This document shows positions 1-62,280 of a stretch of 62,280 nucleotides of DNA, in pieces. Both the position numbers and the translations under genes were made by a program. Source of the stretch: Lachnospiraceae bacterium (lineage in GTDB: Bacteria; Bacillota; Clostridia; Lachnospirales; Lachnospiraceae); contig JAFUNK010000009.1 in assembly GCA_017482205.1 (NCBI GenBank), positions 1-62,280 of the forward strand, given 5' to 3'. The notes under the pieces are model-generated. The model did not search any database. It saw only the letters and a program-made list of their open reading frames with translations, and was not told where the DNA came from. How positions within the stretch are numbered: position 1 is the stretch's first letter; each line of letters begins with the position of its first letter.

Positions 1-26
1 TGCTCTACCAACTGAGCTATCTGGGC
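1..26 (-). tRNA. tRNA, 5' part only (possibly tRNA-Phe)
   Basis: Read on the minus strand, positions 26 to 1 give GCCCAGATAGCTCAGTTGGT followed by AGAGCA: a 7-nt acceptor strand, the U8/A9 position and a complete D-arm. The anticodon arm lies outside the window, so the identity is open. The acceptor strand resembles bacterial tRNA-Phe, which is only a suggestion. A strong minus-strand promoter lies just upstream. Confidence 0.85.
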
Positions 27-89
27 AAGTAAGCTTAAAGCAAGAGAACTGCAACACATTACAGAAATCTTTGCGTCACAACATTCGTT

Positions 90-118
90 ATTGTAACCAA
101 AACATATTCGGTTGTCAA
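90..118 (-). promoter_or_regulatory. Sigma-A promoter of the tRNA transcript
   Basis: On the minus strand a perfect TTGACA (118-113) is followed by a 17-nt spacer and TACAAT (95-90). Transcription would start near position 83 and run into the tRNA at 26, so this tRNA is probably the first gene of its transcript. Confidence 0.75.
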
Positions 119-275
119 GGGGTAAATAAAAATTTTTTTCAAAAACAAAAAGATAGTATTGAGGAAGATATAATTTGTAATGTGGTAATGGTTTGGGATT
201 TTGTTTTTTACAGCAGTATGATATAATGATGTTGTTAAAAAGAAACCGCAATATCAAAAGGGAGAGTTACGAAAA

Positions 276-1412
276 ATGGAAAAGAGAAGGTTAGAAAAAT
301 TAGGCATTGAAACCTCGCTGCTTGGATTCGGATGTATGCGTTTTCCTACGGACAAGGAAGGAAAGATTGATGAACAGAAAGCAGAAGCAATGCTGGATGA
401 GGCGATTGCGGCAGGAGTAAATTATATTGACACGGCATACCCTTATCACAATGGAGAAAGTGAGCCTTTTGTGGGCAGGGCATTAAAAAAGTATGATAGA
501 AAATCCTTCTATCTGGCAACAAAGCTGCCGGTTTGGCTGGTAAATACGGTAGAGGACGCAGAGAGACTTTTCAATGAGCAGCTAGAGCGGTTACAGACGG
601 AGTATATTGATTTTTATCTGTTGCATGCGATGAATAAAGAGCGTTGGGATGCCATGCAGAAGCTGGGCGTAGTAGATTATTGCCAAAAGTTAAAAGACGA
701 AGGCCGTGTTAAATATCTGGGCTTTTCGTTTCACGATTCTTATGAGGTGTTTGAAGAAATTTTAACTGCCAGAGAGTGGGATTTCTGTCAGATACAGTTA
801 AATTATATGGATACGGAAGAGCAGGCCGGTATGCGGGGATATGAATTGACTGAGAAAATGGGAGTGCCCCTTGTAATCATGGAACCCATAAAAGGCGGCT
901 CGTTGGCTGCTTTTGCAGAGGACATTACCGGTAAATTAAAAGAACTGGATGCAGAAGCAAGCACAGCCTCTTTTGCGCTGCGCTGGGTGGGAACTCTTCC
1001 CAATGTAAAAGTTATTTTAAGCGGTATGTCTACCATGGAGCAGGTACAGGACAATTTGCATACCTTTAAAGACTTTAAGCCGCTTTCTGAAAAGGAAAAT
1101 GCAACCATAGAAGAAATAGTGTCCATTATAAAGAGCCGTGTGCAAAATGGCTGTACAGGCTGCCGCTATTGTATGCCTTGTCCGGCAGGTGTAAATATTC
1201 CCGGATGCTTTAGTGCATGGAATACCTATCACATGTACCAGAATTACAACGTGGTAAGGTGGAATTGGGAGCATGATTTAGGGGATAAGGCACAGGCAAA
1301 GAATTGTATCGAATGCGGTAAATGTGAAGCGCAGTGTCCTCAGAAGATTGCTATCAGAGAAGATTTAAAAAAGGTGCAGATTGACTTGGATAAGAAAGAA
1401 ATGATGTTGTAG
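276..1412 (+). CDS. Aldo/keto reductase with C-terminal ferredoxin domain
   Basis: A 378-residue cytoplasmic oxidoreductase. Residues 1 to about 280 form an aldo/keto reductase barrel with the family's Asp-Tyr (DTAYPYHNG), Lys (ATKLP) and His (LLHAM) positions. Residues about 290-365 add a ferredoxin-like tail with two cysteine clusters, CTGCRYCMPCP and CIECGKCEAQCP, which could hold two 4Fe-4S clusters. Such fusions are common in anaerobic clostridia; the substrate is not known from sequence, and a role in redox conversion of sugars or carbonyls is inferred. A TATAAT lies at 222-227 and GGGAGAG precedes the ATG. The AraC gene follows after 2 nt, so the two are probably co-transcribed. Confidence 0.9.
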   Translation: MEKRRLEKLGIETSLLGFGCMRFPTDKEGKIDEQKAEAMLDEAIAAGVNYIDTAYPYHNGESEPFVGRALKKYDRKSFYLATKLPVWLVNTVEDAERLFNEQLERLQTEYIDFYLLHAMNKERWDAMQKLGVVDYCQKLKDEGRVKYLGFSFHDSYEVFEEILTAREWDFCQIQLNYMDTEEQAGMRGYELTEKMGVPLVIMEPIKGGSLAAFAEDITGKLKELDAEASTASFALRWVGTLPNVKVILSGMSTMEQVQDNLHTFKDFKPLSEKENATIEEIVSIIKSRVQNGCTGCRYCMPCPAGVNIPGCFSAWNTYHMYQNYNVVRWNWEHDLGDKAQAKNCIECGKCEAQCPQKIAIREDLKKVQIDLDKKEMML

Positions 1413-1414
1413 TT

Positions 1415-2332
1415 ATGGAAAAAGCGTATAAGCTGGATTTTAACAATGAAAAGAAGGGGAGCCTGTATGTGAACTGTTGCGGTTGCTCTCAGACAGAACC
1501 GTTACACAGTTTCGGACCGGCAGCAAAGCCCCACTATCTGATTCATTTTATCCTGAGCGGAAAAGGCGTGTTCCGTTTTGGCGGCAAAGAATATCATCTG
1601 GAAGCCGGATATGGATTTTTAATATGGCCGGAGCAGTTGGCATTTTATCAAGCAGACGAAAAAGACCCATGGACATATGTGTGGGTAGGGTTCGGTGGCA
1701 GTGAAGCAGAGAACTATTTACAGGGCATGGGGCTTTCGGAGAGACATCCTGTGTTTAAAAGTGACCGTTCGGAGGAATTGTATGACACAGTGCGGGACAT
1801 GATGGAGCACAATACCTTCGGCATGGCAAATGATCTGCGCAGAAACGGGCAGTTGTCCGTGTTTCTGTCACTGATTGCTGCGGATACGGACGTGGTGGAA
1901 GAAAAAGAAACGGACAAGGGCAATGCTTATGTGCAAAAAGCAGTTTCTTTTATCCAGAGCAATTACTGTAACCCAATTAAGATAACCGATGTAGCAGAAT
2001 ATGTGTGTATCAACAGAAGTTACCTTTATACCCTGTTCCAGAATTATCTGGGGATATCACCCCAGCAGTTTCTGGCGGCATTCAGGATAGCCAAAGCAGG
2101 TGAGCTGTTGCGTTCTACAGCTTATTCTATCGAAAGTATTGCCCTATCCTGCGGGTATACGGATGCATTGACCTTTACAAAGGCATTTCACAGTATGAAA
2201 GGAATGTCCCCTTCTGCCTTTCGTAAACAACCCCACAAAGAGAGTGGCAGACAGGATGCAGGGCAGTTAAAGGAAATAGAGGAACTGTTAGCATTACAGA
2301 AAAGTAAAGAGACTATTGTAGGTGTTGAGTAG
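1415..2332 (+). CDS. AraC-family transcriptional regulator
   Basis: A 305-residue regulator. The N-terminal half is a cupin-like AraC ligand-binding domain (residues about 25-150, with HFILSGKGVFRFGG). Residues about 170-270 carry two helix-turn-helix motifs (ITDVAEYVCINRSYLYTLF and IESIALSCGYTDALTFTKAF, then the typical GMSPSAFR). It starts 2 nt after the reductase stop with no strong ribosome binding site, so translational coupling is likely. It sits directly upstream of galK-galT, so control of galactose or galactoside genes is plausible but inferred. Confidence 0.9.
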   Translation: MEKAYKLDFNNEKKGSLYVNCCGCSQTEPLHSFGPAAKPHYLIHFILSGKGVFRFGGKEYHLEAGYGFLIWPEQLAFYQADEKDPWTYVWVGFGGSEAENYLQGMGLSERHPVFKSDRSEELYDTVRDMMEHNTFGMANDLRRNGQLSVFLSLIAADTDVVEEKETDKGNAYVQKAVSFIQSNYCNPIKITDVAEYVCINRSYLYTLFQNYLGISPQQFLAAFRIAKAGELLRSTAYSIESIALSCGYTDALTFTKAFHSMKGMSPSAFRKQPHKESGRQDAGQLKEIEELLALQKSKETIVGVE

Positions 2333-2376
2333 TCCGGTATGCATTGTTGTAATTTCTAATAAAGAAATTTAACATT

Positions 2377-2424
2377 TTGACAGGTAAAAAAAACAAATCG
2401 ATATGGAAATCGGTTTGTTTTTTT
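2377..2424 (+). terminator. Terminator-like hairpin overlapping a TTGACA box
   Basis: The arms AAACAAATCGAT (2391-2402) and ATCGGTTTGTTT pair with one G-U and run into seven T's, as in an intrinsic terminator for the AraC gene. A TTGACA at 2377-2382 and a TATAAT at 2426-2431 are present but not at standard spacing from each other, so the exact galK promoter is unclear. Confidence 0.5.
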
Positions 2425-2465
2425 ATATAATAGAGATATAGAATCCAAGAAAGGGAGACTGGAGT

Positions 2466-3629
2466 ATGAAAGAAAAAGTATTGGCAAAGTTTGCGGAAGT
2501 GTTTGGGGATGCGGAAGGTGCGAAGGCGTATTTTGCACCGGGGCGTGTGAATTTGATTGGAGAACATACCGACTATAACGGCGGACATGTTTTTCCCTGT
2601 GCACTTACAATTGGTACATATGGTGTGGCAAGAAAACGTAATGATAATAAATTGAGATTTTATTCCATGAATTTTGAAAAATTGGGCATTATTGAGTCTT
2701 CCTTGGATGATTTAAAGCCCTATAAAGAAGCTGACTGGACCAATTATCCCAAGGGTGTTATGTGGGCGTTTGGTGAAAAAGGTATGAAGGTTTCCTGTGG
2801 TATGGATTTGTTACTGAACGGTAACATTCCCAACGGTTCAGGTCTTTCTTCCTCCGCTTCCGTAGAAGTGCTGACAGGATTTATTCTGAGAGATTTATTT
2901 GGCTTTGCGGTAACCAATCTGGAATTGGCTTTGATAGGACAGTTTTCTGAAAACAATTTTAACGGTGTAAACTGCGGTATTATGGACCAGTTTGCCATTG
3001 CCATGGGTAAAGAGGGACATGCGATTTTTCTGGATACGGCAGATTTATCTTATGAGTATGCACCTGTCAAATTGGATGGAGCAAAGATTGTAATTGCCTG
3101 CTCCAACAAGAAGAGAGGATTGGGTGACTCCAAATACAATGAGCGTAGAAGCGAGTGCGAAACAGCATTGGCTGAATTGCAGAAGAGAGCAGATATTAAG
3201 ACACTCGGTGAGTTGAATGAAGAGCAGTTTGAGGCGCTGGACGGTGCCATTGACAGTGCTGTGCGCGTAAAGAGAGCACGACATGCTGTTTATGAAAATC
3301 AGCGTACCATTAAGGCAGTAGACGCGTTGAAGCAGAATGAGATTGCTTTCTTTGGAGAATTGATGAACCAGTCCCATATTTCCCTGCGGGACGATTATGA
3401 AGTGACGGGCATTGAACTGGATACTCTTGTAGAAGAAGCGTGGAAGATTGACGGCGTTATTGGCTCCCGTATGACCGGTGCCGGTTTTGGCGGATGTACA
3501 GTAAGCCTTGTGAAAGATGAAGCAATTGATACCTTTATTGAGCAGGTTGGCAAGGCCTATGAAGCAAAAATTGGATATGCGGCAGATTTCTATGTAGTGG
3601 AAATTGGTGACGGTCCGAGAGTGCTGTAA
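2466..3629 (+). CDS. galK: Galactokinase
   Basis: A 387-residue GHMP kinase that phosphorylates galactose to galactose-1-phosphate, the first committed Leloir step. Visible motifs are the galactokinase signature (GRVNLIGEHTDYNGGHVFP, residues about 26-44), the ATP loop (IPNGSGLSSSASVEV, about 120-134), a conserved NCGIMDQ segment and the C-terminal GSRMTGAGFGGC motif. Length is normal for the family. GGAGACTGGAG precedes the ATG. galT follows after 76 nt in the same direction. Confidence 0.97.
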   Translation: MKEKVLAKFAEVFGDAEGAKAYFAPGRVNLIGEHTDYNGGHVFPCALTIGTYGVARKRNDNKLRFYSMNFEKLGIIESSLDDLKPYKEADWTNYPKGVMWAFGEKGMKVSCGMDLLLNGNIPNGSGLSSSASVEVLTGFILRDLFGFAVTNLELALIGQFSENNFNGVNCGIMDQFAIAMGKEGHAIFLDTADLSYEYAPVKLDGAKIVIACSNKKRGLGDSKYNERRSECETALAELQKRADIKTLGELNEEQFEALDGAIDSAVRVKRARHAVYENQRTIKAVDALKQNEIAFFGELMNQSHISLRDDYEVTGIELDTLVEEAWKIDGVIGSRMTGAGFGGCTVSLVKDEAIDTFIEQVGKAYEAKIGYAADFYVVEIGDGPRVL

Positions 3630-3705
3630 GGAAAAAACGTCGGATTGATTTACAGAGACAGATGCGAGATGAATGACTGCCTAAGGTAGTGGAATAGAGG
3701 AAAGT

Positions 3706-5274
3706 ATGCTTTGGATATATATAAAAAAATTGGTGCAGTATGGTTTGGATACGGGGTTGGTTGCACCAGAAGATGAAATTTATACATTGAACAGGCTGTT
3801 GGAACTGTATGGTATGGACGAACCGGAGGAATGTGACACGATTGTCAGCGATGAAAAAACATGCGGGTATACCGGTTGCGAGGATACAAATGCCAAGCAG
3901 GAAAACATGGCAGGTAATGCACAGGAATCTTTAGAAGAAATACTCTCTGTTTTATTGGATTGCGCTTACGAAAAAGGTTTAATTGCAGAAAACACAGTAG
4001 GATACAGGGATTTGTTTGATACAAAGCTGATGGGACTTCTGATGTCCAGACCCAGTGAAGTGATTGCAAAGTTCAAGGATTTATATGCAGAGTCCCCCGA
4101 AAAGGCAACAGATTATTATTATAAACTGAGTCAGGACTCAGATTATATCCGTCGATACAGAATTGCCAGAGATAAAAAATGGGTGACACAAACGTCATAT
4201 GGTGATTTGGATATTACCATCAATCTTTCCAAGCCGGAAAAAGACCCCAAGGCGATTGCAGCAGCAAAAAATGCCAAGCAGTCCGGTTATCCCAAATGTT
4301 TATTGTGCAGGGAAAATGAAGGCTATGCAGGCAGATTAAACCACCCTGCCAGACAAAACCACAGAATTATTCCTGTGACAATCAATCAGAGTAATTGGGG
4401 GTTCCAGTACTCTCCTTATGTGTATTACAATGAGCACTGTATTGTATTTAACAGTGAGCATGTACCTATGAAGATTGAGAAAGCAACCTTCTGTAAGTTG
4501 TTTGATTTTGTAAAGCAGTTCCCTCATTATTTTGTGGGCTCCAATGCAGACCTTCCTATCGTAGGCGGTTCTATATTGAGTCATGACCATTTTCAGGGCG
4601 GTCATTATGAGTTTGCCATGGCAAAGGCTCCCATTGAAAAAGCCTTTACCGTTAATGGTTTTGCCGATGTAGAAGCAGGCATTGTAAAATGGCCTATGTC
4701 CGTTATCCGTCTGAGTGGCAATGACACAGACAGAATCATTGAACTGGCAGATTTGATTTTAAAGACATGGCGCGGTTATACGGATGAAGCAGCATTTATT
4801 TTTGCAGAAACTGATGGGGAACCTCACAATACCATTACTCCCATTGCCAGAAAGCGCGGCGATAAATATGAGTTGGATTTGGTACTCCGCAACAATATTA
4901 CCACAGAGGAACATCCTTTAGGCGTGTACCATCCTCATGCCAACCTGCATCATATTAAGAAAGAAAATATCGGCTTGATAGAGGTTATGGGTCTGGCGGT
5001 ATTGCCTGCCCGATTAAAGGATGAAATGGCAGCTCTGCAGGACGCTATTCTTGCGGGAAGTGATTTGCGGGCAGATGAAGCTCTTGCAAAACACGCTGAC
5101 TGGGTAGAAGAATTCCTGCCTAAATATGCGGAAGTGAACGCTTCTAATATTGAAAGTATCATTCAGGACGAAATTGGACTAGTATTCTCACAGGTACTGG
5201 AAGATGCAGGCGTGTATAAGTGTACTGCGGAGGGCAGAGAAGCGTTTGAACGGTTTGTCAGGGCATTGGGTTAA
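3706..5274 (+). CDS. galT: UDP-glucose-hexose-1-phosphate uridylyltransferase (class II)
   Basis: A 522-residue uridylyltransferase that exchanges UDP between UDP-glucose and galactose-1-phosphate. It is the long Gram-positive class II type. The central segment SILSHDHFQGGHYEFAM (about residue 287) and HPHANLHHIKKENIGLIEVMGLAVLP (about 407 onwards, two separate stretches of the family core) identify it. Residues about 45-70 are a variable acidic stretch rich in Glu and Cys that looks like a lineage-specific insertion. GAGGAAAG precedes the ATG. It forms an operon with galK. Confidence 0.95.
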   Translation: MLWIYIKKLVQYGLDTGLVAPEDEIYTLNRLLELYGMDEPEECDTIVSDEKTCGYTGCEDTNAKQENMAGNAQESLEEILSVLLDCAYEKGLIAENTVGYRDLFDTKLMGLLMSRPSEVIAKFKDLYAESPEKATDYYYKLSQDSDYIRRYRIARDKKWVTQTSYGDLDITINLSKPEKDPKAIAAAKNAKQSGYPKCLLCRENEGYAGRLNHPARQNHRIIPVTINQSNWGFQYSPYVYYNEHCIVFNSEHVPMKIEKATFCKLFDFVKQFPHYFVGSNADLPIVGGSILSHDHFQGGHYEFAMAKAPIEKAFTVNGFADVEAGIVKWPMSVIRLSGNDTDRIIELADLILKTWRGYTDEAAFIFAETDGEPHNTITPIARKRGDKYELDLVLRNNITTEEHPLGVYHPHANLHHIKKENIGLIEVMGLAVLPARLKDEMAALQDAILAGSDLRADEALAKHADWVEEFLPKYAEVNASNIESIIQDEIGLVFSQVLEDAGVYKCTAEGREAFERFVRALG

Positions 5275-5290
5275 AGAAAATATTTGCGTA

Positions 5291-5415
5291 TTGACAAATA
5301 GTAATCATATGATAAAATGATAATAGAAAAGGGCGCTACCGATAGACGGTTAGCCCGGATGTAGATGAAAAATAATCGCCTACATGTTTTGCGGACAGAG
5401 GCGATTATTTTTGTG
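5291..5415 (+). ncRNA. Candidate small RNA transcription unit (possible type I antitoxin-like RNA)
   Basis: TTGACA at 5291-5296, a 16-nt spacer and TAAAAT at 5313-5318 make a good promoter. About 10 nt later comes a hairpin (GGGCGCTACCG / CGGTTAGCCC, 5330-5356). A second hairpin follows with arms AATAATCGCC and GGCGATTATT and a T run at about 5411-5415. Promoter, structure and terminator are packed into about 120 bp with no convincing ORF, so a free-standing small RNA of about 90 nt is likely. On the opposite strand the terminator region can be read as the C-terminus of a small holin-like toxin (KNNRLCPQNM and stop), but no intact toxin ORF remains. Confidence 0.5.
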
Positions 5416-5534
5416 CTTTATGATTGCTTGCAATACAGTATCCGAGACTAAAAGCAGTCAAAAGATAGTGTAACAGAAGATTATAAAATAAACAATTATA
5501 AAGTGATTAAATCATAAACGAAATAACGATAATG

Positions 5535-5579
5535 TAAAAGCCCCTGCAAATCGTAGTATTCCTTTTGCAGGGGCTTTTC
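5535..5579. terminator. Bidirectional terminator between galT region and the glycosidase
   Basis: The arms AAAAGCCCCTGCAAA and TTTGCAGGGGCTTTT form a long GC-rich hairpin flanked by A's on one side and T's on the other. It can stop transcription from both sides and suits the convergent gene arrangement. Confidence 0.85.
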
Positions 5580-5600
5580 TATGGTTAAAACCAATTTATA

Positions 5601-7136
5601 TTACATCTCTATAAATACTGCACTGCAACCTTCTACATGGCACTTGCAACCTTCCGCGGTAGCTTTACCACCCACGGTATAAATAACCTTACCGCTTATG
5701 TCTTCCACATCCACAGCCTTTTCACCGGGATTGATAATAACGGTAATTGTCTGGGCTTCGCAGGTTCTCTTGTAAACCAGCGGATAGTCCTCAGCGATAA
5801 ACTCAATTTTGGCACAGCTTTGCAGGGCAGGGTTTGTCATACGCAGAGCAATCAGGCGTTTTACCTCGCTACGCAGGGAAACAGGGTCAGCACACTGTGC
5901 TTTTGCATTGGGGCGGTTTGGGTCGGGGTCCTGCGGAATGTACAGTTTTTCTGCGGAGGCAGAAGAAAAACCTGCATTTACGGAATCATCCCACTGCATG
6001 GGAGAACGGGCACCGGTTCTGTTGTAGCCGCCTTCCACGGAGGTAATATTTTCTACATAGCGCATACCGATTTCGTCGCCATAATAAATGAACGGTGCAC
6101 CGGGCATGGAAAGCAGGAAAGCGAAAGCCACCTTCATTTCCTCTACATCCAGTGTACGGGCAAGTCTGTCCATGTCGTGGTTGCCGGAAGGAATACAAAT
6201 TAAGCCCCTGCCGTCAGTCTTATTGTAATTTTCTTTGTATCTTGCAAGAAATTCCTTTGCAGTACCCTTGCCGGATTTGGAAAAATAAGGGTTCTCGCAA
6301 CGGAACAAATCATTGTAGTGAGAGGGACCGAAGTGGAGCAAAAAGTCCATGTGGAAGCCGCCCATCAGGGATTTGTCGGGTTCACCCCATTCGGAAACCA
6401 TAGCCGCATCGGGAAATTCTTTGTTCAAAAATTCTCTTACATTCTGCCAGAGTTTGATAGTGCCTTTGCCATCTTCGTCCAGTTTAACTAATGAGCCGGC
6501 CATATCTACGCGGAAACCGTCACAGCCCATTTTTAACCAGAAGCGCATGATATTCTTTAATTCTTCTAAAGTTGCCTTAGGACCTTCATCGTCCATGGAC
6601 TGCTGCCATGGAAGTTCAGGTTTGTAGAAACCATAGTTTAATGCGGGTTGATTGGAGAAAAAGTTTACCGCACAGGAGCCGTCACGGTCGGAAATGCCAC
6701 GGATGCAATTCATGCCCTTGGGTTCTTCCCAAATACTGTCTGTCCACACATAGCGGTCGGTGTAGGTATTTTTTTCTGCCTTCATGGACTCCTTAAACCA
6801 CTTATGCTCTACGGAGGTATGACCGGGAACAAGGTCTAATAAAATGTGCATGTCACGGGCATGTACTTCCATAAAAAGCTTCTTTAAATCTTCGTTGGTG
6901 CCGTAGCGGGGTGCAGCTTTGTAATAATCTCTTACATCATAACCGGCATCTCCGAAAGGAGAATCGAAACAGGGATTCATCCAGATGGCGGTACAGCCTA
7001 ATTCTTTGATATAGTCCAATTTGCTGATAATACCTGCAAAGTCGCCGATGCCGTCTGCGTTGGTATCACAGAAAGACTGGGGATAAATTTCATAAAACAC
7101 AGCGTTGTCAAGCCATTTGGGCTGTTTGATGGTCAT
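5601..7136 (-). CDS. GH13 alpha-glucosidase / alpha-amylase family enzyme
   Basis: A 511-residue cytoplasmic GH13 hydrolase with a (beta/alpha)8 barrel. The family residues are visible: the nucleophile Asp in GFRVDMAGS (about 211), the acid/base Glu in MVSEWGEP (about 249) and the third Asp in SGNHDMDR (about 321). The N-terminus AVFYEIYPQSFCDTNADGIG is typical of oligo-1,6-glucosidase, trehalose-6-phosphate hydrolase and trehalose synthase relatives; the substrate cannot be read. The ATG at 7136 is chosen because AAGGAGG lies 8 nt upstream; another ATG six bases earlier is too close. It is divergent from the AraC gene at 7287, which may regulate it. Confidence 0.9.
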   Translation of the reverse strand: MTIKQPKWLDNAVFYEIYPQSFCDTNADGIGDFAGIISKLDYIKELGCTAIWMNPCFDSPFGDAGYDVRDYYKAAPRYGTNEDLKKLFMEVHARDMHILLDLVPGHTSVEHKWFKESMKAEKNTYTDRYVWTDSIWEEPKGMNCIRGISDRDGSCAVNFFSNQPALNYGFYKPELPWQQSMDDEGPKATLEELKNIMRFWLKMGCDGFRVDMAGSLVKLDEDGKGTIKLWQNVREFLNKEFPDAAMVSEWGEPDKSLMGGFHMDFLLHFGPSHYNDLFRCENPYFSKSGKGTAKEFLARYKENYNKTDGRGLICIPSGNHDMDRLARTLDVEEMKVAFAFLLSMPGAPFIYYGDEIGMRYVENITSVEGGYNRTGARSPMQWDDSVNAGFSSASAEKLYIPQDPDPNRPNAKAQCADPVSLRSEVKRLIALRMTNPALQSCAKIEFIAEDYPLVYKRTCEAQTITVIINPGEKAVDVEDISGKVIYTVGGKATAEGCKCHVEGCSAVFIEM

Positions 7137-7142
7137 AATCAT

Positions 7143-7286
7143 GTCCTCCTTGTAAATTGCCTGATTTTAGGTTATATATATGATATAACACTTTTTTGAT
7201 AATAAAATCTACTAAAATAATCTGCTCATATGATACTATAATACGATGTTGAGGAAAGGGTATCTAATTGTGTTGAGGTGAAAGAT
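7143..7286. promoter_or_regulatory. Divergent promoter region between glycosidase and AraC regulator
   Basis: This 144-bp AT-rich spacer separates two divergent genes. A TATAAT at 7237-7242 can serve the plus-strand regulator, without a good -35 box, as is usual for activator-dependent promoters. I cannot define an operator. Confidence 0.45.
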
Positions 7287-8165
7287 ATGTCAAAATTCAT
7301 GTCGGAAGAAAAACGGAAGCACAGTTCCCAGATTGTGCCTTTTAGTTATTATGAATGTCGGATACCGGACTATTTTGCCAGTGTGCCTCTTCATTGGCAC
7401 ACAGAATTTGAAATCAATTATATTCGCAGCGGTTGTAGTGAGTTTATATGTGGAGATGAGAAGTTTGTTGCTGAGGCAGGGGATATTATCCTGTTGCCGC
7501 CCAATATGTTGCACGCCATATATCCCTATCAAAACAACACCCAATCCTACGATACCCTTGTTTTTCACCCTGCCATGCTGGGGCTGGAGGAAAATGATCG
7601 GTGTGCGGCAGAGTGTATTCGTCCCATTGTAAACGGTAGTTTGGGGCTTCGTGTGCATATTGGAAAAGCAGCTGCACGGTATGAGGTCATAAAAGGGCTT
7701 GTGGAAGAGATTTTTTTCTGCGCCAAAGAGAACAGTGCACAGGCTGATATGCTGTTAAAAAGTGATTTGTTGCGGATGCTCTGGATGTTGGAACAAACGG
7801 GGGCTGTTTATCGTATTCGGGAAGAGGATGCAAATCGCAGCGAACTGATACGTCCTGCACTGGAATTTATCAATGAGAACTTTTGCGAAAGTATTACGGT
7901 GGAGAAGCTGGCAGAGATTACGCATTTAAGTAAGAGTTATTTTATGGACAGGTTTAAGCAGGCAGCGGGGGTAGGTGCGGTGGAGTATCTGATACAATTG
8001 AGAATTAAGAAGGCCTGCGAATTGCTTGTGAACACGGAAAAAACAACGGCGGAAATTGCTTTTGAATGCGGGTTTAGAAATCTTTCCAACTACAACAGAC
8101 AGTTTAAGAGAATTGTGGGCTGTACCCCCAATGAGTACCGGCGGACATTTTGTTATAAATCTTGA
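7287..8165 (+). CDS. AraC-family transcriptional regulator
   Basis: A 292-residue regulator with an N-terminal cupin (PLHWHTEFEINYIRSGCSEF, then AGDIILLPPNMLHAIYPY) and a C-terminal AraC pair of helix-turn-helix motifs (ITVEKLAEITHLSKSYFMDRF and TAEIAFECGFRNLSNYNRQF, followed by GCTPNEYRR). The ATG at 7287 has GAGGTG 7 nt upstream; the GTG nine bases earlier overlaps that site and is less likely. Divergence from the GH13 enzyme suggests control of alpha-glucoside use, which is inference. Confidence 0.9.
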   Translation: MSKFMSEEKRKHSSQIVPFSYYECRIPDYFASVPLHWHTEFEINYIRSGCSEFICGDEKFVAEAGDIILLPPNMLHAIYPYQNNTQSYDTLVFHPAMLGLEENDRCAAECIRPIVNGSLGLRVHIGKAAARYEVIKGLVEEIFFCAKENSAQADMLLKSDLLRMLWMLEQTGAVYRIREEDANRSELIRPALEFINENFCESITVEKLAEITHLSKSYFMDRFKQAAGVGAVEYLIQLRIKKACELLVNTEKTTAEIAFECGFRNLSNYNRQFKRIVGCTPNEYRRTFCYKS

Positions 8166-8219
8166 CAGAAACGGTTGAATCCGTCACAATGAAAGAAAAT
8201 TATTTTAGGAGGAAGAAAA

Positions 8220-8912
8220 ATGAAAAAGTATATTGCTGAATTTATTGGTACTTTGGTGTTGGTAACCTTAGGTTGCGGTACTGCAATGTTAGTTGGTTGT
8301 GATGCTGTAAATGGTGGCGGTTATATTTTGACTGCTTTGGCTTTCGGTCTTGTAATAGTAGGTATGGCTTATTGCGTAGGTAACATTTCCGGTTGCCACA
8401 TAAACCCTGCGGTTTCTCTGGGGGTTCTGATGAGCGGTGGCATGACTGTGAAGGATTTTGCAGGCTATGTAGTTTCCCAGTGTCTGGGTGCATTAGCAGG
8501 TGCAGGTCTTTTGGCTGCAATCTTTAATCTGGGTGGCGTAACCGATATGACCGGCGGTTTTGGTTCTAACGGTCTGGCAGGCGTAAACGGTAGCGTAGTA
8601 GCAGGTCTTTTAGTAGAAGTTGTTCTGACCTTCATCTTCATTATGACCATCTTAGGCGTAACTTCCAAGAAAGCAAACCACGGTTCTTTCGGTGGCCTGA
8701 TTATCGGTTTCACTCTGGTGCTGGTACATATCCTTGGCATCGGTTTAACAGGTACTTCTGTAAACCCTGCAAGAAGTATTGGTCCTGCAATCGTAGCAGC
8801 AATCACCGGTAATACCGCACCCATCGCATGCGTATGGGTATTCATCGTTGGACCTTTGGTAGGTGCAGCACTGGCAGCAGTGGTTTATAAGTTTTTAGAG
8901 AGCGAGAAATAA
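8220..8912 (+). CDS. MIP family aquaporin (AqpZ/GlpF-like)
   Basis: A 230-residue membrane channel with six hydrophobic segments and the two canonical NPA loops (SGCHINPAVSLG, about residues 58-69, and TGTSVNPARSIGPA, about 178-191). The residues around the second NPA are closer to water-selective AqpZ than to GlpF, and no glycerol genes are nearby. AGGAGGAAG precedes the ATG. A terminator lies about 85 bp after the stop, so it appears monocistronic. Confidence 0.93.
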   Translation: MKKYIAEFIGTLVLVTLGCGTAMLVGCDAVNGGGYILTALAFGLVIVGMAYCVGNISGCHINPAVSLGVLMSGGMTVKDFAGYVVSQCLGALAGAGLLAAIFNLGGVTDMTGGFGSNGLAGVNGSVVAGLLVEVVLTFIFIMTILGVTSKKANHGSFGGLIIGFTLVLVHILGIGLTGTSVNPARSIGPAIVAAITGNTAPIACVWVFIVGPLVGAALAAVVYKFLESEK

Positions 8913-8997
8913 GAGCGGTTCTAAATAAAGAGCCGAAATCAAATAGGTACAACATACTTTTTGATTCAATGGGATTTATTTATAAAGGACGGCTGAA

Positions 8998-9027
8998 GGA
9001 GTGGATTTAACAATCTGCTCCTTTTTC
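8998..9027 (+). terminator. Intrinsic terminator after the aquaporin
   Basis: GGAGTGGATT and AATCTGCTCC pair around a TAAC loop, with the central TG/TG unpaired, followed by five T's. Confidence 0.75.
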
Positions 9028-9049
9028 TTATGCCGAAATTGTGCATTTG

Positions 9050-9078
9050 TTGTGAATGTGGTTTGGTTGTGTTAAAAT
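9050..9078 (+). promoter_or_regulatory. Candidate sigma-A promoter ahead of the hairpin array
   Basis: TTGTGA at 9050-9055, a 17-nt spacer and TAAAAT at 9073-9078. If active, it would transcribe the inverted repeats that begin at 9165. Confidence 0.4.
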
Positions 9079-9164
9079 GGGGTGAGTAGGGGGCAAATTT
9101 GAAATTGACCGAGCTTGCCATTAGTCAACTGCGGGACATATGGAAAAATAGCACTTTTTTGAAA

Positions 9165-9397
9165 TGGGCATAAATGGCTTTTTTTCTGCTCCAATGCCCA
9201 AAAAATTGGATTTTATCCTTGAAAAAAGGCTATTTTGGGCATTACAGAGTAGATTTACCTGTCTACTGCCCACAAAATTTCCAAAATGTGGGCATGAGTT
9301 GTGCCTTTTTTGTACTTTATGCCCAAAACCACTTAAATAATCGTAAAAATCTCTTAAATTTGGGCATTACCATGAAAAAATATGCTATATATGCCCA
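9165..9397. repeat. Array of four 36-37-bp inverted repeats (TGGGCAT ... ATGCCCA)
   Basis: TGGGCAT and ATGCCCA alternate four times: 9165-9171/9194-9200, 9236-9242/9266-9272 (right arm CTGCCCA), 9289-9295/9319-9325 and 9361-9367/9391-9397. Each unit spans 36-37 bp with a 22-23-nt loop whose sequence differs between units. Unit two has an inner stem AGTAGA/TCTACT. Conserved arms, constant arm distance and variable loops point to RNA hairpins or repeated protein sites. A 99-codon reading frame crosses the array but has no family features. Confidence 0.75.
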
Positions 9398-9466
9398 TAA
9401 ATGCAGTTTGCTCTGTGTTGTAGCATTGGGAATCTGTCTTCACAGGCTTTTCTGTGAATGGGGCAT

Positions 9467-9501
9467 GCGATGACAATTGAACTTTGTTCAATTGTCATCG
9501 C
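9467..9501. repeat. Perfect 16-bp inverted repeat
   Basis: GCGATGACAATTGAAC (9467-9482), a TTT loop and GTTCAATTGTCATCGC (9486-9501) pair without mismatch. No T run follows directly, so it is not a standard terminator. It sits between the hairpin array and the Nudix pseudogene. Confidence 0.8.
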
Positions 9502-9520
9502 TCGCAAAAAAACTTGCTCA

Positions 9521-9694
9521 ATTCCGGCTGTAGGTGCGATTATTGTAAAAAGAGTTTAAGATGAAGAGTTTGTTTTAGTACAAAACAGAAAAAAGAATAA
9601 TGGAGATGGCATGGATGGTCTGTTAGAGATTCCTGCCGGAAAAGTTCGAGAGTATGAGAATATCTTTAAAGCATTACGGAGAGAGGTATGCTAA
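9521..9694 (+). pseudogene. Nudix hydrolase remnant
   Basis: Frame translation gives IPAVGAIIVKRV, an in-frame TAA (9557-9559), then DEEFVLVQNRKKNNGDGM and LLEIPAGKVREYENIFKALRREV before a second stop at 9692. This matches the start of a Nudix domain and the G-x5-E-x7-RE part of the Nudix box, but the EExG end is missing. There is no start codon and there are two stops, so it is a broken gene, related to ADP-ribose pyrophosphatase-like or MutT-like proteins. Confidence 0.75.
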
Positions 9695-9889
9695 TGCATG
9701 TGAATGCATTGAGAAAATATTTGGGTTGTCATGAAATTTGATTTTTATATTATGAAGTGTGCACCTATATAAAGTGGCGACTAAAGGAAATGCAGGTAAA
9801 AAAACTTAAATACCTACATTTTGTTGAAAACAGTGAAGCCTTTTATATGGACAAAACTACGATGAATTTTTGGATTTACGGAGGTATAT
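9695..9889. other. Short spacer without recognised features
   Basis: Between the Nudix remnant and the GrpB gene I see no intact ORF, no terminator and no clear promoter, only a CGGAGG ribosome binding site at its right end. Confidence 0.5.
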
Positions 9890-10447
9890 ATGCCAATCGG
9901 ATTACTAAGAGGAACTGTTGCAATTGAGTCACATAGAGTCGAGTGGGAAATAGCGGCGCAAGAGATGATTGATAAGTTGAGAACAATATTAAAGGATGAT
10001 ATTGTTGATGCCCAGCATATTGGCAGCACTTCCGTAAAAAGTATTTGTGCAAAACCTATTGTAGATATTGTTGTTGGTGTAAGCGATTTTGATAAAATGA
10101 TGAAGCACAACGATGTTTTGACGACGAATGGAATTATCTATCGTAGGGAGGATCATCCGGGTCAACATTTATATGTTTGTGGTGATTTGCCCAATAATAT
10201 ACATACGCATTATATCCATGTGGTAATTTGGAATCAGGAAGCATGGAATAATTACATAAACATGCGCGATTATTTGAATGCGCATGAAGAGAAAGCCAAA
10301 GAATATTCGGATTTGAAAGAGTGCTTAGCAAAAGCGTATTCGACGGATAGAAATGCATATACCGAAGGGAAAAGTGCTCTTATTGAAGAGATTTTACGAA
10401 GTGCAGAGGAATGGCGGAGGTCAACTTTGAATGCATATAGAATATAA
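9890..10447 (+). CDS. GrpB family protein (UPF0157 nucleotidyltransferase fold)
   Basis: A 185-residue protein with the GrpB signature: QHIGSTSVKSICAKPIVDIVVGV (about residues 40-62, a GS...D-x-D nucleotidyltransferase-like core) and the following HLYVCG / HTHYIHVVIW segment. The biochemical role of this family is unsettled. GGAGG lies 6 nt before the ATG. Its last 17 nt overlap the GNAT gene, so the pair is translated together. It lies in a patch with decayed genes, which suggests accessory status. Confidence 0.85.
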   Translation: MPIGLLRGTVAIESHRVEWEIAAQEMIDKLRTILKDDIVDAQHIGSTSVKSICAKPIVDIVVGVSDFDKMMKHNDVLTTNGIIYRREDHPGQHLYVCGDLPNNIHTHYIHVVIWNQEAWNNYINMRDYLNAHEEKAKEYSDLKECLAKAYSTDRNAYTEGKSALIEEILRSAEEWRRSTLNAYRI

Positions 10448-10844
10448 GACGCAAAAAGATTTACCCTGTAAAGAATTGTATCAGTTATTTCTTGCGGTAG
10501 GTTGGGCAGAAGAAGATAAAACGACACCGGAGATGATTGATAACTTCAATATCGGATTTATCAATTCGACATTTGTTTTTTCGGCATGGGCAGGAGAACG
10601 CTTAGTAGGGTGTGTAAGAGTATTGAGTGATTTACATTTTCGCTCAATAATTTATGATTTGGCTGTTTTACCGGAATTTCAAAGCATGGGTATTGGAAAA
10701 GAACTTGTACAAAAATGTATAAATATGTGCAACGGTTCGGAGTGGTTGGTACAAACAGATATGGCAAAGGGATTTTATGAAAAAATAGGCTTTAGAGAAA
10801 ATGAGGATTATTTTTTGACTATGCCATGTAAGTGGTTTGGCTAA
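10431..10844 (+). CDS. GNAT family N-acetyltransferase
   Basis: A 137-residue single-domain GNAT. The acetyl-CoA loop is visible as AVLPEFQSMGIGKELVQKC (about residues 77-95), preceded by the beta-strand SIIYDLAVL and followed by GFYEKIGFRENEDYFLTM. The acceptor substrate is unknown. It overlaps the GrpB gene by 17 nt. Confidence 0.88.
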   Translation: MHIEYKTQKDLPCKELYQLFLAVGWAEEDKTTPEMIDNFNIGFINSTFVFSAWAGERLVGCVRVLSDLHFRSIIYDLAVLPEFQSMGIGKELVQKCINMCNGSEWLVQTDMAKGFYEKIGFRENEDYFLTMPCKWFG

Positions 10845-10908
10845 TGGAATTGGAGGAGAAGATGATCCTTACGGCAATGGAATGTTGATTTATAAGAAAG
10901 AATGTTAG
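10841..10908 (+). pseudogene. C-terminal remnant of an unidentified gene
   Basis: In another frame right after the GNAT stop the sequence reads GIGGEDDPYGNGMLIYKKEC and then a stop. This looks like a protein C-terminus without its body. I cannot name the parent; an acetyltransferase tail is possible. Confidence 0.35.
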
Positions 10909-10932
10909 CGTTACCACAGAAAGGAACCCCAC

Positions 10933-11784
10933 ATGAAACTTGCAGTCATTAGTGATATTCACGGTAATTATAAAGGCTTTGAAGCTTTTCTTGCATATGT
11001 AGAGGATAAAGAAGTGGATGTTATCCTGTGTCTGGGTGACTATGTGACAGATGCACCATATCCGCAGCGTACCATGGAACTGCTTTTTCGGATGATGGAG
11101 AAGTACACCTGTTATATGGTTCGCGGCAACAGGGAGCAGTATCTCATAGACAACTTTTACCATCCGCAAGGCTGGAAACCGTCCTCTGCCAATGGGATGC
11201 TCTATTATACGGCGGAGCATATTACGGCGGAACAAATTCATTTTTTTGAAGGGCTTCCTTTTACACGGGAATTGTGTCTTCCGGAATGTCCGCCCATGAT
11301 AATCTGCCATGGGACACCTGAGGACTTAAGAGGCAACTTTGTAGAGGAACCGCAATTGAGAGAAACGGTATTAAAAAGTGTAAATGTGCCGTATTTATTT
11401 GGAGGGCACAGTCACAATCAGGAAATCGAGTGCAGATATGGGACAACTTATGTAAATCCGGGTTCGTTGGGTGGTGCCATTGATGGAGTGGGAAAACTGG
11501 CACGCTTTGCCATGCTGGAAACAGTGGAAAGAGAAGGTGAGCCTGCTTTTGAAGTGGAATTGATTACCATTCCCTATGACATTGATTCTTATTTGCAGGA
11601 TTTTAAAGAATCTGGACTGGACGAGTGCGGCGGAGTACTGGCACAGGCAGTGAAAAAGAATCTGCTTACGGGTATCAATTATTTTTACCAGTCGGTAGTG
11701 GAGGCAGGTAAAATTTCAGGTAAGCCCATTTCGGAAGTGTCGGAAGAGACATGGGAGCAGGTGGCACAAAAGTTGGGATTTTAA
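10933..11784 (+). CDS. Metallophosphoesterase (YfcE/MJ0936-like)
   Basis: A 283-residue calcineurin-like phosphoesterase. The metal ligands appear in order: SDIHGN (about 7-12), CLGDYVTD (about 35-42), GNREQ (about 68), a His in CHGTP and GGHSHNQ (about 160), then YVNPGSLGG. The C-terminal 80 residues are an extra helical part. It probably cleaves phosphodiesters or phosphomonoesters in the cytoplasm; the substrate is unknown. AAAGGA precedes the ATG. The radical-SAM gene follows after 40 nt. Confidence 0.88.
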   Translation: MKLAVISDIHGNYKGFEAFLAYVEDKEVDVILCLGDYVTDAPYPQRTMELLFRMMEKYTCYMVRGNREQYLIDNFYHPQGWKPSSANGMLYYTAEHITAEQIHFFEGLPFTRELCLPECPPMIICHGTPEDLRGNFVEEPQLRETVLKSVNVPYLFGGHSHNQEIECRYGTTYVNPGSLGGAIDGVGKLARFAMLETVEREGEPAFEVELITIPYDIDSYLQDFKESGLDECGGVLAQAVKKNLLTGINYFYQSVVEAGKISGKPISEVSEETWEQVAQKLGF

Positions 11785-11824
11785 ATAAAATGGCCGGTTA
11801 TAGTATCCGGCAGAGGAGCAGACC

Positions 11825-13666
11825 ATGCGTTTTTTACTGGTAGCATTAAATGCAAAATATATACATTCCAATCCGGCACTTTATAGCTTGAAACGGTTTG
11901 CCGGAGAAAATGCAGTCCATGTGGAACTGGCGGAGTATACCATAAATAACCGTACAGAGGATATTTTGGCGGATATTTATAAAAGAAAGCCGGATGCAGT
12001 GGGGTTTTCCTGCTATATCTGGAACTGGAATATGGTACAGGATATTATGACGGAGCTCTTTAAGCTGTGCCCGGATATACCTGTTTGGCTGGGTGGCCCT
12101 GAGGTGACTTTTGATGCTGCTGATATTCTGAAAAAGTATCCGCAGCTTACAGGTGTGATGGTGGGGGAAGGAGAGGAAACCTTTGCGGAGGTACTGGATT
12201 ATTATGTGACAGCAAATACCGGAAAACAGAAAACGGCAACGACATCTTTGATGGAGAATACCGGTGAGCAGAAGGGGACAACGAAAAAACAACTGTCAGA
12301 TATTCCCGGGCTGGTGTTGCAGACGGGTTCTACCGTACCCAGAGAGCCTCTTTCCATGGAACGGCTGCCCTTTTTATATGACAATTTAGACGATTTTAAA
12401 AACCGTATTATTTATTATGAGTCCCAGAGAGGCTGTCCTTTCAGGTGCAGTTATTGTTTATCTTCCATTGATAAGACGGTACGGCTACGTGACATTAGTG
12501 TCGTAAAAAGAGAACTTCAGTTTTTCCTGGATAATCAGGTGGAACAGGTAAAATTTGTAGACAGAACCTTCAACTGTAATCATACACACGCCATGGCAGT
12601 CTGGCAGTACATTTTAGAAAACGACAACGGTGTCACTAATTTTCATTTTGAAATCGCAGGGGATATTCTGGACGAAGAAGAGATTGCATTATTAAACAGT
12701 ATGCGCCCCGGTCTGGTGCAGTTGGAAATCGGTGTGCAGTCTACCAATGAAGCTACACTGCAAGAAATTCGCCGTGCCATGGACGTTGCGAAACTAAAGA
12801 AAGTGGTTGCGGCTGTCAGGCGGGGGAGAAATGTGCACTGTCATCTGGACTTGATTGCAGGACTGCCGTATGAGGATTATAAAAGCTTTGCCCATTCCTT
12901 TAATGAGGTATACGGGATGCAGCCGGACCAATTACAGTTAGGCTTTTTAAAGGTGTTAAAGGGGTCCTATATGCATGAGGCGGCGAAAGCGTACGGACTG
13001 GTGTATCGGGACAAGCCACCCTATGAAGTGTTGTATACCAATTGGCTGACCTATGAAGAAGTGTGTCGGTTGAAGCGGATAGAAGAAATGGTGGAGTTGT
13101 ACTACAACAGCAACCAGTTTACCCATACGTTGCCCATATTGCAGCAGGTTTTTGAGTCGCCCTTTGCCATGTATGAGGCACTGGCGGATTTTTATGAGGA
13201 GAACGGCTATTTTACGGAAACACCTTCCAGAATTTACCGGTATCAGGTTTTGCTTGAGTTTGCGGAAAAAATGGATGCAGGCAGAGTGGCATTGTACAAA
13301 GAACTGTTGACATTTGATTTGTATTTGAGGGAAAATGTAAAGAGTCGTCCTGCTTTTGCAGCGGATTTGACCTCTTACAGGAAAGAAATTACAGAATTTT
13401 ACCGCCGGGAAGAAAGCGAGAGACGTTTTCTGCCGGACTATACAGAATATGACAGTAAGCAGTTAGCCCGCATGACACATATGGAGCCTTTCAGGTATCC
13501 GGTATGGGAGGTGGATACGGAGTGGCTGTCTGATGACAGTCACCAGACACCCTCTTATGAAAAAATGCGAGAGCTGCCCCAGCCGGAATTTGTGCTTTTC
13601 GATTACAGACATCGGAGTCCGCTGACCTATGAAGCAAGGACAGAAAGGATTGTTGCACAGAAGTGA
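11825..13666 (+). CDS. B12-binding radical SAM protein (DUF4080 type)
   Basis: A 613-residue protein. Residues 1-130 are a cobalamin-binding-like Rossmann domain (LLVALNAKYIHSNPALYSL, GFSCYIWNWN, WLGGPEV). A radical SAM domain follows with the cluster motif RGCPFRCSYCLSS (about residues 200-212), and a C-terminal DUF4080-like region completes it. Residues about 135-165 are a low-complexity Thr/Lys/Glu insertion between the two domains. The reaction is not known for this family; methylation or another B12/SAM reaction is inferred. GAGGAG precedes the ATG. Confidence 0.88.
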   Translation: MRFLLVALNAKYIHSNPALYSLKRFAGENAVHVELAEYTINNRTEDILADIYKRKPDAVGFSCYIWNWNMVQDIMTELFKLCPDIPVWLGGPEVTFDAADILKKYPQLTGVMVGEGEETFAEVLDYYVTANTGKQKTATTSLMENTGEQKGTTKKQLSDIPGLVLQTGSTVPREPLSMERLPFLYDNLDDFKNRIIYYESQRGCPFRCSYCLSSIDKTVRLRDISVVKRELQFFLDNQVEQVKFVDRTFNCNHTHAMAVWQYILENDNGVTNFHFEIAGDILDEEEIALLNSMRPGLVQLEIGVQSTNEATLQEIRRAMDVAKLKKVVAAVRRGRNVHCHLDLIAGLPYEDYKSFAHSFNEVYGMQPDQLQLGFLKVLKGSYMHEAAKAYGLVYRDKPPYEVLYTNWLTYEEVCRLKRIEEMVELYYNSNQFTHTLPILQQVFESPFAMYEALADFYEENGYFTETPSRIYRYQVLLEFAEKMDAGRVALYKELLTFDLYLRENVKSRPAFAADLTSYRKEITEFYRREESERRFLPDYTEYDSKQLARMTHMEPFRYPVWEVDTEWLSDDSHQTPSYEKMRELPQPEFVLFDYRHRSPLTYEARTERIVAQK

Positions 13667-13763
13667 CATGCATGTCATTCTAACGCATATGACGAAACAA
13701 AGCAGCAAAAGTAGTATATAGCATAGTACAATAATAAAGACAGAGAAAAGGAAGAACAAACCT

Positions 13764-14429
13764 ATGGCATCAAAGCATACTTTAGAGGTGCTGGCGGCAC
13801 TGGATGAAAGGTATGGAACTGAATACAGATGTTCGTTAGATTATGAGACGGCATGGCAGCTTTTAATTGCCACGATGTTGAGTGCCCAGTGTACGGATGC
13901 AAGAGTCAATATTGTGACGGCTACCCTGTTTCAAAAGTATCCGTCTGTGGCGGCATTTGCCAATGCGGATTTAAAGGAACTGGAGCAGGACATTCATTCT
14001 ACCGGTTTTTATCATAACAAGGCAAAAAATATTATAGCCTGTTGCAAGGAACTGATTGCAAAATATGATGGTGAAGTGCCATCGGGGATTGATGAGTTGA
14101 CGGCACTGGCAGGCGTGGGAAGAAAGACTGCCAACGTTATCAGAGGAAATATTTTTAATGAGCCCAGTATTGTGGTGGATACCCATGTGAAGCGTATCTC
14201 CAAAAAGTTGGGATTGTCCAAATCCGATGACCCGGTTAAAGCGGAACAGGAACTGATGAAGGTGTTGCCAAAGGATCATTGGATACTGTATAACATTCAG
14301 TTGATTACTTTTGGACGGGAAATTTGTAAAGCACCTACGCCTAAGTGTGAAGAATGCTTTATGACACATCTTTGTCCTGATTATAAAAAAAGAATGAAAG
14401 CCGGAAGAAATAAAACGGAGAAGAAATAA
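13764..14429 (+). CDS. nth: Endonuclease III
   Basis: A 221-residue DNA glycosylase/AP lyase for oxidised pyrimidines in base excision repair. The HhH-GPD core is visible as LAGVGRKTANVIRGNIF with the catalytic Lys, and VVDTHVKR with the catalytic Asp (about residues 113-145). The C-terminal C-x6-C-x2-C-x5-C loop (CKAPTPKCEECFMTHLC) binds the 4Fe-4S cluster. Length is typical. Confidence 0.97.
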   Translation: MASKHTLEVLAALDERYGTEYRCSLDYETAWQLLIATMLSAQCTDARVNIVTATLFQKYPSVAAFANADLKELEQDIHSTGFYHNKAKNIIACCKELIAKYDGEVPSGIDELTALAGVGRKTANVIRGNIFNEPSIVVDTHVKRISKKLGLSKSDDPVKAEQELMKVLPKDHWILYNIQLITFGREICKAPTPKCEECFMTHLCPDYKKRMKAGRNKTEKK

Positions 14430-14483
14430 AACAAGCAGGCGTTTTTTAGAAATCAAAGGAAGAAATCCGGGGAAAAGAACAAG

Positions 14484-15206
14484 ATGGAACATTTAAGAAA
14501 AGCAGAAAACTATATCTGTATAGATTTGGAGACCACGGGCTTAAATCCCAAGACGGACAGGATTATTGAAATCGGTGCGGTGAAGGTCAGAGCCGGTAAG
14601 GTGGCGGAGGTTTTTGAGACCTTTATAAATCCGGGCAGAGCGTTGGAAGGACGGATAGTGGAGCTTACAGGCATTTCGGATGAAATGTTAGAGGGTGCCC
14701 CCGATATCAAAGAGGTATTGCCGAAGCTATTGGCGTTTGCAGGGGAGGATGTGCTGTTAGGGCACAGCGTACTTTTTGATTATTCCTTTATAAAAAAAGC
14801 AGCGGTAAACAATAAACTTACCTTTGAAAGGCAGGGGATAGATACCTTGAAAATTGCCAGAAGGTATCTGACGGAATTGCCCAGCAGAAGTTTGGACTGT
14901 CTTTGCAATCATTACCAAATAGCCCACAAGGCACACAGGGCGCTTGCGGATGCAAAAGCAACCTGTGAACTGTATGACAGGCTATGGGAGGATTTTGGAA
15001 ACAGAGAAGATGCCCCTAAAATTTTTGAACCGGTACAATTGCATTATCAGGTAAAACGTGATACACCAATTACACCGGCTCAAAAAGAAAGGTTATATAA
15101 ATTGCTTAAGAAGCATAAAATTACAATAGAATATGAATTGGATAAACTCACTCGGAGCGAAGCCAGTCGCTATACGGACCGGATCCTTGCAGAGTACGGA
15201 CGATGA
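14484..15206 (+). CDS. DEDDh 3'-5' exonuclease (DnaQ/PolC epsilon-like)
   Basis: A 240-residue exonuclease. ExoI is IDLETTGLNPKTDRIIEIGAV (two stretches from about residue 13), ExoII is HSVLFDYSFI (about 93) and ExoIII is HRALADAKAT (about 151), giving the DEDDh set. The last 50 residues (TPAQKERLYKLLKKHKI, then EASRYTDRILAEYG) are an added helical domain seen in clostridial relatives. Its last 59 bp overlap the opposing gene that ends at 15148. A role in proofreading or repair is inferred. Confidence 0.88.
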   Translation: MEHLRKAENYICIDLETTGLNPKTDRIIEIGAVKVRAGKVAEVFETFINPGRALEGRIVELTGISDEMLEGAPDIKEVLPKLLAFAGEDVLLGHSVLFDYSFIKKAAVNNKLTFERQGIDTLKIARRYLTELPSRSLDCLCNHYQIAHKAHRALADAKATCELYDRLWEDFGNREDAPKIFEPVQLHYQVKRDTPITPAQKERLYKLLKKHKITIEYELDKLTRSEASRYTDRILAEYGR

Positions 15207-15780
15207 CCGGCTTCATGGTGGAGCGGATTTCACCGGCACTTTCAATCAGTTTTTCTATTTTAAAGGTCTCACCCTGCTTTTCGTAGATGTCGGCAAGAAG
15301 ATAATAACTGTGGCTGACATCGGTTTTAGTGGAAACGGCAAATTCCAGAACGGTTTGGGCTTCTGAGACAAAGCTGTTTTTAAAAAGGAGTTCTGCCCAG
15401 TCCTGCAGGGTGCGGACTAAAAGCGTATAGTTGGCATCATAGTCGGACAGGCAGGTGATATTGGCGGTGCCGTATTCCAGTTTTAAATCGGTATTGGTAA
15501 AACCGGTCAGGTTGACGATTTTTACGGTAGACAGGCTTTCCATAATGTCCAGAATTTCCTGTACCTTGGTATCTTCTGTCATAGTATTTGTGGGAAGTTT
15601 ATCCAGAGGAATGGAGATATAATCCAGATTATCCAGAGGTTTCCGACGGGTGCTATTGGCTTTTGCCTCCCTGTCCCAGAAGTCTTTTTTGAATTTTTCC
15701 TCTATTTTACTGTGTTTTTTGTTGGTATAGGCAATGACTACACAGAAAAGGATTAAACTGGACAAAAATAAGGTTTTCAT
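15148..15780 (-). CDS. Conserved hypothetical protein with N-terminal membrane anchor
   Basis: A 210-residue protein I do not recognise. Residues 2-17 are hydrophobic (TLFLSSLILFCVVIAY), followed by basic and soluble sequence, so it is probably an anchored protein. Residues about 130-190 (WAELLFKNSFVSEAQTVLEF, then SYYLLADIYEKQGE) look like TPR-type helix pairs. GAAAGGAT precedes the ATG. The last 20 codons overlap the exonuclease gene tail-to-tail. No enzymatic motif is visible. Confidence 0.75.
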   Translation of the reverse strand: MKTLFLSSLILFCVVIAYTNKKHSKIEEKFKKDFWDREAKANSTRRKPLDNLDYISIPLDKLPTNTMTEDTKVQEILDIMESLSTVKIVNLTGFTNTDLKLEYGTANITCLSDYDANYTLLVRTLQDWAELLFKNSFVSEAQTVLEFAVSTKTDVSHSYYLLADIYEKQGETFKIEKLIESAGEIRSTMKPVIVRTLQGSGPYSDWLRSE

Positions 15781-15852
15781 ATATAATATCCTTTCAGTAG
15801 ATTTTTATGTAACAACGGAATGTTGCGTTTATATAAGGGAGGAAACAATTTT

Positions 15853-15954
15853 ATGTTCAACATGCGTAACAGAAAAACACAAAGGATTGTTTCGGGAATT
15901 ATTATTTTGCTTTTGATAGTAGTTATGGTGGTTCCCATGGTGCTTGGTATGTAA
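15853..15954 (+). CDS. Small membrane protein, 33 residues
   Basis: The frame reads MFNMRNRKTQRIV, then a hydrophobic segment (SGIIILLLIVVMVVPMVLGM), then TAA. AGGGAGG lies about 10 nt before the ATG, which is better than many real sites. A basic N-terminus followed by one membrane helix predicts an inward-facing N-terminus. It starts 72 bp from the divergent gene at 15780 and lies upstream of the VanW gene in the same direction. Function is unknown. Confidence 0.7.
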   Translation: MFNMRNRKTQRIVSGIIILLLIVVMVVPMVLGM

Positions 15955-16062
15955 GGTATTATTTAATGGTGCCGATATACTTTACAATAGGAATGTTACT
16001 TGTAGAGTATCACATTTTCTTTGCAAATACAATTGTGCAAAGGTTTGAGGAGAGATTATATT

Positions 16063-17544
16063 ATGAAAAAAATAATAAGAAAGGTGTTCCCGATGTTGTG
16101 TCTGGCAGCCGCGTTTGTGTTGTTTCCGGCTAATGTACAGGCTAAGAACAGCGAGACAATAAAGCCCGGTGTTTATGCGGGGGATATTCCGCTGGCAGAT
16201 ATGACCTTGGAAGAGGCAAATGCTGCGGTAGAAGAATATATTGTATCGCTTGAAACCGTTGAGGTTACACTTCTGGCAGCAGATAACCAGAGCGTAGTAG
16301 TATCGGCAGGCGAACTGGGTGTGGCGTGGGCAAATCCGGAGGTGCTGGAAGATGCACTCAACCATGGCACACAGGGAAATATTGTGCAGCGCTATAAAGC
16401 ACTGAAAGATTTAGAAAACAACAATGTAGTATATCCAATCGAGTTGGAATTTGATATTACGGCAATAGATAGGATATTGACTGAACAGTGCAAAGTCTTT
16501 GACAGAGAAGCGATAGATTATGAACTGATACGTGAAGACGGTGAGTTTACCGTAATAGAAGGTCAAATAGGATATCTGCTGGATGTAGAGACCTCGATTG
16601 ATACTGTGTACGGTTACCTTGCGGATGAATGGAACCATGAAGCGGCAACCATTCAGTTGGATATTGCAGTCAGTGAACCCCGCGGCAGTGTAGAAGAATT
16701 GTCCATGGTGAAGGATGTGTTGGGCACTTATACTACCTCTTACAGCACGTCGGGTTCCAACCGTAGTGCAAATGTAGAAAACGGCTGCCGGTTAATTGAT
16801 GGAACACTGTTGTATCCCGGAGATGAATTCTCCACTTATACTGCAGTTGCACCTTTTTCGGAAGCAAATGGTTATTACATGGCAGGGTCTTATTTGAGCG
16901 GCAGAGTGGTAGATTCTCTGGGCGGTGGTATCTGTCAGGTATCCACCACACTTTATAATGCGGTTCTGTTATCAGAACTGGAAGTGACTGAGCGTTACAA
17001 CCATTCCATGATTGTAAATTATGTAGACCCTTCTGCGGATGCGGCAATTGCAGAGTCTTCCGGTAAGGATTTTAAGTTTGTAAATAATTTGGATTACCCT
17101 ATTTATATTGAAGGATATACGCAGGGTAAGAAAATTACCTTTAATATTTATGGCGTGGAAACACGCCCGGAAAACCGTACAGTAGAGTATGTCAGTGAAA
17201 TACTGGAAACTACCCAGCCTACTGCGGAAGTGATTTATCCGGATGCAGGATTTAATGTTGGTTATGTAAGTATATCCAGTGCGCATACCGGATATAAGGC
17301 ACGTCTTTGGAAGATTGTAAAAGAAGATGGTGTGGAGGTAAGCCGGGAGGTCGTTAACAGTAGCACTTATAAAATGACGCCCAGAACCGCAGTGGTGGGC
17401 GTGGCTACGGCGGACCCTAACGTTTATAATGAAATTATGGCGGCAATTGCCACCAACGATATTAATCATGTGCGGAATATTGCAGCGTTATTAACCATGC
17501 CGCCGGCACCGGAACAAACACCGGAAGCAGCACCCGCACAGTAA
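16063..17544 (+). CDS. Secreted VanW family protein with peptidoglycan-binding-4 domain
   Basis: A 493-residue exported protein. The ATG at 16063 is chosen because it follows GGAGAG and begins a signal peptide (KKIIRKVFPMLCLAAAFVLF, cleavage near VQAKN). Residues about 30-205 form a PG_binding_4/YkuD-associated region with SGISPA-like and LGV...N motifs. Residues about 215-345 are the VanW domain (YTTSYSTSGSNRSANV, DEFSTYTAV, GGGICQVSTTLYNA, YNHSMIVNYVDP). The tail is rich in Pro, Glu and Ala. VanW proteins are linked to the cell wall; the exact role is not known. Confidence 0.93.
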   Translation: MKKIIRKVFPMLCLAAAFVLFPANVQAKNSETIKPGVYAGDIPLADMTLEEANAAVEEYIVSLETVEVTLLAADNQSVVVSAGELGVAWANPEVLEDALNHGTQGNIVQRYKALKDLENNNVVYPIELEFDITAIDRILTEQCKVFDREAIDYELIREDGEFTVIEGQIGYLLDVETSIDTVYGYLADEWNHEAATIQLDIAVSEPRGSVEELSMVKDVLGTYTTSYSTSGSNRSANVENGCRLIDGTLLYPGDEFSTYTAVAPFSEANGYYMAGSYLSGRVVDSLGGGICQVSTTLYNAVLLSELEVTERYNHSMIVNYVDPSADAAIAESSGKDFKFVNNLDYPIYIEGYTQGKKITFNIYGVETRPENRTVEYVSEILETTQPTAEVIYPDAGFNVGYVSISSAHTGYKARLWKIVKEDGVEVSREVVNSSTYKMTPRTAVVGVATADPNVYNEIMAAIATNDINHVRNIAALLTMPPAPEQTPEAAPAQ

Positions 17545-17566
17545 GGTTTACAGAGGGAAAACAGGG

Positions 17567-18541
17567 ATGAAAGTCGGAAAAGTATCCGAAAGCGTATTGA
17601 AACGCTCCGTATTGAAACAGATAAAGAGCAAAAATACTCAGGTAAAGAATGGTGCAGGCGTAGGGGGAGACTGCGCCATTTTTTCATGTGAAAATACGCT
17701 TGTGGCAACTTGCATGCAGACGGCAGTAGTGCCGGCCCCTGCGGATATCCGTTACAGTATCCTAAAAGCAGCAAATGGAGTAGCCTGCAGTGGAGCAGTA
17801 CCCCAAATGGTACATCTTTCACTGCTTTTGCCACAAGATGCCGAGGAGAGCCTTTTGAAGCAGTATATGGCAGAGGCAGATAAAGCGGCAGCAGAACTGG
17901 GCATGGAGCTTGCAGGGGGACATACGGAAGTGACAAAAGCCGTTACAATTCCTTGCGTGACGGTGCAGGTGACGGGTACGATAGCTGATAAATATATAGA
18001 ACCCGGTGGAGCAAAACCGGGGCAGGATATAGTGGTAAGTAAATGGGTAGGCTTGGAAGGAAGTGCCAGACTTGCGGAAAAATATGCCGATAAGCTTTCT
18101 ACCAGATATCCATATCATATGATAACAGAGGCGGTAGCCTTTAAACAGTATCTCTCCATTATACCGGAGGCCGCCACCGCCATACAGTCCAATGTGGGTG
18201 CCATGCATGATGTTTCCGGGGGGGGTATTTTTGCAGCATTGTGGGAACTGGCAGAGAGTGCCGGCGTTGGACTAACCATAGATTTAAAAAAGATTCCCAT
18301 TAAGCAGGAAACCATAGAGGTGTGCGAATTTTTCGGCATCAGTCCCTATGAACTGCTTTCAGGTGGAGCACTTCTGATGACAGCGGATAACGGAGAAGGT
18401 CTGGTGCAGGCCTTGGAAGCCGTGCATATTCCGGCAACGGTTATCGGAAAAATTACGAATAATAACGACAGGGTTGTCATAAATGAAGACGAGAAACGTT
18501 TTTTGGAAAGACCCCGGGCGGATGAATTTACAAAAATCTAA
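17567..18541 (+). CDS. AIR synthase-related protein (HypE-like)
   Basis: A 324-residue PurM-type ATP-binding protein. The N-terminal AIRS domain shows GGDCAIFS (about 29-36) and AELGMELAGGHTEVTKAV (about 109-126). The C-terminal AIRS domain shows MHDVSGGGIFAALWELA (about 208-224) and ELLSGGALLMTA. HypE, PurM, SelD and ThiL share this fold. The HypE C-terminal cysteine tail is absent and no hyp or hydrogenase genes are nearby, so the substrate is open. It lies 22 nt after the VanW gene with GAGGGAAAACAGGG before the ATG. Confidence 0.8.
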   Translation: MKVGKVSESVLKRSVLKQIKSKNTQVKNGAGVGGDCAIFSCENTLVATCMQTAVVPAPADIRYSILKAANGVACSGAVPQMVHLSLLLPQDAEESLLKQYMAEADKAAAELGMELAGGHTEVTKAVTIPCVTVQVTGTIADKYIEPGGAKPGQDIVVSKWVGLEGSARLAEKYADKLSTRYPYHMITEAVAFKQYLSIIPEAATAIQSNVGAMHDVSGGGIFAALWELAESAGVGLTIDLKKIPIKQETIEVCEFFGISPYELLSGGALLMTADNGEGLVQALEAVHIPATVIGKITNNNDRVVINEDEKRFLERPRADEFTKI

Positions 18542-18592
18542 ATTGCATCGAAAGTTTAAAGAAATAACGGGTGCAGGAAAGGCAGGTTTAAT

Positions 18593-19075
18593 ATGAGAGA
18601 AGAATTATTACGCATTATTGAAAAGAACAGCCGTATGGATTTAAAAGAACTGGCTGTGATTTTAGGAGTGGAGGAAATAGATGTTGTCAACGAACTGGCA
18701 GCATGTGAAAGTGAAGGTATTATCTGTGGATATCATACCATGATTAATTGGGAGCATACCAGCCTGGAGACAGTAAACGCATTGATTGAAGTACGTATTA
18801 CCCCTCAGAGAGGTCAGGGCTTTGACCATTTGGCAGAACGTATTTACAGATATCAGGAGGTGCATTCTGTATACCTGATTTCAGGTGGTTATGATTTGCT
18901 GATATCCTTAGAAGGCAAATCCTTAAGAGAAATTTCTAACTTTGTATCAGATAAATTGTCCACACTGGACGGCGTACTCAGTACCGCAACCCATTTTGTA
19001 CTGAAAAAATACAAAGACCACGGTACTATCTTAACCAGCAAAAATGAAGACGAAAGAGAGTTGATTACACCATGA
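18593..19075 (+). CDS. Lrp/AsnC family transcriptional regulator
   Basis: A 160-residue regulator with an N-terminal helix-turn-helix (MDLKELAVILGVEEIDVVNEL) and a C-terminal RAM ligand-binding domain (ALIEVRITPQRGQGFD, VYLISGGYDLLISLEG). The stop overlaps the aminotransferase start (ATGA), so both are translated as a unit. An amino acid probably serves as effector. Confidence 0.92.
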   Translation: MREELLRIIEKNSRMDLKELAVILGVEEIDVVNELAACESEGIICGYHTMINWEHTSLETVNALIEVRITPQRGQGFDHLAERIYRYQEVHSVYLISGGYDLLISLEGKSLREISNFVSDKLSTLDGVLSTATHFVLKKYKDHGTILTSKNEDERELITP

Positions 19076-20256
19076 GAAATCCGCTTGCAGACCAGGTTGT
19101 CGAGATAAAACCCTCCGGCATCCGTAAATTTTTTGACATTGTAAGTGAGATGAAGGATGCAATCTCCTTAGGTGTCGGCGAACCGGACTTTGCTACCCCG
19201 TGGCATATCCGCGATGAGGGTATTTATTCCCTGGAAAAGGGACATACCAAATATACATCCAACGCAGGACTGATGGCTTTGAGAGAAGAAATCTGCCATT
19301 ATATGTACCGTAAGCAGGGCATCCGCTATAATGCGGCTACCGACGTGCTGATTACGGTAGGCGGTTCCGAGGCGATTGATATAGGTATGCGCGCTATGAT
19401 TAATCCCGGACAGGGGGAAGAGGTATTGATTCCCCAGCCCAGTTATGTATCCTATGAGCCTTGTGCGATTCTGGCAGGAGCAAAACCGGTTATCATCAAT
19501 TTAAAGGCTGAAAATGAGTTCCGCTTAACGGCACAGGAGCTTTTAGATGCAATTACCGATAAAACCAAGATTTTGATTTTACCTTTCCCTAATAATCCTA
19601 CCGGTGCCATTATGGAAAAAGAGGATTTAGAGGCAATTGCAAAGGTTATTATTGAAAAAGATATTTATGTAATGTCTGATGAGATTTATGGTGAACTTAC
19701 ATATAAGGGTGAGCATGTGTCTATTGCCAGTCTGCCCGGTATGCAGGAGAGAACCATTCTGATTAACGGTTTCTCCAAAGCATATGCCATGACCGGTTGG
19801 AGAATGGGGTATGCCTGTGGTCCTACCAAAATCATTGAGCAGATGACCAAGATTCACCAGTTTGCCATTATGTGTGCACCCACTACGGGACAGTATGCAG
19901 GTATTGAGGCATTGCGTAACGGTGATGAAGACATCAAGGAAATGCGTGTTGCGTACAACCAGAGAAGACGTTATCTGATGCATGCATTTAAAGAGATGGG
20001 GCTGGAATGCTTTGAACCCTTTGGTGCATTCTATGTATTCCCCTGCATTAAAGAGTTTGGTATGACCAGTGAAGAGTTTGCAACCAGATTTTTGGAAGAA
20101 GAAAAGGTGGCAGCAGTCCCCGGCACTGCTTTCGGTGACAGCGGAGAAGGGTTCTTGCGTATTTCTTACGCATATTCTTTGGAAAAATTAAAGACTGCAA
20201 TGGAAAGAATGGCACGTTTTGTGGAAAAACTGCGTAAGGAACAGAAGGGTCAGTAG
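19072..20256 (+). CDS. PLP-dependent class I/II aminotransferase
   Basis: A 394-residue fold-type I aminotransferase. Visible motifs are GVGEPDFATPWHIR (about 35), FPNNPTGAIM (about 168), SDEIYGELTY (about 202) and the PLP lysine in INGFSKAYAMTGWRMGY (about 236). RISYA near the C-terminus carries the carboxylate-binding Arg. It resembles aspartate/aromatic aminotransferases; the substrate is not resolved. It starts inside the Lrp stop codon. Confidence 0.93.
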   Translation: MRNPLADQVVEIKPSGIRKFFDIVSEMKDAISLGVGEPDFATPWHIRDEGIYSLEKGHTKYTSNAGLMALREEICHYMYRKQGIRYNAATDVLITVGGSEAIDIGMRAMINPGQGEEVLIPQPSYVSYEPCAILAGAKPVIINLKAENEFRLTAQELLDAITDKTKILILPFPNNPTGAIMEKEDLEAIAKVIIEKDIYVMSDEIYGELTYKGEHVSIASLPGMQERTILINGFSKAYAMTGWRMGYACGPTKIIEQMTKIHQFAIMCAPTTGQYAGIEALRNGDEDIKEMRVAYNQRRRYLMHAFKEMGLECFEPFGAFYVFPCIKEFGMTSEEFATRFLEEEKVAAVPGTAFGDSGEGFLRISYAYSLEKLKTAMERMARFVEKLRKEQKGQ

Positions 20257-20258
20257 AT

Positions 20259-20753
20259 ATGCATATTATTTTACATCAGCCGGAGATTCCGGCGAATACA
20301 GGAAATATCGGACGTACCTGTGTGGCAACGGGGACATCTTTACATTTGATTGAGCCGTTAGGTTTCCGCTTGGATGAAAAGTCCATTAAACGTGCGGGAA
20401 TGGATTATTGGGAGCATCTGGATGTAACCCGTTATATAAATTATCAGGAATTTTTGGAGAAGCATCCAAACGCCAAGATTTGGATGGCAACTACCAAAGC
20501 AAAGCACTCCTATACCGATGTGAAGTTCGGACCGGACGATTTTATTATGTTTGGTAAAGAAAGTGCGGGCATTCCGGAGGAAATTCTGGTAGAGAATGAA
20601 GAAAACTGTATTCGTATTCCCATGCTGCCCGAAATACGTTCGTTGAATTTGTCTAATTCTGTAGCGATTGTGTTGTATGAGGCGCTGAGGCAGAATGATT
20701 TCTGCGGTATGCAGACGGAAGGTGAACTGCACAGGCTGCAGTGGAAAGAATAG
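20259..20753 (+). CDS. trmL: tRNA (cytidine/uridine-34-2'-O)-methyltransferase
   Basis: A 164-residue SPOUT methyltransferase that modifies the wobble base of leucine tRNAs. Diagnostic segments are PEIPANTGNIGRTCVATG (about 7-24), GMDYWEHLDV, FGKESAGIPEEIL (about 103) and IPMLPEIRSLNLSNSVAIVLYE, the SPOUT knot. It starts 2 nt after the aminotransferase stop. Confidence 0.95.
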   Translation: MHIILHQPEIPANTGNIGRTCVATGTSLHLIEPLGFRLDEKSIKRAGMDYWEHLDVTRYINYQEFLEKHPNAKIWMATTKAKHSYTDVKFGPDDFIMFGKESAGIPEEILVENEENCIRIPMLPEIRSLNLSNSVAIVLYEALRQNDFCGMQTEGELHRLQWKE

Positions 20754-20842
20754 TATTTAATAAAATCCTAAGAATCTTTTAAAGATTATTTATACCTGCT
20801 CTGTTATACTATTCCGGTACGAAAGAACCGGGAGAAATACTT

Positions 20843-21694
20843 ATGAGAGAGGGATATGAAGGAAAAAGAGAAATACAGATGGATTTGGCAAAACCAAGGA
20901 ATCCTTATCTGGAAAAAGAATTTGGGACTTCTTTAAAACAGCGGGTAGCAGCGGGAGAAATGCCGGTATCAAGAAAAAGGCAAGAGAATAGCAGGCGGTC
21001 AACACAAAAAAGAAGGCAACGCAGGGAGGTCGTATGCAGGCACTTCTTGAAGAACGGAATTATTGTTGTAATTGTAGTATTACTGTTTTATTTGGCTGTT
21101 AATCTGTTTTTGGAACATAGTGCAGCGAAAAGCAGAATGACAGGTGCAAAATATGGAACCGATGTCTCAATGGTAAATAACTTTGCAGAAAAACCGGAAT
21201 GGATCGTGGATTATCTGACTCCCAATGAATATTCCAGACCGGGAGAGGCAATTGGAACCGTTCAAAGTATTTTTGTACATTATACTGCTAATCAGGGAAC
21301 AAGTGCAGCACAGAACAGAAGCTATTTTGAACAATTGAAGGATACCCATGAGCGTTCTGCAAGTGCACATTTTATTATCGGGTATGAAGGTGAAATTATT
21401 CAGTGCATTCCTTTAGATGAAATTGCTTATGCGGTGCAGACCAGAAACTATGATTCTATTTCTATTGAATGTTGCTATCTGGCAGAGGATGGTGAGTTTT
21501 CGCCCGAAACGGAAGAATCCCTGGTAAAACTTTTGGCATATTTGCTGAAACTTTATGATTTGACGGAAGAGGATATTTTGCGGCATTATGATTGTGGTGG
21601 CAAAAAATGCCCCTTGTATTATGTGGAGAATGAAGATGCATGGGAAGATTTGAAGGATAAGGTTTCGGAGGCTATTGGGAATGAAATTCCTTAA
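20843..21694 (+). CDS. Membrane-anchored N-acetylmuramoyl-L-alanine amidase (amidase_2)
   Basis: A 283-residue cell-wall hydrolase. Residues 1-65 are very basic and cytoplasmic, residues about 68-88 form one membrane helix (GIIVVIVVLLFYLAVNLF) and the rest is extracellular. The amidase_2/PGRP domain shows zinc ligands in VHYTANQG, AHFIIG and HYDCGGKKCP. It cleaves the bond between MurNAc and L-Ala. Its end overlaps the next gene by 14 nt. Confidence 0.9.
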   Translation: MREGYEGKREIQMDLAKPRNPYLEKEFGTSLKQRVAAGEMPVSRKRQENSRRSTQKRRQRREVVCRHFLKNGIIVVIVVLLFYLAVNLFLEHSAAKSRMTGAKYGTDVSMVNNFAEKPEWIVDYLTPNEYSRPGEAIGTVQSIFVHYTANQGTSAAQNRSYFEQLKDTHERSASAHFIIGYEGEIIQCIPLDEIAYAVQTRNYDSISIECCYLAEDGEFSPETEESLVKLLAYLLKLYDLTEEDILRHYDCGGKKCPLYYVENEDAWEDLKDKVSEAIGNEIP

Positions 21695-22697
21695 AATTAA
21701 CTATGTAAAATGGATAAAGCTTTGCGTAGCAGTACCCCTTGCAATGTTGATTGCACAGGTATTGAAACTGGATTATGCTTCTTCAGCAGGCGTTATTACC
21801 CTGCTTACTGTGCTGGATACCCGGCAGGAAACTTTTGTTGTGGCATGGAAACGGGTAGGGGCATTTGGTATTATGAGCATATTATGTAAACTTGCATTCG
21901 GCGTGGTCGGTTGTAATATACCGGCCTATGCCGTTTTTCTATGTTTGTTTTTACTTGTGTGCTATGTGGGCAAATTGGAAGTTGCAATTTCCATGAATGC
22001 AGTTATGGCAACACATTATCTGACGTCAGGGGGAGTAACACCTGCTACGTTACAAAATGAGGTCTTATTATTTGTAATCGGCACCGGATTGGGCGTGTTG
22101 GTAAATTTGATTATGCCTGAAAATATAAAGAAAATCAGGGAAAAACAACGCCTGACAGATGAAGCGATGAAGAGAATTCTGTATCGTATGGCAGATTATC
22201 TTTGCAGGGAGGACAAAAGTGACTATACCGGAACGTGCTTCGGACAGGTAGAAGAACTTTTGACAGAACTGGAACGTGAAGCAAGTGTTCGTATGCGTAA
22301 TAAAATGAGCCATGCGGACAGGTATTTTTTGAAATATATGCATATGCGCACGGAACAGTGTGAGAGTTTAAAGGATATTTATGCAAGTATCAAGGAATTG
22401 TCCTATGTGCCCGGACAAGCATATGCGATTAGTGAATTTATCAGAGAAATCGGTGACAGCTTTCATGAAATGAATAATGTGGAGTGGCTTTTGGAAAAAT
22501 TGGATATGCTGGATACTTCTTATAAGGAGGCAGAATTGCCAAGGAGTAGGGAAGAGTTTGAAAACCGGGCAGAATTATGGCACATTCTGAGATGCTTAGA
22601 GGTATTGTTAAGAAAAAAGCAGGCTTTTGTGAAAGAGCTGACGCAGGAAGAAAAGAAAAAATACTGGGAGTGTGAGGAGACTGTGTTACAGGATTGA
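21681..22697 (+). CDS. Aromatic acid exporter / FUSC family membrane protein
   Basis: A 338-residue protein with about six N-terminal hydrophobic segments in the first 145 residues (ArAE_1/YqjA-like, with ASSAGVITLLTVLDTRQE) and a C-terminal soluble helical domain of about 190 residues. The ATG at 21681 has GGAGG 9 nt upstream; an upstream TTG is less likely. It overlaps the amidase gene, so the two are co-translated. The transported compound is not known. Confidence 0.85.
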   Translation: MKFLKINYVKWIKLCVAVPLAMLIAQVLKLDYASSAGVITLLTVLDTRQETFVVAWKRVGAFGIMSILCKLAFGVVGCNIPAYAVFLCLFLLVCYVGKLEVAISMNAVMATHYLTSGGVTPATLQNEVLLFVIGTGLGVLVNLIMPENIKKIREKQRLTDEAMKRILYRMADYLCREDKSDYTGTCFGQVEELLTELEREASVRMRNKMSHADRYFLKYMHMRTEQCESLKDIYASIKELSYVPGQAYAISEFIREIGDSFHEMNNVEWLLEKLDMLDTSYKEAELPRSREEFENRAELWHILRCLEVLLRKKQAFVKELTQEEKKKYWECEETVLQD

Positions 22698-22722
22698 AAA
22701 GACGTTTTTTTTCTGCTACAAT
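22694..22722 (+). promoter_or_regulatory. Sigma-A promoter of rpe
   Basis: TTGAAA at 22694-22699 overlaps the preceding stop codon and is followed by a 17-nt spacer and TACAAT at 22717-22722. Confidence 0.6.
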
Positions 22723-22823
22723 GCAGAATGTGTGATGGGCAAAGGTAAATTTTACGTTGTAAGAGGAACTGCCTGCACAAAATGATAAAGCATGCGGAAA
22801 TTACAGAGCGGAAGGGTATGAAT

Positions 22824-23474
22824 ATGAATATTTTATCACCGTCGATTTTATCGGCAGACTTTGCAAAATTGGGTGAACAGATAGAGATTATGGATAAGGC
22901 AGGTGCACAGTATGTGCATATTGATGTGATGGACGGGCTTTTTGTGCCCTCGATTTCCTACGGGATGCCCCTGATACAGTCTATCAGAAAAGTAACGGAT
23001 AGGGTTTTTGATGTACATCTGATGATTGAAAAACCGGAACGTTATATAGATGAGTTTGTTAAATGCGGAGCAGATATCATTACTTTCCACGTTGAAGCAA
23101 CGGAAAAAACCGGAGAAATTATTGATGCTATTCACGAAAAAGGAATTCGTGCAGGTATTTCTATAAAGCCTAATACACAGGTAGATATATTAAAACCCTA
23201 TCTGGATAAAGTGGATATGATACTGGTAATGACGGTGGAACCCGGATTTGGCGGACAGGCTTATATTGATTTTTGTACGGATAAAGTGCGTGAAGTGCGT
23301 AAAATGGTACAGGAGTCCGGCAGAGATATCGATATTCAGGTAGATGGTGGAATCAATAAAGAAAATATCGGTATGGTACTGGAGGCAGGTGCTAATGTTG
23401 TAGTGGCTGGTTCTGCGGTATTTAAGGGAAATATTGCTGAAAATGTTAAATATTTTTTGCAACAAATGGCATAA
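22824..23474 (+). CDS. rpe: Ribulose-phosphate 3-epimerase
   Basis: A 216-residue TIM-barrel enzyme of the pentose phosphate pathway. Motifs are SPSILSADFAKLGEQ, VHIDVMDGLFVPSISYG with the metal and catalytic Asp, HLMIEKPERYI, VEPGFGGQ and QVDGGINKENI. The ATG at 22824 lies 7 nt after GAAGGG and starts the canonical NILSPSILSADF; earlier ATGs would add an unusual extension. Confidence 0.95.
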   Translation: MNILSPSILSADFAKLGEQIEIMDKAGAQYVHIDVMDGLFVPSISYGMPLIQSIRKVTDRVFDVHLMIEKPERYIDEFVKCGADIITFHVEATEKTGEIIDAIHEKGIRAGISIKPNTQVDILKPYLDKVDMILVMTVEPGFGGQAYIDFCTDKVREVRKMVQESGRDIDIQVDGGINKENIGMVLEAGANVVVAGSAVFKGNIAENVKYFLQQMA

Positions 23475-23555
23475 ATCTATTTTCTTTTGTGCGAACTTTC
23501 GTTATAATGAGAATATCTTATGTGAGTGTGCAAGAGACACACGGAAGGGAGTATA

Positions 23556-24914
23556 ATGGAAAAACTATTCAAACTGAAACAAAACGGAACTACTGTTGGA
23601 ACTGAAGTAATTGCGGGTATTACCACTTTCTTTGCAATGGCTTATATCATTGTGGTAAATCCGAATATCCTAAGTGAAACAGGTATGGAATGGGGTGCGG
23701 TGTTTTTAGCAACCATAATTTCAGCAGTTATCGGTACACTGATTATGGGTCTGTTTGCAAATGTACCTTATGCCCAGGCACCCGGTATGGGACTGAATGC
23801 GTTCTTTACGTATACTGTGTGCTTTGGATTGGGATTTACCTGGAAACAGGCTATGAGTATGGTATTTATTTGTGGTCTCATCAATGTTCTGATGACCGTA
23901 ACCAAAATCAGAAAATACATTATTAAAGCTATTCCTACCAGTCTGCAGCATGCAATCGGTGGCGGTATTGGTATTTTTGTTGCTTACATCGGATTTTTGA
24001 ATATTGGATTTATTAATTTTGGCGGCGGTGTACCGGCTATGACTTATGTAAATCAGCCCGCTTTAATCCTTTTTGTAATTGGCTTGATTTTGATTATTGT
24101 ATTACAGGTACTTAAAGTAAAGGGTGCTATTCTGATTGGTATTATTGTAACAACTATCATTGGTATTCCCATGGGAGTAACAGCAACCGGTGACACTATC
24201 AGCTTTACTGAAGCTTGTAAGGTACTTCCTACTACTTTTGGTGCTATTTTTACTGCAGAAGGGCTTCCTTCTCTGTTTACGGATATGTCCAAGCTGCCTT
24301 TAGCACTGATTACAATCTTTGCTTTCAGCTTATCCGATACTTTCGATACCATAGGTACTTTCATTGGTACAGGCCGTCGTAGCGGTATCTTCAGTGAGGA
24401 AGATGAAAAGGCTATGGAAAACGGTGCAGGTTTCAAATCCAAAATGGACAAGGCTCTCTTTGCAGATGCAACCGCAACCTCCATTGGTGCTATTTTCGGT
24501 ACTACCAATACCACAACTTTCGTAGAAAGTGCAGCAGGTATCGGGGCTGGCGGACGTACAGGTTTAACCAGTGTAATCACTGCTCTTTGTTTTGCATTGA
24601 GTGCGTTCTTAGCTACTTTTATCAGTGCAATTCCCAGTGCGGCAACAGCACCTGCATTGGTAGTAGTAGGTATTATGATGGTATCCTCCTTCAAGGATAT
24701 TGAGTGGACTGATTTCGAAGATGCAGTACCTGCATTCTTTGCAGCAATTTTCATGGCTCTTTGCTATTCTATCAGCTACGGTATCGGTACCGGATTTATT
24801 GCGTACTGTGTAGTGAAGATTGCAAAGGGTAAAGTGAAAGAAATCCATCCGATTCTTGCGGTTGCTACGATTCTGTTTATTTTGAACTTTGTTTTACTGG
24901 CATTGTTGCCGTAA
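23556..24914 (+). CDS. NCS2 family purine permease (AzgA/PbuO-like)
   Basis: A 452-residue proton-coupled purine transporter with about 12-14 membrane segments. Motifs include VIAGITTFFAMAYIIVVNP (about 17-35), APGMGLNAFFTY, SLQHAIGGGIGIF, SDTFDTIGTFIGTGRR and GTTNTTTFVESAAGIGAGGRTGLTS in two parts. It best fits hypoxanthine/guanine/adenine permeases. The ATG at 23556 follows GGAAGGGAG. A TATAAT lies at 23504-23509. I see no purine riboswitch in the leader. Confidence 0.92.
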   Translation: MEKLFKLKQNGTTVGTEVIAGITTFFAMAYIIVVNPNILSETGMEWGAVFLATIISAVIGTLIMGLFANVPYAQAPGMGLNAFFTYTVCFGLGFTWKQAMSMVFICGLINVLMTVTKIRKYIIKAIPTSLQHAIGGGIGIFVAYIGFLNIGFINFGGGVPAMTYVNQPALILFVIGLILIIVLQVLKVKGAILIGIIVTTIIGIPMGVTATGDTISFTEACKVLPTTFGAIFTAEGLPSLFTDMSKLPLALITIFAFSLSDTFDTIGTFIGTGRRSGIFSEEDEKAMENGAGFKSKMDKALFADATATSIGAIFGTTNTTTFVESAAGIGAGGRTGLTSVITALCFALSAFLATFISAIPSAATAPALVVVGIMMVSSFKDIEWTDFEDAVPAFFAAIFMALCYSISYGIGTGFIAYCVVKIAKGKVKEIHPILAVATILFILNFVLLALLP

Positions 24915-24969
24915 TTTTATGGTTAATATCAACATACGTGTGAATTAGAGTGGTATAAGAGGGATATAA

Positions 24970-25494
24970 ATGGAACTGGAAATTCTGCATGCAATACAAA
25001 AAATGCATACGGACTGGTTGGACCCGATTATGGTGTTTTTGTCTGCATTAGGGAACGGAGGCATGATCTGGATTGCATTAAGTATCGTGCTGGTGGTTCC
25101 TAAGAGAACACGTGCCTGCGGGTTGACGATGATGGGTGCTATGGCACTGTCCTTTCTGATTGGCAATCTGTTTTTGAAAAATGTGATAGCCAGACCGCGG
25201 CCGTTTGTGGTAGATAGTTCAGTTACGCTTTTGATTCCCAAACCGGGAGAGTATTCCTTTCCGTCAGGACACACGTTAAATAGTGTGACAGCGGCAACGG
25301 TTATATTCCTTTATTTCAAAAAGGCAGGTATAGCGGCACTTGTGTTAGCGGGATTGATTGCTTTTTCCAGAATGTATCTGTTTGTACATTATCCTACGGA
25401 TATTCTGGGCGGAATTATTCTGGGAATTATGGATGCCATGCTGGCATACAAAATAACACAAATGGTTATAAAAAAACGGGAAGAGAGACTTTAG
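24970..25494 (+). CDS. PAP2 family phosphatase
   Basis: A 174-residue membrane phosphatase with the three-part PAP2 signature: KNVIARPRPF (about 74-83), FPSGHT (about 97-102) and SRMYLFVHYPTDILGG (about 137-152). About five hydrophobic segments. Likely substrates are undecaprenyl pyrophosphate or phosphatidic acid. A terminator overlaps its stop codon. Confidence 0.9.
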   Translation: MELEILHAIQKMHTDWLDPIMVFLSALGNGGMIWIALSIVLVVPKRTRACGLTMMGAMALSFLIGNLFLKNVIARPRPFVVDSSVTLLIPKPGEYSFPSGHTLNSVTAATVIFLYFKKAGIAALVLAGLIAFSRMYLFVHYPTDILGGIILGIMDAMLAYKITQMVIKKREERL

Positions 25495-25510
25495 GGTCTC
25501 TCTTTTTTGT
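25485..25510 (+). terminator. Terminator overlapping the PAP2 stop codon
   Basis: GAGAGAC and GTCTCTC pair around a short loop holding the TAG stop, followed by six T's. Confidence 0.8.
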
Positions 25511-25583
25511 GGGCAGGTTGCACATTACGGCGGAGTAGAAAAGGTCGCAATGTGACAGGCACAGGCATGGGAAGGTTCTTTGC

Positions 25584-25611
25584 TAAACTCTTTTTTTAAA
25601 TATGTCGATAT
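25584..25611 (+). promoter_or_regulatory. Candidate sigma-28/sigma-D-type promoter
   Basis: CTAAA (TAAA at 25584-25587) is followed after 17 nt by TCGATAT (25605-25611), one mismatch from the flagellar sigma -10 CCGATAT. The spacer is one or two nt longer than usual. No sigma-A promoter of comparable quality was seen between the terminator at 25510 and the gene. Confidence 0.45.
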
Positions 25612-25641
25612 ATTAAATACCCGATGGTGGGTAACAGTTGT

Positions 25642-25697
25642 GGGGAAGGAACCCCTTTTGGAAGCACGAAAGTGCTTCTTCATGCAGACAAGGAGGT
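25642..25697 (+). promoter_or_regulatory. 5' leader with two CsrA-type sites and a GNRA hairpin
   Basis: GGGG and CCCC (25642-25655) enclose an AAGGAA loop, the usual hairpin-loop presentation of a CsrA GGA site. Next is GAAGCAC-GAAA-GTGCTTC (25661-25678), a perfect 7-bp hairpin with a GNRA tetraloop. Then ACAAGGAGGT (25688-25697) matches the full CsrA consensus ACANGGANGU and is also the Shine-Dalgarno of the gene at 25704. Repression of translation by CsrA is inferred. Confidence 0.5.
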
Positions 25698-25703
25698 GCA
25701 GGC

Positions 25704-26897
25704 ATGAAAATAAGTCAAAGTAATGTTGCCATGGCGGCAACAAGAGAAGCGTCCCAAACGTATGTTACACAGAGAACGGTGAGCGGACAGGTGTGGACTA
25801 CGGATGGGGGACAGGCAGAAGTGGTAAGTATGAATGCGGCCGGATGGTCAGAACAATCGGCATCTTTGGAGCTTTCTGCCGCACAAAAGGAAGCAGCAAA
25901 GGTATTGGAAAAGAACGAAAACCAAAATAAGCAGATGTCCGCTGATACTAAAAGATTGGCCCGCCAGGTAGAAAGAATGACAGGCAAGCCCGCAGAAGCA
26001 ACACCCGGTGAAACGGAAGAAGATTTTAAGATTAAAATGCTTCGCAGGCTGTTGGAGTCTTTGCGGGCGATGCAGGAGGGGCGAAAGCCGGATTATGAAA
26101 AGCTGGAAAAGATGGAGAGAAAGAGTGTAAGTCTTAGTGCACAAAGAAACAAAAGCTTTTCGTTTTCACTTGCGGCAGTCGGCGTACAGGCAGGTAGCGG
26201 AACAGCTGTAACCGTAGGCGGAAGCGGTCATTGGGAAGAAAAAGTGAGTGTATCCAGTATTTTTACTGACAAAGAAGTAACTACTTTTTCTACCGTAGGA
26301 CAGGTGCAGACGGAGGACGGACGTTGTATAGACTTTAACTTAAATCTGGAAATGTCCAGAGAGTTTACCAGAGCAGTCGGTATGGAATATACCCGTAAAA
26401 CTTTTTGTGTAGATCCGTTGGTAATTAACCTTTCCGGTAATCCGGCATCTTTTTCAGACCAGACCTTTTTCTTTGATTTGGATGCGGATGGTACGGAAGA
26501 AGAAATTGCAAGTCTTTCTGCGGGAAGCGGTTTCCTGGCACTGGACAAAAATGATGACGGCATTATAAATAACGGCAAAGAGTTGTTTGGACCTCAGAGC
26601 GGAGACGGTTTTGCTGATTTGGCTGCTTATGATGAAGACAGTAACGGCTGGATTGATGAAAGTGACAGTGTGTTCAAGGATTTAAAGATATGGACGAAGG
26701 ATGAAAATGGAGGAAACAGGCTGATTGCCATAGGTAAAGCCGGTGTGGGAGCTATTTATCTGGGACATACAGCGACGGAATTTTCTCTTAACAAAGAAAT
26801 AACCAATGAGACGCAGGGAATTGTACGAAGCACAGGTATCTTCTTGAAAGAAAGCGGAGAAACTGGTACAATACAGCATGTAGACTTGATTGTCTGA
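25704..26897 (+). CDS. Hypothetical protein with EF-hand/dockerin-like calcium loops
   Basis: A 397-residue protein without a recognised whole-length family. The N-terminus (MKISQSNVAMAATREASQ) has no signal peptide. Residues about 80-150 are helical and charged. Residues about 250-320 hold three acidic loops of calcium-binding type: DLDADGTEEE, DKNDDGIINNGKE and DEDSNGWIDESD. The ATG at 25704 follows AGGAGG; an upstream GTG at 25638 lies inside the leader hairpins and is rejected. The sigma-28-like and CsrA-like leader suggests a flagellar-regulon or surface protein exported without a Sec signal, which is a hypothesis. Confidence 0.75.
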   Translation: MKISQSNVAMAATREASQTYVTQRTVSGQVWTTDGGQAEVVSMNAAGWSEQSASLELSAAQKEAAKVLEKNENQNKQMSADTKRLARQVERMTGKPAEATPGETEEDFKIKMLRRLLESLRAMQEGRKPDYEKLEKMERKSVSLSAQRNKSFSFSLAAVGVQAGSGTAVTVGGSGHWEEKVSVSSIFTDKEVTTFSTVGQVQTEDGRCIDFNLNLEMSREFTRAVGMEYTRKTFCVDPLVINLSGNPASFSDQTFFFDLDADGTEEEIASLSAGSGFLALDKNDDGIINNGKELFGPQSGDGFADLAAYDEDSNGWIDESDSVFKDLKIWTKDENGGNRLIAIGKAGVGAIYLGHTATEFSLNKEITNETQGIVRSTGIFLKESGETGTIQHVDLIV

Positions 26898-26970
26898 TTA
26901 AGAGAATAAATACTTTCAAGGTGAATGGCGGAATATTTTGAGTTGTTCACATGAAACAAAGGAGCATTAC

Positions 26971-27954
26971 ATGAAACTTTTTGTATATAGTCTCAGAGAA
27001 TTTGATGAAAAACAATATTTTGATTACTGGTGTGAGAGCTGTGGGGTAACCTACAGCTCCACCACTGAGGCACCAAAACCTCACAATCTGCATTTGGCAG
27101 AGGGTTATGATGCCATAAGTATTATTACGACACCGATGGATGCAGATATGCTGGCTGTTTTGAAAAAAGGCGGTGTAAAGTGTGTATCCACCAGAACCGT
27201 AGGATATGACCATGTGGATATCAAAGCGGCAGAAGAATTAGGCATGACAGTCTGCAATGCACCTTATCCGCCCAATAGCGTGGCAAATTATGCCATTATG
27301 CTGATGTTAATGTGTTGCAGAAGAGTGACGCATATTTTGAAACGCAGTGAATTGCAGGATTACACCTTAAACGGCAAAATTGGAATGGAACTTTCTAATT
27401 GTACGGTTGGTATTATCGGTACGGGAAAAATCGGACGTACCGTGATAGAGCATCTGAAAGGTTTTGGCTGCCGTATACTGGCACATGATTTATATCAGCA
27501 GAAAGAAGTGGAGGAACTGGCAGAGTATACGGACCTTCACACTATATACAGGGAGTGTGATATTATATCCCTGCATATGCCATCTACGGAAGAGAACTTC
27601 CACATGATAAACGAAGAGGCATTGTCGGAGATGAAAGACGGTGTAATTTTGATTAATACTGCCAGAGGCAGCCTGATAGATTCTGCGGCAATGATTGCCG
27701 GACTGGAAAACGGTAAAATTGGTGCTGCTGGTTTGGACGTAATTGAAGACGAACTGTCCTTATACTATTACAATTTTTGTGGAAAGCCCATGGACAATCA
27801 TGAATTGGCACTGCTACGCTCTTATCCCAATGTTATCGTAACGCCCCACACGGCTTTTTACACCGTAGAAGCGGTGGAGCATATGGTAAAAAACAGTATT
27901 GCCGGTTGCCTGCATGCTTTGAACGGGGAAGAAAATCCTTTTAAAGTGGTGTAG
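26971..27954 (+). CDS. D-2-hydroxyacid dehydrogenase (D-lactate dehydrogenase-like)
   Basis: A 327-residue NAD-dependent dehydrogenase that interconverts 2-oxoacids and D-2-hydroxyacids. The Rossmann motif is VGIIGTGKIGRTVIEHL (about 146-162). Catalytic positions appear as INTARGSLID (Arg, about 229), GLDVIEDE (Glu) and VTPHTAFYT (His, about 290). VSTRTVGYDHVDIKAAEELG is typical of fermentative D-LDH and hydroxyisocaproate dehydrogenases. The ATG at 26971 is preceded by AAAGGAG; an earlier frame start is unsupported. Confidence 0.92.
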   Translation: MKLFVYSLREFDEKQYFDYWCESCGVTYSSTTEAPKPHNLHLAEGYDAISIITTPMDADMLAVLKKGGVKCVSTRTVGYDHVDIKAAEELGMTVCNAPYPPNSVANYAIMLMLMCCRRVTHILKRSELQDYTLNGKIGMELSNCTVGIIGTGKIGRTVIEHLKGFGCRILAHDLYQQKEVEELAEYTDLHTIYRECDIISLHMPSTEENFHMINEEALSEMKDGVILINTARGSLIDSAAMIAGLENGKIGAAGLDVIEDELSLYYYNFCGKPMDNHELALLRSYPNVIVTPHTAFYTVEAVEHMVKNSIAGCLHALNGEENPFKVV

Positions 27955-28070
27955 TTAAAGGTGTGGGGAGAAAATAGCACAGAAGTATGATTTTTCTGAA
28001 CAAGCAGCATGGGAACGTGTGGAAAAGTATTGGTATTAGGAATTTAAAATAATAAAAATGTAAAATGCAC

Positions 28071-28126
28071 TTGACATAAAAAGTAAAGCATACTATACTT
28101 CTTACGTAGGTAAAGTTTGCTTTACT
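28071..28126 (+). promoter_or_regulatory. Promoter and operator of the XRE operon
   Basis: TTGACA (28071-28076), 17 nt and TATACT (28094-28099) form an excellent promoter. The inverted repeat AGTAAAGC (28082-28089) / GCTTTACT (28119-28126) brackets the -10 box and is a good candidate for autoregulation by the XRE repressor. Confidence 0.65.
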
Positions 28127-28174
28127 TTTGTTCTTGAATAGACAGGCTTTTGTTTTAAAGAGAGGAGGGACTGG

Positions 28175-28384
28175 ATGCAGACCAGAATACAGGAACTGCG
28201 CAAGGAGCGGAAGATTACCCAAAGCGAGTTGGCGGATGCTGTAAATGTGTCGCGCCAGACTATTATCTCACTGGAAAACGGCAGGTATAATGCTTCGCTT
28301 GTATTAGCACACAAGATTGCACAGTTCTTTGAAGTGGGGATTGAAGATATTTTTATTTTCGACGAGGAGGATGAAAATTTATGA
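28175..28384 (+). CDS. Small XRE/Cro-CI family regulator
   Basis: A 69-residue protein consisting of one helix-turn-helix: IQELRKERKITQSELADAV, SRQTIISLENGRYNASLVLA, then FFEVGIEDIF. This compact YozG-like type often controls a neighbouring membrane protein and exporter. AGAGGAGG lies before the ATG. Its stop overlaps the next start (ATGA). Confidence 0.93.
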   Translation: MQTRIQELRKERKITQSELADAVNVSRQTIISLENGRYNASLVLAHKIAQFFEVGIEDIFIFDEEDENL

Positions 28385-28860
28385 AAGGCTTGTTTTGTGG
28401 GGGATGTAAGGCGAGAAACAATGAAGAATACCGCATAGTATTGAAAAAACGACAAAAGAAAATGTTGATACTGCTAGCTGTCGGATTGTTGACGGTAGGG
28501 CTGGGTATCCTTTACATATGGAAATGCGGTTTTGAAGACAGTTATTCGTTGGGATTTGTGTTCGGCTTCGGAACAGGTCTGGCATTGGGAGCACTCATTG
28601 CAATGGTGAAAATCAGCAGAACATTGCGGGATGAAGAGAAAGTGAAAGCAGCGAGGTTACGGGAAACGGACGAAAGAGAATTGGAAGTAGATAATCAGGC
28701 GTTGAGGCTTACTGCTAAAATTATGTTGGCGGCGCTTTACGTATTATTGATTATCGGCGGTCTTTTTTTGCCGGAGATAATGACAGTGTGTTGTTTATTG
28801 ATTGGTGTTTTCCTGCTCAGTTACGAAATTGCAAAAAAATATTATGCAAAGCGGATGTAG
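28381..28860 (+). CDS. Hypothetical membrane protein
   Basis: A 159-residue protein with four hydrophobic segments in two pairs (about residues 29-46, 57-78, 114-130 and 133-150) separated by a charged loop (about 80-110). The N-terminus is Cys-rich (CGGCKAR). It is coupled to the XRE regulator by a 4-nt overlap and is followed after 44 nt by an ABC exporter, an arrangement common in Firmicutes. No function can be assigned. Confidence 0.75.
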   Translation: MKGLFCGGCKARNNEEYRIVLKKRQKKMLILLAVGLLTVGLGILYIWKCGFEDSYSLGFVFGFGTGLALGALIAMVKISRTLRDEEKVKAARLRETDERELEVDNQALRLTAKIMLAALYVLLIIGGLFLPEIMTVCCLLIGVFLLSYEIAKKYYAKRM

Positions 28861-28904
28861 CGGCAGAGGAAATAGAACTGTAAAACAGTGGAAAGGGAAA
28901 AGGA

Positions 28905-29681
28905 ATGGAAGAAATTTTAAAAGTGCAGGGTTTGAAGAAAACCTTCAAACTCTCAGCGAAACAGCAAAAAATTGAAAAGACAAACGAAAAAGTCAAAGTG
29001 GCAGTAAATGATTTGTCCTTTACTGCATACAGAGGGGAAGTTTTCGGTTTGTTAGGACCTAACGGTGCCGGAAAAACAACTACGCTTCGTATGCTGGCAA
29101 CCTTGATTAAGCCTGATGAAGGCGAAGCAGTGCTGGATGGTGCGAGTGTAACAAAAGAACCGGAAGTCGTGCGTAGTAAGATTGGATTTTTAACCAGTGA
29201 ATTAAAGCTGGAAGAGTTTTTTACACCGAATTATCTGTTTGACTTTTTTGCAGATTTACATGGTGTGCCTGCGGAAGAAAAGATTGCCCGTAAGAAAGAG
29301 TTATTTGAACGCTTTGGTATTGACCAGTTTGCAGAAGTAAAGGTGGGAAATCTTTCTACAGGTATGAAGCAGAAGGTATCTTTGGTTATTTCCATGGTAC
29401 ATAATCCTGACATTATCATTTTTGATGAACCTACCAATGGATTGGATGTTTTAACTGCAAAGGTAGTGACCGACTTTTTGGTGGATTTAAAGGAACAGGG
29501 TAAAACCATTATTGTTTCTACCCATATTTTCAGCCTTATTGAAAAAATCTGTGACCGTGTAGGTATTATTGTAAACGGCAGTATGGTGGTTTGTGATTCC
29601 TTAGAAACTATCTGCGCGGGAAAGAGTCTGGAGGACAGATTCTTTGAAATCTATGAAGAAAAGGTGGGTAGCATCGCATGA
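28905..29681 (+). CDS. ABC transporter ATP-binding protein (NatA-like)
   Basis: A 258-residue ATPase. Walker A is GPNGAGKTTTLRML (about 51-64), the signature is LSTGMKQKVSL (about 148) and Walker B is IIIFDEPTNGLD (about 168-179), followed by the switch His in STHIFS. An unusual Lys-rich insertion (residues about 15-35) lies before Walker A. It pairs with the permease that overlaps its stop by 4 nt. NatAB pumps export Na+; the substrate here is not proven. Confidence 0.93.
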   Translation: MEEILKVQGLKKTFKLSAKQQKIEKTNEKVKVAVNDLSFTAYRGEVFGLLGPNGAGKTTTLRMLATLIKPDEGEAVLDGASVTKEPEVVRSKIGFLTSELKLEEFFTPNYLFDFFADLHGVPAEEKIARKKELFERFGIDQFAEVKVGNLSTGMKQKVSLVISMVHNPDIIIFDEPTNGLDVLTAKVVTDFLVDLKEQGKTIIVSTHIFSLIEKICDRVGIIVNGSMVVCDSLETICAGKSLEDRFFEIYEEKVGSIA

Positions 29682-30850
29682 AAAAAGATATGTTGACAAT
29701 TATAAAAAAGGAATTTTCAAGATTTTTCGGTGATAAAAGATTGTTTTTCACCACTGTGTTAATGCCCGGTCTGCTTATTTATTGTATCTATACCTTTATG
29801 GGTGAAGGTATGATGAAGGAATTTGAGACAGATGATGCATATGTAGCAAAGGCGTATGTACAGAATATGCCGGAAGAATTTGCACCGGTATTTGAGGAAA
29901 TGTCTGCGGAATGGACTGAGGTTTCAGCTTCTGAAACTGATGGTATCAAGGAAAAACTGAGTAATAAAGAAGCAGACGTGCTGGTTGTTTTCCCGGAAGC
30001 ATTTGTAAGTACTGTGGCTTCTTATGATGTAACTGCCGGCGGAACTGCCCCCAATGTGGAAATTTACTACAACTCTACGGAGTCCGAGTCCACCAAAATG
30101 TATAGCATGATTGCAGGTGTGTTGGATTCTTATGAGGCCTCCATGTCAAACAAGTTTGATGTAAATGCAGGGGAAACTGCTTATGACATGGCATCTGAAA
30201 AGGATGTTACAGGACAGATATTTGCTATGCTTTTACCCATGCTTTTGATGACATTCCTGTTCAGCGGATGTATGTCTGTGGCACCGGAATCCATTGCGGG
30301 TGAAAAAGAAAGAGGAACGATTGCAACTCTGTTGGTAACCCCTATGAAGAGAAGTGCACTGGCACTTGGAAAGATTATCAGCTTAAGCTGTATCGCGTTG
30401 TTATCCGGTGCTTCCAGCTTTTTGGGAACTATGTTGTCCCTGCCCAACCTGACCGGCGGCGAAGTGGATACTTCCGTTTATACTGTAACAGATTATGCAT
30501 TGCTGTTAGGTATCATTCTGAGTACGGTACTGGTGTTGGTCGCATTGATTTCCATTATTTCTGCCTTTGCAAAGAGCATTAAGGAAGCCTCTACTGCTGT
30601 TTCGCCTTTGATGGTTCTTGTAATGGTAATCAGCCTGACTCCTATGTTTGGCGGTGATGCGGAAAAGAGCCTCGGTATGTTCTTTGTACCTTTGTATAAT
30701 AGCGTACAGTGTATGCACGGTGTATTCGCCTTTACATATGAGCCTATGCAGATGGTAGTAACCATAATTGTAAATGTGGTGACCGCTGGTGTGCTGGCGT
30801 GGGGATTGACCAGATTGTTTAACAGTGAAAAGGTTATGTTCTCTAAATAG
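29678..30850 (+). CDS. ABC transporter permease (ABC-2/NatB-like)
   Basis: A 390-residue membrane protein with one N-terminal helix (about 22-42), a large extracytoplasmic domain (about 45-175) and about five helices in the C-terminal half, including APESIAGEKERGTIATLLVTP, typical of ABC-2 permeases (split here as APESIAGEKERG and TIATLLVTP). It forms the exporter with the preceding ATPase. Confidence 0.9.
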   Translation: MKKDMLTIIKKEFSRFFGDKRLFFTTVLMPGLLIYCIYTFMGEGMMKEFETDDAYVAKAYVQNMPEEFAPVFEEMSAEWTEVSASETDGIKEKLSNKEADVLVVFPEAFVSTVASYDVTAGGTAPNVEIYYNSTESESTKMYSMIAGVLDSYEASMSNKFDVNAGETAYDMASEKDVTGQIFAMLLPMLLMTFLFSGCMSVAPESIAGEKERGTIATLLVTPMKRSALALGKIISLSCIALLSGASSFLGTMLSLPNLTGGEVDTSVYTVTDYALLLGIILSTVLVLVALISIISAFAKSIKEASTAVSPLMVLVMVISLTPMFGGDAEKSLGMFFVPLYNSVQCMHGVFAFTYEPMQMVVTIIVNVVTAGVLAWGLTRLFNSEKVMFSK

Positions 30851-30851
30851 T

Positions 30852-30880
30852 TTGACAAGACCGGTAAATTGTGCTACCCT
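30852..30880 (+). promoter_or_regulatory. Promoter of the T-box/metG transcript
   Basis: TTGACA (30852-30857), 17 nt and TACCCT (30875-30880), immediately after the permease stop. Transcription would start near 30887, at the beginning of the T-box leader. Confidence 0.7.
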
Positions 30881-30887
30881 AAATCAA

Positions 30888-31259
30888 ATAGGAAAAGCAG
30901 TGACGAAGAGAGTATCTTTGGAAATGTTTTACAGAGAATCTTCCGGGGTGGACGATAGGATTGTCTGCAAATGCTGAGAGGAAGAGAACAGGAACAGAGA
31001 GAACATGGCTTCTGAGCAGTGCACCGAACCGATAGTGACACGAGCGTCAGATGAATGCCTTGCAGACTGCAAACAGGCATCACGACTAATGCACAATCAT
31101 AACATCGGTAAGGCTGCAACAGGTCCGCCTGTTATAGCGGGAGAGTGCTAATAGGCACTTGGTAAGGTACTTTTCGCGAGGAAAGTATGAAGAGAAGTGG
31201 TAACACGGGTTTATAGCCCGTCTTCTTGTACAGAATAGTATGGGAAGACGGGCTTTTTT
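30888..31259 (+). promoter_or_regulatory. T-box leader (tRNA-Met sensing) of metG
   Basis: The 370-nt leader has the T-box layout: a long stem I region, a candidate Met specifier ATG at 31005-31007 in the context GAGAACATGG, and an antiterminator T-box GAAGTGGTAACACG (31194-31207) whose UGGU would pair with the ACCA end of tRNA-Met. The terminator arms AGCCCGTCTTC (31215-31225) and GAAGACGGGCT (31244-31254) run into T's. Uncharged tRNA-Met would stabilise the antiterminator and switch metG on. The specifier is assigned partly from the downstream gene. Confidence 0.88.
31215..31259 (+). terminator. T-box regulated terminator
   Basis: AGCCCGTCTTC pairs with GAAGACGGGCT over 11 bp and is followed by six T's. 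The left arm overlaps the 3' side of the antiterminator. Confidence 0.9.
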
Positions 31260-31276
31260 GTATGAGAAGGTCAACT

Positions 31277-31426
31277 GTTCTGCAAATGTATGTTTTTTGC
31301 CAGACTGCTTATGCCAAGCATTCCGATGAGCCTGAAAGCAAAATCATGTTCAGCAATGGCTTCCATGATTTTTAGTCTCATCTCCATGGCATAAAAGGTC
31401 AGGCAGAAAACATACATTTGCAGAAC
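31277..31426. repeat. 150-bp fold-back (MITE-like) element in the metG leader
   Basis: The outer 25 bp (31277-31301 and 31402-31426, starting GTTCTGCAAATGTATG) are inverted repeats with a single mismatch. The inner sequence also pairs imperfectly (GATGAG ... CTCATC and AAAATCATG ... CATGATTTT), so nearly the whole element folds on itself. It lies between the T-box terminator and the metG start. No transposase is present, so mobility is inference. Confidence 0.7.
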
Positions 31427-31476
31427 TGCCGAAATTCCCATACAAAACAGACAATAACAGAAAGGAATAAGAAAAG

Positions 31477-33453
31477 ATGAACAAGAACAAATATTACATT
31501 ACAACAGCGATTGCTTACACTTCCGGTAAGCCCCATATCGGTAACAATTATGAAATCGTGTTAGCGGACAGTATTGCGCGTTTTAAGAGAGCACAGGGTT
31601 ATGATGTGTTCTTTCAGACCGGTACTGATGAGCACGGTCAGAAAATTGAGTTAAAGGCAGAAGAAGCAGGTGTAACTCCCAAGGAATTCGTAGACAATGT
31701 TGCAGGTATTATCAAAGGCCTGTGCGACCGTTTAAACATTTCTTATGACAAATTTATCCGTACCACAGATGAGTACCATGAGAAACAGGTACAGAAAATG
31801 TTTAAGAAGTTTTATGACCAGGGCGACATTTATAAAGGGGCATACGAAGGCATGTACTGTACCCCTTGTGAATCCTTCTGGACAGAGTCCCAGTTAGTAG
31901 AAGGCAAGTGCCCGGACTGTGGCAGAGACGTAAAGCCTGCAAAGGAAGAGGCATATTTCTTTAAGATGAGCAAATATGCGGACAGACTGATTGACCATAT
32001 CAATACCCATCCTGAGTTTATACAGCCGGTATCCCGTAAGAACGAGATGATGAATAACTTCTTATTGCCCGGTTTGCAGGATTTGTGCGTATCCAGAACC
32101 TCTTTTAAGTGGGGGATTCCTGTAGATTTTGATGACAGACATGTGGTTTATGTATGGCTGGACGCACTGACCAACTACATTACCGGTATCGGCTATGATG
32201 CAGAGGGTAACAGCACGGAACAGTATAAGAAACTCTGGCCTGCTGATTTACATCTGATTGGTAAGGATATTGTACGTTTCCATACGATTTACTGGCCCAT
32301 TTTCCTGATGGCACTGGGCGAAGAATTACCTAAGCAGGTGTTTGGTCATCCCTGGTTAATGATGAACAATGACAAGATGAGCAAATCCAAGGGTAACGTG
32401 ATTTATGCGGATGACCTTGTAGAATACTTTGGTGTAGATGCTGTTCGTTATTATGTGTTGCATGAAATGCCTTATGAAAATGACGGTAACGCTACATGGG
32501 AGCTGATTGCAGAACGTTCCAATTCCGAACTGGCAAATGTTTTGGGTAACCTTGTAAACAGAACCATTTCCATGAGTAACAAGTACTTTGGCGGTGTGGT
32601 AGCAGACAAGGGGGCAGCGGATGCGGCTATCGACGAAGATTTGAAGTCTATGGTAACCGGCACTTATGCAAAAGTGGCTGAAAAGATGGAAACTTTACGT
32701 GTGGCAGACGCACTGACCGAAATTTTTGGTATTTTCAAGAGACTGAATAAATATATTGACGAGACAGAGCCTTGGGTACTGGCAAAGGACGAAGCAAAGG
32801 CAGATCGCCTTTCTACCGTACTGTACAATCTGGTGGAAGGTATTGTAATCGGAGCTTCCTTATTGGCACCTTTCATGCCTGAAACTGCAGAAAAGATTGT
32901 AGCACAGTTAAATACTAACTTAAGAGACTTTACGGAACTGGAGAAATTCGGTCTGTACGAAAACGGTGCAAAAGTTACCGACAAGCCGGAAATTCTTTTC
33001 GCACGTCTGGATATGAAAGAAGTAGCTGAAAAAGAAGAAGCACTGCGTCTTGCCATGATTGCAGAAGCAAATGCCGGTGCAGCACCTGAAGAAAAAGAGG
33101 AAGCAGTGATTGATATCGAAGCAAAACCGGAAATTTCTTACGATGATTTTGCGGCAATGCAGTTTCAGGTAGGAGAAATTATTGCCTGCGAAGCAGTGCC
33201 GAAATCTAAGAAACTGCTTTGTTCCCAGGTTAAAATCGGTAGTCAGGTGAAACAGATTGTATCCGGTATCAAGGCATATTACAGCCCGGAAGAAATGGTA
33301 GGCAAAAAGGTAATGGTACTTGTGAACTTAAAGCCTGCGAAGTTGGCAGGCGTAATGTCGGAAGGTATGATTTTATGTGCAGAAGATGCGGAAGGCAATC
33401 TGGCATTGATGACGCCTGAAAAGAAAATGCCTGCAGGTGCGGAAATCTGCTAG
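31477..33453 (+). CDS. metG: Methionyl-tRNA synthetase
   Basis: A 658-residue class I synthetase. It has the HIGH-like motif SGKPHIGNNYE (about 13-23), a zinc knuckle (CTPCESFW and CPDCGRDV, about 128-150), KMSKSKGN (about 304-311) and an anticodon-binding helical domain. Residues about 550-658 form a fused OB-fold tRNA-binding domain (FQVGEIIACEAVPKSKKLL, VSGIKAYYSPEEMVG) that dimerises the enzyme. Regulated by the T-box upstream. AGAAAGGAATAAG precedes the ATG. Confidence 0.98.
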   Translation: MNKNKYYITTAIAYTSGKPHIGNNYEIVLADSIARFKRAQGYDVFFQTGTDEHGQKIELKAEEAGVTPKEFVDNVAGIIKGLCDRLNISYDKFIRTTDEYHEKQVQKMFKKFYDQGDIYKGAYEGMYCTPCESFWTESQLVEGKCPDCGRDVKPAKEEAYFFKMSKYADRLIDHINTHPEFIQPVSRKNEMMNNFLLPGLQDLCVSRTSFKWGIPVDFDDRHVVYVWLDALTNYITGIGYDAEGNSTEQYKKLWPADLHLIGKDIVRFHTIYWPIFLMALGEELPKQVFGHPWLMMNNDKMSKSKGNVIYADDLVEYFGVDAVRYYVLHEMPYENDGNATWELIAERSNSELANVLGNLVNRTISMSNKYFGGVVADKGAADAAIDEDLKSMVTGTYAKVAEKMETLRVADALTEIFGIFKRLNKYIDETEPWVLAKDEAKADRLSTVLYNLVEGIVIGASLLAPFMPETAEKIVAQLNTNLRDFTELEKFGLYENGAKVTDKPEILFARLDMKEVAEKEEALRLAMIAEANAGAAPEEKEEAVIDIEAKPEISYDDFAAMQFQVGEIIACEAVPKSKKLLCSQVKIGSQVKQIVSGIKAYYSPEEMVGKKVMVLVNLKPAKLAGVMSEGMILCAEDAEGNLALMTPEKKMPAGAEIC

Positions 33454-33522
33454 AAAACAAAAAGGACCTGTATAGGGAATGTATCCACTGAGGAGAAAGC
33501 AGATTGAGAAAGGCGTGGAGTT

Positions 33523-34464
33523 ATGAAAAAAGAAGAATTTTACTTTGATTCCAGAGACAATGTTTCTAAAATACATGCAGTCAGATGGACTCCGGAAAGC
33601 GGCAACGTGGTGGCAATCGTGCAGATTGTGCACGGTATGGCCGAGTATGTAGAGCGATATGAAGAGTTTGCACAGTTTTTGACAGAAAGAAATATTGTGG
33701 TAACAGGTGAAGATCATTTGGGACATGGTAAGAGTGTGCCGGAAGGCGGCATACAAGGATATTTTTGTGAACAGGACCCGGCTACAGTAGTAGTCCGGGA
33801 TGTTCACCGATTGAAAAAGATGACACAGGAGCTGTATCCCGGGGTGCCTTATTTTATTTTGGGTCATAGTATGGGGTCATTTATTCTGCGTAATTATATG
33901 TGTCGGTATGGTTCGGGGATTGACGGTGCGCTGATTCTGGGCAGTGGAGTACAGCCGGGAAGTGCACTGGCATTGTCTAAAGTTATGGTAGGTTTGGGAA
34001 AAATTTTTAGAGGGTCCCGTAAAGAGGCACGCCTGATTGATAAAATTGCATTTGGAAATTATAATCAGTGGGTGGAAAATCCCAGGACTGCCGTGGATTG
34101 GCTTACAAGGGATGAAAAGAAGGTCACAGAGTATATTGCAGATAAGGACTGCGGTTTTATTTTTACAGTCAATGGATTTAAGACACTCTTTACTTTGATT
34201 GCCGGTGCACAGAAAAAGAAGAATTTGCAAAAAACACCCAAAACACTACCTGTTTATATTGCGTCGGGCGAAGAAGATCCTGTTGGTGATTGCGCAAAAG
34301 GGGTAGAAAAAGTTTATCATCTGTTAAAAGATGTGGGAATGGAGGATGTGACCTTCAAATTGTATGACAGTGCAAGACATGAACTGTTGAATGAAATCAA
34401 CCGAAAAGAGGTTATGCAAGATATTGAAAACTGGTTGATAAAGTACCTTGCCATTCGGCACTAA
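33523..34464 (+). CDS. Alpha/beta hydrolase (monoacylglycerol lipase-like)
   Basis: A 313-residue serine hydrolase of the Hydrolase_4 type. Visible are VQIVHGMAEYVERYEEFA (oxyanion side), the nucleophile elbow LGHSMGSFI (about 112-120), an Asp in SGEEDPVGD (about 250) and a His in DSARHELLNE (about 286). It has no signal peptide. The substrate is probably a lipid or other ester. Confidence 0.9.
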   Translation: MKKEEFYFDSRDNVSKIHAVRWTPESGNVVAIVQIVHGMAEYVERYEEFAQFLTERNIVVTGEDHLGHGKSVPEGGIQGYFCEQDPATVVVRDVHRLKKMTQELYPGVPYFILGHSMGSFILRNYMCRYGSGIDGALILGSGVQPGSALALSKVMVGLGKIFRGSRKEARLIDKIAFGNYNQWVENPRTAVDWLTRDEKKVTEYIADKDCGFIFTVNGFKTLFTLIAGAQKKKNLQKTPKTLPVYIASGEEDPVGDCAKGVEKVYHLLKDVGMEDVTFKLYDSARHELLNEINRKEVMQDIENWLIKYLAIRH

Positions 34465-34527
34465 ATTTGGTATTATTATAAATAATATGGTTGAACAAAG
34501 GAAGAACTGCCGTTAGAGGGGATAACT

Positions 34528-35010
34528 ATGAATATATGGAAGAAGTTTCCGTATGAGATACGTTGGGCAGAGGAAAAAGATTGGCTGGCGACCATGAATA
34601 TGGTTTGGCGGACTTTTTTGCGTTTCGAAGCAGAGGATTACACGGCGGAAGGTATTGCCAATTTTAAGGATTTTATTACGGATGAACGATTATATCAAAT
34701 GTTTGTAAATGGTACCTATCTGATGCTGGTAGCTCTTGACGGCGAGAAAATAATAGGTCAGATATCCGTGCGTAACGGTAATCATATCTCCTTACTTTTT
34801 GTGGATGAAGAATACCACAGAAAGGGAATCGGAAGAGAACTGATAAAAAGTATGGCAGAGTTTTTGAAAAAGGAACGGCATCAGCTTTTTGTAACAGTTC
34901 AGGCAGCACCCTATGCGGTAGGTTTTTATCGCAGGATGGGGTTTCGGGCAAGTTCACCTGAAGAGGAATATTCGGGTATCCGGGTCACCTCCATGGAAAA
35001 ATTTTTATAA
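34528..35010 (+). CDS. GNAT family N-acetyltransferase
   Basis: A 160-residue acetyltransferase. The core is HISLLFVDEEYHRKGIGREL with the acetyl-CoA loop (about residues 90-110) and then APYAVGFYRRMGFRASSPEE. GAGGGGATAACT precedes the ATG. The acceptor is unknown. Confidence 0.9.
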   Translation: MNIWKKFPYEIRWAEEKDWLATMNMVWRTFLRFEAEDYTAEGIANFKDFITDERLYQMFVNGTYLMLVALDGEKIIGQISVRNGNHISLLFVDEEYHRKGIGRELIKSMAEFLKKERHQLFVTVQAAPYAVGFYRRMGFRASSPEEEYSGIRVTSMEKFL

Positions 35011-35053
35011 GGGCGGGACAGAATTATAAAAAGATGAAACGGAAGGTGTTTAC

Positions 35054-35812
35054 ATGAACAAGATTTTTGGTTTGGACAGTCCGCTGATACAATTTTTAAA
35101 CAAAGTGGCGGATTTAATGTGGCTTAATATTTTGACAATGCTTTGTTGCATTCCGATTGTTACAATAGGTGCATCACTGACTTCGGCACATTATGTGGCA
35201 TTAAAAATAAAGCGTAATGAAGAAGGATATATCAGCAAAGAGTTTTTTAAAGCCTTCAAGATGAATTTTAAGCAATCTACACTTATTTGGTTGATTATTT
35301 TGCTGATAGCGGCAGTTATAGGGGCAGACCTCTATATTATGAAAGAGATGGATTTGGGCATTCCGGAATTTTTGCAGGTTGTGATTATGGCAATCGGTAT
35401 TCTGGTTCTGTTTATGACAGTGTGGGTATTTCCCATGCAGGCCAAATTTATCAATACACTTTCACAAACAATGAAGAATGCATTTGCACTGAGCGTTATC
35501 CAGATACCTAAAACGATATTGATGATTGTTCTTTATGTAGCACCACCGTTTTTGTGTATTTGGTTCATGCAGATATTCCCGATTTATTTTGTATTGGGAA
35601 TATCGCTTCCGGTTTATGTCAGTGCGATTTTATACAACAAGGTGTTTCAAAAACTGGAAGATAGGATTCTGGAACGGATGGCCGAAGAAAATGGTGAAAA
35701 CGGCGAAGAAGAGACAGATGACAGCATGAATGATGCGAACGGCAATGATGCAGAAGAAACAGAAAAGATATTCAGTGACAAACCAATTTTCGATGAGGAA
35801 GAACAGCAGTAA
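35054..35812 (+). CDS. YesL-like membrane protein (DUF624)
   Basis: A 252-residue protein with about five hydrophobic segments in the first 200 residues and the DUF624 start pattern (LNKVADLMWLNILTMLCCIP, IGASLTSAHYVALKI). The last 45 residues are very acidic (Glu/Asp/Asn-rich). YesL proteins commonly accompany carbohydrate uptake systems, though none is adjacent apart from the orphan ATPase at 37.5 kb. A diguanylate cyclase starts 21 nt downstream. Confidence 0.85.
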   Translation: MNKIFGLDSPLIQFLNKVADLMWLNILTMLCCIPIVTIGASLTSAHYVALKIKRNEEGYISKEFFKAFKMNFKQSTLIWLIILLIAAVIGADLYIMKEMDLGIPEFLQVVIMAIGILVLFMTVWVFPMQAKFINTLSQTMKNAFALSVIQIPKTILMIVLYVAPPFLCIWFMQIFPIYFVLGISLPVYVSAILYNKVFQKLEDRILERMAEENGENGEEETDDSMNDANGNDAEETEKIFSDKPIFDEEEQQ

Positions 35813-35833
35813 AACAAGCATGCGGAGTGGGAT

Positions 35834-37309
35834 ATGAGGAATAAACGTATAAGTGAAGCTGTTGCACAATGGCAGGGACCTGTTATCTTACTGTTATTGA
35901 TGTTCAGTGTGATACTGATACACTTTGCGGTAACGGGGCGGCAGGAAGAAAAAGAAGAAGTAGAAGAACAGATGATTTCTCTGGTGCAGGGATATGCAAC
36001 GGAGGTAGAGCAGGTGTTGTACGGTATCCAGACCAGTGCGGATACGGTGGCTGCTTTTGCAGTAAATGCATCTGAAACACCGGAAGACGTTTCGGATATT
36101 TTACAGGCAATCTGTACTACCAACGGTATCTATGAAGCAGCAATCTTCGATTTGAATGGACAGGGTTACTTTGCAGATGGTACACCTGCGGATTTGTCTG
36201 CGACGGAATATATGCAGAAGGCTTTTGTGGGTGAGAGAAAGGTCATGTATGTGCCGGATGACGGAATAGAAGGAAAAAAGGCAATCCTATTTATTGCACC
36301 GGTTATTTATAATCAAAGTGTAATTAAGTATGTAGTGTGTTGGTATGATCCTTCTGTTTTGTCTGAAACTATGCAGAAAGCCAATTTAAACACCAATACA
36401 TTTTATTTGTTAATTGAGTGTGATGGTGAAGTGCTGGCAACGGTAGGAAGTGACAGTAAGTTCTTCCAGTCCTCCGGTAATTACTTCGAGCGTCTGAGAG
36501 AAGACCAGAAGGAAGCGGATATGGATAAAATGTATTCCCGTGTGCAGAACAATCATACAGGAATAACATATGTAAAGACAGATAAAGAAGGCAGAGGATT
36601 GGTATATGCACCGGTAGGTATTGGTAAGCTGCATCTGATTGCCGGAATTGACAGGGATTATATCGAGAAAACTGAGAAGTGGGAATGGTCAGGCAAGAAT
36701 GCCCTTATATGGCAGGTTGTAATCGGACTTGTAGTATTCTTGGGCGTAGTTATCACTATGACGATTGTGTCTACCATTAAAGACGATGAAAAGAGCAGGT
36801 TACTTGAAAACAAAGCAGATACAGATTTGCTGACCGACCTATACAATAAAATGGCAACGGAACGCAAGATTAAAGAATATATGGCAGAGCATCCGGATCA
36901 TATGGGGCTGATGTTGGTGTTGGATATTGATAATTTTAAGAAGATAAATGACACCATGGGTCATGCGTTTGGTGACGAAGTGCTGCGTTCGCTTGGCTTA
37001 CATATCAGAGCAGAGTTCCGTGCTACGGATATTATTGGGCGTACCGGTGGTGATGAGTTTACCATCTTCCTGTGCAACATGAAGGAAGAAGCAATTATCA
37101 GGGCAGAAGCAAACCGTGTGGAGAAGTTCTTTAAGGGCTTCCGTGCAGGAGAATATGTAAAATATTCTACAACAGCAAGTATTGGTGCGGCTATTTTCCC
37201 TCAGGACGGTAAAGATTTTGAAACCTTATACAAAGCAGCTGATAAGGCACTCTATGTAGCGAAAAAACGCGGTAAGAATCAATTGGCATTTTATGGTGAC
37301 GAAGACTAA
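35834..37309 (+). CDS. Membrane diguanylate cyclase with extracellular sensor
   Basis: A 491-residue protein: a membrane helix (about 17-33), a Cache-like extracellular domain (about 40-285), a second helix (about 290-313), then a GGDEF domain (about 325-485). The active site is GRTGGDEFTIF and the inhibitory I-site RATD lies exactly five residues before it, so the enzyme should make c-di-GMP with product inhibition. The operon partner is the YesL-like gene. GAGTGGGAT before the ATG is a weak ribosome site. Confidence 0.93.
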   Translation: MRNKRISEAVAQWQGPVILLLLMFSVILIHFAVTGRQEEKEEVEEQMISLVQGYATEVEQVLYGIQTSADTVAAFAVNASETPEDVSDILQAICTTNGIYEAAIFDLNGQGYFADGTPADLSATEYMQKAFVGERKVMYVPDDGIEGKKAILFIAPVIYNQSVIKYVVCWYDPSVLSETMQKANLNTNTFYLLIECDGEVLATVGSDSKFFQSSGNYFERLREDQKEADMDKMYSRVQNNHTGITYVKTDKEGRGLVYAPVGIGKLHLIAGIDRDYIEKTEKWEWSGKNALIWQVVIGLVVFLGVVITMTIVSTIKDDEKSRLLENKADTDLLTDLYNKMATERKIKEYMAEHPDHMGLMLVLDIDNFKKINDTMGHAFGDEVLRSLGLHIRAEFRATDIIGRTGGDEFTIFLCNMKEEAIIRAEANRVEKFFKGFRAGEYVKYSTTASIGAAIFPQDGKDFETLYKAADKALYVAKKRGKNQLAFYGDED

Positions 37310-37431
37310 GACGTTTGGGCAATCTGTACATGAAGTCTGAAAAGTTTTGGTCAACTTGTCTACGATAAGTGAAAATAATAAGGTTTATAAGCAAAATTTA
37401 CAATCCGAAGTAAAATCTTTGTGAAATAGTG

Positions 37432-37462
37432 GTATAGCCGAAAACGAGTTTTTCGGCTATAC
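37432..37462. repeat. Perfect 13-bp hairpin upstream of the sugar ABC ATPase
   Basis: GTATAGCCGAAAA (37432-37444) pairs with TTTTCGGCTATAC (37450-37462) over a 5-nt loop. No T tract follows, so it may be a processing or stability element, or a weak terminator after the cyclase gene. Confidence 0.6.
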
Positions 37463-37521
37463 TTAATTGCAGGTGAATTGATACATAAGTATCTTTTATA
37501 TACGAGAAAGGAGTCATTACA

Positions 37522-38634
37522 ATGGCAAGTTTATCTTTAAAAAATGTCTGCAAAGTATATCCTAACGGATTTGAAGCAGTAAAGAATTTCAATCTGGAAA
37601 TTGCAGACCAGGAATTTATTATTTTCGTAGGTCCTTCCGGATGTGGTAAGTCCACAACCCTTCGTATGATCGCAGGTTTGGAAGATATTTCTTCCGGTGA
37701 ACTGAGAATCGGCGACAGAATCGTAAACGACGTTGAACCTAAAGACAGAGATATCGCGATGGTATTCCAGAACTACGCTCTGTATCCTCATATGTCTGTA
37801 TATGACAACATGGCATTCGGTCTTAAGTTAAGAAAAGTACCGAAGGATGAAATTGATAAGATGGTTAAGGACGCAGCTAAGATCCTCGACCTGACTCCCC
37901 TTCTGGACAGAAAGCCTAAGGCTCTTTCCGGTGGTCAGAGACAGCGTGTTGCTATGGGACGTGCAATCGTTCGTAATCCTAAGGTATTCCTTATGGACGA
38001 ACCTCTTTCCAACTTGGATGCAAAACTTCGTGTACAGATGCGTATCGAAATTGCAAAATTACATCAGAGATTAGGTACCACCATCATCTACGTTACTCAT
38101 GACCAGACAGAAGCTATGACTCTGGGTACCAGAATCGTAGTTATGAAGGACGGTATTGTTCAGCAGGTAGATACACCTCAGAACCTGTATGAGAAGCCTC
38201 AGAACCTCTTCGTTGCAGGTTTCATGGGATCTCCTCAGATGAACTTCTTAGATGCAACTGTAGAAGTTACCGGTGATGTTGCTAACCTGAAGATTGCAGG
38301 TCATAGCATTCCTCTTCCTCCCGCTAAGTCCAAGAAACTTATCGACGGCGGTTATGACGGAAAGGTTGTTACTTTCGGTATTCGTCCTGAAGACATTTAT
38401 GATTCCGAAATGTACATCGAAGCTTCTCCTAACAGCGTATTCGAATCTACTATCAAGGTTTACGAATTACTTGGTGCAGAAGTATACTTATACTTCGATA
38501 TCGAAGAGTTCCCTGTAACTGCTAGAGTAGATTCCCGTACAACTGCAAGACCTGGCGACAACATTAAGTTCGCTCTGGACGTTGAGAAGATTCACGTATT
38601 TGATAAGGAAACCGAGCAGGTTATTACCAACTAA
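37522..38634 (+). CDS. Carbohydrate ABC transporter ATPase (MsmX/UgpC type)
   Basis: A 370-residue CUT1-family ATPase. Walker A is GPSGCGKSTTLRM (about 38-50), the Q-loop VFQNYALYPHMSV, the signature LSGGQRQRVAMGRA (about 134-147) and Walker B VFLMDEPLSNLD (about 154-165). The last 130 residues form the TOBE domain (GFMGSPQMNFLDA, FGIRPEDIYD). No permease or binding protein is adjacent, as for shared MsmX-type ATPases that energise several sugar importers. Its codons look strongly optimised, suggesting high expression. Confidence 0.95.
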   Translation: MASLSLKNVCKVYPNGFEAVKNFNLEIADQEFIIFVGPSGCGKSTTLRMIAGLEDISSGELRIGDRIVNDVEPKDRDIAMVFQNYALYPHMSVYDNMAFGLKLRKVPKDEIDKMVKDAAKILDLTPLLDRKPKALSGGQRQRVAMGRAIVRNPKVFLMDEPLSNLDAKLRVQMRIEIAKLHQRLGTTIIYVTHDQTEAMTLGTRIVVMKDGIVQQVDTPQNLYEKPQNLFVAGFMGSPQMNFLDATVEVTGDVANLKIAGHSIPLPPAKSKKLIDGGYDGKVVTFGIRPEDIYDSEMYIEASPNSVFESTIKVYELLGAEVYLYFDIEEFPVTARVDSRTTARPGDNIKFALDVEKIHVFDKETEQVITN

Positions 38635-38646
38635 TGTGATTTGTGA

Positions 38647-38676
38647 GGGGGTGCGTAAGCACCCCCTTTTGTTTTT
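38647..38676 (+). terminator. Terminator after the sugar ABC ATPase
   Basis: GGGGGTGC-GTAA-GCACCCCC followed by TTTTGTTTTT. Confidence 0.93.
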
Positions 38677-38866
38677 GGAAAATTTCAGCAGAGAAACCTG
38701 TACTAGGCACGGAAGTTAGCCGGTAGACTTTTTCTTCTGAAACTTTTATAAAATTTTTGGCATGTGGCTTGCGGGAAAAAATAAAATAAGCTATGATTAG
38801 GTTAGGTATTTTGTAACAGTGAGTATGTAGCATTTACTGTTATGGGTTTGCAAAGGGGATACAGAA

Positions 38867-39955
38867 ATGATATCAAGTCAGATTATTCAAAACAGTATAG
38901 ACGAACTGAAAAGTATTACGAAAGTAGACCTCTGTGTCTATGATATAGGAGGCAGTCCGGTAGCCGGAACGGCAGATATGACAGATGTGAGTAGCAATCT
39001 GATTAGCGGATTTGCGGCTTCACCTGCGGACAGTCAGGTGATTGGTGCACATCATCTGTTAAAGATACTGGATGAAGGCGAGTTGTTATATATTCTGGTG
39101 GCACGAGGCTTAAGTGAAGATGTCTATATGGTAGGCAAGATTGCGGTGTGCCAGTTGCAGAATCTGATTATTGCCTACAAAGAACGTTTCGACCGTAACA
39201 ATTTTTTCCAGAATTTGTTGCTGGATAATTTGCTTTTAGTGGATATATATAACCGTGCAAAAAAACTGCATGTAGAGGACAGTGTTCCCAGAGCAGTTTT
39301 TCTGGTAGAAACCAAGACAGAGAAAGACAATATTGTTTCTGAAATGCTCAAGGAGATGTTTTCTCCCCAAGGTGGTGACTATATTACTGCGGTGGATGAA
39401 CGCAGTATTATTTTGATAAAATCATTGGAAGAGGGTCAAACACCGGAGCATTTGGAGAAGATAGCTAATACTATTCTGGATATGCTTAATGCAGAGGCAA
39501 TGTTGAGCGTAAAGGTAGCTTACGGAACGGTAGTGCATGAGTTAAAGGATGTATCCAAGTCATACAAAGAAGCTAAGATGGCATTGGATGTGGGCAAGAT
39601 TTTCTATTCAGAAAAGAATGTGATAGCATACAATACATTGGGCATTGGTCGTTTGATTTATCAGCTTCCGGTTAATTTGTGCCGCATTTTTATTCAGGAG
39701 ATTTTTGGGGATAATATCCCGGAAGAATTAGATGATGAGATGCTTGGAACAATTAACAAGTTCTTTGAAAATAACTTAAACGTATCCGAAACTTCCAGAC
39801 AGTTATTTGTACATAGAAACACATTGGTGTACAGAATAGAAAAGCTGCAAAAGAGTACCGGACTGGACATTCGTACCTTTGATGATGCATTGACCTTCAA
39901 GATTGCTTTGATGGTAGTAAATTATATGAAGTATATAGATTCTTCTGAATTTTAG
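38867..39955 (+). CDS. CdaR/PucR-type transcriptional regulator
   Basis: A 362-residue regulator. The C-terminus carries the PucR/CdaR helix-turn-helix (FFENNLNVSETSRQLFVHRN then TLVYRIEKLQKSTGLDIRTF, about 300-345). The middle (about 130-270) resembles the GGDEF-like CdaR domain, and the N-terminal 120 residues are a putative sensor domain. It follows the MsmX-type ATPase and may regulate sugar transport; that link is inferred from position. Confidence 0.88.
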   Translation: MISSQIIQNSIDELKSITKVDLCVYDIGGSPVAGTADMTDVSSNLISGFAASPADSQVIGAHHLLKILDEGELLYILVARGLSEDVYMVGKIAVCQLQNLIIAYKERFDRNNFFQNLLLDNLLLVDIYNRAKKLHVEDSVPRAVFLVETKTEKDNIVSEMLKEMFSPQGGDYITAVDERSIILIKSLEEGQTPEHLEKIANTILDMLNAEAMLSVKVAYGTVVHELKDVSKSYKEAKMALDVGKIFYSEKNVIAYNTLGIGRLIYQLPVNLCRIFIQEIFGDNIPEELDDEMLGTINKFFENNLNVSETSRQLFVHRNTLVYRIEKLQKSTGLDIRTFDDALTFKIALMVVNYMKYIDSSEF

Positions 39956-39978
39956 GTGGTTTACAATAATAAAAAGTA

Positions 39979-40021
39979 ACGGGACACTTTTTGCCGGCAG
40001 GCAAAAGAGGTCCCGTTTTTA
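39979..40021 (+). terminator. Terminator after the CdaR-type gene
   Basis: ACGGGAC (39979-39985) pairs with GTCCCGT (40010-40016), with an inner TTTTGCC/GGCAAAA stem, followed by T's. It separates the converging gene on the minus strand. Confidence 0.88.
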
Positions 40022-40058
40022 TGTTTTTCATAGAATGAAAGGAATTGCACCGTCATAT

Positions 40059-40592
40059 TTATGGGTTGTTTTTTTGCTTGGAATTCTGATTTCCTGAACC
40101 GTCAAAGGCGTGTTGTTCCACATAAGCCATCATACGGTTGTAAAAAAACAAATGAGTGCCTATCAGTGCCAAAACAGCAGGTATAAAAAGAAACATATTG
40201 GAATAAACCAGACCTAAGATACCTGCCGCCATAATAATCACAAGGCTTAAGATGCGTTGTGCCTCATGCTCGCGTTTCCATTTCTGCTTGAAAAAGAGAC
40301 ATTTTTCTTCCAATGAAAAATTGTCAGTATGTAAAATACCTGTCAAATTTTCTTCGGCTTTTTCTTTGTATGCCGTTTCACTCAGTCGTTCACCGCTCAG
40401 TAACTCATTGATACTGACGTCAAATTCTTTTGAAAGAGCCTGCAACATTTCAATGTCCGGCATATAGTTGCCGTTTTCCCAACGGGAGATAGTTTTGTTG
40501 GTAACAAAAAGTTTTTCTCCCAGTTCCTGCTGGGTCAAATTTTTTTCATGTCGCAGTAGAGCAATAAAAGTCCCTGTTTTCTTCGCATCCAT
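40059..40592 (-). CDS. XRE family regulator with membrane segments
   Basis: A 177-residue protein. Residues about 8-62 form an XRE helix-turn-helix (LTQQELGEKLFVTNKTISRW, ENGNYMPDIEMLQALSKEF). Residues about 112-150 hold two hydrophobic segments, so the DNA-binding domain would be tethered to the membrane. GAGG precedes the ATG by 7 nt. Targets are unknown. Confidence 0.9.
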   Translation of the reverse strand: MDAKKTGTFIALLRHEKNLTQQELGEKLFVTNKTISRWENGNYMPDIEMLQALSKEFDVSINELLSGERLSETAYKEKAEENLTGILHTDNFSLEEKCLFFKQKWKREHEAQRILSLVIIMAAGILGLVYSNMFLFIPAVLALIGTHLFFYNRMMAYVEQHAFDGSGNQNSKQKNNP

Positions 40593-40793
40593 ATCAATAC
40601 CTCACAATCTCTTGTTGCTTTTACTATACAACAAACCCATAAAAAAGTCTTCCCCATAAATAGCGAATTCGTTGACAAGAGGCATATATCAGCTAACTGC
40701 CGAATATACTGATACAAACAGCCGGATTTGTACAAGGCATACATATAAAAGAATGAGCGGTTGGGGCATCGGCACAAGAAAGGTATAAGGATT

Positions 40794-41834
40794 ATGGAAA
40801 AGGTGGACAAGACTTACTATGACAGAAAGATAGCTTATCTGGATTATTTTGAAAGCGGGGAAAAAATAAAAAACGGTGGTTTTGTAAGATGGGAAGTGAA
40901 AGATAATAATTGCCGGATACAAATACATATCAGAGGATTGTATGCAACAGATACCCTGCAGGGGGAAATATTGTTGCTTTCTGAGGGAGAAACTTATGTT
41001 GCGGATATGCTGCAAATCAGATATGGAACAGGAGAATATGCAGGTATTTGGAACAGACAGGCTTTGGCGGGGACACAGATACCCTATGAAGAATGTGACG
41101 GCATTTGCATAAAAATTTCCGAGAGCAGAATGTTACGTACACAGTGGCGGCAGAGGCAGCCTAAGATATGGCAGGAGCAAGAGGTAAAAGAAGAACCGTT
41201 TGCAGAAGTGATACAGGAAACAGAGGAAGAACCAATTGCGGAGCAGAAGCAGGAAGCGGTGGCGGAAACGCTTGCAGAAGTGATACAGGAAGCAGTAGAA
41301 GAACCGCTTGCAGAAGTGATACAGGAAACAGAGAACGAACCGATTACGGAACCAAAGCAGGAAATAACACAAGAACCGAGTGCGGAACTGAAACAGGAAG
41401 CAGTGAAAGCCCCTATTGCAGAATTGACTGGGACAACAAGTTCCCCGCAAATGTCAGAAAGAGAATTTAGACCCGATAGGATTTCACCCGATAAGTGGGA
41501 GCAGTTAAATAAAATTTATCCGCACATTCATCCTTTTGGTGACAGCAGAGAATATCTTTCTATAAAGCCGCGGGATTTTATTATTTTTTCAAAGAAATAT
41601 CAGAGTCTGGTACAAAACAGCTTTCTGTTACATGGATACTATAATTATGGGCATGTTATTTTGGCACGTATTAAAGAAAGAGAGGACGAGTCTTTTTATC
41701 TGGGAGTTCCCGGAGTCTATTATGACAGAGAAAAACAGGCAGCCTTGATGTTTGGTTTTGAAGGCTTTGAATCCGGGTGCGAATATGCTTCTGATGGCAG
41801 ATTTGGCTATTATATGAAACGGGTAGAAATATAA
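40794..41834 (+). CDS. DUF6128-like protein with 12-residue Glu-rich repeats
   Basis: A 346-residue protein, probably cytoplasmic. Residues 1-125 form an N-terminal domain (YFESGEKIKNGGFVRWEV). Residues about 134-211 are 6.5 tandem copies of a 12-residue repeat (for example EPLAEVIQETEN). Residues about 220-346 form a C-terminal domain (PHIHPFGDSREYLSIKPRDF, SFLLHGYYNYGHVILARI) typical of Lachnospiraceae proteins. The ATG at 40794 lies after AGGTATAAGG. Function is unknown. Confidence 0.75.
   Translation: MEKVDKTYYDRKIAYLDYFESGEKIKNGGFVRWEVKDNNCRIQIHIRGLYATDTLQGEILLLSEGETYVADMLQIRYGTGEYAGIWNRQALAGTQIPYEECDGICIKISESRMLRTQWRQRQPKIWQEQEVKEEPFAEVIQETEEEPIAEQKQEAVAETLAEVIQEAVEEPLAEVIQETENEPITEPKQEITQEPSAELKQEAVKAPIAELTGTTSSPQMSEREFRPDRISPDKWEQLNKIYPHIHPFGDSREYLSIKPRDFIIFSKKYQSLVQNSFLLHGYYNYGHVILARIKEREDESFYLGVPGVYYDREKQAALMFGFEGFESGCEYASDGRFGYYMKRVEI
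41193..41426 (+). repeat. 36-bp in-frame tandem repeat
   Basis: About 6.5 copies of a 36-bp unit encoding E-P-x-A-E-x-x-Q-E-x-x-x. Copies one, three and four share long stretches such as CTTGCAGAAGTGATACAGGA at DNA level, which suggests recent expansion and possible copy-number variation. Confidence 0.85.
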
Positions 41835-41896
41835 AAGAAAACGGTCACAAGGGTGTTTGCACGGTAATGGAAGTAACCGGAGTCAGACATATTGGG

Positions 41897-42784
41897 CTAT
41901 ACCCCTTCTAAATCAAAAGGAGGGATAAAACTTTCCGAAGCAACTTCCCCCTCTTGGATAAATCCGTTTTCAATGCCCAGTTCCAGGCAATAGTCAACTA
42001 AAGCATTGTATTCCTTGTGGGAAACCCTGCGGTTTAATTCCGGCATATCGGGAAAAGTACCCATGGGAGTATACTGACTCATGATGCTGACATAAATGTC
42101 GTTTTTATATGTGTTGTAAAGGTAGGACATAATTTTCTTGGAATCTGCCAGCCGCTTGGGCAGTAACAGATGCCTGACAATAACACCCCGCTTCATAAGT
42201 CCGGTGGCTTCATCGAAGATGGGAGTACCGGTCTGGCGTACCATTTCAGAAATAGCGGCAGAGGCTTTCTCAAAATAGTCAGGAGCATTGGAGTAACGGG
42301 TGGAAAGCTTAGGAGAGTAATATTTTAAGTCAGGCAGATAAATATCAACAAGACCGTCCAAAAGACGGAGAGTTTCAACCTTTTCATAACCACCGCAATT
42401 ATAGACAACAGGGATGGATAAACCATCAGTCTTGGCAAGTTTTAAGGCAGGAATGATTTGAGGAATAAAGTGGGTGGCTGTAACCAAATTGATGTTGCAG
42501 GCACCTTTTTTCTGCAATTCCAGAAAAATTTCCGCCAAACGCTCAGAGGAAATGCTTTTGCCAACACTTCCGTTGGCAATGGTGTTGTTTTGGCAAAAAA
42601 TACACTTGAGAGGACAGCCTGTAAAGAAAACCGTGCCGGAACCTGTTTCGCCGGAAATACAGGGTTCTTCCCACATATGAAGTGCTGCTCTTGCCACGCG
42701 TAAATCATTGCTTTCACCACAGTAACCGATTTCACCCTTTGCTCGGTCTGCATTACATTCTCTAGGACACAATCTGCAACCCAT
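41897..42784 (-). CDS. Radical SAM protein of the PflX/PFL-activase type
   Basis: A 295-residue radical SAM enzyme. The N-terminus MGCRLCPREC is an accessory Cys motif; the SAM cluster motif is GCPLKCIFCQN (about residue 68). LVDIYLPDLKY and HLLLPKRLADS fit the PflX family (COG1313). The start at 42784 follows AAGGAGGAAAAC. The reading frame stays open for 55 more codons, but those lie inside the SRP RNA gene and are not part of the protein. Likely a glycyl-radical-activase relative of unknown target. Confidence 0.9.
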   Translation of the reverse strand: MGCRLCPRECNADRAKGEIGYCGESNDLRVARAALHMWEEPCISGETGSGTVFFTGCPLKCIFCQNNTIANGSVGKSISSERLAEIFLELQKKGACNINLVTATHFIPQIIPALKLAKTDGLSIPVVYNCGGYEKVETLRLLDGLVDIYLPDLKYYSPKLSTRYSNAPDYFEKASAAISEMVRQTGTPIFDEATGLMKRGVIVRHLLLPKRLADSKKIMSYLYNTYKNDIYVSIMSQYTPMGTFPDMPELNRRVSHKEYNALVDYCLELGIENGFIQEGEVASESFIPPFDLEGV

Positions 42785-42802
42785 GTTTTCCTCCTTACAA
42801 AA

Positions 42803-43018
42803 ATAAAACCGTGCATCCGACTTTTGGAAGACCCTTCTATGCGATACCCTCTTATCAACTCCGCCAGGCACCCTTGCGGCACATGGACAATTCTTCTTAG
42901 TGCTGCTATGTTCCCATCCTGACACGGTTCGTAGACGTCCATTGCGCAAGACCCAAACTTCAACATTGATAAAAAAGGCCGGCCATAGAAGAGCCTACCA
43001 AAAGGCATATGCACGGCT
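42803..43018 (-). ncRNA. ffs: Signal recognition particle RNA
   Basis: On the minus strand the helix-8 motif GTCAGGATGGGAACATAGCA followed by GCACTAAG carries the GGAA tetraloop and the symmetric AGG/AGCAG loop that binds Ffh. The ends pair (GCCGTGCAT / ATGCACGGT), as do CTTCTAT/ATAGAAG and CCTTTTGG/CCAAAAG, giving the long SRP rod. The length, about 215 nt, is shorter than the Bacillus type, and I see no clear Alu-domain sequence. The closing stem plus TTTTATTTTT can terminate transcription. It lies 19 nt before the radical-SAM start. Confidence 0.88.
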
Positions 43019-43023
43019 TATTA

Positions 43024-43052
43024 AGTATATCGGTTTTGGGGGGCGGTGTCAA
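43024..43052 (-). promoter_or_regulatory. Promoter of the SRP RNA
   Basis: On the minus strand TTGACA (43052-43047), a 17-nt spacer and TATACT (43029-43024). The start would fall at about 43018, where the RNA structure begins. It sits just behind the stop codon at 43056. Confidence 0.88.
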
Positions 43053-43055
43053 GTG

Positions 43056-43382
43056 CTATCTCTGTCGCACTGCCAATTTGTAGGTAAGATAATTACCGAT
43101 ATCTCCCAAAGTTTTTCTGTCTGATTCGGTAATATTGGGTACGGATTTTCCCAAGCGTTGTTCATATCTAAGAAAAATACGGAGACAGTCCATGTAGGCA
43201 TTATGGGCGGAGGTTCTGTATTTGTCCTGCTCAGCTTTCTCTTCGATAGAATAAAAATTCCATAAAACGCGGAATTGAGTGTATTTATAGGCCGCTTTTG
43301 CTAAGTCAATAGCCAGTTCTTTTTCAGTATCATCATTGCCGGTTAATGTTTGTTCTAATAAAATCCATATTTGTTCCTGCAT
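43056..43382 (-). CDS. Conserved hypothetical protein
   Basis: A 108-residue, mostly helical, soluble protein I do not recognise (QIWILLEQTLTGNDDTEKEL, AYKYTQFRVLWNFYSIEEKA). It has no signal peptide or membrane segment. GGAGG lies 8 nt before the ATG, supporting translation. It is directly upstream of the SRP RNA promoter. Confidence 0.7.
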   Translation of the reverse strand: MQEQIWILLEQTLTGNDDTEKELAIDLAKAAYKYTQFRVLWNFYSIEEKAEQDKYRTSAHNAYMDCLRIFLRYEQRLGKSVPNITESDRKTLGDIGNYLTYKLAVRQR

Positions 43383-43485
43383 GGAAAAGACCTCCTAAGT
43401 TTGAGATGCGTTATAATAGGGTTAAAATTATTATATCATTGTTTGGGAAATAATGTATAAAAAATGGAACTTTTTGTATAGTAAT

Positions 43486-43510
43486 GTATAGTTCAATTAT
43501 TGAACTATAC
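43486..43510. promoter_or_regulatory. Perfect palindromic operator candidate
   Basis: GTATAGTTCAA and TTGAACTATAC flank a TTA centre with no mismatch. It lies in the divergent spacer, about 33 bp upstream of the -35 box for the flavin reductase gene and about 105 bp upstream of the minus-strand gene. Its form suits a dimeric regulator. Confidence 0.65.
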
Positions 43511-43542
43511 AATTTGTTAAAAAGTAATTTTTCTTCCATATA

Positions 43543-43571
43543 TTGACAACTGAAATAAATATTGATATTAT
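43543..43571 (+). promoter_or_regulatory. Promoter of the flavin reductase gene
   Basis: TTGACA (43543-43548), 17 nt, TATTAT (43566-43571). This leaves a leader of about 100 nt before the ATG at 43681. Confidence 0.7.
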
Positions 43572-43680
43572 AATAACAATAATCATTACTGATAAAAGGA
43601 TTAAAAGCAAAACTACAAATAACAATAACACTTATTTGCCGGTGCAGGGCGGTATTAAAGCTGCACAGAAAAGAGGAATG

Positions 43681-44184
43681 ATGAATAATAACGCATTTAG
43701 AAACTTATCTTACGGAGTTTATATTGTCAGTACATGGGATGAGGGCAGAGCAACAGGATGTACTGCAAACAGTGCCATGCAGATTACGGCAGAGCCTGCA
43801 ACGATTGCAGTCAGCATCAATCATCAGAACTATACTAACCAATGTATTGAAAAGACGGGTAAATTTGCAATTTCTGTTCTGGGAGAGCATTCCGAGCCGT
43901 CGCTGATTGGCGGATTTGGATTCAGAAGCGGCAGAGATGTAAATAAATTTGACGGTATCGCCCATGAAGTGAAAGGGTATATGCCTGTTGTCAGTGATGC
44001 CTGTGCATATTTTACCTGTGACGTGATAGATAAAATGGAGACGGAAACACATACCGTGTTTTTGGGAAAGGTCACGGATTGTGATGTATTAAAGCAGGAT
44101 ACACCCATGACCTATGCTTATTATCATAATGTTATCAAAGGAAAGAGCCCTAAGGCAGCGCCGACTTATCTGCCTGAAGATTAA
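43681..44184 (+). CDS. Flavin reductase-like domain protein
   Basis: A 167-residue FMN-binding split-barrel protein (NLSYGVYIVSTWDEGRATGC, AISVLGEHSEPSLIGGFGF, CDVIDKMETETHTVFLGKV). Clostridial high-molecular-weight rubredoxins carry this domain with a C-terminal rubredoxin; here it ends soon after KSPKAAPTY without one. It may pass electrons to O2 or redox partners. The ATG at 43681 follows AGAGGA; the ATG at 43678 is also possible, and an upstream extension is unlikely. The last 35 bp overlap tadA. Confidence 0.88.
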   Translation: MNNNAFRNLSYGVYIVSTWDEGRATGCTANSAMQITAEPATIAVSINHQNYTNQCIEKTGKFAISVLGEHSEPSLIGGFGFRSGRDVNKFDGIAHEVKGYMPVVSDACAYFTCDVIDKMETETHTVFLGKVTDCDVLKQDTPMTYAYYHNVIKGKSPKAAPTYLPED

Positions 44185-44674
44185 TCTGTGCGGCGGCTTC
44201 TTTCTCCAATTTATTCCTGATACGGAGCTCTTTGAAGAAGGTGGTCAGCATATTACTGCATTCCTCTTCCAGGATACCTTTGGTGATGTCTACCTGATGA
44301 TTAAATTCAGGCATTTGTAATACGTTTAAAATAGAGCCGGCGCAGCCTGCTTTAGGGTTCATGCAACCAATAACCACATGGGGGATGCGCGCCTGTACGA
44401 TGGCACCGGAGCACATCTGACAGGGTTCTAAAGTCACATAGAGAGTACATTCTTCCAAGCGCCAGTCGCCCATAAAGCGGCTGGCTTTGTTAATGGCGGT
44501 GATTTCCGCATGGGATAAGGTGTTCTTGTCGGTATTGCGGCGGTTGTAGCCCCTGCCGATGATTTTGTCCTGATAAACGATAACACAGCCGATGGGGACT
44601 TCCCCCAGAGCATGTGCTTTCTTTGCCTGCTTTAAGGCTTCTTTCATATATTTTTCATGTAATGTATTTTCCAT
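44150..44674 (-). CDS. tadA: tRNA-specific adenosine deaminase
   Basis: A 174-residue deaminase that makes inosine at the wobble position of tRNA-Arg(ACG). The zinc site is HAEITAI (about 57) and PCQMCSGAI (about 88), with GEVPIGCVIV upstream and GCMNPKAGCAGSILNVL downstream. The last 20 residues are an Ala/Glu tail that overlaps the flavin reductase gene tail-to-tail. GGAAAGGA precedes the ATG. Confidence 0.95.
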   Translation of the reverse strand: MENTLHEKYMKEALKQAKKAHALGEVPIGCVIVYQDKIIGRGYNRRNTDKNTLSHAEITAINKASRFMGDWRLEECTLYVTLEPCQMCSGAIVQARIPHVVIGCMNPKAGCAGSILNVLQMPEFNHQVDITKGILEEECSNMLTTFFKELRIRNKLEKEAAAQINLQADKSALP

Positions 44675-44814
44675 GGTAAGTCCTTTCCGAAAGTATCTGC
44701 GGTCATTACTCTTGCCGATGGTAATAGCAGAACTGCTTCCTGGCGGTCTTGCTTTTCCAACGTTTTATGTTATAGTATGTATTATAACTGCCAAAAGAGA
44801 AAGAGGCAAGCAGG

Positions 44815-45510
44815 ATGCAGATACATGGACTCAACAAAACAACATTATTGGATTACCCTGAGCATGTGGCAGCCACCGTTTTTACAGGAGGCTGTAATTT
44901 TTGTTGTCCTTTTTGCCACAATGCAGATTTGGTGCTGCATTCGGGAACGTTCCCGACACTTTCGGAAGAAGAGGTTTTTGCATTTTTGCAAAAAAGAAAG
45001 AATGTGCTGACCGGGGTGTGCATTACGGGTGGAGAACCTACCTTACAGCCGGATTTGCCGGATTTTATCCGCAGGGTAAAAGAACTGGGTTATCTGGTGA
45101 AACTGGATACGAATGGTTACAGACCGGAGATTTTAAAGGCACTTTTGGAAGAAAAGCTCCTTGATTATGTGGCAATGGATGTAAAAAACTCCAAGATAAA
45201 ATATGACAAAACTGTCGGAAAAGAAAATCTGGATATTGTGCGGATAGAAGAAAGCGTGGAGCTTTTAAAAGGCGGAAACATACCCTATGAGTTTCGTACC
45301 ACGGTGGTGAAAGAACTGCATGCAGAGGCTGATTTTGAAGAAATTGGAGAATGGATACAGGGTGCGGGGAACTATTTTTTACAAAGTTACAGAGACAATG
45401 ACAATGTGATACAAAAAGGTTTTACGGCATATACAAAAGGGGAAATGGAAGCCTTTGTAGAGATTTTGAAAAAGTACATAAAAAGAGTAGAACTGCGGGG
45501 TGTGGAATAA
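44815..45510 (+). CDS. Anaerobic ribonucleotide reductase activating protein (NrdG-type)
   Basis: A 231-residue radical SAM activase. The cluster motif is GGCNFCCPFCHN (C-x3-C-x2-C, about residue 26), followed by GVCITGGEPTLQPDL (about 66) and DTNGYRPEIL. It resembles the NrdG/PflA-like group that activates glycyl radical enzymes. No nrdD is nearby, so the partner enzyme is unassigned. GCAAGCAGG lies before the ATG. Confidence 0.88.
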   Translation: MQIHGLNKTTLLDYPEHVAATVFTGGCNFCCPFCHNADLVLHSGTFPTLSEEEVFAFLQKRKNVLTGVCITGGEPTLQPDLPDFIRRVKELGYLVKLDTNGYRPEILKALLEEKLLDYVAMDVKNSKIKYDKTVGKENLDIVRIEESVELLKGGNIPYEFRTTVVKELHAEADFEEIGEWIQGAGNYFLQSYRDNDNVIQKGFTAYTKGEMEAFVEILKKYIKRVELRGVE

Positions 45511-45576
45511 GCGGGGACGGATTGCATGCGAAGTGTAGAACTGAGAATTCCATGTATAGCAGTGAATGAGGACGAT

Positions 45577-46968
45577 ATGAAAAAGTTTTTTGGAAAATAT
45601 ATAGGTGATAAAGCATTTTATGTGATGGTTCTGGGAGTGGTACTTCCTATTATTGTGCAAAACGGAATTACTAACTTTGTAAGCCTCTTGGACAATATTA
45701 TGGTGGGACGTGTGGGAACGGAGCAGATGTCCGGTGTTGCCATAGTCAATCAATTGATGTTTGTATTTAATATCAGTATTTTCGGCGCGATTTCCGGTGC
45801 CGGCATTTTTGGTGCCCAGTTTTTCGGCTGTGGAAAAACAGAGGGTGTGAGGCATACATTTCGCTTTAAATTGATCGTGTGTGCTGTGATTACGGTTTTG
45901 GCATGTGTGCTGTTTTTGTTCGGAGGAGAATTTCTTATCAGTCTGTATTTGAACGGAGAGGAAAATGGCGCCCAATTGGAGGCAACTTTAGGGTATGGTA
46001 AGCAGTATTTGTTAGTCATGCTTATCGGACTACCACCCTTTGCATTGGCACAGGCGTATACCAGTACCTTGCGTGAATGTGGGGAAACGGTAGTGCCGAT
46101 GAAAGCGGGTATTGTGGCGGTGCTGGTAAATTGCAGCCTTAATGCACTGCTTATTTTCGGTCTGTTGGGATTTCCCAGATTAGGCGTAGTGGGAGCGGCA
46201 ATTGCTACGGTTATTTCCCGTTATGCAGAAATGGTTATTGTGGTGTTGTGGACACATAAACATGCAGAAAAATATGCCTTTATTGAAGGGGCGTACAAGA
46301 GTCTGTATATTCCGGGCAATTTGGTTTCCAAGATTTTAATCAAGGGAAGCCCGCTTATGCTCAATGAAATTTTGTGGGCGGCAGGGATGGCAACTCTCAG
46401 CCAGTGTTATTCCATGCGCGGACTGGATGCGGTGGCCGCTATGAATATTACCACAACTATTTCCAATCTATTTAATGTGGTGTATATTTCCTTGGGTAGT
46501 GCCGTGTCCATTATTATAGGGCAGCTTCTTGGTGCAGGAAAAATGGAAGAGGCGAGAGACAAGGATACCAAGCTGATTGCTTTTGCAGTAGGTTCATGCA
46601 TGGTAATCGGTGGTATATTGGCACTTTGTGCACCGCTTTTCCCCATGGTTTATAACACCACGGACATTGTAAAAAATCTGGCAACGCAGTTGATTCGTGT
46701 GGTAGCACTTTTTATACCTATGTGTGCATTTTTAAACACCTGCTATTTTACCTTGCGTGCAGGCGGAAAAACGATTATCACATTCTTTTTTGACAGTGTA
46801 TTTATGTGGTGTGTCAGCATTCCGCTGGCTTTTGTGCTGAGCCGTTTTACGGGACTTCCGATTGTACCGTTATATTTCTATTGCCAGCTGATAGAACTGA
46901 TAAAATGTGTAATTGGGTATATTTTGGTAAAGAAAGGTGTTTGGCTTTCTAATATTGTAGTAGATTAA
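45577..46968 (+). CDS. MATE family efflux transporter
   Basis: A 463-residue polytopic protein with about 12 hydrophobic segments forming two MatE repeats (VLPIIVQNGITNFVSLLDNI, VGRVGTEQMSGVAIVNQ in the first; GSPLMLNEILWAAGMATLSQ in the second). Exports drugs or metabolites by Na+ or H+ antiport. The ATG at 45577 is preceded by GAGG; a frame start at 45526 would add residues not typical of MATE. It follows the activase gene by 66 nt. Confidence 0.92.
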   Translation: MKKFFGKYIGDKAFYVMVLGVVLPIIVQNGITNFVSLLDNIMVGRVGTEQMSGVAIVNQLMFVFNISIFGAISGAGIFGAQFFGCGKTEGVRHTFRFKLIVCAVITVLACVLFLFGGEFLISLYLNGEENGAQLEATLGYGKQYLLVMLIGLPPFALAQAYTSTLRECGETVVPMKAGIVAVLVNCSLNALLIFGLLGFPRLGVVGAAIATVISRYAEMVIVVLWTHKHAEKYAFIEGAYKSLYIPGNLVSKILIKGSPLMLNEILWAAGMATLSQCYSMRGLDAVAAMNITTTISNLFNVVYISLGSAVSIIIGQLLGAGKMEEARDKDTKLIAFAVGSCMVIGGILALCAPLFPMVYNTTDIVKNLATQLIRVVALFIPMCAFLNTCYFTLRAGGKTIITFFFDSVFMWCVSIPLAFVLSRFTGLPIVPLYFYCQLIELIKCVIGYILVKKGVWLSNIVVD

Positions 46969-46994
46969 AAATTGGAAAAATTAGAAAAAAGTGG

Positions 46995-47023
46995 TTGCAA
47001 TTTAAAAAATCATGTGCTACTAT
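46995..47023 (+). promoter_or_regulatory. Promoter of the riboswitch/ABC exporter transcript
   Basis: TTGCAA (46995-47000), 17 nt, TACTAT (47018-47023), giving a start near 47030 just ahead of the structured leader. Confidence 0.65.
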
Positions 47024-47037
47024 GACCTCACAACAAA

Positions 47038-47165
47038 AAACACTCGTGAGGGAGTAGTGGCGCATAAGCGTGGCAAATCAACACACTGACTTTTAAAAGT
47101 CTGGTTTGTCTTAAATAACGAGACTCATGTATGGCTATTAGGCTGTACGTGGCGTCTTTTTTATT
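47038..47165 (+). promoter_or_regulatory. yybP-ykoY-like (Mn2+) riboswitch with terminator
   Basis: The leader has the yybP-ykoY landmarks GGGAGTAG (47050-47057) and ATCAACA (about 47088). A closing stem CTCGT (47043-47047) pairs with ACGAG (47118-47122), and an inner hairpin is built from CAAA...GACTTTTAAAAGTC...TTTG. The terminator (AGAC...GTCT, 47121-47157, then T's) shares bases with the closing stem, so ligand binding would prevent termination. The family assignment rests on these motifs and was not confirmed by a covariance model. Confidence 0.65.
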
Positions 47166-47189
47166 TGACCGGTATAGCAAATAGCTGTA

Positions 47190-47257
47190 ACGGTCTTTTT
47201 GATTGATAGGATAAAAGGGCCCATAATCCTAACTCTTATTGGAAAGACCTTGTCGCA
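47190..47257 (+). other. Second structured segment of the ABC exporter leader
   Basis: After the riboswitch terminator, GGTCTTT pairs with AAAGACC and encloses a smaller AGGAT/ATCCT stem. It lies between the terminator and the AGGAGG site at 47271. I see no name for it; it could be part of an RNA-stability or second control element. Confidence 0.4.
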
Positions 47258-47281
47258 CGAAAGTGAGAAAAGGAGGATATT

Positions 47282-47980
47282 ATGTTTTTGGAAATCAATC
47301 AAATCAAAAAAGGATTCGGCGAAGGTGAAAGCCGGGTGGAGGTATTGAAAGGTATTGATGTGAGTATTGAAAAGGGCGAGATTTGTGTATTATTAGGTCC
47401 CTCCGGCTCCGGTAAGTCCACACTTTTAAACATCATCGGCGGTATTGACAGCGCAGATAGCGGTTATATTGCCATCAATGGCGAAAAAACTGCCGACATG
47501 AATGAAAAACAGCTTTCTCTGTATCGCAGAAAACATCTTGGTTACGTATTTCAAATGTACAATCTGATTCCGAACCTGAACATTAAAGAAAATGTAGAGG
47601 TCGGAGCCTATCTTAGCAGCAATCCGCTTGATGTAGATGAATTATTACATACATTGGGGCTTTATGAACATCGTCATAAACTGCCCAATCAGCTCTCCGG
47701 CGGGCAGCAGCAGCGTACGGCTATTGGTCGTGCTATCGTAAAAAATCCTGATATTTTGTTGTGCGATGAACCTACCGGCGCATTGGATTATAAAACTTCC
47801 AAAGAAATTTTGAAGTTAATAGAGGATGTAAATAAAAAGTACGGGAATACCGTAGTAATGGTAACCCACAATGATGCCATTCAGAATATGGCGGACAGAG
47901 TGATTAAGCTGCGTGACGGTATGATTCGTAAGAATTTTGTAAATACCAATAAGATTTCTGCAACAGAGCTTGACTGGTAA
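47282..47980 (+). CDS. ABC transporter ATP-binding protein (MacB/LolD type)
   Basis: A 232-residue ATPase. Walker A is [16 protein letters not shown] (about 38-53), the signature [14 protein letters not shown] (about 139-152) and Walker [13 protein letters not shown] (about 158-169), with VTHND as switch. These are typical of FtsX-permease partners. AGGAGG precedes the ATG. It is coupled to the 750-residue permease and controlled by the riboswitch-like leader. Confidence 0.95.
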
Positions 47981-47992
47981 GGAGGTGTGATG

Positions 47993-50245
47993 ATGAGAAA
48001 TCCACTTATCAAAAGGTTACCAAGGGAACTGAAAGCGGATGCGGGAAAATACCTTGTACTGTTTATATTTATTGCAGGTATGATTAGTATTATTTCCGGT
48101 TTTTTGGTTGCAGGAACCAGTATGTCTGCATCCTACGATGAAAGTTTTGAAAAATACAATATTGAGGACGGTAATTTTGAACTGGCATGGGAAGCGGATG
48201 AAGGGTTATTGACAGAACTGGAAAAAGAAGCAGTAACCGTTTATAAGAATTTTTATGTGGAAGAAGAGACAAAAGAGATTGACAGTACTTTGCGTGTATT
48301 TATCAATAGAGAAGAAGTCAACAAGGTTTGTCTGATGGAAGGTGAAATGCCGGAAAGTGCAGCGGAAATCGCCATTGACCGGTTGTATGCTTCCAATAAC
48401 GGTATCGGAGTGGGTGATACTTTAACGGTTGGAAATACAAGTTTTACAGTATCGGGGACGGTGGCACTGTCTGATTATTCCTGCCTTTATCAGAGCACTT
48501 CCGATATGATATTTGATGCAACCTTGTTTGGCGTGGCGGTGGTGACGGAAGAAGGATTTGAGGCTCTGGGAGATGCACATCTGCATTACAGTTATTCGTG
48601 GAAATATGATAAAGCACCTGCAGGAGATGCACAGGCAAAAGAAATGGCAGAAGCTTTTTTGGAAGTTTTGGCCCAAAAGGCAATTGTTATGAACTTTATT
48701 CCCCGGTATGTAAATCAGGCCATTGTTTTTGCCGGCAATGATATCGGCAGGGACGGCGTGTTTGTGATGATACTTCTGTATATTGTAATGGCAATTATTG
48801 CTTTTGTATTTGCCATTACCACTAACAATACCATTGCCAAGGAAGCGGCGGTTATCGGAACCCTCAGGGCATCCGGTTACACCAAGGGAGAATTGGTTGT
48901 ACATTACCTTACCATGCCTATGTTAGTTACCCTGCTTTCAGCGTTGGTGGGAAATGTATTGGGATATACGGTCATGGAAGATTTTGCATCAGGCATGTAT
49001 TACAACAGTTACTGTCTTCCTACCTACGTAGTATTGTGGAATGCATCTGCTTTTGTGAAAACAACGGTAGTACCCCTTATTATTATGTTTTTTATCAATC
49101 TTTTGATTTTGGTAAAGAAACTGCAATTGTCGCCCTTGCGTTTTATCCGTAGGGATTTAAGCACCAAAAAGAAGAAAAAAGCATTCAGGTTGAATACCGG
49201 AATAAAGATTATGACCAGATTCCGTCTGCGTGTTATTTTTCAGAATATGCCGAATTACATCACTATTATTGTGGGTATGTTTTTTGCCAATACCATTATG
49301 CTTTTTGGCTCGGGAATGGAACCTCTGATGGACCATTATCAGGAAGAGATTACGTCCAATATGATAAGTGAGTATCAGTATTTGCTGAAAGTACCCGCAG
49401 AAACACAAACGGAGAATGCAGAAAAGTTCAGTGCTCAAGGTATGAAAACCATAGAAGGCAGGCTGCGGTCTGAGGATATAACGGTATACGGTATTGTGCA
49501 GGATAGTCTGTATATTGATTTGGATGTAAGCGGAAATAAGGTCTATATTTCCAATGCTTATGCCGAGAAACATGGTATAGAAGAAGGCGACACATTTACC
49601 ATAAAGGAAAGCTATGGTGATACCGAATACAGTTTTAAAGTGGAAGGCATTTATTACTATCCTGCAGGGCTTGCAGTATTTATGGAGGATACCTATTTTA
49701 AAGAAGTATTTGACGTGGAAGAAGAGAGTTTTACCGGTTACTTTTCTAATGAGGAGATTACCGATATTGACAAAGTGTACATTGCTTCTGAAATTACCGA
49801 GGAGGATTTGACGAAAACATCCAGACAGATGAAGCTGTCCATGGGCGGTATGATGTTTATTTTCCAGGCTTTCGGTATTGTGATGTTTATGCTGATTATT
49901 TATCTGTTGTCCAAAATCATTATTGAAAAGAATGCACAGTCTATTTCCATGACAAAGATTTTAGGATATTCATCAGGGGAAATTAACAGTCTTTATATCA
50001 GAACCACTACGGTGGTGGTAATTGCTTCCCTACTGCTGACACTGCCGGTCGTAAATTTTCTGATGGAATATATTATGTTTATGGCATTTTCGGAATATGC
50101 AGGATTTCTTCCGTACTATGTGCCTATGAAAGTTTTTGTGGAAAATATTCTTTTGGGAATTGGTGCATATGCAGTAATTGCCTTTTTCCAGACAAGACGT
50201 GTTAAGAAAGTTCCTATGGATATGGCGCTGAAAAATGTAGAATAG
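47993..50245 (+). CDS. FtsX-like ABC transporter permease
   Basis: A 750-residue membrane protein with an N-terminal helix (about 22-42), a first extracellular domain (about 45-225), three helices (about 255-375), a second helix and extracellular domain (about 405-600) and three C-terminal helices. Both FtsX-type blocks are present (AKEAAVIGTLRASGYTKGEL and SISMTKILGYSSGEINSLY). Such single long permeases export lipids or peptides or act by mechanotransmission. The ATG at 47993 is 7 nt after GGAGG; ATG 47990 and GTG 47987 are alternatives. Confidence 0.9.
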   Translation: MRNPLIKRLPRELKADAGKYLVLFIFIAGMISIISGFLVAGTSMSASYDESFEKYNIEDGNFELAWEADEGLLTELEKEAVTVYKNFYVEEETKEIDSTLRVFINREEVNKVCLMEGEMPESAAEIAIDRLYASNNGIGVGDTLTVGNTSFTVSGTVALSDYSCLYQSTSDMIFDATLFGVAVVTEEGFEALGDAHLHYSYSWKYDKAPAGDAQAKEMAEAFLEVLAQKAIVMNFIPRYVNQAIVFAGNDIGRDGVFVMILLYIVMAIIAFVFAITTNNTIAKEAAVIGTLRASGYTKGELVVHYLTMPMLVTLLSALVGNVLGYTVMEDFASGMYYNSYCLPTYVVLWNASAFVKTTVVPLIIMFFINLLILVKKLQLSPLRFIRRDLSTKKKKKAFRLNTGIKIMTRFRLRVIFQNMPNYITIIVGMFFANTIMLFGSGMEPLMDHYQEEITSNMISEYQYLLKVPAETQTENAEKFSAQGMKTIEGRLRSEDITVYGIVQDSLYIDLDVSGNKVYISNAYAEKHGIEEGDTFTIKESYGDTEYSFKVEGIYYYPAGLAVFMEDTYFKEVFDVEEESFTGYFSNEEITDIDKVYIASEITEEDLTKTSRQMKLSMGGMMFIFQAFGIVMFMLIIYLLSKIIIEKNAQSISMTKILGYSSGEINSLYIRTTTVVVIASLLLTLPVVNFLMEYIMFMAFSEYAGFLPYYVPMKVFVENILLGIGAYAVIAFFQTRRVKKVPMDMALKNVE

Positions 50246-50322
50246 TTGTTTCTGAACCGTTTCCTGTAGAAACAAATAATTTGTAAAAAAATTGTATATA
50301 GAAATAAATTTAACCATAGCAC

Positions 50323-50362
50323 TTGCAATTTTGTATTATTTGTATTACAATAAGTAATACAA
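50323..50362 (+). promoter_or_regulatory. GntR promoter with overlapping operator half-sites
   Basis: TTGCAA (50323-50328), 17 nt, TACAAT (50346-50351). TTGTATTA occurs at 50331-50338 and 50340-50347 and its complement TAATACAA at 50355-50362, overlapping spacer and -10 box. This fits autorepression by the YtrA-type regulator. Confidence 0.65.
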
Positions 50363-50374
50363 AGGAGCGAGGCT

Positions 50375-50740
50375 ATGGTTATTTTATTAAATGATACATC
50401 TGATATACCGGTATATTTACAGATACGCAACCAGATTGTGATAGGCATATCCGAAGGGAAACTGGCACCGGGAGAAAAATTGCCTACCGTACGTGCATTG
50501 GCGGAAGAAATCGGTATCAATTCCATGACGGTAAATAAAGCATATCAGCTTTTGAAGCAGGAAGGATATATACTGACGGACAGGCGCAATGGAGCCAGAG
50601 TCAGGGAAAATTTTGGCGGCAGTGCCGGACTTTCGGGGGAATCTTTGGAGTTGCTTAAAAAGATTGCTTCGGAAGCCAAGATAAGCGGTATGGCGAAAGA
50701 AGCATTTATTGGTATTTGCGAACAGTATTTTGGGGAATAG
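50375..50740 (+). CDS. GntR family regulator (YtrA type)
   Basis: A 121-residue regulator with a winged helix (IPVYLQIRNQIVIGISEGKL, then LPTVRALAEEIGINSMTVNK, then AYQLLKQEGYI) and a short helical tail used for dimerisation in YtrA-type proteins. These usually control ABC exporters or the adjacent membrane gene. AAAGGAGCGAGG precedes the ATG. Confidence 0.93.
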   Translation: MVILLNDTSDIPVYLQIRNQIVIGISEGKLAPGEKLPTVRALAEEIGINSMTVNKAYQLLKQEGYILTDRRNGARVRENFGGSAGLSGESLELLKKIASEAKISGMAKEAFIGICEQYFGE

Positions 50741-50751
50741 GAGGAAGAACT

Positions 50752-52119
50752 ATGGTGACGAATATTATTTTGTTGGTATGCGTATATCCTTTTGTTTTAT
50801 TTATGTATGTGCTGTTAAAAAATATGCTGACGCCTAAAAAAGGACTCTGGTATGGGGTATCCCTGAAAAAAGAGCAGGCAGATACACCGGAGGTGGCGAA
50901 AATTGCAAAAACCTATAACAGACAGATGAGGGGCGGTCTGGCTGTTATAATGCTGACCCCTATTCCGGCAGTTTTTATTCCGTGGTTTTCTGTATTTATG
51001 ATTTTTTGGACAATATGGTTACTGGCAGGTGTTGTGGCGTTTTTTATTCCCTTTGCAAATGCCAATACCAAGTTAAAAGAATTGAAACGTGAAAAAGGGT
51101 GGAAGAAGAACGAAGAAACAGAACGGATTGTAGAAATAAAAAATGCAGGTACACTACACAGAGTAAAGTGGTATCATTTCCTGCCCCAGAGTGTTATCAG
51201 TCTGGCTGTTTTTGTGTGGGCACTGGTACATTTTTATGGAGATAAAATGGCTGCGTTAAGCATTACCATAGGCAGCTTTGCTTTTATCACTTTGTTATTC
51301 TGGCTGGCAGCAGTCTGGATGGACAGACAGAAAACGCAGGTTATCAGTACAAACAGCGAAATCAATGTTAACTATGCCCGTGCCAAAAAGAATCTTTGGA
51401 AAAATATGTGGGTGGTCTGCGCATGGGTGAATACGGTGTATACAGTGGCTTTGTTGTGGATGCTGGACGTAGAAATGAAACTGACAGGCTTCTTTATGGG
51501 AGCAACGGTTGCATATACAGTGGTTGTGTTGGCAGTGCTTGTCTGGGTATTAAAAAAGAAGAAAAAGCTCGATATTTTATATCAGGATAAGATGGATATG
51601 ATACAGCCGGATGATGACGATAACTGGTTGTGGGGTATGATTTATTACAATCCAAGGGATAAACGTTCTTCTGTAGAAAGCAGAACGGGTTTTGGCATTA
51701 CTACAAATATGGCAAAACCGGCAGGTAAGGTGCTGGTGGGATTTCTGGCAGTAGTGATGCTGCAAATGGTGATTGTGTGTGCATGGGTGGTGCTTTTAGA
51801 GTTTACGCCAATCTCGCTTGAAATCGAAGATAAGGTATTGGTGGCATCACAAATCAATGATGACTATTCGATTCCGATAAGTATTATACAGGAGGTTACT
51901 CTTTTGGAAGAGAAACCTAAGTGGGAGAAAATAAGCGGTACGGGCATGGACAATCTGCAAAAAGGCACTTTCCGCATTGCAGAGGTAGGTAGATGTGAGG
52001 TGTTTTTAAACCCGCAGAACGGTTTGTTTATCCGTTTCGAGGCAGCGGGTACTACTTATTACATGAGTGGATATGATGATGCGGAGACAATGGCGGTGTA
52101 TGAAGAATTGATACAATAA
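50752..52119 (+). CDS. DUF1648/SdpI-like membrane protein with PH-like tail
   Basis: A 455-residue protein with about eight hydrophobic segments in the first 360 residues. A motif FIPFANANTKLKELKREKGW resembles DUF5808/DUF1648 membrane proteins. The last 95 residues (SIPISIIQEVTLLEEKPKW, GTFRIAEVGRCEVFLNPQNG) look like a bacterial PH-type domain. The ATG at 50752 follows GGAGGAAGAACT. It is co-transcribed with the GntR gene and is probably its target. Transport or immunity roles are possible but unproven. Confidence 0.8.
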   Translation: MVTNIILLVCVYPFVLFMYVLLKNMLTPKKGLWYGVSLKKEQADTPEVAKIAKTYNRQMRGGLAVIMLTPIPAVFIPWFSVFMIFWTIWLLAGVVAFFIPFANANTKLKELKREKGWKKNEETERIVEIKNAGTLHRVKWYHFLPQSVISLAVFVWALVHFYGDKMAALSITIGSFAFITLLFWLAAVWMDRQKTQVISTNSEINVNYARAKKNLWKNMWVVCAWVNTVYTVALLWMLDVEMKLTGFFMGATVAYTVVVLAVLVWVLKKKKKLDILYQDKMDMIQPDDDDNWLWGMIYYNPRDKRSSVESRTGFGITTNMAKPAGKVLVGFLAVVMLQMVIVCAWVVLLEFTPISLEIEDKVLVASQINDDYSIPISIIQEVTLLEEKPKWEKISGTGMDNLQKGTFRIAEVGRCEVFLNPQNGLFIRFEAAGTTYYMSGYDDAETMAVYEELIQ

Positions 52120-52134
52120 CAGGTTTCGACTTAC

Positions 52135-52217
52135 CGGTGACAACCGTCACCGGTTTTCAAAAACAAAAAAAGCTTCGGCAATGGCCTTGGTTGTCCGGTG
52201 ACAACCGTCACCGTTTC
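52135..52217. repeat. Two trailer repeats with ACCGTCACCG palindromes behind tRNA-Ser
   Basis: On the minus strand downstream of the tRNA, two similar units of about 62 bp each contain an A/T-rich segment and the palindrome CCGGTGACAACCGTCACCG (52135-52153 and 52195-52213). ACCGTCACCGTTTC at 52204-52217 is an exact inverted copy of the tRNA 3' end plus flank (52258-52271). Confidence 0.7.
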
Positions 52218-52227
52218 TAAAAGCAAA

Positions 52228-52257
52228 AAAAGTCTCAGCATAGGCTTCGACTTTTTT
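52228..52257. terminator. Terminator behind tRNA-Ser
   Basis: AAAAAAGTC and GACTTTTTT flank a loop of about 14 nt and work on either strand; on the minus strand it would end the tRNA transcript. Confidence 0.65.
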
Positions 52258-52262
52258 GAAAC

Positions 52263-52347
52263 GGTGACGGTGGGATTCGAACCCACGTGCCCCGGAGGGC
52301 AAACGCATTTCGAGTGCGCCCCGTTATGACCACTTCGATACGTCACC
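52263..52347 (-). tRNA. tRNA-Ser (anticodon CGA)
   Basis: On the minus strand an 85-nt tRNA runs from GGTGACG to CGTCACC, with a 7-bp acceptor stem, D-arm, anticodon loop ACTCGAAAT (anticodon CGA), a long variable arm (GCCCTCC...GGGGC) typical of class II tRNAs, and GGTTCGAATCC as T-loop. CCA is not encoded. Confidence 0.95.
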
Positions 52348-52450
52348 AAAAGCACGATATTTTTCGTGCTTTTTTAGTATATCATACTCACTTTATTTTG
52401 CAAGCGTTGACTGAAAAATCATTTCGTGTTAGGCTATAAATTAGTATCAA

Positions 52451-52471
52451 TACTATACTTTCAGTATAGTA
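52451..52471. promoter_or_regulatory. Perfect 9-bp palindrome upstream of the lipoprotein gene
   Basis: TACTATACT and AGTATAGTA flank TTC. It contains -10-like TATACT sequences on both strands and could be an operator for the lipoprotein gene 70 bp downstream. No matching regulator is identified. Confidence 0.5.
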
Positions 52472-52544
52472 TACCAAACCGCATAATGGTCTGTACATAG
52501 CAGGGTGCTCGGTATAAAAATAATTTGAAAAGGCGAAAGAATTT

Positions 52545-53474
52545 ATGAAAATGACTAAAAAAATAATGGCTTGTGTACTAACATTTGTACTGGGGGCAAC
52601 AATATTTACAGGCTGTGGTAAAGAAGCATTACCCGAAGTGAGCGTAGAGGACTATACAGTTTCGATAGATGCGGTCAGCAATGCAAGGTTTTACAGTCAC
52701 TATGAAGAATTGATGGCGGATGGATTCAAGGTGATTTATGCGGATGCGTTGGATGGCAGTTATATGCAGACCATTCAGCCCATAGCAAATCCGGAAAATC
52801 TGGATTGGAGAGAAGTGTTAATTGCCAGCGGTATTACCAATACAGAGGATTTTTCTATGCTTTTGATGTCCGGCGCGATTAACTGGAAGGAAATCGCGTT
52901 GGGAGAGGCAACCTTTAGCTATCTGGATATTTCGGCGGAAGGTGCTGACTATGCCATGGGAATTGCCTACTACCCCGATGCAGCTTATGGGGTTATGGTT
53001 TATGGTGATATGTTAGAGGCAGAATTATTACAGAGCGTAGCGGCACTGAATTTGGACGCAAACGGTTTCGGCATAGAACTGGGGGGAAGGATGCCCGGTC
53101 TTACTTTCTCTGACGGCGGAGCAGGTATGCAGTCCCATAGTGTTCACTATTTTGAAACTTTAGAACAGGTAGATTCCTATCTGGTGTCACAAGCAACCGG
53201 TATTAGGGCAGAAGATATTCAGGGCACAGAAGAAACTATGACTTTTGCCGGTCTTACCATGATTGTAGAAGGATACGGTGTGAATGCCAAAGGCAAGCTT
53301 TCTACCTCCGGTAACGCAAAAGGCATGGCTTATGCGGAAGGTATCATAGAACTGCCGGGCGGAGGCGGCTTCCTGTTAGTGAGTTTCTCTCAGAGAACCA
53401 CAGAGGGCAAGGTAGCTGAGATGACACAGCACCTGACTAAACTGGAAAAATATTTTACGGTAGATGTACAGTAA
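52545..53474 (+). CDS. Putative lipoprotein of unknown function
   Basis: A 309-residue protein with a lipoprotein signal peptide: basic MKMTKK, a hydrophobic core, and lipobox TIFTGCGK with the Cys at about residue 25. The mature part has no motif I recognise (AMGIAYYPDAAYGVMVYGDM, EGIIELPGGGGFLLVSFSQR). The ribosome site is weak (AAAGGCG). It stands alone between the tRNA and pfkA. Confidence 0.8.
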   Translation: MKMTKKIMACVLTFVLGATIFTGCGKEALPEVSVEDYTVSIDAVSNARFYSHYEELMADGFKVIYADALDGSYMQTIQPIANPENLDWREVLIASGITNTEDFSMLLMSGAINWKEIALGEATFSYLDISAEGADYAMGIAYYPDAAYGVMVYGDMLEAELLQSVAALNLDANGFGIELGGRMPGLTFSDGGAGMQSHSVHYFETLEQVDSYLVSQATGIRAEDIQGTEETMTFAGLTMIVEGYGVNAKGKLSTSGNAKGMAYAEGIIELPGGGGFLLVSFSQRTTEGKVAEMTQHLTKLEKYFTVDVQ

Positions 53475-53477
53475 AGA

Positions 53478-53506
53478 TTGCAAATTGAGCCTGAAAAGGG
53501 TACAAT
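53478..53506 (+). promoter_or_regulatory. Promoter of pfkA
   Basis: TTGCAA (53478-53483), 17 nt, TACAAT (53501-53506), starting a leader of about 110 nt. Confidence 0.6.
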
Positions 53507-53554
53507 TTTAAATAAGAGTTAAGGGGTATACTATACAAAACTAAAAATGTAAAC

Positions 53555-53616
53555 AAGGAGGCTAATCCTCCCCTCACCGGAGGGGTTCGGATTTTACTTC
53601 GTAAAATTAAAGGAGG
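53555..53616 (+). promoter_or_regulatory. pfkA leader with duplicated Shine-Dalgarno and three hairpins
   Basis: AAGGAGGCT occurs at 53555-53563 and again as the real ribosome site at 53610-53618. The first copy can pair with CCTCC (53567-53571) in a GGAGG-CTAAT-CCTCC hairpin. CCCCTC/GAGGGG and ATTTTAC-TTC-GTAAAAT hairpins follow. The CCTCC could instead pair with the real site, so a translational switch is possible. Confidence 0.45.
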
Positions 53617-53622
53617 CTGCAG

Positions 53623-54696
53623 ATGAAGAGAATCGGTATGTTGACAAGCGGTGGGGACTGTCAGGCGTTAAACGCTGCTATGAGAGGCGTTGTAAAGACT
53701 TTGGTAAACAGTGGTGAGAAGGTAGAAATCTATGGATTTCTGGATGGTTACCGTGGATTGATTTACGGTAATTACCGTATGCTTACCGGTAAAGATTTTT
53801 CAGGGATACTGACGATTGGCGGTACGATTCTGGGTACTTCCCGTACTCCTTTCAAACTGATTAGAGAACCGGATGAAAACGGTATTGATAAAGTGGAAGC
53901 CATGAAGAAAAATTACAAAAAGCTGAAACTGGACTGTCTGGTAATTTTAGGCGGTAACGGTACGCACAAGACAGCAAACCTGTTGCGTGAGGAAGGCTTG
54001 AATGTAGTGACCCTGCCCAAGACCATTGATAATGACCTTTGGGGTACAGATATGACCTTCGGTTTTCAGAGTGCGGTGGATATTGCCACTAACGCAATCG
54101 ACTGTATTCACACCACAGCAGCTTCCCACGGCAGAGTATTTATTGTAGAAGTTATGGGACACAAGGTAGGCTGGCTTACCTTAAATGCAGGTATGGCAGG
54201 CGGTGCAGATATTATTCTGTTACCTGAGATTCCTTATGATATTGATAAAGTGGTGGAGGCTATTGAAAACCGCCACAAAAACGGCAGCCGTTTTACGATT
54301 ATTGCGGTTGCGGAAGGTGCGATTTCCAAAGAGGATTCCAAACTTTCCAAGAAAGAATACAAAGAAAAACTGCGTAAACGCCCTTATCCTTCCGTATCCT
54401 ATGAAGTGGCAGCACAGATTCAGGAGAAATGTGGCAGAGAAGTGCGTGTAACCGTACCCGGACATGTGCAGAGAGGCGGAAGCCCCTGTCCTTATGACCG
54501 TGTATTTGCGAGCCGCCTCGGTTCTGAGGCAGGCAAGCTGATTTTGGAAAAGGAATACGGCTTCATGGTAGGATACAAGAACCGTGAAATTGTAAAGGTT
54601 CCTTTGGAGGACGTAGCCGGCAAGTTAAAGATGGTAGAGCCGGATGCAAAGATTGTAAAAGAAGCCAAGCTTTTAGGCATTTGTTTTGGTGATTAA
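53623..54696 (+). CDS. pfkA: 6-phosphofructokinase
   Basis: A 357-residue PFK that phosphorylates fructose-6-phosphate in glycolysis. Motifs are LTSGGDCQALNAAMRG, GGTILGTSR, LGGNGTHKTA (about 109-118), LPKTIDNDLWGTD (about 131-143) and the fructose-6-phosphate site EVMGHKVGW. The Gly of GGNGT matches ATP-using enzymes, whereas the Lys in PKTIDND is typical of PPi-PFKs and group III ATP-PFKs; the metal-site Asp is Asn. ATP use is more likely, but the donor is not certain. Confidence 0.95.
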   Translation: MKRIGMLTSGGDCQALNAAMRGVVKTLVNSGEKVEIYGFLDGYRGLIYGNYRMLTGKDFSGILTIGGTILGTSRTPFKLIREPDENGIDKVEAMKKNYKKLKLDCLVILGGNGTHKTANLLREEGLNVVTLPKTIDNDLWGTDMTFGFQSAVDIATNAIDCIHTTAASHGRVFIVEVMGHKVGWLTLNAGMAGGADIILLPEIPYDIDKVVEAIENRHKNGSRFTIIAVAEGAISKEDSKLSKKEYKEKLRKRPYPSVSYEVAAQIQEKCGREVRVTVPGHVQRGGSPCPYDRVFASRLGSEAGKLILEKEYGFMVGYKNREIVKVPLEDVAGKLKMVEPDAKIVKEAKLLGICFGD

Positions 54697-54739
54697 AGAA
54701 AACGGGTAGTTTTATCCATTGGAATGTGAGTAGAGAATT

Positions 54740-56329
54740 ATGTCCTATACAGCGTTATACAGAAAATTCCGTCCTGACAATTTTGAAGACGTCAAGGGGC
54801 AGGAACATATTGTAACAACCTTAAAAAATCAAATCAGAGCGAACCGTATCGGACATGCCTATCTGTTTACTGGAACGAGAGGTACGGGTAAGACTACTGT
54901 TGCTAAGATTTTTGCCAAAGCGGTAAACTGTGAAAATCCGGTAGAGGGAAGTCCCTGCGGAGAATGTGCAGTCTGCAAATCCATTGCCAGCGGTGCCAGT
55001 ATGAATGTCATCGAAATCGACGCGGCGAGTAACAACGGTGTAGACAATATCCGTGAGATTGTAGATGAAGTATCCTACTCTCCGGCTGAGGGAAAGTACA
55101 AGGTTTATATTATTGATGAAGTGCATATGTTGTCCATAGGGGCGTTTAATGCACTGTTAAAAACCTTGGAAGAACCCCCTTCCTACGTGATTTTTATTTT
55201 GGCGACCACGGAAGTGCACAAAATACCCATTACCATATTGTCCCGCTGTCAGCGTTATGATTTCAGGCGTATTACCATTGATACCATTGCAGACCGTATG
55301 CGGGAACTGATGAACACTGAACAGGTACAGATTGAAGAAAAGGCTTTAAAATATGTTGCGAAGATGGCAGACGGTTCCATGCGTGACGGCTTAAGCCTTT
55401 TAGACCAGTGCATTGCATTCCACTTAGGACAGGAATTGACCTATGACAAGGTATTAAATGTGCTGGGAGCAGTAGACACCGAAGTGTTCAGCCGCCTTTT
55501 TAGAAGTATTCTCAAGGCAGACGTACTTTCCTGTATCAGTACATTGGAAGAGATAGTTATGCAGGGGCGTGAATTAAACCAGTTTGTGGCGGACTTTACC
55601 TGGTATCTGCGTAATCTGATGTTGGCGGGGGCTACAGACAATATTGAAGATGTGATTGATGCCTCCAGTGAAAATCTGGCACGCTTAAAAGAAGAAGCAG
55701 CAATGGCAGATTTGGATACGGTAATGCGTTATATCCGTATTTTCTCAGAACTTTCAGGACAGATTCGGTATGCGTCCCAGAAGCGTATTATGATAGAAAT
55801 GGCACTGATAAAGGTATGCCGCCCTGCCATGGAAACCACGCAGGATGCAGTGCTTGACCGTATCAGACAGGTGGAAGAAAAAGTGGAAAATGCCGCTATT
55901 CTGCCTGCGGGTATGGATATGTCCGCTTTTGCAGGAGGTGCAGGCAGTGTGGGAGTAGCCGGTGGTGCGCCCAGAAAGCCCAGACCGGAGCTGCCTAAAG
56001 CGATTCCTGATGACATAAAGGAAATTGTGGCGAAGTGGCCTGCTATTGCAGGAAATGCAGAGAACCCCATGAAAATGTACCTAAAGTCTGCTAAGTTGAG
56101 CCTTGGCGGAGACAACCGCCTGATGGTGGTGTTGCCGGACGGATTACCTTCTGATTATTTTATGAGGAACGAAGGGAATAAGGAACAACTGGAACTTTTA
56201 CTGGAGGATTTCTCAGGAAAGAAAGTGGAAGTCAATTTTCAGGCAGTAGCAAGTGACAGGGAGTTTGAAGAATCTTATGTGGATTTATCCAAGATAATCC
56301 ATATGGAAATAGAAGAAGTAGAAGAATAA
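54740..56329 (+). CDS. dnaX: DNA polymerase III subunits gamma/tau
   Basis: A 529-residue clamp-loader ATPase. The P-loop is GTRGTGKTTVAKIF (about 45-58), the zinc module CENPVEGSPCGECAVC (about 66-81), the DExx box YIIDEVHML and the sensor LSRCQRYDF (about 168-176). Residues about 395-420 are a Gly/Ala/Pro linker before a C-terminal tau-like domain. First gene of dnaX-ybaB-recR. Confidence 0.97.
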   Translation: MSYTALYRKFRPDNFEDVKGQEHIVTTLKNQIRANRIGHAYLFTGTRGTGKTTVAKIFAKAVNCENPVEGSPCGECAVCKSIASGASMNVIEIDAASNNGVDNIREIVDEVSYSPAEGKYKVYIIDEVHMLSIGAFNALLKTLEEPPSYVIFILATTEVHKIPITILSRCQRYDFRRITIDTIADRMRELMNTEQVQIEEKALKYVAKMADGSMRDGLSLLDQCIAFHLGQELTYDKVLNVLGAVDTEVFSRLFRSILKADVLSCISTLEEIVMQGRELNQFVADFTWYLRNLMLAGATDNIEDVIDASSENLARLKEEAAMADLDTVMRYIRIFSELSGQIRYASQKRIMIEMALIKVCRPAMETTQDAVLDRIRQVEEKVENAAILPAGMDMSAFAGGAGSVGVAGGAPRKPRPELPKAIPDDIKEIVAKWPAIAGNAENPMKMYLKSAKLSLGGDNRLMVVLPDGLPSDYFMRNEGNKEQLELLLEDFSGKKVEVNFQAVASDREFEESYVDLSKIIHMEIEEVEE

Positions 56330-56344
56330 CCGGAGGAAATTAAA

Positions 56345-56692
56345 ATGGCAAAACGTGGAGGATTTCCCGGCGGAGCAATGCCCGGAAATATGAACAATTT
56401 AATGAAGCAGGCGCAGAGAATGCAGCGCCAGATGGAAGAAGGACAGAAAGAACTGGAAACCAAGGAATTTACTGCATCCGCAGGTGGCGGTGCAGTAGAG
56501 GTTACCGTATCCGGTAAAAAGGAAGTTGTTAAGGTGACTTTGTCTGAAGAAGTAGTAGACCCTGATGATATTGAAATGTTACAGGACTTAATCGTTGCCG
56601 CAACCAATGAAGCACTGCGTCAGGCTGAAGAAGCCAATGCGGCACTGATGAATAAGATGACCGGCGGCTTTGGCGGAGGCTTTCCTTTCTAA
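56345..56692 (+). CDS. YbaB/EbfC family nucleoid-associated protein
   Basis: A 115-residue DNA-binding protein with [20 protein letters not shown], then [20 protein letters not shown] and a C-terminal Gly/Phe tail. It is placed between dnaX and recR as in most Firmicutes. CCGGAGGAAAT precedes the ATG; the stop overlaps recR by one base. Confidence 0.95.
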
Positions 56693-57288
56693 TGGAGTTG
56701 TATAGCGGACACATTAATAAATTAATAGAAGAACTGGCAGCATTGCCCGGTATCGGAAGTAAGTCTGCACAGAGACTGGCGTTTCATTTAATCAATATGC
56801 CTCAGGACAAAGTAAACCGGCTGGCGAACACTATCATAGATGCCAAAGCCAATGTGCGGTATTGCAAGGAGTGTTATACCCTGACTGATAGGGAGGTTTG
56901 TCCGGTTTGTTCCAATGAAAAACGCAACCATGCCCAGATTATGGTGGTAGAGAATACCAGAGATTTGACTGCTTATGAAAAGACTGGGAAGTACGAGGGT
57001 GTGTACCATGTACTGCATGGTGCGATTTCCCCTATGTTGGGAATTGGCCCCGGCGACATACGCTTAAAAGAACTGGTTAAACGGCTGGAGGCAGATGTGG
57101 ATGAGGTGATTATTGCCACCAATTCCAGTCTGGAAGGGGAAACTACTGCCATGTATATCAGTAAGCTGATTAAACCCATGGGTGTGAAAGTTACCCGTAT
57201 TGCCAGCGGCGTACCGGTAGGCGGAGACTTGGAATACATAGATGAAGTAACCTTGTTGCGGGCACTGGAAGGACGTATTGAATTGTAG
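56692..57288 (+). CDS. recR: Recombination protein RecR
   Basis: A 198-residue recombination mediator that works with RecF and RecO on gapped DNA. It has an HhH segment ([19 protein letters not shown], about 12-30), a Cys4 zinc finger ([16 protein letters not shown], about 57-72), and a Toprim domain ([22 protein letters not shown]). Its ATG overlaps the ybaB stop (TAATG). Confidence 0.97.
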
Positions 57289-57389
57289 CCGCATCGGATG
57301 ACGAAAATCCGGCAGAAAAAAGCAGACCGATACAAAATAAGCCGGCAGGAAGAAAAGGATTGTTGCCGGGAAAAGTAAGGAGGACGAAG

Positions 57390-58439
57390 ATGTCTGTTAC
57401 AAAGAAATTATTCGGAACCTGTCCCAACGGGGAAGAGGTATATGTATATAAAATTACCAATAACAGTGGCGTAAGTGCCGAGGTAATGGATTTTGGTGCT
57501 ATTTTAGTAAGTATGAATGTACCGGATAAAAACGGTAAGATGACGGATGTAGCTTTAGGCTATGCAGATTTTGACAGCTATATCAAATATAATTGTTGCT
57601 TTGGCGCAACGGTAGGACCCAATGCTAACCGTATCGGCAGCGCTCAGTTTGTAATTGATGGCAATACTTATCAGGTAGATAAAAACGACGGTGCAAACAA
57701 CTTACATAGCCATTTGACTGAAGGCTTTCACAGACGCGTGTGGAAAAGTGAGGCAGGAAGCAATTGTGTAAAATTTACTCTGGAAGAAAAAGACGGTATG
57801 TTAGGTTTTCCCGGCAACAGAGTTTTTACGGTAACCTATACTTTGACTGACAGTAAACGCTTGGAAATTCATTATAATGGGGAAAGCGATACCAATACCA
57901 TTATGAACCTGACAAACCATAGTTACTTTAACTTAAAGGGTGCAGGTCATGGTGATATTGAGGACCATGTATTGTGGATGAAAGCATCCAACTACACCCC
58001 TGTAGTAAAAGGAGGTATTCCTACCGGAGAAATCGTACCGGTTGCAGGGACGCCCATGGACTTTACAACACCTACTGTGGTTGGAAAGCACATCAATGGC
58101 GATTTTGAACAGATACGACTGACCGGCGGCTACGACCACAACTGGGTTATCGATGATTTTGACGGCAGTTTGCAGATGTTTGCTACCGTAAAAGCACCGG
58201 ATAATGGGGTTGTAATGAAGGTATATACTAATTTACCGGGTGTGCAGTTCTATGCCGGCAACTATATCGATGAACAGGAAGGCAAGGAAGGTCAGATTTA
58301 CAGGGACAGATATGGTTTGTGCCTGGAGACTCAGTTCTATCCCGATACGGCTAACAAGCCCCAGTTCCCTTCCGCAGTGTTCGGACCTGACAGAATTTAT
58401 GATTACACCACCGTGTATGAGTTTGGTGTAGAGTCATAG
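57390..58439 (+). CDS. galM: Aldose 1-epimerase (galactose mutarotase)
   Basis: A 349-residue mutarotase that converts beta- to alpha-D-galactose before GalK. Visible are GATVGPNANRIG, NGANNLHSHLTEGFHRRVW-like segments (about 100-120, with the first His), LTNHSYFNLKG (about 180, catalytic His) and the C-terminal Glu in GLCLETQFYPD (about 317). The ATG at 57390 follows AAGGAGGACGAAG; a frame start 30 bases earlier is unsupported. It lies far from galK-galT. Confidence 0.95.
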   Translation: MSVTKKLFGTCPNGEEVYVYKITNNSGVSAEVMDFGAILVSMNVPDKNGKMTDVALGYADFDSYIKYNCCFGATVGPNANRIGSAQFVIDGNTYQVDKNDGANNLHSHLTEGFHRRVWKSEAGSNCVKFTLEEKDGMLGFPGNRVFTVTYTLTDSKRLEIHYNGESDTNTIMNLTNHSYFNLKGAGHGDIEDHVLWMKASNYTPVVKGGIPTGEIVPVAGTPMDFTTPTVVGKHINGDFEQIRLTGGYDHNWVIDDFDGSLQMFATVKAPDNGVVMKVYTNLPGVQFYAGNYIDEQEGKEGQIYRDRYGLCLETQFYPDTANKPQFPSAVFGPDRIYDYTTVYEFGVES

Positions 58440-58478
58440 AATAATAGTAGATATAGGAATAGAATAAGGAAAAGGTAA

Positions 58479-58510
58479 GGGCGATTGTCTTTTAAGGCAA
58501 CCGCCTTTTT
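58479..58510 (+). terminator. Terminator after galM
   Basis: GGGCGATTG and CAACCGCC pair around TCTTTTAAGG, followed by six T's. Confidence 0.75.
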
Positions 58511-58606
58511 TGTCGAAAAAATCTTTTTTGGACAAACATTTTTCGAGGGAATGTGCAAGGAAAAAGGGGTATACTGTCTGCAAAAATAAAAAGTGGGGGC
58601 CTGCAT

Positions 58607-59953
58607 ATGGAACTGCCAAAAAATGTTGTACAGATAGGAAAACCGGACAGAGTACATAAGATTTACATAGAAGATTATGTGGTTTCGTACATAAAACAAT
58701 TGAATAGAGCGTGTGATGGCAGAGCCATTGGCCTGGCATTGTACGGAAAACTTTGCGAAGAGGAAGAATGCAGATATTATTTTCTGTATGGTGCGGCAAG
58801 AATAGAGGGACTGGAGCATAGGGGACCTTATCTTTCACAATCGGAAAAAGAGGAAATCACGGAGAGAGGAAGACAATATTTTGAAGACTATGAATTTTTA
58901 GCGTGGTGTACCATAAAAGGAGAACCGTTGGAGAGCCTTTTTGTGAAGGTACAGGGTAAAGGTGTAGAAGTAGAAGGCTATGCCTGCTTTTATGAAAAAA
59001 ACGAGAGTATGTTGAACTATATGCTGCTTTCCGGACAAAAGCCCACAGAGACACTGGGGAGTATACCGCAAGCCAGAGAAACGGTGGGAGAGCAGGAAAG
59101 TATTCCGAGAGTTTCCCAAGCAGAGAGAGCCGCACACGAAATCATGGAGAACGGAACAAGCCGGAGCTCTAAGGGTAGCAACTCCGGCATGCGTCCTGCC
59201 AGAGGAGAGTGGCGTGCTGCTGACTTTATGCATCCGTCTGTAAGGAATACATCCAAGGCGGCAGATAGTGTAAAAGAAAGCGAAAAAATAACTAATATTA
59301 ATGCAAGGAAAGAAAAAACAAAAAATCTTTCCGCTAAGCGGACGGAATATATGAAAATGGCAGCAGTGGCGGCTTTTCTGGTATTGTGTGTAATTGGTAT
59401 TACTACCTTGAACGAGCATGGGAAACTGGAAGATTTGCAGGTGGCGGCGAGTCATGTGATAGCCAGCATGACAGAACAGAAACTGCCTGACGCGGGTGAG
59501 GACAATACGATTTCCGGTGGCTCGGCATTGCCAACGGAGGAAACGGGCATACAGCCGGAGACAACAGAAGGTGCAGTACAGACCGATGGAGCCGGTCAGA
59601 CAGAAGCGGAGCAGATTCCTACCGTATCGGGACAGGAAAATAATCTTGATACACAAGCGGACGGTGTTGGCGAACAAGAGAGTGACACCGGAACAGATGG
59701 TGTGGTACAAGAGAATGCCTCTCAAGAAGAGTATCAGGCTGCGAGCAGTCAGTCAGTGGTGGTGCAACCACCCGAAGAACAGGCAGAGCCGGAAGAACTA
59801 CCCGTATCCTATACAATTGTCAGGGGAGATACGCTTATCAGTATATGTATGAGCCGCTATGGTTCGTTGGATAAATTAAAGGAAATTTGCGAAATGAATC
59901 ATATTTCCAATGCGGATAATATACAGGTTGGACAAACTATTTTACTTCCGTAG
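58607..59953 (+). CDS. Membrane protein with C-terminal LysM domain
   Basis: A 448-residue protein. Residues 1-150 are an unrecognised soluble domain (HKIYIEDYVVSYIKQLNRAC, ALYGKLCEEEECRYYFLYGA). A low-complexity stretch leads to one membrane helix (about 247-267, KMAAVAAFLVLCVIGITTL). A long Glu/Thr/Gln-rich extracellular linker follows, and a LysM domain ends the protein (VSYTIVRGDTLISICMSRYG, then VGQTILLP). It should bind peptidoglycan outside and signal or scaffold inside. The ATG at 58607 has only a weak site (GTGGGGG). Confidence 0.85.
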   Translation: MELPKNVVQIGKPDRVHKIYIEDYVVSYIKQLNRACDGRAIGLALYGKLCEEEECRYYFLYGAARIEGLEHRGPYLSQSEKEEITERGRQYFEDYEFLAWCTIKGEPLESLFVKVQGKGVEVEGYACFYEKNESMLNYMLLSGQKPTETLGSIPQARETVGEQESIPRVSQAERAAHEIMENGTSRSSKGSNSGMRPARGEWRAADFMHPSVRNTSKAADSVKESEKITNINARKEKTKNLSAKRTEYMKMAAVAAFLVLCVIGITTLNEHGKLEDLQVAASHVIASMTEQKLPDAGEDNTISGGSALPTEETGIQPETTEGAVQTDGAGQTEAEQIPTVSGQENNLDTQADGVGEQESDTGTDGVVQENASQEEYQAASSQSVVVQPPEEQAEPEELPVSYTIVRGDTLISICMSRYGSLDKLKEICEMNHISNADNIQVGQTILLP

Positions 59954-60009
59954 TATTTTTGTGATATACTGTGAGAAGTAAAAGTGTTATTCGGACAAGA
60001 GGAAATACC

Positions 60010-61251
60010 ATGGCAGATATCAGAAGCTATACCAAGGAAAAAGAAAAGAGAGAACAGAATAAAGCAGCAAGGCAGGGCAAACTGAAGCTGGTTAAGTCAG
60101 AGAGTGAAGAGAATTTTCAGCAAAAGCTGAGAAAACATAGATTGTCTTACGTATACAGAATAGGGTTGTTATTGTTAGTGTGTGTGGTTATCGTAGCAAT
60201 CATTGCAATACAGTACAATAACAAAACCTATGAAGATTATGATGTGATAGATACCACCGGAAAAGCAGCAGTGAACGGAACTACAGATATTGCACTGGGG
60301 AAATATATTTTAACATACAGTAAGGACGGTGCACATTGTACGGACTCGGCGGGAAATGTGCTCTGGGATCAGACTTATGAGATGCAGAGTCCCATTGTGA
60401 GTATTTGCGGGGATGTGGTGGCTATCGGTGACTATAACGGCAGAACTATTTATGTGCAAAGTGCTGAGAAACAACTGGGTACTATCAATACCAATCTGCC
60501 TATCCGCAATCTTTGTGTGGCCGGAAACGGGGTCGTGGCAGCAGTACTGGAAGATACTGAAGAAACATGGATTCGTATATATGATGCTTCCGGCAAGGAA
60601 TTGTTGTATTTCAGAACGACCATGAAGAATACCGGTTATCCAATTTCTGTCAGTTTGTCGCCAGATGCACTTTTGTGTACCATATCTTACATATATGTGG
60701 ACGCAGGAAAAGTAAAATCCAGTGTGGCATTTTATAATTTTGGCGAATACGGACAAAATCAGATAGACAATCTGGTTGGAGGATATGATTATCCGGACAC
60801 ATTGGTATCTTATGTGCAATATATGAATAATAGTACTGTGTTTGCAGTAGGGGATGACAGTGTTATGTTTTTTAAAGTCAGTCAGAAACCGGATGCCCCT
60901 CAGATATATTATTTTGATGAGGAGGTTAGGGGCGTTTATTATAATGAAGAGTATGTAGGACTGGTTTTTTATAATGAAGCGTCTGAAAAACGATATCGTC
61001 TGGATATTTATAATGCCGCAGGTAATTTGATTGAGTCCAAAGAATTTGATATGGACTATGCAGATATAGTATTTGATAAAGATACTTACATTATATATAA
61101 TGAGAAAGAATGTATCATTACGACTATGGATGGTGTGGAAAAATATAATGGTATCTTTAAAAAACAGGTGCGGTTATTAGTACCCACAAGTGGAAAATAC
61201 AGATATACTTTGGTAACCGATGATACGATAGACGTTATACTGATGAGATAA
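60010..61251 (+). CDS. DUF5711 family membrane-anchored protein
   Basis: A 413-residue protein with a basic cytoplasmic N-terminus (residues 1-40, many Lys/Arg), one membrane helix (about 50-70, IGLLLLVCVVIVAIIAI) and a large extracellular part with repeated beta-strand motifs suggestive of a beta-propeller (DIALGKYILTYSKDGAHCTD, SICGDVVAIGDYNGRTIYV). The ATG at 60010 follows AGAGGAAATACC. It lies between the LysM and CvpA genes; all three are envelope proteins. Confidence 0.8.
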   Translation: MADIRSYTKEKEKREQNKAARQGKLKLVKSESEENFQQKLRKHRLSYVYRIGLLLLVCVVIVAIIAIQYNNKTYEDYDVIDTTGKAAVNGTTDIALGKYILTYSKDGAHCTDSAGNVLWDQTYEMQSPIVSICGDVVAIGDYNGRTIYVQSAEKQLGTINTNLPIRNLCVAGNGVVAAVLEDTEETWIRIYDASGKELLYFRTTMKNTGYPISVSLSPDALLCTISYIYVDAGKVKSSVAFYNFGEYGQNQIDNLVGGYDYPDTLVSYVQYMNNSTVFAVGDDSVMFFKVSQKPDAPQIYYFDEEVRGVYYNEEYVGLVFYNEASEKRYRLDIYNAAGNLIESKEFDMDYADIVFDKDTYIIYNEKECIITTMDGVEKYNGIFKKQVRLLVPTSGKYRYTLVTDDTIDVILMR

Positions 61252-61260
61252 GGAGTACAT

Positions 61261-61767
61261 ATGAACTGGTTATTATTGATTGCAGCAATTGTATTGATTT
61301 GGAGAATTGCGGAAGGACTTCACAGGGGAATGGTTAAGGAAATCATTTCTTTTGTATCGCTGGTAGTCCTTTGCCTGACAGTGGCTTTGATTGGAACCGC
61401 ACTCAGCAAATATTTTGAAAAAGATATTATAAGCATGATTGTAGCGATTGTGTTGTTGCTGATTTTGTGTATTGTGCACAGGCTGCTCAGTATCGTGTTC
61501 TTTTCGGCAAAACTGGTAGCCAAACTGCCTGTTGTAAAAACAGTGGATAAATTATTGGGAGCAGTAATTGGTGTACTGGAAACAATTGTGCTTTTATGGA
61601 CACTGTTCTCTTTCATTATTACCTTTGGTATGGGTATGCTGGGACAACAGATATTGCAGTATGTAACGGACAGCAAGGTGTTAAGCGTGATATTCAATTA
61701 CAATTATTTGCAGGTGCTGGTAGACATGATTGCACAAAAACTACAGATAGGTGCAATGGGAATGTAA
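61261..61767 (+). CDS. CvpA family membrane protein
   Basis: A 168-residue protein with four or five hydrophobic segments and the CvpA pattern (RIAEGLHRGMVKEIISFVSL near the N-terminus, VVKTVDKLLGAVIGVLETIV in the middle). CvpA proteins are linked to envelope homeostasis. AAGGAGTACAT precedes the ATG, 9 nt after the DUF5711 stop. Confidence 0.88.
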   Translation: MNWLLLIAAIVLIWRIAEGLHRGMVKEIISFVSLVVLCLTVALIGTALSKYFEKDIISMIVAIVLLLILCIVHRLLSIVFFSAKLVAKLPVVKTVDKLLGAVIGVLETIVLLWTLFSFIITFGMGMLGQQILQYVTDSKVLSVIFNYNYLQVLVDMIAQKLQIGAMGM

Positions 61768-61787
61768 TAAAAGTAAGCAGTAAGCCA

Positions 61788-61828
61788 CAGGGTGTTTGAT
61801 GGGAGTAATAACCGGAAACACCCTGTTT
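61788..61828 (+). terminator. Terminator after the CvpA gene
   Basis: CAGGGTGTTT pairs with AAACACCCTG around an 18-nt loop, followed by TTTTG. Confidence 0.8.
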
Positions 61829-61902
61829 TGAATTTATAGGAAATTTGCGAGAGCCTGTAAGTTTAATGCCTCTTGTTTCAGTAGTAAAGCAAATATGAAA
61901 TT

Positions 61903-61940
61903 TGAAGAAAAATAATAAATATGAAGAAAAATAATAAATA
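61903..61940. repeat. Perfect 19-bp tandem duplication
   Basis: TGAAGAAAAATAATAAATA occurs twice back to back (61903-61921 and 61922-61940), directly before the strong promoter at 61947. It may act as an A-rich upstream element. Confidence 0.85.
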
Positions 61941-61946
61941 TAGAGA

Positions 61947-61976
61947 TTGACAAATATTTACACCCAATGCTATAAT
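61947..61976 (+). promoter_or_regulatory. Strong promoter P1 of the rightward operon
   Basis: TTGACA (61947-61952), 18 nt, TATAAT (61971-61976): both boxes match consensus fully. Confidence 0.8.
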
Positions 61977-62056
61977 AAAAATCCACCGTCTGAAAGGGCG
62001 GAAGAATATCAGATTTTGTCAGCAAAATATTTTATAAGAAAAATGAAAAAAATATG

Positions 62057-62085
62057 TTGACAAAGAATTAAAGGCGTGATATTCT
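62057..62085 (+). promoter_or_regulatory. Strong promoter P2, probably for an rRNA operon
   Basis: TTGACA (62057-62062), 17 nt, TATTCT (62080-62085). Tandem strong promoters, a leader of more than 190 nt without an ORF, and clustered hairpins (GAAATCG / CGATTTC at 62248-62272) fit an rRNA operon leader in Clostridia. The 16S gene would start beyond the window, so this is inference. Confidence 0.6.
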
Positions 62086-62280
62086 AAATGAGTTGCGGCT
62101 CGAAAGAGTGACAACAACACAGGTTGCGATAGTAACCCAAGTACCTTGACAAATAAACAGCAATGCAACCCTGAAAATTCTTAAAGAGAAAATTCAGAAG
62201 TAACGAACCAAACAAAACAGTAAAAAAGAGCTGAAGCTCTTCGAAATCGTTCCTTGCGGAAGCGATTTCCGAGAACCAAA

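What the first reader, a model, noticed from the sequence alone, without database searches (positions are those of the whole stretch)
25584..25704. Calcium-loop protein with a sigma-28-like promoter and a double CsrA-type leader
The leader combines TAAA-N17-TCGATAT, a GGA presented in a GGGG/CCCC hairpin loop, a perfect GNRA hairpin, and a Shine-Dalgarno that matches the CsrA consensus ACANGGANGU at every fixed position. In Firmicutes CsrA (with FliW) is known to repress flagellin translation. Finding the same logic on an uncharacterised protein with three EF-hand-like loops and no Sec signal suggests an undescribed member of the motility regulon, perhaps exported by the flagellar apparatus. 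All sites are seen; the regulatory reading is inference.
Basis: partly seen in the sequence, partly recalled or inferred. Interest (0 to 1): 0.72.

Follow-up and report, generated by a model that had tools for sequence, protein, structure and literature searches.

The report
Flagellar-regulon protein with self-cleaving module
A gut bacterium carries a gene that appears to be switched on with its flagella and restrained by a conserved RNA switch, and the gene encodes a small protein with a calcium-sensing module related to one that cuts itself and glues the freed piece to other proteins.

Summary
It exceeds chance: sigma-28-like promoters precede 46 of 58 homologues against 4 of 214 control genes, and stem-closed A-N-GGA-N hexaloops 25 of 58 against 3 of 214. 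In 120 distinct leaders 51 of 553 GGA hexamers carry such a stem, against 30 of 3662 for 14 other triplets. All 39 homologue-bearing genomes of 150 in the family have flagellin (82 of 150 do). FliA is present. csrA and fliW were not found in this 74%-complete assembly, but lie side by side in the 10 genomes with the closest relatives.

I propose a late flagellar-regulon protein, probably exported, that clips itself in external calcium and may link its N-terminal part to lysines. Regulation and fold are well supported; cleavage, linking and export are inferred.

The parts
25584..25611 (+). sigma-28 (FliA)-type promoter, TAAA-N16-GTCGATAT (equivalently TAAA-N17-TCGATAT)
   Evidence: CCGATAT at the same place in 8 of 9 close orthologues (L048 lacks it); strict pattern in 28 of 58 and loose in 46 of 58 homologue leaders against 1 and 4 of 214 controls
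25618..25633 (+). leader hairpin 0 (TACCC/GGGTA) at the expected transcript start; predicted only
   Evidence: MFE fold; conservation not tested
25642..25655 (+). CsrA-type site 1: GGGG-AAGGAA-CCCC hairpin with GGA in a hexaloop
   Evidence: AAGGA conserved in 10 of 10 leaders (window plus 9 close orthologues), one pair changing G-C to A-U in 2 of 10; A-N-GGA-N hexaloops with many different stems across the family
25661..25678 (+). GNRA-capped hairpin between the two GGA sites
   Evidence: sequence varies among close orthologues while an MFE hairpin lies there in 9 of 10 (not in L047); covariation not formally counted because the alignment was out of register
25681..25706 (+). CsrA-type site 2: hairpin holding the Shine-Dalgarno (ACAAGGAGGT, 25688-25697) with GGA in an AAGGAG hexaloop and pairing the start codon
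   Evidence: ACAAGGAGGTGC invariant in 10 of 10 leaders; the outer pairing is not predicted in all of the orthologues
25704..26897 (+). gene for a 397-aa protein, no Pfam or NCBIfam family
   Evidence: matches in 39 of 150 family, 110 of 138 genus and 47 of 398 phylum genomes, some of them partial or inside large frames
25704..25760 (+). conserved N-terminal signature M-[KR]-I-x-x-S-x-x-x-M-x-S-x-R-x-Y (consensus); candidate export signal (inference)
   Evidence: I3 invariant; M1, S6 and M10 at 90% or more in 58 sequences
26412..26417 (+). Asp237-Pro238: position of the scissile bond of the FrpC self-processing module
   Evidence: invariant in 58 of 58 and present in 72 of 72 placed named loci; profile alignment starts at the Pro that is residue 1 of 6sjw_A
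26415..26894 (+). self-processing-module-like domain (residues 238-397)
   Evidence: phmmer E 2.5e-7 and profile E 1.1e-9 to FrpC SPM 6sjw; AlphaFold2 model, Foldseek 6sjx E 8.6e-11, probability 1.00, TM 0.70 by target
26475..26492 (+). calcium-loop-like motif D258-x-D-x-D-G
   Evidence: D258, D262 and G263 invariant
26544..26582 (+). calcium-loop motif D281 to E293, aligned with a FrpC EF-hand-like site
   Evidence: D281, N283, D285 and E293 invariant; alignment
26631..26666 (+). calcium-loop motif D310 to D321, aligned with a FrpC EF-hand-like site
   Evidence: D310, D312 and D321 invariant; alignment
26883..26885 (+). Asp394 near the C-terminus, candidate counterpart of FrpC D579
   Evidence: invariant in 58 of 58; matched by position, not by a residue-level structural superposition

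Best explanation
This is a late flagellar-regulon gene. FliA (sigma-28) starts transcription near 25618. CsrA then bridges two GGA hexaloops in the leader, the second over the Shine-Dalgarno, and holds back translation until FliW, freed when flagellin is exported, removes CsrA. The product has no Sec signal but a conserved N-terminal stretch, and is probably exported by the flagellar type III apparatus; cytosolic calcium would be too low for its C-terminal module to fold. Outside, calcium folds the module, the bond Asp237-Pro238 breaks, and the aspartyl anhydride is either hydrolysed or joins the N-terminal 237-residue part to a nearby lysine (filament, cell surface, mucus or host). Shown here: promoter and leader conservation, co-occurrence with flagellin and csrA, kinship and predicted fold of the module, invariance of Asp-Pro. 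Inferred: CsrA binding, export, cleavage, linking.
For: Promoter and leader: with controls. Co-occurrence: all 39 genomes with a match, of 150 in the family, have flagellin, against 82 of 150 overall (p 2e-13); without G151 and G190, whose only match lies in a large open frame, 37 of 37 (p 2e-12). In 61 genus genomes csrA and homologue agree in 55 (47 both, 8 neither), and the 6 disagreements are all in genomes at most 80% complete (Fisher p 8e-6). FliA. fliW in 10 of 10 close-orthologue genomes, a csrA frame beside it in 10 of 10. Module. Asp-Pro invariance; Asp394. The same two-hairpin logic, with the second GGA on the ribosome site, is shown for C. jejuni flaA (PMC4894983, passages). FrpC mechanism: PMC7078468 (passages).
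Against: csrA and fliW not found in this assembly. 12 of 58 leaders lack even the loose promoter and 33 of 58 lack the hexaloop within 130 nt, among them the second copy in this genome. Close orthologue L048 lacks the promoter, and L053-L055 keep only the -10. FrpC D478 (D478A reduces cleavage) aligns with P here and T in most of the family, and W451 is not kept (alignments; numbering). The family lacks RTX repeats. In the phylum sample the flagellin link is weaker: 45 of 47 against 322 of 398, p 0.002; with the 37 strong matches alone 37 of 37, p 3e-4. No flagellin, CsrA or MCP motif lay in the flanks of homologues (0 of 138 loci). The GGA stem rate (51 of 553) is not clearly above that of CGA alone (6 of 134; p 0.08), although far above the other triplets.
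Confidence: 0.6

Rival explanations
1. The gene is under sigma-28 and CsrA control, but the module is an inactive relative of the self-processing module that only binds calcium, acting as a structural or sensing part of the flagellum or cell surface.
For: FrpC D478 and W451 equivalents are not kept (alignments with numbering); FrpC's D419/D421/D423 loop is N/S/N in the window protein; the AlphaFold2 model says nothing about activity.
Against: Asp-Pro is invariant over a family down to about 35% identity (58 of 58; 72 of 72), hard to explain without use of the bond; Asp394 is invariant in 58 as well, and the N variant seen in L143 matches the change D579N that FrpC tolerates.
Confidence: 0.28
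2. The leader is an ordinary housekeeping leader with a strong Shine-Dalgarno; hairpins and GGA are incidental.
For: The SD itself supplies a GGA (120 of 129 leaders have GGA near the start); csrA was not found in this assembly; the rate for CGA hexamers (6 of 134) is not significantly lower than for GGA.
Against: 51 of 553 stem-closed GGA hexaloops against 30 of 3662 for 14 other triplets together; 25 of 58 leaders against 3 of 214 controls, one of the three being the flagellin gene; 24 of 71 against 2 of 236 in a second, partly overlapping set.
Confidence: 0.05
3. The protein stays in the cytoplasm as a calcium-responsive regulator or chaperone of flagellar export rather than being exported.
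For: No Sec-like stretch; export not tested; no flagellin, CsrA or MCP motif in the flanks (0 of 138).
Against: The known module binds calcium with an affinity of about 150 uM, a level found outside cells (PMC7078468, passage), so it would be idle in cytosol; the gene appears to share late-class control with exported flagellin.
Confidence: 0.2

Closest known systems
[quoted passage not shown]
   Same: Detectable sequence kinship to FrpC, predicted fold, Asp-Pro at the N-terminal edge, calcium loops, W519 and probably D579 equivalents
   Different: Module ends a protein of about 330-470 aa without RTX repeats, in flagellated Bacillota; D478 and W451 not kept; activity untested
Campylobacter jejuni flaA leader (CsrA-FliW target)
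   Same: Two GGA hexaloops, the second covering the ribosome site (PMC4894983, passages)
   Different: GGA sites 44 nt apart with a hairpin between them (21-nt spacing in flaA; 18-23 nt in some distant homologues here); the target is not flagellin
Bacillus subtilis hag - FliW - CsrA homeostasis loop
   Same: sigma-28-type promoter, GGA on the SD, fliW-csrA gene pair in relatives (PMC6529632, passages)
   Different: A non-flagellin gene; binding unproven
FtxA of Filifactor alocis
   Same: SPM-like region in a Gram-positive organism (PMC7692872, passages)
   Different: A large RTX protein with 16 calcium repeats

Membership tests
FrpC-type self-processing module | Sequence and fold kinship with solved SPM | tested here: met
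FrpC-type self-processing module | Asp-Pro at the N-terminal edge of the module | tested here: met
   58 of 58, 72 of 72; alignment starts at the Pro
FrpC-type self-processing module | EF-hand-like calcium loops | tested here: met
   Loops 281-293 and 310-321 aligned and invariant at key positions; but the FrpC D521-E532 loop is shorter here, and the D419-D423 loop is N/S/N in the window protein
FrpC-type self-processing module | D579 near the C-terminus (D579A abolishes cleavage) | tested here: inconclusive
   Asp394 invariant in 58 and at the matching place; in the named set a regex finds it in 67 of 72, L130 has it with another neighbour, L143 has N, and L154, L180, L187 have extended C-termini not examined; residue-level superposition not available, and the alignments end before it
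FrpC-type self-processing module | D478 (D478A reduces cleavage, D478N moderately) | tested here: not met
   P297 in the window protein, T in the family consensus
FrpC-type self-processing module | Residence in a large RTX protein secreted by a type I system | tested here: not met
   397 aa, no RTX repeats seen in the sequence and no Pfam match; type I secretion genes not searched
FrpC-type self-processing module | Calcium-triggered cleavage and Asp-Lys linking | not testable with these tools
   needs purified protein
FliA (sigma-28) regulon | Promoter of the right type, conserved | tested here: met
   46 of 58 loose, 28 of 58 strict, controls 4 and 1 of 214; 43 of 71 against 5 of 236
FliA (sigma-28) regulon | FliA gene present | tested here: met
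   G000:C27:276106-276771, 265 bits, over cut-off
FliA (sigma-28) regulon | Mapped FliA-dependent transcript start | not testable with these tools
   needs RNA-seq
CsrA-FliW regulon | A-N-GGA in hairpin loop plus GGA on the SD, conserved | tested here: met
   present in part of the family only (25 of 58)
CsrA-FliW regulon | csrA and fliW genes in the same genome | tested here: inconclusive
   not found in the 74%-complete own assembly; 10 of 10 close-orthologue genomes have both
CsrA-FliW regulon | CsrA binding and repression | not testable with these tools
   needs gel shift, toe-print
Flagellar type III export substrate | Export through the flagellar apparatus | not testable with these tools
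   only indirect: no Sec-like stretch, conserved N-terminus, late-class control

The most novel reading that the evidence does not exclude
Flagellated Bacillota use the flagellum to send out a family of small proteins that activate themselves in external calcium, breaking at an Asp-Pro bond and fastening their N-terminal halves covalently to lysines of the filament, mucus or neighbouring cells: a covalent, motility-timed surface glue in gut commensals.
Probability: 0.33. Interest if true: 0.9.

Novelty: new variant of a known kind. Interest (0 to 1): 0.74.

Why it matters
[quoted passage not shown] Here a relative of it forms a stand-alone family in flagellated Bacillota (matches in 39 of 150 family and 47 of 398 phylum genomes), with a leader that says when it is made. 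If active, it gives a new calcium-triggered protein-ligation module for biotechnology and a direct, testable link between motility and covalent surface chemistry in gut commensals. It also adds a non-flagellin candidate target to the CsrA-FliW loop in Lachnospiraceae.

Tried and rejected
Pfam and NCBIfam named nothing for the window protein; weak EF-hand hits, at most 9 of 58 members for any one family, understate the module. Rfam has no family for the leader at gathering threshold. The sigma-70 scan of 25400-27050 found no promoter-like site upstream of the gene. Genome neighbours (PAP2, permease, 2-hydroxyacid dehydrogenase) gave no functional clue. Motifs for flagellin, CsrA and MCP next to homologues: 0 of 138 loci (only the flagellin motif was checked on a positive control). 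The N-terminal half has no PDB match at E 0.001 or better; the weak hits to pore-forming beta-hairpins (E 0.035 and worse) were set aside as long-strand look-alikes. Formal pair counting was done for hairpin 1 only; 3 of its 4 pairs never vary, so it says little by itself. The alignment of hairpin 2 is out of register and was not counted. I considered 'ordinary EF-hand protein' and rejected it because the only PDB sequence matches below E 0.001 are the FrpC SPM.

Rows dropped and limits of controls: L056 (contig edge, no start) and L072 (N-terminus not placed) were dropped from leader counts; 8 of 80 named loci were not placed and 1 had less than 120 nt upstream. In L011 and L022 the start was taken as the nearest start codon, not by the signature. 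The two leader sets overlap in part (120 distinct of 129), and leaders are related, so counts are not independent events. The 214 and 236 controls are mechanical open frames of at least 150 aa, not de-duplicated; the first set includes loci fetched because they hold the sigma-28 pattern, which can only raise the control rate.

Literature: searches found no paper linking this module to flagella; one search listed two papers with both terms (an RTX review and a nanotechnology review), seen as listings only. PMC12538545 (SPM homologues for ligation; passages) has no occurrence of 'flagell' in its main text.

Full report
What is in the sequence. The window is contig C4 of a 2.16-Mb, 28-contig, 74%-complete assembly. 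Its nearest named relatives for this gene are Lachnospiraceae metagenome assemblies. The 397-aa gene starts at 25704. Read as RNA, the stretch 25618-25706 folds into four hairpins: one at the expected start, GGGG-AAGGAA-CCCC, the GNRA hairpin, and a fourth that puts the Shine-Dalgarno GGA into an AAGGAG hexaloop and pairs the start codon.

Is it more than chance? A single promoter match is not: the pattern TAAA-N13-17-NYCGATAW occurs 62 times in the genome and 32 times read backwards. Relatives decide it. I placed the start in 58 homologues. That strict pattern lies within 350 nt in 28 of 58, and a looser form in 46 of 58; 214 control genes gave 1 and 4. A-N-GGA-N hexaloops closed by at least 4 Watson-Crick pairs within 130 nt occur in 25 of 58 against 3 of 214. 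One of those three controls is the flagellin gene of this same genome, which has the hairpin 43-30 nt upstream. A second set from named genomes gave 43 of 71 and 24 of 71, against 5 of 236 and 2 of 236 controls. The sets overlap in part. Of the seven control hits, two match FliD_C, one FlxA and one a lytic transglycosylase in Pfam (one FliD_C match is just under the cut-off), and one looks like a FlgG-type rod protein by eye, so part of the control rate is itself flagellar.

Same loop, changing stem. Over 120 distinct leaders, 51 of 553 NNGGAN hexamers are closed by a stem of at least 4 pairs, all 51 with A in the first place, in 39 different loop and stem combinations. Fourteen other triplets tested the same way gave 30 of 3662 together; the highest, CGA, gave 6 of 134, which alone is not significantly lower (p 0.08). 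In the ten closest leaders AAGGA stays while the outer pair changes G-C to A-U in two, and the SD ACAAGGAGGTGC is invariant. C. jejuni flaA is repressed by CsrA through just such a pair of ANGGA hexaloops, the second on the ribosome site (PMC4894983, passages read). All 47 leaders with an upstream hexaloop also have GGA in the SD region, but so do 120 of 129 leaders in all, so that part is not specific.

Regulators. FliA is present at 265 bits. CsrA and FliW were not found, nor a full flgK. [quoted passage not shown] Among 61 genomes of the genus sample, csrA and the homologue are both present in 47 and both absent in 8; the 6 discordant genomes, this one included, are at most 80% complete. 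The 10 genomes with the closest orthologues have fliW with a csrA frame beside it.

Distribution. Matches occur in 39 of 150 family genomes, and all 39 have flagellin, against 82 of 150 overall (p 2e-13). Two of the 39 (G151, G190) have only a match inside a large frame; the other 37 alone give p 2e-12. In the phylum the link is weaker because most genomes sampled have flagellin: 45 of 47 against 322 of 398 (p 0.002). The two exceptions are 61-63% complete with partial hits. About ten of the 47 are partial or odd matches; the 37 strong ones all have flagellin (p 3e-4). The flanks held by the loci show no flagellin, CsrA or MCP motif (0 of 138). This genome has a second copy at C19:43992-45104 with its own sigma-28-like site at 43802-43828 but no GGA hexaloop within 130 nt.

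What the protein is. The family has a conserved start (consensus M-[KR]-I-x-x-S-x-x-x-M-x-S-x-R-x-Y), a variable, partly helical middle, a long predicted beta-hairpin and a C-terminal module. The only PDB sequences below E 0.001 are the self-processing module of FrpC: 2.5e-7 with one sequence and 1.1e-9 with the profile. The profile match begins at the proline that is the first residue of the cleaved module. AlphaFold2 with 58 sequences gives mean pLDDT 74.7, and 85-96 in 13 of the 16 ten-residue blocks from 241 on (the others 72, 77 and 76). Foldseek finds 6sjx, the precursor form, at E 8.6e-11, probability 1.00 and TM 0.70 by the target (0.34 by the query); after 6sjw the next hit is at E 0.036. 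Asp237-Pro238-Leu239 and Asp394 are invariant in 58 sequences. In the named set Asp-Pro is in 72 of 72.

How FrpC works, from PMC7078468 (passages). Calcium folds the module, the Asp414-Pro415 bond is strained and breaks, and an aspartyl anhydride forms that can link to lysine. D579A abolishes cleavage while D579N does not; D478A reduces it. Here the Asp-Pro, two calcium loops and the second tryptophan are kept, and Asp394 sits where D579 should. D478 and W451 are not kept, the D419-D423 loop is N/S/N, and the D521-E532 loop is shortened. So it is a relative that keeps the essential bond, not a proven active member. The D579 match is by position near the C-terminus, because no residue-level superposition was available.

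Mechanism proposed. FliA-driven transcription and CsrA-FliW control would put synthesis in the late phase, when flagellin is being exported (FliW-CsrA-Hag logic: PMC6529632, passages). With no Sec-like stretch in any of 130 homologues and a conserved N-terminus, flagellar export is the simplest route out, and low cytosolic calcium would keep the module unfolded, as proposed for RTX proteins. Outside, the module could clip and perhaps link. My estimates: regulation by FliA and CsrA 0.9; SPM kinship 0.95; cleavage 0.65; export 0.6; linking 0.4.

Verdict. The stronger result lies outside the given coordinates: a stand-alone, flagellum-linked family of self-processing-module relatives in Bacillota.

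Noticed in passing
L079 (G000:C1:56827-56854, minus strand): A strict sigma-28-like site lies 29 nt upstream of an open frame that looks like a GT2 glycosyltransferase (by eye, not searched); possibly flagellin glycosylation.
   Followed up: partly
L122:1542-2270, L162:4293-4925, L187:546-1331: Neighbouring small proteins with the same sigma-28 or GGA-hexaloop leaders match FliD_C (L162 just under the cut-off) and FlxA in Pfam; suggests a wider FliA plus CsrA set of minor flagellar proteins.
   Followed up: partly
L145:532-1227: A lytic transglycosylase (SLT) gene with a sigma-28-like promoter next to a homologue.
   Followed up: no
L106:8265-10642 (G000:C1, minus strand): The flagellin gene is preceded by a 128-aa open frame that carries the sigma-28-like promoter; the GGA hairpin lies at the junction of the two genes, 43-30 nt before the flagellin start.
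   Followed up: partly
G000:C19:43992-45104: Second copy of the family in the same genome, with sigma-28-like promoter but no GGA hexaloop found within 130 nt.
   Followed up: partly
genomes G008, G044, G146, G151, G190, G206, G240, G261, G402: Module-like hits also lie inside large open frames (about 700 to 3700 aa) in Bacillota.
   Followed up: no
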